Shown: piece by piece, positions 1-21,114 of the stretch
Layout of the letters: each line of letters starts with the position of its first letter
How positions within the stretch are numbered: position 1 is the stretch's first letter
Origin: a virus
Virus record (IMG/VR): IMGVR_UViG_3300046516_001094
Span: 1-21,114 of that record
DNA length: 21,114 bases
Strand: one strand, 5' to 3'
Notes under the pieces: model-generated
Told to the model about the DNA's origin: nothing
Databases searched by the model: none
Seen by the model: only the letters and a program-made list of their open reading frames with translations
Program-made: the position numbers and the translations under genes

Positions 1-1124
1 GTGTGCTTGAACGATCCTGTGACCTTGTCTACCGCCCCGATGATCGTGCCGAGCGCATGGAAGGCGGCGCCGAGAACCTTCGTCACATCCGTGACGTCCT
101 TCTGCAACCGTCCCGTCTCGTTCATCATCGCCAGCCAGTTCGACAGACTCGTCAGCAGACGATTGAACGACGGCAAAAGATCACGCCCGATCGTCGCTCC
201 TGAGTCGACGAGAGCCGCATGGAACTTCTCGGTCGCCGTCGTGCCGGCCAACGCCTGACCGGCGAACTTCTGGGTGACGAAGGCGAGCGCCTGCGTCGTC
301 GTCACATGCTTAGGAACAATGATCCCAAGGCGGCGCAGAGCAGTCGCCGAACCACCGAGCGCCTTAGCCAACGCGAGCGAAGCCGACTGCAACGAGATAG
401 TCCTCGCTCGAGCGATGTCCGCGGCTAGCCCGGTGAGTTTCAGCGACTTCTGTACATTGCCGCCGATGCGGACGAGGAACCCGAACGATGTCAAGAGTTC
501 CGACTTCGTGAATCCGGCCAGATGCGACTCCTTGAGCAAGGCTGCACTGATCTGAGTTCCATACTGAGCCCACGACTTGCCGCTCGTCCGCAACTGTTGC
601 GCCACCTGCTTCTGCGCGACAACCTCATCCTGGGCTGCCTTGATGCTCCCCCTGATGAGAGTCGCGCCGGCCGCGAACGCGATGAACCCTGTCGACGCGA
701 ACGCAAGCGACCGTCCTAGCGATGCGGCGGCACCCGATCCGGCTAGGAGACCGCGGGCTGTCTTTCCCACGTCGCGGTCGGCCGTCTTGGATTTTCCTGA
801 GAACGCTCCAGTTGCCACCGCCGTCTCACCCGTCAGCACAGCCAGCCGCTTCTGAGCGATCCCCAACTGGTAGGCGGCTGCGATCTGTGCGTCGGAGCCT
901 TTGACGAAACTCTCGGACGCGATCTGGTACTCGGCAACGCTTGCCCGTGTTGCCTGGATCCGTTTGGTCGTCCCGGCCAACACGGATTCGGTGACCTTCG
1001 TGTTCGTCGAAACGGAAAGGTCACCGAATTGCTTGGTCGCAGCCCCAACCTGTGCATACGTCTTCTCAAGAGAGGCTGCATCCCCGAAGAACTCGACACC
1101 GACTCGGCGACTGAACGTGCTCAA
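1..1124 (-). CDS. Tape measure protein, N-terminal part (runs off left edge)
   Basis: Open frame of about 374 codons with no stop before position 1. Tape measure proteins span the tail tube lumen, set tail length and help DNA pass into the cell. The product is Ala/Ser/Thr/Lys-rich and helical, with few aromatic residues. It begins (M)STFSRRVGVEF, and around residue 140 has a hydrophobic Gly/Ala-rich segment (SLAFASTGFIAFAAGATLI) typical of these proteins. The start is a TTG whose TTGA overlaps the stop of the frameshifted chaperone product by 4 bp, as at other junctions here. Position directly after a chaperone with a slippery site is the classical siphovirus order. The C-terminal part is missing from the window, so total length is unknown. 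Confidence 0.87.
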   Translation of the reverse strand, partial: MSTFSRRVGVEFFGDAASLEKTYAQVGAATKQFGDLSVSTNTKVTESVLAGTTKRIQATRASVAEYQIASESFVKGSDAQIAAAYQLGIAQKRLAVLTGETAVATGAFSGKSKTADRDVGKTARGLLAGSGAAASLGRSLAFASTGFIAFAAGATLIRGSIKAAQDEVVAQKQVAQQLRTSGKSWAQYGTQISAALLKESHLAGFTKSELLTSFGFLVRIGGNVQKSLKLTGLAADIARARTISLQSASLALAKALGGSATALRRLGIIVPKHVTTTQALAFVTQKFAGQALAGTTATEKFHAALVDSGATIGRDLLPSFNRLLTSLSNWLAMMNETGRLQKDVTDVTKVLGAAFHALGTIIGAVDKVTGSFKH

Positions 1125-1710
1125 CTAGGCGCCTTCATGGCGTCCCACATGGCGATGATCTCGAACAACGAGATGTTGTCGTTGAGGATGTCGGGGCGGT
1201 GGAGGTTGAACTCGACAAGCATCCAGGGTCCCCACATCAGGCTGGGGTCTCGCTGGAATCCTCTGATGTCGAGGGGTTCGGTTCGGGAGCAGATGTCTCC
1301 GCCGGGGTCGCAGATGACTCGGATGCGTCGGATGGCGAGCCGGAGCTGCTTACGTCTAAGTGCTGCACCGGCTCTTGCGTCAAAGGGACCGCGCCGTTCG
1401 TCTCCTCTTCTTCCGCTCCCAGGAACGTCACGTCTGGCAGTTCGAGCTCGTCGATGAAGTGCATGATCCGCTCCACCGACCAGTCCGGATACTTGGCCCG
1501 GATGCTGAGGCCGATCATGGCGAGCATGATGGGACCACGTCCCCGCTGTGATGGGTCATCGAGTGCTTCCGCGAACTCGTCCAGCGGCATCTGCGTACAG
1601 CGGTCGATGATCTTGATGTCCTTGGCTCCCGACAGACCTATCGCGAACGGGAAGAATTCCGCTTCGCGTTCGTCGGGGAACTTCAACTCGAACCCTGGCT
1701 CCTGTGGCAT
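1121..1710 (-). CDS. Tail assembly chaperone, -1 frameshifted long product (gpG-T-like)
   Basis: Predicted 196-aa fusion. The ribosome reads 110 codons in frame 0 to CCT TTG (1386-1381), slips back one base and continues in the -1 frame for 86 codons to the TGA at 1121-1123. The -1 extension has no stops, is basic and then aromatic (DARAGAALRRKQ, later RGFQRDPSLMWGPWMLVEFN and IISLF-type sequence), and looks far more protein-like than the Ser/Pro-rich frame-0 tail. The ATG at 1237 overlapping the frame-0 TGA could also give a separate 38-aa product. In lambda-like tails the long form is a minor product that bridges the tube protein and the tape measure protein. Frame and site are read directly; shift efficiency is unknown. 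Confidence 0.75.
1237..1710 (-). CDS. Tail assembly chaperone, short (unshifted) product
   Basis: 157-aa product equivalent to lambda gpG: it binds the tape measure protein during tail tube assembly and is not kept in the virion. Residues 1-100 form the folded part (FELKFPDEREAEFFPFAIGL, then a helical segment ending WSVERIMHFIDELELPDV). The last ~50 residues are a low-complexity Ser/Pro/Glu/Thr tail, as expected for sequence read in frame past a frameshift site. A GGGAGA ribosome site precedes the ATG at 1710. It sits between the gp10-like gene and the tape measure gene, the conserved place for this chaperone. Assignment rests on position, size and the frameshift, because these chaperones are poorly conserved in sequence. 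Confidence 0.8.
   Translation of the reverse strand: MPQEPGFELKFPDEREAEFFPFAIGLSGAKDIKIIDRCTQMPLDEFAEALDDPSQRGRGPIMLAMIGLSIRAKYPDWSVERIMHFIDELELPDVTFLGAEEEETNGAVPLTQEPVQHLDVSSSGSPSDASESSATPAETSAPEPNPSTSEDSSETPA
1381..1387 (-). promoter_or_regulatory. Programmed -1 ribosomal slippery heptamer CCCTTTG
   Basis: Minus strand reads C CCT TTG in frame 0, a perfect X XXY YYZ slippery heptamer. A -1 slip re-pairs CCT to CCC and TTG to TTT. It lies about 48 codons before the frame-0 stop, and the -1 frame downstream stays open to the tape measure start. Confidence 0.7.
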
Positions 1711-1722
1711 GTCCCGGTCTCC

Positions 1723-2085
1723 CTATATCTCGAAAATCGCGATCGTCTTGTCGACCGCCTTCACGAACTCTGCCTCCAACTCCGGCCACGTCTTCTCAAC
1801 CGCAGGCAACAGAGCCTTCCTCATCTGTAGCGAACCCCAGTCGGGCCTCTTTCCTGTCGTCTTGAGAAGCGACTGCTCCACCGCTATGCCTCGCTGACGA
1901 ACACGAACCTTGAACCCTTCCGCTGACTTGGTGCTGTATTTGGCGAGGCGCGGGACGGCGTCCACTTTGACGATGTCTCCTGCTTCGCGGAACGCCTCCC
2001 GCACCTCTTTGTTCGTTGCGCTGCCCGCGGCCTTCGACGCTTTCAACAGCTCCGACAGACCGGTGACTACGAACTGGTCGGGCAT
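1723..2085 (-). CDS. HK97 gp10-like minor tail/neck protein
   Basis: 120-aa protein beginning MPDQFVVTGLSELL. Its layout matches the HK97 gp10-like family of tail completion or neck proteins: an N-terminal helix with KEVREAFREAGDIVKVDAVPR, a short beta region with VRVRQRGIAVEQ, and a C-terminal helix (LPAVEKTWPELEAEFVKAVDKT). These proteins join the head-tail interface or tail terminus. The ATG at 2085 shares one base with the TAA of the tail tube gene (TAATG), which fixes the start; the same frame is open much further upstream, but that part overlaps the tube gene. Odd point: in many phages the gp10-like gene precedes the tail tube gene, whereas here it follows. Family assignment is by pattern, not alignment. 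Confidence 0.6.
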   Translation of the reverse strand: MPDQFVVTGLSELLKASKAAGSATNKEVREAFREAGDIVKVDAVPRLAKYSTKSAEGFKVRVRQRGIAVEQSLLKTTGKRPDWGSLQMRKALLPAVEKTWPELEAEFVKAVDKTIAIFEI

Positions 2086-2510
2086 TACGAGGTAGCCCAC
2101 GCCCAGATGGTGTTCGATGCCGGCAGGATCGTCGCCGTGATCTCGGCACGATTGTTCAACTGTGCGTTCAGCCCGTCGTACTCGTAGAGCTGCGCTGTTC
2201 CACCGAACCACGGGTTCGTCGCTGACCGTGCAGCCGACGTCGGCCGCAGTTCGATCACGAACAACGCTGTCGCGCTCGTGTAGTACGGGTTGATCAACTG
2301 GTGGATCATGGTGTTGCCGAAGTCCTGCAAGATGCCCAGGACGATCGACTGTGTGCGCGAACCGGGAACGAACTCCTGTGAGCTCGTCGGGTTGAACCCC
2401 GATACGTCGATCTGGTTCTTCGAGTCGGGCGTGTCGACGCTGACGCACCAGTCACTAATGTTCTGTGACGCGAACGATACGTATACGTCGGTTGCGGCAA
2501 ACTTTGCCAC
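2085..2510 (-). CDS. Major tail tube protein
   Basis: 141-aa, Thr/Ser/Asn-rich, beta-strand-rich protein. It has the tail tube pattern: a compact N-terminal strand region (FAATDVYVSFASQNISDWCVSV), a segment on 'GFNPTSSQEFVPGSRTQSI' that resembles tube-protein loop sequences, and a C-terminal ITATILPAS strand. Such proteins stack as hexamers around the tape measure protein. The GTG start at 2510 has a strong AAAGGAG ribosome site seven bases upstream, the best in this stretch, which fits a highly expressed structural protein. It is preceded by a 48-bp gap, one of the few real gaps in the operon. Position between tail terminator and chaperone supports the call. It is also a plausible acceptor for the nearby glycosylation enzymes. 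Confidence 0.75.
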   Translation of the reverse strand: MAKFAATDVYVSFASQNISDWCVSVDTPDSKNQIDVSGFNPTSSQEFVPGSRTQSIVLGILQDFGNTMIHQLINPYYTSATALFVIELRPTSAARSATNPWFGGTAQLYEYDGLNAQLNNRAEITATILPASNTIWAWATS

Positions 2511-2558
2511 GGTCAGCTCCTTTCGGGACTATGGATGGATGTGCACATGCGTCCCGGT

Positions 2559-2969
2559 CTAGAGCTCGATCTGGATATGCCAAGTGGAACCCAAGAACTC
2601 TCCGTTCTTGGTCTCGATGAACTGTTGACCATCGCAGCGAGTCACGATGGCGTTGTTGACGATACCTCCGAGTGTCTTGTCGGATTCGATCGCCGTCCAA
2701 ATGTTCGTGGCTCCCGTCGGAGACAGCCAAGTGTCAAGCCGCATCTGCGCGGACTCCTGTGTGGGCGCACCGGCTAGTCCTTGCACGAGGAAGTTGTCTA
2801 TCTCCCATGATCCCATCGCCACCTTCAATACCTCGCCGAATCCCGTAACCTGAATGGTTGGTGGTGTAGGAGACTCGCTCCTGTACGGGGACACCTGAGC
2901 CGTGTTGCCCACGACGGCCTTGATGTTCGCGACGAGACCGGCACGGATCTGGCTGATCTCGACGGTCAC
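2559..2969 (-). CDS. Tail terminator protein
   Basis: 136-aa protein starting MTVEISQIRAGLVANIKAVVG. The pattern is that of actinophage tail terminators: an N-terminal helix, a 'PPTIQVTGFGEV' strand, a central helical segment with 'MRLDTWLSPTG..NIWTAIESDKTLGGIVNNAIV', and a C-terminal strand ending FLGSTWHIQIEL. Tail terminators cap the tube and join it to the connector. The GTG start overlaps the connector stop as GTGA, 4 bp. Its location between connector and tail tube is the expected one. Confidence 0.75.
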   Translation of the reverse strand: MTVEISQIRAGLVANIKAVVGNTAQVSPYRSESPTPPTIQVTGFGEVLKVAMGSWEIDNFLVQGLAGAPTQESAQMRLDTWLSPTGATNIWTAIESDKTLGGIVNNAIVTRCDGQQFIETKNGEFLGSTWHIQIEL

Positions 2970-3574
2970 AGGATGAGCAGCGGCTCGTCAGCGTCGAGGT
3001 TGTCGAGGAGGAAGGACACGTCAGGATCGATCTTGCCGAGACGCGCAGCGGCGATGGCGTCGGTCCCGATCGTCAAGATCCCATACGGGGTCTCACGTGC
3101 GCGCTTGAGGTAGCGGCCGGCGAGGATCGTTGTCGCCTGCGTCACCTGGTACGGCGCCGTCGTCCAGCCGAACGTCCCGCCTATCTGGACTCCATAGTTG
3201 AACGGAGGCCAGATGTCGCCCTGCTGCGGCCTGAGCGTCACCTGATTGTATGGGCGCCCGTCCAAGGCGGCGTTGATCGGCTCGAGGTAGAAGTCGGTGT
3301 TCTGAACCCAGGTTGTGCCGTAAGACCCTGTGCCGTTCATGTCGACTGTGAGAGCGGTTAGCGTGACGAGGTCGTCGATCTGGATGCTGCACTCGGACTG
3401 GTTGGCCGTGTATTTGCGCGTCTCGGCGGTCGGGTAAAAGCGAGTGTCTTTGTAGGCGTCGATGACACGACTCGCCGCGCTGATCGCGGTGGTGATGTCG
3501 TCGTCGGCGTAGGTTGCGGTCCCGATCTCAAGCGTGTTCTTCAACTGGGTGCTGGTGATGTAGTTAGTCGGCAA
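2966..3574 (-). CDS. Head-tail connector (HK97 gp6-like)
   Basis: 202-aa protein beginning MPTNYITSTQLKNTLEI. N-terminal helices (DDDITTAISAASRVIDAYKDTRFYP) are followed by a beta-rich middle (TRKYTANQSECSIQIDDLVTL, then VTLRPQQGDIWPP) and C-terminal helices (TTILAGRYLKRARETPYG). This is the layout of gp6-like adaptor proteins, which form the ring under the portal. The start is TTG at 3574 with an AGGGAGG ribosome site; it overlaps the stop of the upstream fused glycosyltransferase by 11 bp. It is the first tail-neck gene after the glycan cassette. In most phages it would follow the capsid gene closely, so the cassette appears inserted between capsid and connector. Confidence 0.78.
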   Translation of the reverse strand: MPTNYITSTQLKNTLEIGTATYADDDITTAISAASRVIDAYKDTRFYPTAETRKYTANQSECSIQIDDLVTLTALTVDMNGTGSYGTTWVQNTDFYLEPINAALDGRPYNQVTLRPQQGDIWPPFNYGVQIGGTFGWTTAPYQVTQATTILAGRYLKRARETPYGILTIGTDAIAAARLGKIDPDVSFLLDNLDADEPLLIL

Positions 3575-4679
3575 GTGTCAGCGCCTCCCTCGCTCGAGCC
3601 ATGAACCGCTCCCGGTTCGCGAGCGTCGCCGCGCGCACCCTCGGGTCGTCCGGCTTCATCGTCGCGTTACGGATGTGGTGGAGTGGTACGCGCACCTCTC
3701 GGAGAGTCATGCCTGCCATACGGGCGCGGAGGCAGAGGTCGTTGTCCTCGAAGTAGGCGGGCGGGTTGAAGTCCTCGTCGAAGCCGCCAATCTCTAGGAG
3801 ATCATCTCTCATGCCGGCGAGACACCAGCCGTCGAGGTAGGGCATCGGTGTTCCGTCGACGGAACCGTGCGGGTCGTCTCGAAGCTGTGCTCCGATGAGG
3901 ACGCCGGGTTCGACTGCTTCGCGGATCGGCTCGAGCCAGTACGGGTCTCGCGCGAGCACGTCGTTGTTCAGGAACAGGACGATGTCGGACTTGGCCGCGT
4001 ATAGGCCGCGGTTGCATGTTGAGCCGAACCCCACCGAATCCTCGTTACGGAGTGTCGCGAACGGGATAGGCGGGTCGGATCCGTCGTCAACAACGATCAG
4101 CTCGTCGCGTGGACTGCGCCGGATGACTGCCTGCTTGTATCCGTCCGCGAGCTCCAAGTGGTTCAACCAGGGAGTCACGATGCTGATGGTCGGGAAGTCG
4201 GGTCTGACGGTGCAGACGATCTCGTCGCGCCACATGACTCCGCCCATCTTCTCGACGCATCCGCTGATGAATGAGAAGTCGCCGCCGGGTTCTTTGAATC
4301 CTGGCGCGTGTTCCTTCCATTCGCCCAATAGTTCGGGCTGGTTCGGCACGAGGAACATGGGAGTGCCGACGTTGCCGAATTCGAGGAACGGTTGCCGCCA
4401 CATCACACCGTGCTGGTGGTGGTCCATCTTGAAGATCACCGGCACGTTACAAGCCGCTTCACGCATCAACTTGATCGCTCCTGGCGTGTAGACATCGTCG
4501 TCGTCGAGGAATGCGAGATGGGTTCCTGTGGCCTTCTGAATGCCTCGGGTGCGCGCCGAGTATCCGTGGTCTCCGTCTTGGTTCTCGATCACGATGACCT
4601 CGTCGGCTCCGGCACATGATTCTTTCGCGTCAGCCAGCGAGTCGCGGCCGAGGGTCGGAATTATCACGCTTATCGTCAC
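3564..4679 (-). CDS. Bifunctional glycosyltransferase with two fused GT2 domains
   Basis: 371-aa protein. Domain 1 (about residues 1-155) starts with the GT2 strand TISVIIPTLGR and has an acidic metal/nucleotide-sugar site, FLDDDDVY (58-64). Domain 2 (about 162-371) starts again with TISIVTPWLNH and has IVVDDGSD (195-202), the LFLNNDVLARD motif (236-245), the GGFDE acceptor loop (298-302) and FEDNDLCLRARMAG (310-323). Each half therefore looks like a GT-A fold transferase using a nucleotide-sugar donor. The start is GTG at 4679, overlapping the upstream methyltransferase stop as GTGA; a longer ATG start at 4706 would overlap that gene by 31 bp and is less likely. Domain 1 lacks a clear DGS-type first motif, so it could be degenerate or have a different specificity. 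Confidence 0.85.
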   Translation of the reverse strand: MTISVIIPTLGRDSLADAKESCAGADEVIVIENQDGDHGYSARTRGIQKATGTHLAFLDDDDVYTPGAIKLMREAACNVPVIFKMDHHQHGVMWRQPFLEFGNVGTPMFLVPNQPELLGEWKEHAPGFKEPGGDFSFISGCVEKMGGVMWRDEIVCTVRPDFPTISIVTPWLNHLELADGYKQAVIRRSPRDELIVVDDGSDPPIPFATLRNEDSVGFGSTCNRGLYAAKSDIVLFLNNDVLARDPYWLEPIREAVEPGVLIGAQLRDDPHGSVDGTPMPYLDGWCLAGMRDDLLEIGGFDEDFNPPAYFEDNDLCLRARMAGMTLREVRVPLHHIRNATMKPDDPRVRAATLANRERFMARAREALTLAD

Positions 4680-5272
4680 CACGTAATCACGCCGATGCCG
4701 CCCCATAGTTCAAGGTCGCGGCGCGCGTCACCCAAGAACTCTTCGGTCTCGAATCTCGGAGTCAACTGCTTCCACAGCTTCCTCACGAACACGCCGGTAC
4801 TTGTGGGATGCGGAAGGATGTCGTGGAAGGCGATCAGGCCACCTCTACGGACGAGCCAGCTATACATCGCGAAGTCTTGGAGGACTCCTTCGTAGCTGTG
4901 GTCGCCGTCGATGAACAGGAAGTCGATGGGTTCGTTGCGGAGGATCTTCATGACCGCGGTCAGCGTGCTCTGCTCGTGGGAGTTCACGTTGAGCCAATGC
5001 TCGATCTCGCGCTCGATCGTCTGTCCACCGACACTCCCACCGCCGAACGGTCCATCGGTGAGGCTGATGCTGATGATCTTCGCGTCGGGAGCGGCGAGCC
5101 TCCAAGCAAGAAGCGAGCCACCGCATTTGCTGCCGATCTCAAGGATCACCTTCGGCTCGAGATCCACTACACGGTCGACAAGATGCTCAAACTCGTCCAT
5201 CTTCTGTGAAGCGTCAGCCCTGATAGCCCACTCCGCGATCTCCGTGGCTCTAGTAGTCGCAACCGCGCTCAC
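4676..5272 (-). CDS. Class I SAM-dependent methyltransferase (Methyltransf_24/CmcI-like)
   Basis: 198-aa protein. It has motif I VILEIGSKCGGSLLAW (42-57), a following SLTDG acidic-strand region, the strong FLFIDGDHSYEGV motif (118-130) and GGLIAFHDI (144-152). The IDGDHSYEGV plus HDI pair marks the Methyltransf_24 / cephalosporin-hydroxylase-like group, which contains many sugar and small-molecule O-methyltransferases acting with a divalent metal. It begins with GTG and overlaps the upstream GT2 gene by GTGA. Wedged between two glycosyltransferases, it most likely methylates a sugar of the glycan they build; the exact substrate cannot be read from sequence. Confidence 0.85.
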   Translation of the reverse strand: MSAVATTRATEIAEWAIRADASQKMDEFEHLVDRVVDLEPKVILEIGSKCGGSLLAWRLAAPDAKIISISLTDGPFGGGSVGGQTIEREIEHWLNVNSHEQSTLTAVMKILRNEPIDFLFIDGDHSYEGVLQDFAMYSWLVRRGGLIAFHDILPHPTSTGVFVRKLWKQLTPRFETEEFLGDARRDLELWGGIGVITW

Positions 5273-5946
5273 ACGACCGCTCCGTACTTCTCACGTAACA
5301 GGGCTAATCCCTGCTGCCCTTCGCGCTCCATGCCCTCTTCGCCGATCGTGACCTTGTATGTGGCGTGGTGATCATGGTCGACCCAGGCGTCGTTCGCGAT
5401 GCCAAGCTTCCAGCCGGCCTGGCGCATCCTGATGCAGTAGTCGTCGTCCTCGCCGTAGCCGAGCCCATACTCCTCGCTGAGTGGTCCGACGTCGTCGAGT
5501 GCCTCGCGGCGGATGATCGCGCAGAAGAACGCAAGCAGACCGTTCGTGTAGAACAATGTCTGGTGGCCGGGGCCGTCGGCTCGCTGTTCCGACTCGCAAC
5601 GGTTGGTGCGCGGCCCGACGACGCCGAGGCTCTTGTCGATGCCGAAGTAGAACAGCATCTTGTCGAAGGCGTCGTCGGCTACGACGGTGTCGTTGTTGAG
5701 GATGCAGATGAACGGCGCGGTGGTGCTCTGGATGCCAATGTTCATGGCTTTGGCGAACCCATAGTTCTCGGGTAGCAGGATCATCGTGTCAGTCTCAAGC
5801 AGCTCCTTGCGAGCGTTCTCGATGTCTGCGTCGGGGCTTCCATTGTCAACGAGGATGACGCGGAAGTCTCTGGGGATGCTGTGGAGGCAGCGAACGGTGA
5901 GGTCTGAGAGTCCGCATTGGAGAAGGACGATGTCGAGTTGCGTCAT
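5269..5946 (-). CDS. GT2 glycosyltransferase (rhamnosyltransferase-like)
   Basis: 225-aa GT-A fold transferase with all the expected GT2 motifs: LDIVLLQCG at the N-terminus, ILVDNGSPDAD (31-41), PENYGFAKAMNIG (59-71), the metal-binding LNNDTVVADDAF (83-94), and a C-terminal LGYGEDDDYCIRMRQAGW (162-179). The spacing NYGFAxxxNxG ... NND ... GEDxD is characteristic of WbbL-like rhamnosyl/galactosyl transferases. There are no membrane segments, so it is predicted to act in the cytoplasm. It overlaps the upstream methyltransferase by ATGA and the downstream one by GTGA, so it is translated with both. Confidence 0.9.
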   Translation of the reverse strand: MTQLDIVLLQCGLSDLTVRCLHSIPRDFRVILVDNGSPDADIENARKELLETDTMILLPENYGFAKAMNIGIQSTTAPFICILNNDTVVADDAFDKMLFYFGIDKSLGVVGPRTNRCESEQRADGPGHQTLFYTNGLLAFFCAIIRREALDDVGPLSEEYGLGYGEDDDYCIRMRQAGWKLGIANDAWVDHDHHATYKVTIGEEGMEREGQQGLALLREKYGAVV

Positions 5947-6476
5947 TTCTGCGCTTCGATCGTGAACGAGACGTGCGTTAGACGGTTGCCGATAATCGCT
6001 TGGTGGAGTTCAGCGTCACCGGGGATCAGGGTCATTCCTTGCGGTACATCCTCTACTCGCTTGAAGCCTGCGTCTCGGAGGATCTCGCGTAACGTCTCGC
6101 GCGGGATTTTCAGTTGCGCCGGGAACCGCGCCATGTGCTCGCGCGCTGCCTCATCCGGTGGATAGACGACCCCGTCGAGGTAGCACCGGAACGGATTGTC
6201 GTCGATGCGGAGCCAGCCGCCCGGTTCAAGGATTCGGTAGCACTCGGCCATGATCGGTGCGAAGTCAGGGTGCGCCGGCACGCCTTCTTCGCCGACGAAC
6301 AGGGCGTGCGACATCATGATGATCTCGGCTGACTCGTCGGCGTAGCGGTATGGGAAGTCCTCGAGGTCGAGGTAGGTGCTGCCGGGTTCGCCGCTGATGT
6401 CGCTGTTGTCGAAGCCAGGCCAGATCGCGTATCCGCAGGCGAAGTTGAGGCGACTGGCTGTCAGCGTCGCGGCCAT
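5943..6476 (-). CDS. Predicted SAM-dependent methyltransferase
   Basis: 177-aa protein. It starts with a motif I variant, RLNFACGYAIWPGFDNSDI (9-27), matching the LNLGCG...PGWxNxD pattern of small class I methyltransferases found in glycan clusters. It also has DLEDFPYRYADESAEIIMMSHAL (37-59), equivalent to the motif II/III region, and CYRILEPGGWLRIDDN (79-94), equivalent to motif post-III. Glycine 1 of the usual GxGxG loop is replaced (ACGYA), as is common in this subgroup. The start has a GAGGGAG ribosome site inside the upstream 66-aa gene and overlaps it by 16 bp. Probable role: a second methylation of the same glycan. Confidence 0.72.
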   Translation of the reverse strand: MAATLTASRLNFACGYAIWPGFDNSDISGEPGSTYLDLEDFPYRYADESAEIIMMSHALFVGEEGVPAHPDFAPIMAECYRILEPGGWLRIDDNPFRCYLDGVVYPPDEAAREHMARFPAQLKIPRETLREILRDAGFKRVEDVPQGMTLIPGDAELHQAIIGNRLTHVSFTIEAQK

Positions 6477-6661
6477 AGCTGCAACTCCCTCAACCGTGTC
6501 ATCAGTAGGGCACGCACATCGGCTTCGCTTGCGCTTTGCGTCTTCGGTCCGATCAGAGTCTCCAGATATTCTTGGCGCTCATCCCAGTTCATCACGGACA
6601 TACGGCGCACGTGGATCGCAATCTCGTTGCGGATTCCGGCGAGGCGTGGGCTGTTCTTCAT
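6461..6661 (-). CDS. Small helical protein of unknown function in glycan cassette
   Basis: 66-aa protein starting MKNSPRLAGIRNEIAIHVRRM and ending RALLMTRLRELQLWPRR. It is basic and predicted to be almost all helix. It overlaps the upstream deacetylase-like gene by ATGA and the downstream methyltransferase by 16 bp, so it is embedded in the co-translated cassette. I do not recognise a family. A role as a partner or adaptor of a neighbouring enzyme is possible but only inferred from position. Confidence 0.6.
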   Translation of the reverse strand: MKNSPRLAGIRNEIAIHVRRMSVMNWDERQEYLETLIGPKTQSASEADVRALLMTRLRELQLWPRR

Positions 6662-7218
6662 GCGGTGACCTTGAAGGATGGCTGTACCACCTCGCTGATG
6701 AGCTCGAACGACTCGGCGTTCGAGACGCGGTCAACGAGATAGTCCCATGACTCGTTCAATCCGTTGGAACCCCAATCCTGAATGTGGGTGTGCACGTGAT
6801 CGCCGTCATCGAGACGGTGAACTCGTAGTCCTTCCGGCCTGCGCTCGTCGTTGTACGGCTGGTCTGCAACCCACCAGTCTGAGTCCTCGAGCGCCTCGTA
6901 GCATTCGTCGCTGATGATCCAGCCGGGCGCCTTGAATCCGCGTTTCCAGCGGGGGTTCTTCTCGAGCTGATCGATGACCTGGACCATCTGGTCGTAGGTC
7001 CAGTCACGGCACTCGCCGCCGTCGCTTCCGGGGTCTCCGTGTAGCCATCCGTGCGGCACAACCTCGATCCAGTCGGGGAGGCGCGCGAGATAGGCGCGCG
7101 GGCACTTCGATGGGATCGCGAACGCTGTCATGCGGAACAGAGGGTTCACGGCGCGTAGACGGAAGAGGAGGTCGAGACGGTCGTGGCCTTCGTAGAGATC
7201 ATCGCTGTCGAAGATCAC
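6658..7218 (-). CDS. Polysaccharide deacetylase-like (NodB-fold) protein
   Basis: 186-aa protein whose motifs follow the NodB order: acidic pair DSDD (4-7), metal-type HGWLH (56-60, HxxxH), KAPGW (96-100, counterpart of RxPxW), DSDWW (112-116, counterpart of DxxDW) and HVHTH (141-145). Members remove N- or O-acetyl groups from sugars using a metal held by one Asp and two His. The start is GTG at 7218, giving a GTGA overlap with the upstream GT2 stop; the frame is open to 7755 upstream, but that part lies inside the GT2 gene. Size is near the minimum for the fold. It could also be an uncharacterised hydrolase of the DUF2334 type. Expected role: trimming acetyl groups from the glycan or its precursor. 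Confidence 0.7.
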   Translation of the reverse strand: MIFDSDDLYEGHDRLDLLFRLRAVNPLFRMTAFAIPSKCPRAYLARLPDWIEVVPHGWLHGDPGSDGGECRDWTYDQMVQVIDQLEKNPRWKRGFKAPGWIISDECYEALEDSDWWVADQPYNDERRPEGLRVHRLDDGDHVHTHIQDWGSNGLNESWDYLVDRVSNAESFELISEVVQPSFKVTA

Positions 7219-7892
7219 GCTTTTGCCGCCTCTAGTTCGGCTTCCTTGCGAACGAAGTAGTCGGGGATGTCGGCCTGCTGGCCGGCCGTCGTCAGGTAGT
7301 GCCATGCTTCCAGCCGTTTCACGTAGCCGCAGGTTCCGCCCTGTCGGCGATACCACCAGCAGAGTTGAACGTCGTCGAAGAGCATCTGCCTTTCGTCGTA
7401 GCGGAATTCGTCGTAGACCCAGGCTGGTACGGCCATGAAGATGCTGCCGATCTGGGGAACGTCGAGGATCGACTCGTTCCCGATCGAGAGTTCGCGCATC
7501 GCCTTCGGCGGGTTCTCTAGTCCAAGGATTCGTGGTGAGAGGATGCAGCCGCCCTCGAGCACGAGTGAGCACACGTCTTTGAGCGTGTCCGGCTGGGTGA
7601 GTTGGCAGTCGTTGTCGTATTTGACGATCAGGTCGTAGTCGGCGCTGGCGAGCGCGAGCTCGACGAGTTCGTTCATGCCGCGGCAGATACCGACGTTCTC
7701 CGGCTGCGAGACGATGGTCTGGACTCGGTTCGCGGAGAACTCTCCGTCGAGCCATTGAAAGGTGTCGTCATTGGAGGCTTGATCGAGGACGTAGTGGTCG
7801 AAGTCGCAGCCGGCGAACTCGTGGAGTGACGCGAAGCACTCTTTCGTGTAGTCGAGCCGGTCGCGCGTCAAGCTGAGGACCGCGATCTTCAC
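7215..7892 (-). CDS. GT2-like glycosyltransferase
   Basis: 225-aa GT-A fold protein. N-terminal strand IAVLSLTRDRLDYTKECFASL (3-23), VLDQASNDDT (35-44), PENVGICRGMNE (64-75), and the metal-binding motif VKYDNDCQL (90-98, DND in place of DXD). Further on it has IGSIFMAVPAW and LFDDVQLCWWYRRQGG. The DDVQLCWWYRRQG segment corresponds to the ED acceptor-side motif. The start is GTG at 7892, GTGA overlap with the 36-aa gene. No membrane segments. It probably transfers one sugar of the same glycan as the other transferases; the donor cannot be predicted. Confidence 0.85.
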   Translation of the reverse strand: MKIAVLSLTRDRLDYTKECFASLHEFAGCDFDHYVLDQASNDDTFQWLDGEFSANRVQTIVSQPENVGICRGMNELVELALASADYDLIVKYDNDCQLTQPDTLKDVCSLVLEGGCILSPRILGLENPPKAMRELSIGNESILDVPQIGSIFMAVPAWVYDEFRYDERQMLFDDVQLCWWYRRQGGTCGYVKRLEAWHYLTTAGQQADIPDYFVRKEAELEAAKA

Positions 7893-7999
7893 TTTCCTTT
7901 GCTCACCGGAGGCTTCTTCGGAGGCTTCCCCTTCGGAAGTCGGACAATAAGTTCGTCGGGGACTGCGTTATTTCCGGTTCCTGAGATGCTAAGAGCCAT
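7889..7999 (-). CDS. 36-aa Lys/Pro-rich small protein
   Basis: Short ORF MALSISGTGNNAVPDELIVR followed by LPKGKPPKKPPVSKGK. The ATG at 7999 has a GGGGGAAG ribosome site, overlaps the upstream gene by 11 bp, and its TGA overlaps the next GTG (GTGA). These junctions fit the operon's coding pattern exactly, which is the main support that it is real. The basic proline-rich tail suggests an extended segment. No family recognised. Confidence 0.5.
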   Translation of the reverse strand: MALSISGTGNNAVPDELIVRLPKGKPPKKPPVSKGK

Positions 8000-8141
8000 T
8001 GTCTTCCCCCTTCGGCTTCTGGAATCCTGTCGGTGTAGACACGGCGTGCGGCGTCATCTTCATCTCATGCCAAGTCTTCACCTTGCCGTCAACAACAGTC
8101 ACCCGCGTCTCCGTAATGGGCAGCCAGATTTCTTTTACCAT
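7989..8141 (-). CDS. 50-aa protein of unknown function
   Basis: Starts MVKEIWLPITETRVTVVDGK and ends FQKPKGEDNGS. Probably a small beta-rich domain. The ATG at 8141 shares one base with the GT4 stop (TGATG), so translation is coupled to it; the frame extends further upstream but would overlap the GT4 gene. No recognised family. It sits between GT4 and GT2 genes in the cassette. Confidence 0.55.
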   Translation of the reverse strand: MVKEIWLPITETRVTVVDGKVKTWHEMKMTPHAVSTPTGFQKPKGEDNGS

Positions 8142-9370
8142 CAGACTTTCACCCTTTCCTTTGCCCGTCTCATCGCCCGGTTCGGTCCGATCGGCTTCAC
8201 CTCGCGCGGAGAATGAATCCTCTCCAACGCAGGCTCCCAATACTCGCTCATCACCTTGTTCACGTCGTAATCGACCGCGAACTTGCGAGCGCGAGCCCGG
8301 AACACTTCATCGCCACGCGACTCATAGGCCAACTCGAGCGCGTCCACGATGGCGTCGATGTCGGGTTTCATCCAGAACGCTTCCGCCATCGCGTGATCCC
8401 ACGGGATACCGCCGACCTTCCAACCGGCACCGACGAGCTCCGGCATCGAAGTCCAGTCCGTCACGATCACCGGGGTCCCGCAAGCCTGAGCCTCCACGAT
8501 CGGGATTCCAAACCCCTCACCGTAGGACGGGTTGAGGAGCACGTCGAACAGGTTGTAGAGGCCCGCCATAGCGGCGGGCGGGTAGACGTGCTCGAGCCTA
8601 ACTTGTTCGGTGAGACGGATCGCCTCTGGCGGGATCTCGAACCGTTCCAGCATCCGGTAAAGGTTCAGTCCGTTGCGGAACCCGGTCATCTCCGTATGGA
8701 GGTGCAGGATCGCGTCAGGGTGTGTCTGCTGGAAGACGGAGAACGCCATGAACGACTCGCTGAACGACTTGCGTGCCGGTGACTGGCCCTGGTTGTTAGC
8801 GACCATGCCAACGATGAAAGCGTCCTGCGGAACCTCAAGCAGCTCGCGGAACTTGGCGAGTTCGGGTTTGTCGCTGGGAGCGAACATCTCCGTGTCGATC
8901 CCGTGCGGAACGTAGAGCGGGTCGAGACCGGCCTCGCGGAGTTGTGTCTCTCCGAACCGCGACATCGCGATCGGGATCGCCCCGGACTCGCGGAGGAAGT
9001 TGACTACCGCCGGGGGTGCCGGGTTATGGTCGACGGGCACCCAACAGGCGAGTCTGCCCTGCTGGTCGATGGCTCTATAGACGTCTACGTCTAGCGGCCA
9101 TACGTCGAACAGGGTGATGACGGTGCACGGGTCCCCGTTGCCGTGGTGCATCGCCCATTGGTAGACGGTGCGGTTCCAGTCCTCGCCTGGGTAGACGTGG
9201 AGGCCGTTCCATTTGATCGGGCCTCCCTGCAATCCGAATCCGCTCGAGATGGCGAGGTCGATGTTGTCGAGGGCGCCGATCCGTGGCGCGAACAGGCCGG
9301 TCTGTTGGCCGTAGCCAGTCGGAGCCCACGGACATACGGAGTGCCAGAGGATTTTCTTTACGCCGTCCAT
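8141..9370 (-). CDS. GT4-family (GT-B fold) glycosyltransferase
   Basis: 409-aa retaining-type glycosyltransferase. The N-terminal Rossmann domain carries the acceptor glycine loop region (WAPTGYGQQTG, 15-25). The linker has VPHGIDTEMFAP (154-165), typical of GT4 enzymes. The C-terminal domain holds FIVGMVANNQ (185-194), the K201 region, and the EX7E motif EGFGIPIVE (285-293) followed by ACGTPVIVTDWTSMPEL. These contact the nucleotide-sugar. The ATG at 9370 overlaps the preceding 63-aa gene by 13 bp and has a GAGAGG ribosome site. It is the first and largest enzyme of the cassette. By fold it differs from the GT2 enzymes, so it probably adds a different linkage, possibly the first sugar. The cassette acceptor is unknown. 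Confidence 0.93.
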   Translation of the reverse strand: MDGVKKILWHSVCPWAPTGYGQQTGLFAPRIGALDNIDLAISSGFGLQGGPIKWNGLHVYPGEDWNRTVYQWAMHHGNGDPCTVITLFDVWPLDVDVYRAIDQQGRLACWVPVDHNPAPPAVVNFLRESGAIPIAMSRFGETQLREAGLDPLYVPHGIDTEMFAPSDKPELAKFRELLEVPQDAFIVGMVANNQGQSPARKSFSESFMAFSVFQQTHPDAILHLHTEMTGFRNGLNLYRMLERFEIPPEAIRLTEQVRLEHVYPPAAMAGLYNLFDVLLNPSYGEGFGIPIVEAQACGTPVIVTDWTSMPELVGAGWKVGGIPWDHAMAEAFWMKPDIDAIVDALELAYESRGDEVFRARARKFAVDYDVNKVMSEYWEPALERIHSPREVKPIGPNRAMRRAKERVKV

Positions 9371-9549
9371 TGCTGCGCCCTCTCTACTCCCTGCCTGTAT
9401 CCACTAAGAAGTCCGGCGTTGAATGCAGAGGAGATCATGTCTCCCAACTCTTGTGCTTCCTCAACCGTCACGTCGCCACGAAAAACGGTGACGTTGTTCT
9501 TGTCGAGCCAAGCCTTCGGTTTCTCTTTTGTCCCGTTGGGCTGGCTCAT
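9358..9549 (-). CDS. 63-aa protein of unknown function
   Basis: Starts MSQPNGTKEKPKAW and has a helical end, TVEEAQELGDMISSAFNAGL. It overlaps the upstream small gene by ATGA and the GT4 gene by 13 bp, so it links the capsid block to the glycan cassette. No family recognised. Confidence 0.6.
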   Translation of the reverse strand: MSQPNGTKEKPKAWLDKNNVTVFRGDVTVEEAQELGDMISSAFNAGLLSGYRQGVERAQQWTA

Positions 9550-9770
9550 TCGTAGGACTGTGCCGTGTCGACGTCCTCGAGCTCGTCGAACCAGTCAGGT
9601 GCATGATCGACGATCGGGTCGCCTTCGTAGGCGCGGGTGCGGTTCTCGTGGAAGCTCTTGTCGATGCCTGATCCGTCTGTCATCACGCGGCCGTTCGCAT
9701 CAAGGTTGACGACGAACGATTCGTTCGCGATGTAGACCTTTCCTGTCTTTCTCGCTCTTGCTCTTGCCAT
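9546..9770 (-). CDS. Small capsid-linked protein (actinophage-type, after capsid gene)
   Basis: 74-aa protein, basic start (MARARARKTGKVYIANESF) then an acidic end (DPIVDHAPDWFDELEDVDT). The pattern 'VYxAxESF ... TRxxEGDPIVxxxPDWFDEL' recurs in small proteins encoded right after the major capsid gene in many actinophages (annotated as a DUF family). Function unknown, perhaps capsid- or connector-associated. An AAGGAG ribosome site is eight bases upstream of the ATG at 9770. Confidence 0.62.
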   Translation of the reverse strand: MARARARKTGKVYIANESFVVNLDANGRVMTDGSGIDKSFHENRTRAYEGDPIVDHAPDWFDELEDVDTAQSYE

Positions 9771-9797
9771 TGTCTTATCTCCTTATCCCGGTGGGTT

Positions 9798-9828
9798 GCG
9801 GGTCGGCCCCGGGACCGGACCGACCCGC
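9798..9828. repeat. Inverted repeat (9-bp stem) after capsid gene
   Basis: GCGGGTCGG at 9798-9806 pairs perfectly with CCGACCCGC at 9820-9828 around a 13-base GC-rich loop. It lies in the 77-bp gap after the capsid stop. No T-run follows on the minus strand, so it is not a standard intrinsic terminator. It could stabilise the capsid mRNA or damp read-through. Confidence 0.6.
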
Positions 9829-9847
9829 ATGATCCGCTGTCGTTTTC

Positions 9848-11284
9848 CTAGAGCACGACCAGCGACTGGAAGGCAGAGTTCGCACTCAACGTCGGTGAGA
9901 GAACCTGCGAGCTCGTCCGCCAATACATGTAGAGACCACGCTGCCCGGTCGGGTAGCGGTTGATGCTGCCGAACAGGTGCGGGATGAACTCGATGTTCAT
10001 GCCGACCCTGTCGACGATGGCGAAGTAGTTGAAGTCGCCCACGATCAGGATCGTCGAGTTCGACGATGTCGTCGTCGCGGCCATGTTCGACCACTCGAAG
10101 GCCGGGTAACCGATCAGCTCCGGCGGCAGGTTGCCCTGCAACTGGACCCAGATGTTGACGCCGTTGCTTGCGAACTGGCGGACCTTCTGGAAGGTTGCAC
10201 GGTTGCCGACGATACTTGCATTCGGCCTGTACCTCGGGCTGAGGGCGGCGTCGAGTGAGAACAGGTCTGCGACAGCGAAGACGGCCGTGGTGGCTGTCTT
10301 CGTGATTGCCGTGGCACCGCCGGCGGCAATCAGACCCTGCGGCTCATGTGATGCATGACCGAGGCCGGTGAGGAACTTCTGGGACTCCAGCGTGGCCTTC
10401 GCGTCAGCGAACACCATCGCCATGTCCTGCTGGATTCCCGCCCAGTCCTCCGCGATCTCGATCGACATCGGGATGAACGCCTGAGCCTTCTCGATGTTCA
10501 CGGTCGGCTGCGCGAGGACGGGTGCGCTGTCCCCGGCTTCCACCGCTTCGTTCAGGAACATGGCGGTTGCGCCTGCCGTGTTGATGAACTCGACGGTGTT
10601 CACGTTCGTCGTCCTGGTCCGGGCCAAGCCGCGGATCGGGTTGACGACACCAGCGTTCGTGAGGAGCAGAGACGTGTCGAGCTCGACCGGAACAGCAAAC
10701 CCGCCGGCCGTAGTCGTCAGGGACGCCGTGCGCTCCATCTCCTGACCGACGACCCTGCCGCCGGTCCTGATGTACGTCTCGAACTCCTTGCCGTACTTCC
10801 TCGATCCCGTCGCGATGAAGCGGAGTGCGACCTCCTGGTCGAGTCCGACGAGATACTCGGCGTCGGCCTGTGCGTCCTCGCGGTTGATGCCAGGGATCGC
10901 GGACCTGTACCGCTCGTCGATGATCTTGAGGGCGCCGTCCTTGTAGCCCTGCTCCAACTCGTCCATCGAGGTGGCCCGGTTGCGGTACTCCTCGAGGGCG
11001 GTCGGGTCGTCAGGGACGACGGACTGGCGCCTCGTGTTGAACTGCGGTCCTCTCGTCGGCTCGATCTCCGTGTTGCGCTCTGAGCCGTCGAGTTCCTCGA
11101 TCCGTGCGCGGCGGGCTTCCAGCTCGTCGATGAGTTTGTCGTTACCGACTAGCTCCTCGTTCAAGCCGTTCCACCGGGAACGGGTCTCGTCGTCGAACGC
11201 CTCTCCGGCGTTCTCGACTTCGATGTCCTTCAAGGAGGAGCGGATCTCTTCGTTCCTCTCTCGAAGCTGGCTTACAGACGCCAT
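9848..11284 (-). CDS. Major capsid protein, HK97 fold
   Basis: 478-aa protein. Residues 1-75 are a charged coiled-coil delta (scaffold) domain with ELEARRARIEEL. Residues from about 185 form the HK97-fold core, with the typical TASLTTTAGGFAVPVELDTS entry, VNPIRGLARTRTT, FLNEAVEAGDSAP, and the PMSIEIAEDW P-domain helix. ALSPRYRPNASIVGNRATF and LIGYPAFEWSNM lie near the A-domain. The delta domain is expected to be removed by the upstream protease. The ATG at 11284 has a strong AAGGAGG ribosome site; the frame extends upstream to 11362 but that part overlaps the protease gene, which ends 13 bp inside this start. Confidence 0.95.
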   Translation of the reverse strand: MASVSQLRERNEEIRSSLKDIEVENAGEAFDDETRSRWNGLNEELVGNDKLIDELEARRARIEELDGSERNTEIEPTRGPQFNTRRQSVVPDDPTALEEYRNRATSMDELEQGYKDGALKIIDERYRSAIPGINREDAQADAEYLVGLDQEVALRFIATGSRKYGKEFETYIRTGGRVVGQEMERTASLTTTAGGFAVPVELDTSLLLTNAGVVNPIRGLARTRTTNVNTVEFINTAGATAMFLNEAVEAGDSAPVLAQPTVNIEKAQAFIPMSIEIAEDWAGIQQDMAMVFADAKATLESQKFLTGLGHASHEPQGLIAAGGATAITKTATTAVFAVADLFSLDAALSPRYRPNASIVGNRATFQKVRQFASNGVNIWVQLQGNLPPELIGYPAFEWSNMAATTTSSNSTILIVGDFNYFAIVDRVGMNIEFIPHLFGSINRYPTGQRGLYMYWRTSSQVLSPTLSANSAFQSLVVL

Positions 11285-12525
11285 GACGGCGCCACCTCCT
11301 TCTCGTCCCGGTCCAGACCCCAGAGCGGGGTCGCTGAGTCGTCCTTGTCTGCGGCTCTCCACAGTTCAGACGTGCCCGTCAGGACGGCGTCACTGGAGGG
11401 TGCGGTCACAGCGTTTTCGGCGCTGTTCATCATCTCATCGGCGTCGGCAGGTTCATCCTGCTCGTCTTCTTTCGCCTCGGTCGAGATGAGATCACCGAGG
11501 CTGTTGAGAATCGTATTCATAGCTGCGATGTCGGGAGCGTCGTCTGGGTCGTCTTCGACAGAGATGAACGCCTGCCCGAGCTGGTACATCTGGGTAAGCA
11601 GAGATACGGATTCGATGTCTGCCCTTGTCGGATCCTCACCGCCGAGAAGCCTGCGAAGCAGCTCCTCGGTCGGGAATCGTCCGAGTACGAACTCGTCGCT
11701 GAGCGATCGAACGCCGGCGCTCGTCCCAGCATAGGCTGGAAGGGGGGTCGGGCCAAGTTCGCGGAGATAGGACTCGCGGATCGTCCGCTCGAGGATTCCC
11801 TTCGGGTTCCACGCAGACCGCTTCGGAGAACGAACGTCTTCTTTGCGGTTGATTCCAAAGCGAAAGCTGCTGCCGTAGAGGCCCGCCTCGAGGCCGGGGA
11901 TCAGACTGCGGTTGTAGTCGGTGTCGAGGAGTTGGACGTCATAACGGAGTCCTCCGTCCTCTTCGGCGAGTTTCGTGATCGGCCCAAGCGGCTTGAACCC
12001 GATCGAGGGATCTTGCCCGTGATGGAACAGGCAGCGGATCTTGCTCTTGTTCTCTCGGATCGTCTTCGTGAACGCTCCTGGCATGAACCGCTCGAAGAAA
12101 TGTCCTTCATAGTTGGACCTGATCTCTGTCCATTCTCCGAAGACGGCGGCGGTTCCTGAGAGGATCGGCATGTCACTACCCTCCGACCTTCTCAGCTCAA
12201 ACGTGCTGGTCGTGCGTACGAGGTCGTCGCGTGGTGGTGTGTCCATGTCGCTCCTACTCGAGGACTTCAACATCTTCTGTGCCGCCGCCGTCGCTGACGC
12301 TTTCGCGGAGGCGGGCACGTTCGATTGCGGGATGCGGGAGAGTGCGTTGCGGACGTGTGGAAGGTCGACGTTGCCCTGAGCGTCTTTGACGGGGAAGTGC
12401 CGCAACGAACGTGGGGTCGTCTTGCCTTCCGAGTCCTTTTTGCCTCCTGGCTCGATGTAGAGGAAGCTGGAGTCGGGTAACTCGTCCATCTGTGCTGCTG
12501 ACCATGTTGCGCGGGTCAGTTCCAT
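11272..12525 (-). CDS. Prohead protease with N- and C-terminal extensions
   Basis: 417-aa protein. Residues 1-90 are an XkdF-like domain (SSFLYIEPGGKK, RHFPVKD, LPHVRNALSRIPQS). Residues about 108-275 are the HK97-type capsid maturation protease, with LSGTAAVFGEWTEI, catalytic-type His in LFHHGQDPS (167-172), and catalytic-type Ser in GLYGSSFRF (215-223). The remaining ~130 residues are acidic and low-complexity (EDEQDEPADADE), like a scaffold tail. It cleaves the capsid delta domain during head assembly. The ATG at 12525 has a GGGGG ribosome site; a GTG at 12561 would start inside the terminator hairpin and is rejected. Confidence 0.88.
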   Translation of the reverse strand: MELTRATWSAAQMDELPDSSFLYIEPGGKKDSEGKTTPRSLRHFPVKDAQGNVDLPHVRNALSRIPQSNVPASAKASATAAAQKMLKSSSRSDMDTPPRDDLVRTTSTFELRRSEGSDMPILSGTAAVFGEWTEIRSNYEGHFFERFMPGAFTKTIRENKSKIRCLFHHGQDPSIGFKPLGPITKLAEEDGGLRYDVQLLDTDYNRSLIPGLEAGLYGSSFRFGINRKEDVRSPKRSAWNPKGILERTIRESYLRELGPTPLPAYAGTSAGVRSLSDEFVLGRFPTEELLRRLLGGEDPTRADIESVSLLTQMYQLGQAFISVEDDPDDAPDIAAMNTILNSLGDLISTEAKEDEQDEPADADEMMNSAENAVTAPSSDAVLTGTSELWRAADKDDSATPLWGLDRDEKEVAPSWRL

Positions 12526-12549
12526 CTGTGAGCCCCCTTTCGCGGGCGT

Positions 12550-12571
12550 AAAAAAACCCACTCCTGGTGGG
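12550..12571 (-). terminator. Intrinsic terminator or attenuator before the protease gene
   Basis: On the minus strand CCCAC (12571-12567), loop CAGGA, GTGGG (12561-12557), then seven T (12556-12550). The stem is short (5 bp, four G-C pairs) but perfect and directly followed by the T-run. It lies between the stop of the repeat protein gene and the protease start. Confidence 0.65.
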
Positions 12572-12592
12572 CTGGATGGGTAACTGTCCCGG

Positions 12593-13699
12593 TCATACGT
12601 AGTCGTAGATCACGAGTTTGTCGATGAGTTCACGTTTGCTGTACGGGAGTTCGCCGAGCGTCTCTGTCGTGCGTGTCGACGCCTGGAAGATGAGGGTCGG
12701 CGATGGCGCTAGCGGACGAGATCTGACGATGCCTACGCCTGGAACACCCGTGATGGTGAGTTGTGGCGCAAAGGCTGTGACATGGATGGTTGCGTGCCTT
12801 GGCCGCAAGTTGACGGTGCGGATCTTGACGCGCTTGGGGATGATGATGCCGCCGCCAGGCTGAGGCTGCGGCTGAACGAGGGAGGCGGAGACAGCGGAAT
12901 TACCGTTGATCGTCGCCGTAAGAAGTTTGACGCGAGGGACGCTGAGGACACAAGAGACAGTCGAGGTTCCTGTAGTCGTCGCGGTGAACGCTCGGGTGCG
13001 GACGATGCGGCTGAGAGAAACCGCAGATGAGCCATTGATAACGGCTGCTCTCGCACGAACTCTTGTGAGTGTCGCGGAGACTGCTGTGACACCATTGACA
13101 GTCGCGGCGCGAGCTCGTGTCCTGACAACGCTCGCGGTGACGGTCGTGACTCCGTTGATGACTGCTGCGCGCGCTCGAATCCTGACCAGCGTCGCCGAAA
13201 CAGCGGAGGATCCATTTATGGCTGCGCTTCTCGCCCGAACCCTGACCAGGACTGCCGTAACTGTTGCGACACTGTTGACGGTGGCGGAAAGAGCCTTGGG
13301 GATTCCGGCCTGGATGAATCCGTGCTGGATGATCGCCGCTGGTACAAGAGGACGTGCTCGTTCGCGATCGACGGAGAAGACAGGCTTCGGTGGTGTAACC
13401 GTAAGGGCAAACGCTGCTGCGACTAGTGCCTGAGGTCCGCTCGAGGCGGGAGCAAAGATCGCACGCCAGCGGCGGCTTTCTTGCTCGACCACCAGCGGTA
13501 ACGGTGGGGTGGCGGTAGCTGGAGGTGAGATCGCATAGAGACCATTGACGAAGATCGGATAGGGCGCTAACTCTCTCCGGCGCTCCCGCTCGATGACGAT
13601 CGGGCGTGCTGGTGTCGTGCCAACCGGACCCGGTCCTGGGTCGACGAAGCCGTGCCATTGGGCCGGCTGAATCGGTTGGCTGCGGCCGAGCCTACTCAT
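12593..13699 (-). CDS. 368-aa repeat protein, probable virion fibre/appendage component
   Basis: Product in three parts. Residues 30-130 hold three related Pro/Arg-rich units (RPIVIERERRRELAPYP, LPLVVEQESRRWRAIFAP, KPVFSVDRERARPLVPA). Residues 138-281 hold seven tandem units of 20-22 aa on the pattern AAxINGxxAVSATLxRxRAR. Residues 282-368 are a different domain ending SKRELIDKLVIYDYV. The alternation of small beta-forming residues with Arg pairs suggests a repetitive beta-rod. I do not recognise a named family. It starts at an ATG overlapping the upstream stop as ATGA. The location between fibre-like genes and the protease suggests a virion role. It has no signal peptide or membrane segment. 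Confidence 0.65.
   Translation of the reverse strand: MSRLGRSQPIQPAQWHGFVDPGPGPVGTTPARPIVIERERRRELAPYPIFVNGLYAISPPATATPPLPLVVEQESRRWRAIFAPASSGPQALVAAAFALTVTPPKPVFSVDRERARPLVPAAIIQHGFIQAGIPKALSATVNSVATVTAVLVRVRARSAAINGSSAVSATLVRIRARAAVINGVTTVTASVVRTRARAATVNGVTAVSATLTRVRARAAVINGSSAVSLSRIVRTRAFTATTTGTSTVSCVLSVPRVKLLTATINGNSAVSASLVQPQPQPGGGIIIPKRVKIRTVNLRPRHATIHVTAFAPQLTITGVPGVGIVRSRPLAPSPTLIFQASTRTTETLGELPYSKRELIDKLVIYDYV
12872..13285. repeat. Seven in-frame ~60-bp repeats inside the 368-aa gene
   Basis: Units of 20, 20, 20, 20, 21, 22 and about 20 codons encode the AAxINGxxAVSATLxRxRAR motif. DNA copies are diverged but share blocks such as the codons for INGxS and RxRAR. Frame is kept throughout, showing expansion under protein-level selection. 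Confidence 0.8.
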
Positions 13700-14286
13700 C
13701 TACTAGCCGCCAGATCGACAGCAGAATCAACGTAGACGGGAAGCGGAGGATTCGTTGGTGACGTATAGGTGATCGTCAAAACCAGTTTCGGATAGCCGAC
13801 CGTGACGACAGCCGAGTTGGAGGCTCCGGTCGCAAGGTTGGTGCAGATGATGTATGTACGGCTAGTCGAAGACGCTTCGGAAACGGTCTGTACCGTTGTT
13901 AGGTTGACCGTGGCTCGCGTTGTGGTGGTGCTGTAAGAAGCCCCGGCGAGCATCTGTTGTGTGCCGGTGTTATTAGCGGCGACCTTGTGGGCCAAACCAG
14001 CCACTCCGGTCGTGAACACCGAACACAACCAATCGATGCTGTCCGTTGTGAGGGCTATCTGTGTGACGGTTGATCCGGACGGAATCCCCCAAATACTCTC
14101 ATAGGTTCCTGTGATCGACCAGCCGGTTGCACCAGCCGTAATCTCGGAGGCGGTCAGGTTCTTCCCTGCGAGGCTGACCGTTAGACCGTTAGTGCCGTTC
14201 TGAACTCCCGTCTCGGTAGCTACAGCGGCGAACGACCAACCGAGCGTTCCGGTCGTGAAATCCCAGGTTTTCGTCGCGGTCGCCAT
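13696..14286 (-). CDS. Beta-rich virion-associated protein (jelly-roll-like)
   Basis: 196-aa, Thr/Ser/Ala-rich protein starting MATATKTWDFTTGTLGWSFA. The opening WDFTTGTLGWSF pattern resembles carbohydrate-binding-module-like and phage appendage beta-sandwich domains. The rest is alternating strands (GYPKLVLTITYTS near the C-terminus). No catalytic motif is visible. ATG follows directly on the previous TAG (TAGATG) and its TGA overlaps the next ATG. A cell-surface-binding or decorating role is possible but inferred from fold impression and neighbours. Confidence 0.55.
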   Translation of the reverse strand: MATATKTWDFTTGTLGWSFAAVATETGVQNGTNGLTVSLAGKNLTASEITAGATGWSITGTYESIWGIPSGSTVTQIALTTDSIDWLCSVFTTGVAGLAHKVAANNTGTQQMLAGASYSTTTTRATVNLTTVQTVSEASSTSRTYIICTNLATGASNSAVVTVGYPKLVLTITYTSPTNPPLPVYVDSAVDLAASR

Positions 14287-14520
14287 CTAGCCGGACTCCG
14301 CGCTCAAACCGCCACGCGAAACAGATGAGCGGAGATCGAGCGAGCCAGCGTAGATCGGGTTCACGCCCACGCTCAGGATCGCCGGTCCGAGATGAACGTC
14401 AAGGTATGGCCCATACCGAGAGCCGGACGGACAACGTCGCGCCCGACTATCCAGATGGACTCCGAGCGAGAACCAGCGGTCGAAGCACCACTGAGCAGCC
14501 CACCATGACCCGTAGTGCAT
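14287..14520 (-). CDS. Small Trp/Tyr-rich protein of unknown function
   Basis: 77-aa protein starting MHYGSWWAAQWCFDRWFSLG and ending in a Ser/Arg-rich tail. The 'WFSLGVHLD...GPYLDVHLGPAILSVGVNP' pattern (about residues 16-52) occurs in small proteins of unknown function in actinophage genomes. The ATG at 14520, seven bases after the preceding stop, is chosen because an upstream ATG at 14550 would overlap that gene by 23 bp; neither has a clear ribosome site, so translation is probably coupled. Confidence 0.55.
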   Translation of the reverse strand: MHYGSWWAAQWCFDRWFSLGVHLDSRARRCPSGSRYGPYLDVHLGPAILSVGVNPIYAGSLDLRSSVSRGGLSAESG

Positions 14521-14527
14521 GTGCCAT

Positions 14528-14920
14528 CTAGCCAACAGTGAAGTCCTCATCGAGAAGAACCTTGGTATGGCTGCCGTAAGCGCAACCGATCCCCGTCGAC
14601 TTCGCGCCGCAGTCGTACACGTAGACGGAGTATGGTCCGCTCGCCCTGGCTGGGTTGAGCAGCGTTCCGCTGATGCAACCATCCGAACCGACACGATTGA
14701 TGTTCGACGAGTCGAGGGGACCATCCACTGCTGCGTTCGGACCATAGGTGTCCATCTCGAACCAGTGGTTCGCCTGGTAGCCACATCCAGCACCAGTCAC
14801 GACGTCTCCGACAGCAGCGGGGCTAGGACTGACCGAGAGCGACGTCCCTATGTTGCTGGCAGTGGCCGATCCGACGAACAACAAGACGGACGCTACGGAA
14901 AGAAGAATAAGGAACCGCAT
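14528..14920 (-). CDS. Exported phage protein with signal peptide
   Basis: 130-aa protein. Residues 1-21 form a Sec-type signal peptide: MRF, hydrophobic core LILLSVASVLLFVG, then ATA at 19-21 giving an AxA cleavage site. The mature part is a single beta-sandwich-like domain starting SLSVSPSPAAVGDVVTGAGCGY. Its four Cys (46, 82, 104, 113) could make two disulfides outside the cytoplasm. No lipobox. The pattern is like domains of bacterial surface proteins. It shares one base with the upstream stop (TAATG). An exported product inside the virion gene block is odd; it may act on the host surface (for example superinfection exclusion) or have been recruited as a virion domain. Confidence 0.65.
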   Translation of the reverse strand: MRFLILLSVASVLLFVGSATASNIGTSLSVSPSPAAVGDVVTGAGCGYQANHWFEMDTYGPNAAVDGPLDSSNINRVGSDGCISGTLLNPARASGPYSVYVYDCGAKSTGIGCAYGSHTKVLLDEDFTVG

Positions 14921-15396
14921 TATCCGACGAGCCAGATCCCGCAGGAGACGAGCACGTTGACGTTCGCGGTCACGTTGATACGGACAGCGAGCGCCTTGAT
15001 CGTGCCACCGGAGAAATCGGTCTCGTACTCGTCGCCGAGCGGCAGGTTGTAGCGGAACAGTCCCATGAACTGTGGGACGTAGAACTTCTCGAGCGGCGTC
15101 AATGTCGTCGGCTCAGCAGAGAAGTTCGCTGTGACGGTCGCCTGGGCTGCGAGCGTGCGACCCGAAGCCTGTGTGATCGTCGGCGATCCCGTTCCCGTGC
15201 CGGCGCCGGCCTGCGTTGATTGGCAGACGTCCACGGTCGCCGGAACGGCGGAGCTCGTGACGCCGTCCATTGAGAGTGTCACCGACTTGAGCAGGATGGC
15301 TTGGTTGGCTCCTGCGATGATGTTGAGCGCGGTCTTGGCGCCCGCAGTCGCAGCGAACGGGGTGACGTTCGATGCGATATACAGCGGCATAGCCAT
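14920..15396 (-). CDS. Virion-associated beta protein of unknown function
   Basis: 158-aa protein starting MAMPLYIASNVTPFAATAGA. Pattern 'ASNxTxxAATAGAKTxLNI...NQAILLKSVTLSMDGV...PATVDVCQSTQAG' and a C-terminal 'LPLGDEYETDFSGG..LAVRINVTANVNVLVSCGI' matches a family common in phage structural operons, annotated hypothetical or minor structural protein. A very good GAGGAGG ribosome site lies seven bases before the ATG at 15396. Likely role is head decoration or appendage; not certain. Confidence 0.6.
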   Translation of the reverse strand: MAMPLYIASNVTPFAATAGAKTALNIIAGANQAILLKSVTLSMDGVTSSAVPATVDVCQSTQAGAGTGTGSPTITQASGRTLAAQATVTANFSAEPTTLTPLEKFYVPQFMGLFRYNLPLGDEYETDFSGGTIKALAVRINVTANVNVLVSCGIWLVG

Positions 15397-15434
15397 TACT
15401 GGTCCTCCTCGTAGTTGTTGTCGCTGTCCCGCAT
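15396..15434 (-). other. 12-codon micro-ORF bridging two genes
   Basis: Encodes MRDSDNNYEEDQ. Its ATG overlaps the previous stop (TGATG) and its TAA overlaps the next ATG (TAATG). It contains the GAGGAGG ribosome site of the next gene, so it may only be a coupling device or chance. Confidence 0.25.
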
Positions 15435-15865
15435 CAGTCCTCCACGATCGTCAGTGCAGCAGCGTTGATCTTTGGTGTGTCTCCGTTCGCGATTGCCGTC
15501 GATGTCACGGAGGCCCAGTAGAGGACGTTCCCTACTGTGGAAGCGTCTACTACTGCGATGCCGAGGATCGGGTTCGTCGAAGCGCCTGTGGCAGCAGGGA
15601 AGGTGACGGCAGCCTTGTTCGTCACGGTTGCCGTAGTCGTCCCTGTCGCCGCATTCCACGCCGTCGACTGATCGTTGGCCGTCCCGATCTCGGTGCGCGC
15701 GTAGGAGGCGTAGTCCGTCTCGACGATCGTTGTCCCCGTCGATGTGTCATCTGGCAAGGTCGTACAAAGGGCGACGTAGACGTGGCCTGGCGCGCTGAAC
15801 GCAACGCCTCCGGCTGGCAGTTCGACGAGTTTCTTGGAGAGATAGTTGCTCTTGGATCCTGACAT
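15434..15865 (-). CDS. Phage tail-fibre-like protein family member
   Basis: 143-aa protein. It fits a recurrent phage family annotated as tail fibre protein: a start on 'SNYLSKKLVELPAGG', then 'HVYVALCTTLPDD' (the VYVALxTxxP signature), 'VETDYASYARTEIG', 'NKAAVTFPAATG', 'LGIAVVDASTVGNVLYWASVT' and 'ANGDTPKINAAALTI' near the end. All signature blocks are present in the usual order. The ATG at 15865 follows immediately on the preceding TAA. Function is inferred from the family: an appendage or adhesion part, though biochemical evidence for the family is thin. Confidence 0.72.
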   Translation of the reverse strand: MSGSKSNYLSKKLVELPAGGVAFSAPGHVYVALCTTLPDDTSTGTTIVETDYASYARTEIGTANDQSTAWNAATGTTTATVTNKAAVTFPAATGASTNPILGIAVVDASTVGNVLYWASVTSTAIANGDTPKINAAALTIVED

Positions 15866-16054
15866 TTATTCGCTCCCCGGCTCGAGCGTGGTGTCGCCGC
15901 TGCCAAAAGCGTCGTTGTGGAGTGGATCGCCTTCTTTGGCTGGCGTGTAGCCGTCTGCTGTCCAGCGGAGCGGCTTCTTCTTGTCGGCGTTGCCGTTCTT
16001 GTCTACGGCGTAGTGGACGCCCTCCACGAACACGACTGGTCCGGTGTAACTCAC
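15866..16054 (-). CDS. 62-aa hydrophilic protein of unknown function
   Basis: Starts MSYTGPVVFVEGVHYAVDKN and ends with a hydrophilic tail rich in Gly, Asp and Thr. GTG at 16054 overlaps the upstream stop as GTGA. No recognised family; probably a small virion or assembly factor by location. Confidence 0.55.
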   Translation of the reverse strand: MSYTGPVVFVEGVHYAVDKNGNADKKKPLRWTADGYTPAKEGDPLHNDAFGSGDTTLEPGSE

Positions 16055-16488
16055 GAGTCCTCCTCGGGTGCGAACAGGCAGACGCCATCGGCGGAATAGG
16101 CGAGCAGCACGCGAGCGTTTTCGACGTGCTGGTCACCCATGTCGGCGACGGAGACGAGTGTGTCTTGGCTGCGTCCGCCGTTGTCTTGGCATACGACTGC
16201 GTAGCGGAAGTCTCCGGTGAAGCCGTCCCAGGCGACGTCGCCGGCGGCGAGCATGACACCGGACGGGTCGGCAGGCTCGACTTGGCGGGCGCGGAGCTTC
16301 ATTCCGCCGCGGTTGTAGCCGGGTCCGGTTCCGAGCTCAAAGTCTTCAAGGTCGGAGCGTGTCCTGTGCGCCATTGTGTCTGGTTGGTAGTCGCTGGTTA
16401 CGAGCACGACCTTGAAGTTGTCTTGGATCCAGTCGACGTTGCGTTGCGCGAATCCGGTCAGGAAGGCGTCGTAGACCATCGCGCTCAC
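16051..16488 (-). CDS. Phage structural-region protein (FKVVLVTSDYQPD family)
   Basis: 145-aa protein. It contains 'VYDAFLTGFAQRNVDWIQDNF' then 'KVVLVTSDYQPDTMAHRTRSDLEDFEL' and 'GPGYNRGGMKL', followed by 'GDVAWDGFTGDFRYAVVCQDNG' and 'LLAYSADG'. This matches a common phage family (xxxIDWxxDxFKVxLVTSxYxPD) found in structural modules with no proven function. The GTG start overlaps the 54-aa gene by GTGA. Confidence 0.65.
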   Translation of the reverse strand: MSAMVYDAFLTGFAQRNVDWIQDNFKVVLVTSDYQPDTMAHRTRSDLEDFELGTGPGYNRGGMKLRARQVEPADPSGVMLAAGDVAWDGFTGDFRYAVVCQDNGGRSQDTLVSVADMGDQHVENARVLLAYSADGVCLFAPEEDS

Positions 16489-16649
16489 GACAACTCCGGC
16501 GGAAAATCCGCACAGGGGTTATCCATGAACCGCTCCTCCGCAAGTCGCTTCGGATCGCAAACATGCTCGCCATAGTGGTCGATGCCTGCCTGCCCGACGA
16601 TGACTAGACCGCCGCACTTCTCGCATTCATAAGCGCCACAGCAAGCCAT
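16485..16649 (-). CDS. 54-aa zinc-binding-like protein
   Basis: Reads MACCGAYECEKCGGLVIVGQ, then a region with H25, H29 and C31, ending DFPPELS. CxxC (9-12) with a later HxxxHxC suggests one zinc site. The ATG shares one base with the portal stop (TAATG), and the portal's own acidic end supplies a GAGGAGG ribosome site. Role unknown. Confidence 0.6.
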   Translation of the reverse strand: MACCGAYECEKCGGLVIVGQAGIDHYGEHVCDPKRLAEERFMDNPCADFPPELS

Positions 16650-18607
16650 TACTCGTCCTCCTCGTCCTCGGGCATCTCGGTGATCGTCACTGAATCGCCA
16701 TCATCGAAGTCGATGCGACGCGCCTCACCGTCCGTCACGACTGCGCTGCGCCCGTCTCCGTAGTCAACGCGGCGCTTCTTCGCGCGCTCAATCGTCACAT
16801 CAACGTCAGGCGGTTCGACGTTCACTTGGATGGCTCCCTCTTCGATCCTGGTGGGTTCGATGGTGATGTTCGCCGGCGGCGGCGTTTCCACAACAACCGC
16901 GCCCGGTTCGATAGTCGTCTGCGGCGCGTCAATATGGACGTCAGGTGCAGCAACATCAGTACGGATCGCCCCCTCCTCAAACGTCACCTCTGCTGGATGA
17001 GTTTGGATCGAACCTTCCTCGAATGTGACGGGCGCCTCCACATGGACGTCTGGTGTGGTGATCTCGGCGCGGATCGCTCCCTCGTGGATGTTCACGTCCG
17101 GGGCAGCCGGGAGTTGGAACGCGCCGTAGTCGAAATGGACGTGAGTGTCCGAACGCGCCGGCGGAGCGGGAGACGTGTTCCCATTGCCGTTCGTGGGTGC
17201 TGTCTGGGCGGCGGGCGGAGCTCCGGGTTCCGTGTTCGGCACTGGGACGCCTGCGAACAATCCCTGCTTCGGAGCAGTAGCGGCTTGGAGCTGGACGCTG
17301 AACAGACCGCTGTGCTCGAGAAGGCTGAGGTCGTTCGACGTGACTGCCTGGATGACGGTGTCCGGCTTGTAACCCGCGTCGACCAAGTAGCGGATGGTGA
17401 TGGATTCTTTCTGGAGGATCTCGGCCTGCTCGACAGCGTCTTCTTTTAGGAAGCTGATGTCGCGCGGGTCGGTAGACAGGTTGGCGTCTCCGGGCACGTT
17501 GATGATGTTCGCAAGGGCTCCGGCTGCCGAGTTCCAGAGATCCAAGATGACTCCGTCGACGAAGTTGCGGCGTGCCGCCTGATAGTTGCCTGTGTTCAGG
17601 CTCGAACCCTGCAACCCTTCGGACAGTCCGACGATGACGGGCGGTGTGCCGGCTGCTGCGGCGATCCTTGTCTCGCCGGCGCCGGTCACCAACCTGTAGT
17701 CGAGCTGCTGCATGTTCGATCCCACCGGGGTCGCGTCCACACCGGACGTGGTGAACATCCACTTGAAGGCGTTGCGCGGCCCGCGATGGGCTTCCTTGAA
17801 CGCTTTGACCTGTTGCTGGTATTGCTCGAGGTCGGGCACGTCGAACTTGACGACCATGTTCGGGGTCGGATTCTCGAAGAACCTCAGCTTGGATTCGGTG
17901 GCTGCCTTGTCCGCCATCACCTCGCGGATCAGCGGGGTCAACCAGGACATGCCGCGGAAGCGTGCTTCCGGGTCGGCGATCGGTGCCCAGTGGGCGACAT
18001 CTTCCGGCAGGAACGTCTCAGTTTCGTAGCCCTGTGTTCCATAGCCGCCAGGCGAATACACGTAGCCGAGAACCTCTGCGTCGGTGGCCCAGGCGCCAAT
18101 CTCCGGGTTCGTGTTCGACCCGATCACGATCGTCACCCAGTCCGGCCTGAGCATCGCCAGTCCGTCGCCTTTGCGGACGACGAAGCAGTTGCCGCCCAGG
18201 TCGACGTGCATGATCATCCGGGTCAACAGGCTTTGTGTGGTGCCACCAACCCACGGCGTCTCCAATGGTTGAAGTTCGGGTGTGCCGAAGTAGTCGGTCA
18301 GGCGTCCGTCTCTTAGACGCTGGAACTGGAAGCGCGCCTGGTTGAAGTGGCGCGCTCGCGTCTGCATACAGGAGAACACGACCGAGTCGGACTTGTAGGC
18401 GAGCTCTGTGATGGCCCGGTAGGCGGGTCCGATGACCTCCTGCTTCTGACCGGGCTGGGTTTGTTGCGGGCCTTGGGTGAAGTAGGCGTTGCCGTTGTAG
18501 ATGAATTCGTTGAGGTAGGCGATGTAGCCGTCGAGTGAGAATTCGGTCTGGTCGCGGTTCGCTTCCTCGAGATCCTGTGACTGAAAGCGTGTCGGAAGGA
18601 ACCTCAT
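16649..18607 (-). CDS. Portal protein with C-terminal repeat domain
   Basis: 652-aa protein. Residues about 1-440 are an HK97-type portal: ITELAYKSDSVVFSCMQTRA (66-85), DLGGNCFVVRKG (136-147), MADKAATESKLRFFENPTPN (231-250) and IAAAAGTPPVIVGLSEGLQGSS (315-336). The portal forms the dodecameric DNA entry ring. After a Pro/Gly/Asn-rich linker (450-485), residues about 505-606 carry five EEGAIxxxxxxPDVxV-type units, and the end is acidic (PEDEEDE). Usual portals of this family are about 400-500 aa, so the extension is unusual. ATGA overlap with TerL fixes the start. Confidence 0.93.
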   Translation of the reverse strand: MRFLPTRFQSQDLEEANRDQTEFSLDGYIAYLNEFIYNGNAYFTQGPQQTQPGQKQEVIGPAYRAITELAYKSDSVVFSCMQTRARHFNQARFQFQRLRDGRLTDYFGTPELQPLETPWVGGTTQSLLTRMIMHVDLGGNCFVVRKGDGLAMLRPDWVTIVIGSNTNPEIGAWATDAEVLGYVYSPGGYGTQGYETETFLPEDVAHWAPIADPEARFRGMSWLTPLIREVMADKAATESKLRFFENPTPNMVVKFDVPDLEQYQQQVKAFKEAHRGPRNAFKWMFTTSGVDATPVGSNMQQLDYRLVTGAGETRIAAAAGTPPVIVGLSEGLQGSSLNTGNYQAARRNFVDGVILDLWNSAAGALANIINVPGDANLSTDPRDISFLKEDAVEQAEILQKESITIRYLVDAGYKPDTVIQAVTSNDLSLLEHSGLFSVQLQAATAPKQGLFAGVPVPNTEPGAPPAAQTAPTNGNGNTSPAPPARSDTHVHFDYGAFQLPAAPDVNIHEGAIRAEITTPDVHVEAPVTFEEGSIQTHPAEVTFEEGAIRTDVAAPDVHIDAPQTTIEPGAVVVETPPPANITIEPTRIEEGAIQVNVEPPDVDVTIERAKKRRVDYGDGRSAVVTDGEARRIDFDDGDSVTITEMPEDEEDE

Positions 18608-20034
18608 GCGAACCCAACCGCCACGAACGGACGCTTCTCCTGCGTAGCCTCAGCGCGATAAGCGATCGTGGCCGCTACGAGCGGCGTGATGTCCGACCGC
18701 GAGTGCTTCCGCGACCACGCCCACGCGTCCGCAAGCGTCCGCTGAGCAGCACCGCGAACAGCCGCCTCGAGAGCAGAATCCCCATCATGGACGATCGTTC
18801 CCTGCTCAACTGCGTCAAAGAACATGCCGCAGGCGCGCGTGTATTCGACGGTTCCGATCGTCTCAACCGTCACGCCGGCCTCCTCGAGCTCGTCCAGCAA
18901 GGATGCGGCGGGCCCGCGGTCGTCACACACGATCCGCTCCGGCCGCAACTCCTCGATCAGCTCGACCAACCGATCGACGATCCAGCCGGTCCCAGCCTGA
19001 CGGTCGACGAGACCTATCTGCACCTTGTCGCCGACCCTTTTAGCGCCCATGATCGTCGCCCAAGTCCTGATCGGCGACACATCCAGCGACAACGTCGGCT
19101 CCTCCAACTCCACGTCGCCGGCAAGCGATGCCCAATGCTTCGCATCGAACAAGCCGGACACGGAAGCGTCCGTGGGAGGCCAATCACCCATCCCATACAG
19201 CTCCACGGCCGCAGTTCGGGGCGGCATACCCGAAATCTCGTCCAAAACGGTGTCCTCCGAGATCAAACCGTCCGCCATCGACGGGTTCGCGGCCCTCGCG
19301 AGGCTCATGTCGCTCAACATCTCGATCGTCACCTCTGCTGGGTCGCCCTCAGCCGACCATTCATGCCATGAGACGCGCGGATCCTGCTCCAAACCGCGTT
19401 TTCGGATGCGCGCGAAGTTCACGCCATGCTCATGGACGAGCCTGTCGACCGCCGAACCCGCGTAAATCGTCTTCGAGCCATGCCGAGCCGTCGAGGCGCG
19501 CGTCATCGGCTTCTGCGCCCCGACAACCTTGTCGTTGATGACCATCGCCTCGTCCCAGACCAGCAAATCCGCCGAATAACCACGGCCTGAGCCGGTCGTG
19601 CGCGACTTGAACAGGATCCGGCAGCCGGATTTCAGGTTGATCGACTCCTGACCGTTCGCGTGACGGTACCCAGACCGCTCCCTAACCCTGGAATGGAGGC
19701 TTGGAGCGTCCTGAATGAACGACTCGAGGCGCAACTGGTGCTCCTGCGACGTCGCGAACTCGTGGGCGGTGTGCATCACGACCGGATAGTCGAGCTCGAA
19801 CGCCGCATACGCCTCCACAACCTGCAAAACGACACCTTTGCCGTTCTGGCGGGCCACATCCAATCCGTCGTCGGCTGTCGCCCACTGATCCTCAGCGTCC
19901 AAAGCGAGGATGGAGCGGATGACGACCTTCTGCCAGTCGAAAAGGTGGCCGCCGGCCGCCTCCCACCACGCGATTGCCTCGTCGCCGAGAGTCCGAGCCG
20001 ATGCTGGCGCCCACGCGAACCGCGGCTCGATCAA
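18604..20034 (-). CDS. terL: Terminase large subunit
   Basis: 476-aa DNA packaging motor. The ATPase half has an ARQNGKG Walker A variant (61-67) and LLVWDEA Walker B (157-163). The nuclease half has LSLDVSP (D318), IVCDDRGPA (D371/D372) and a final Asp in SDITPLVAATIAY (D448). The layout matches the HK97/actinophage TerL group. The start is TTG at 20034, giving a TTGA overlap with the HNH gene, with a GGAGG ribosome site eight bases upstream. Located first in the packaging-head block with the portal immediately downstream. No small terminase subunit is visible in the window. Confidence 0.95.
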   Translation of the reverse strand: MIEPRFAWAPASARTLGDEAIAWWEAAGGHLFDWQKVVIRSILALDAEDQWATADDGLDVARQNGKGVVLQVVEAYAAFELDYPVVMHTAHEFATSQEHQLRLESFIQDAPSLHSRVRERSGYRHANGQESINLKSGCRILFKSRTTGSGRGYSADLLVWDEAMVINDKVVGAQKPMTRASTARHGSKTIYAGSAVDRLVHEHGVNFARIRKRGLEQDPRVSWHEWSAEGDPAEVTIEMLSDMSLARAANPSMADGLISEDTVLDEISGMPPRTAAVELYGMGDWPPTDASVSGLFDAKHWASLAGDVELEEPTLSLDVSPIRTWATIMGAKRVGDKVQIGLVDRQAGTGWIVDRLVELIEELRPERIVCDDRGPAASLLDELEEAGVTVETIGTVEYTRACGMFFDAVEQGTIVHDGDSALEAAVRGAAQRTLADAWAWSRKHSRSDITPLVAATIAYRAEATQEKRPFVAVGFA

Positions 20035-20585
20035 CTCGAGCGCCTCCGATCCCGTTTAGCCGTCGCGCAGTTGCAGCGGACGTGTTCCGGACCCGCGATC
20101 CGCGTGGGATCACCATCGACATGGCCGAGATGCCAAGGCTCCCCAGCCAAAATCCGTGTCTTGCAGCGCCAACAGTCGACCAGGCCAGCATCAACAGTGG
20201 CCGCGTACGCCTTCCGCACCTTCCGGTAAGCCGGGTTGTAGACGACCTGGTCGTAGCGGCGCTTCTCAACCGTCCGCACCCGGTGCCGCTCCCTGAGCTC
20301 CGCCGCCACACTCGGAGACTTCGGCCTCGAACCAGGCCGACGCAGCCGCTTGTCCAACATCTCCTCGCGATGCTGCTTGCAATACCAATGGTGGTTCGAC
20401 AGGACAGGCTCCTCACAGTCGCCCATCCGGCACAGCTTCGTGATCTGAGGCATCACCCTCGAACAGCCCAGACACTTCCCGTCCAAGAGATCGCCACGAA
20501 CGAAGTGCAAGCCGCAGCTCGAGCAGCGAAGCGAGCTCTGAACGACAAAACCGGCTTCCGCCGGCTCAAGTGGTGTCTGACGCAT
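20031..20585 (-). CDS. HNH endonuclease with zinc-finger N-terminus
   Basis: 184-aa protein. N-terminal zinc ribbon C21xxC24...C38xxC41; a second finger C52...C57...C69xxH72 of the short 'C-xxxx-C-(P V)-..-C-xx-H' type seen in phage proteins; then the HNH-like domain CWRC (138-141), HLGHVDGDP (152-160) and GPEHVRCNCATA (165-176), with H155, H168 and N172 as likely metal or catalytic residues. HNH enzymes beside TerL stimulate cos cleavage during packaging in HK97-like phages. The ATG at 20585 has no strong ribosome site; an internal start is possible. Confidence 0.85.
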   Translation of the reverse strand: MRQTPLEPAEAGFVVQSSLRCSSCGLHFVRGDLLDGKCLGCSRVMPQITKLCRMGDCEEPVLSNHHWYCKQHREEMLDKRLRRPGSRPKSPSVAAELRERHRVRTVEKRRYDQVVYNPAYRKVRKAYAATVDAGLVDCWRCKTRILAGEPWHLGHVDGDPTRIAGPEHVRCNCATAKRDRRRSS

Positions 20586-20689
20586 ATGTGGGTGTGAGGG
20601 TCACGTCCAAAACACCGTCACTCAGGACGTACCTCAACGTCCCGCAACCTATCAGACGAAACCCCAAAACCAGCACCGACTGGAGCTCA

Positions 20690-20896
20690 GAAGTGGACAT
20701 TTCAAAATCTGCTGTGCACTTCCGGAGGCGCCCTAAAGGGCGCCCTCCGGAGTGGGAAGTGGACGAAAGTGTACCCGAGGAAGTAGACGGGAAGTGGACG
20801 GAAGTGGACGGAAGTGCCAGTCATAGACTCAAACGCTACAGAAGTGGACGGAAGTGGACGAGAACACCCCATGACGGAAGTGGACGGAAGTGGACG
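20690..20896 (+). repeat. 10-bp direct repeat GAAGTGGACG (iteron-like)
   Basis: Perfect GAAGTGGACG copies start at 20756, 20791, 20801, 20841, 20851, 20877 and 20887. Variants are at 20690 (GAAGTGGACA), 20780 (GAAGTAGACG) and a half copy at 20811. Most copies form head-to-tail pairs at exactly 10 bp, one helical turn, so proteins binding them would lie on one face of the DNA. Confidence 0.9.
20721..20751. repeat. Long GC-rich inverted repeat
   Basis: Left arm TCCGGAGGCGCCC, loop TAAA, right arm GGGCGCCCTCCGGA: 13 bp pair with one bulged C. No T-run follows on either strand. Possible structural element of the cos/origin region, or a weak terminator of unknown direction. Confidence 0.65.
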
Positions 20897-21044
20897 ACGA
20901 ATTATTGTCACAAGCGTATTCATAACAGCAAACTACGATTTGCCCTTGACAAAATCCCAACGCCACGTGCCACGCCTCTAGGCGTCGTGCCGAGGACACC
21001 GGTCGGACAGGAGCGCAGTTGACGAGGTTGAGGGATGTGGGCTA

Positions 21045-21075
21045 CTGTCAAGACAGCCTTATTCACCGTATAAGG
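21045..21075. promoter_or_regulatory. Palindrome and hairpin near the right edge, possible operator/promoter
   Basis: CTGTCAAGACAG (21045-21056) is a perfect 5-bp inverted repeat around AA. CCTTAT (21057-21062) and ATAAGG (21070-21075) form a second inverted repeat with a 7-base loop. TATAAG at 21069 is a near-consensus -10 box on the plus strand, but no good -35 is seen, so rightward transcription is only a possibility. Confidence 0.35.
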
Positions 21076-21114
21076 CGTTGCGCTAGAAAGAAGGGGCCGG
21101 GGCCTGTTCGAGTG

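Follow-up and report, generated by a model that had tools for sequence, protein, structure and literature searches.

The locus studied here raises the question of what a cluster of short direct repeats beside the HNH endonuclease and terminase genes of a phage is for: DNA packaging, control of the late genes or replication. DNA recognition by terminases is still debated, and to our knowledge specific sites have been defined in few phages. A layout of ten sites near a probable cos, whose units have changed in concert between lineages, could serve as a natural covariation test to tell which phage protein recognises them; if the array is instead a late operator, it would define late-gene control in uncultured phages related to those of Actinomycetota. 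We conclude that the array is probably a platform for proteins, more likely for those that start packaging than for those that activate late genes.

Organisation of the repeat array

The window (the whole stretch of DNA analysed, 21,114 bases) is a complete linear IMG/VR record, so the array region runs into the record end. Its late genes all lie on the - strand, in the order HNH, TerL, portal, then protease and capsid. The HNH endonuclease gene, with a cysteine-rich N-terminal part, occupies 20031-20585 and is followed by the genes for the terminase large subunit, TerL (18604-20034; PHROG 9, E 1.2e-52), and the portal protein (16649-18607; PF04860, E 2.8e-28). The HNH protein of a close relative matches the PHROG 1808 HNH endonuclease over residues 115-181 (E 2.9e-6), the C..C, H and N residues are conserved in 13 family members, and an AlphaFold model is confident for the C-terminal part and not for the N-terminal part; a fold search with this model was uninformative. 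Between the capsid and tail genes, positions 3564-9370 (- strand) hold several glycosyltransferase-like and methyltransferase-like genes, with a PHROG 2170 glycosyltransferase match at 8141-9370.

The array adjoins the HNH and terminase genes, as the initial annotation stated, in a non-coding region that it gave as 529 bp; this is the span 20586-21114, which is cut by the record end, and the region itself may be longer. Here GAAGTGGACG is found in exactly seven perfect copies, all on the + strand and spanning 20756-20896 (starts at 20756, 20791, 20801, 20841, 20851, 20877 and 20887), with three pairs spaced exactly 10 bp and the variants GAAGTGGACA at 20690 and GAAGTAGACG at 20780, in agreement with the first description. 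It is the commonest 10-mer of the entire window, the seven-copy array is far above chance, and in 1000 dinucleotide shuffles of the 529-bp region the count of a 10-mer never exceeded two.

The conserved unit is an ACTTCC core (GGAAGT on the + strand), of which the perfect 10-mer is merely the window's local version. Read toward HNH-TerL, on the - strand, the array consists of ten ACTTCC sites in the same direction. Block A (20876-20891) holds two ACTTCC sites, 20886-20891 and 20876-20881, 10 bp apart, the homologous pair lying at 11 bp in the three close relatives described below (L028, L029, L027). Block B (20840-20855), 26 bp from block A in the window and in all relatives, pairs ACTTCC at 20850-20855 with ACTTCT at 20840-20845, again 10 bp apart. 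Block C (20779-20815), at 30 bp from block B here and in the relatives, has four sites (20810-20815, 20800-20805, 20790-20795 and 20779-20784) spaced by 10, 10 and 11 bp, against 10, 9 and 11 bp in the relatives. Site D (ACTTCC, 20755-20760) follows at 24 bp (25 in the relatives), with a weak extra variant, ACTTTC, nearby at 20765-20770, and site E (20689-20694), which is ACTTCT in the window and ACTTCC in the relatives, lies 66 bp from D in four of four phages. The spacing is thus 10-11 bp inside the blocks (9 bp once in the relatives) and 26, 30, 24-25 and 66 bp between them, so that the uniform helical phasing claimed initially holds within blocks only; as 26 bp is about 2.5 helical turns, blocks A and B would face opposite sides of the DNA. 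Apart from this claim the earlier observation is sound. A coding reading of the array is disfavoured, since the unit has 10 bp in the window and 11 bp in its relatives and none of the reading frames is open in all of them.

Conservation in related phages

Three close relatives were available, all as IMG/VR contigs: G001 (L028, L031-L033; 42,741 bp), G003 (L029, L036; 11,530 bp) and G002 (L027, L034, L035; 36,757 bp), with TerL 87% and HNH 86-91% identical to those of the window. Upstream of HNH each of the three has a homologous array, and its spacing vector is the same in all of them: 11, 26, 11, 30, 10, 9, 11, 25 and 66 bp, against 10, 26, 10, 30, 10, 10, 11, 24 and 66 bp in the window. Between the window and G001 the site cores are identical at 58 of 60 positions (97%) and the linkers at 53 of 86 (62%). 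In the tandem blocks the window has a 10-bp unit, GTCCACTTCCG, and the relatives have an 11-bp one, GACCACTTCCCG, the unit flanks having changed in concert between the two lineages. The array is present once per genome: with one mismatch allowed, the motif clusters nowhere else in each relative and its other matches are isolated.

The kept geometry and diverged linkers point to selection for a protein assembly. A protein-binding array, as proposed at first, is strongly supported by the fixed site geometry in four phages; cooperative binding on one DNA face is not supported across the whole array. Tandem repeats made by slippage and homogenised by recombination, with no function, would explain why the units changed in concert; slippage would alter copy number and spacing, whereas here all ten positions and the spacings between blocks are kept while the linkers have drifted, and we regard this origin as very improbable.

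The motif search in related phages found the array in every close relative and not in more distant phages that share the HNH-TerL order. Exact array searches of IMG/VR returned no contigs beyond the three relatives, and neither the INPHARED phages nor the PLSDB plasmids gave a match to the array region. At a TerL identity of 53-60%, the relatives that share the cos-HNH-TerL order have neither an array nor room for one. The closest array-less relative, G006, has in its right part a strong 9-bp tandem repeat of GGCTGCG units (L120:523-700).

Alignment with the relatives also marks a conserved block, TTTTGTCAAGGGCAAATCGTAGTTTGCTG...TGACAATAATTCG, on the side of the array that faces the probable genome end (20897-20957), and a leader of high conservation that runs from site E to the start of HNH (20586-20688). 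A GGAA-loop hairpin, GAGCCGGCGGAAGCCGGTTTT, overlaps the HNH 5' end (20547-20567, - strand) and is conserved in L029 despite an HNH frame interrupted by an insertion. This insertion, of about 175 bp, lies at the HNH 5' end of G003 (L029:481-655), and the 45 bases upstream of it, including the hairpin, are conserved though they no longer code for HNH.

A probable genome end beside the array

Two of the contigs, G001 and G003, open at one and the same homologous position, which precedes HNH by 435 bp and the core of the first site by 127 bp. That their first bases differ speaks against a break in the assembly graph; that both come from one metagenome weakens the independence of the coincident ends. 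G002 is cut elsewhere, in the capsid gene, its two ends overlapping on G001, and it reads through the end point as ...CTCTCCTAGCCCGCG/CTTTTGAGG... (the slash marks the end point); we infer the same cos in G002, at CCCGCG/CTTTTGAGG. The position matches cos-like contig ends in some 30 distant relatives (TerL 36-60%), most of which start at the motif CCCCGCA/GTC...CTCTCTCC or shortly ahead of it, many within about 30 bp, directly upstream of HNH-TerL. In one of these records, G006, the first bases are GTC... and the last are ...ATGAC; missing is precisely the CCCCGCA that through-reading contigs have (ATGACCCCCGCAGTC), and trimming of a 3' overhang would give this result. Rhodococcus phages usually have 3' extensions of 5-11 bases (PMC13313380). 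In three distant relatives (L018:167, L105:2708, L064:13) the putative cos, ATGACCCCCGCAGTC, overlaps the first HNH codons (M-T-P-A-V), so the HNH gene may be whole only once the ends are joined.

In the window itself, the last 157 bases do not align with the end region of the relatives; the end beside the array is thus a probable one, deduced from the contigs of the relatives rather than located in the window record. Near the record end, at 21085-21106, the sequence AGGCCCCGGCCCCTTCTTTCT (- strand) faintly resembles the family cos motif, and the record may begin at its own genome end.

A second array lies across the probable end. In G001 and G002, the right end beyond the last gene and a hairpin carries RTCGC-N6 units at exactly 11 bp, in 6-7 copies, a stretch that is the top periodic region of both genomes (periods 7-15) and that in G002 stops about 280 bp before the putative cos. 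None of eleven more distant records has the pattern, and the right end that would hold it is beyond the reach of the window record.

A possible packaging site or late-gene control region

The best-supported reading, which we put forward tentatively and at somewhat less than even confidence, is that of a cosB-like packaging element beside cos. Repeated sites in a fixed layout, as expected of such an element, were found in four phages, and the position fits, since about 125 bp separate the array from the probable end of the relatives, beyond which there is a second 11-bp array. The packaging site favoured at first for its location by HNH-TerL gains from this nearby probable end and is weakened by the distant cos-HNH-TerL relatives that have no array. 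The array would bind protein at many sites to the left of cos, where the terminase genes lie; on its ten fixed sites a phage protein would assemble together with the second 11-bp-phased array across cos; the complex might then cut concatemeric DNA at cos and hold the left end for packaging. Candidate binders are a small terminase that escaped recognition or, in concert with TerL, the HNH protein with its many cysteines. Searches with PHROGs on the scanned genes and with PF05119 (Terminase_4) gave no small terminase, although these proteins are too diverse for this to prove absence. The sites, their kept geometry, their occurrence once per genome, their distance from the probable end in the relatives and the second array are observed, while the cos position, the protein binding, the identity of the binder and the packaging role are deduced. 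A more specific proposal, which we consider unlikely, is a new cos architecture in which two unrelated arrays phased at about one turn (ten ACTTCC and 6-7 RTCGC units) flank the cut in an HNH-type cos phage that has no recognisable small terminase, and the HNH or another protein replaces TerS in DNA recognition.

Also against packaging, the ten sites do not lie on one DNA face, and the array is placed exactly where a control region of the late operon would be. The ten direct repeats precede the HNH-TerL-portal operon and could be bound by a phage activator or repressor, in the manner of Alt/Ltr/RinA-type late regulators in phages of Gram-positive hosts. Such repeats have a precedent just upstream of packaging operons, about four of them lying immediately upstream of the packaging/structural operon for Ltr-type activators (phi13 P23) and the Alt repeats of TP901-1 lying at -76 to -32 (PMC13123087), and late control would easily explain why the array is missing in distant relatives. 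Downstream of site E the leader holds a conserved extended -10-like sequence, TGRTAGGTT (20646-20654, - strand), a single match that is weak as promoter evidence; about 0.5 matches to TGnTAnnnT are expected by chance in such a stretch. No consensus promoter was found, and most sites lie 120-250 bp upstream of the -10-like match with a strong hairpin between. This G+C-rich hairpin, between sites D and E (20717-20754, - strand; about -30 kcal/mol as RNA, z about -4 to -5), has compensatory changes on both sides in 4 of its 16 base pairs (three distinct sequences) and no T-run directly after it; the terminator scan of the window region was negative. Hairpins on either side of the region also fit late control.

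A candidate regulator for late control is a 69-aa Sigma70_r4_2-type helix-turn-helix protein encoded directly after the AAA_25 helicase (L032:19443-19652), which in G001 is some 3 kb short of the right end and not directly upstream; a weak relative of it is present in G006, which has no array. Late control also leaves the second array beyond cos unexplained. On balance we see it as possible, at clearly less than even confidence. The two roles may both hold, since in SPP1 the packaging site overlaps late promoters (PMC6316719).

An origin of replication (iterons) or a plasmid-type partition site would be a third function. Arrays of 10-11 bp direct repeats are present in the partition sites of some plasmids, and in the circular form of the genome the array would lie a few kb from the replication genes. 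The AAA_25 helicase is some 3-4 kb from the array, rather than adjoining it as an initiator gene would; a better iteron candidate, three CAAACCTAGG repeats, lies nearer this helicase in G001 and G002; cumulative GC skew has no clear turn at the array; and no ParA-like (PF13614), integrase or serine recombinase genes were found. This reading is thus improbable. The three iteron-like direct repeats, CAAACCTAGG...GTCCTCTGA, are 23-27 bp apart (L033:785-853, or G001 40785-40853; G002, reverse orientation, about 25449-25520) and lie in both genomes between replication-type genes and the right end, as a candidate origin or operator in their own right.

Comparison with known systems

The stoperators of Cluster A/CA phages are, like the sites described here, short, asymmetric and in one orientation. 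Stoperators are scattered through the genome, whereas the ACTTCC sites form a single cluster per genome, and a stoperator reading was rejected. With the late-activator repeats of the Alt/Ltr/RinA type (TP901-1, phi13) the array shares direct repeats right upstream of the packaging operon, but it has ten repeats rather than about four, over about 200 bp, no recognised promoter near most of them and an activator that is only a candidate.

Among terminase sites, the literature search found none built of helically phased direct repeats. In SPP1, the cut is flanked by pacL and pacR, both of which are bound by TerS (PMC6316719), and as in pacL-pacC-pacR the binding regions here would lie to either side of the cut and adjoin the terminase genes. 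SPP1 is however a headful packager, while here each side has its own motif, phased at 10-11 bp. A part for the HNH protein has a parallel in HK97, where the HNH protein gp74 stimulates cos cutting (PMC11331095). Lambda cosB (R3-I1-R2-R1) resembles the array in that several short recognition sites lie within a few hundred bp of a cohesive-end cut, on the side of the terminase genes. It has three TerS sites (PMC4669245), with R2 inverted, an IHF site and 5' overhangs; the phages studied here have ten ACTTCC sites of one orientation, arranged in blocks, and an HNH gene in place of a recognised TerS.
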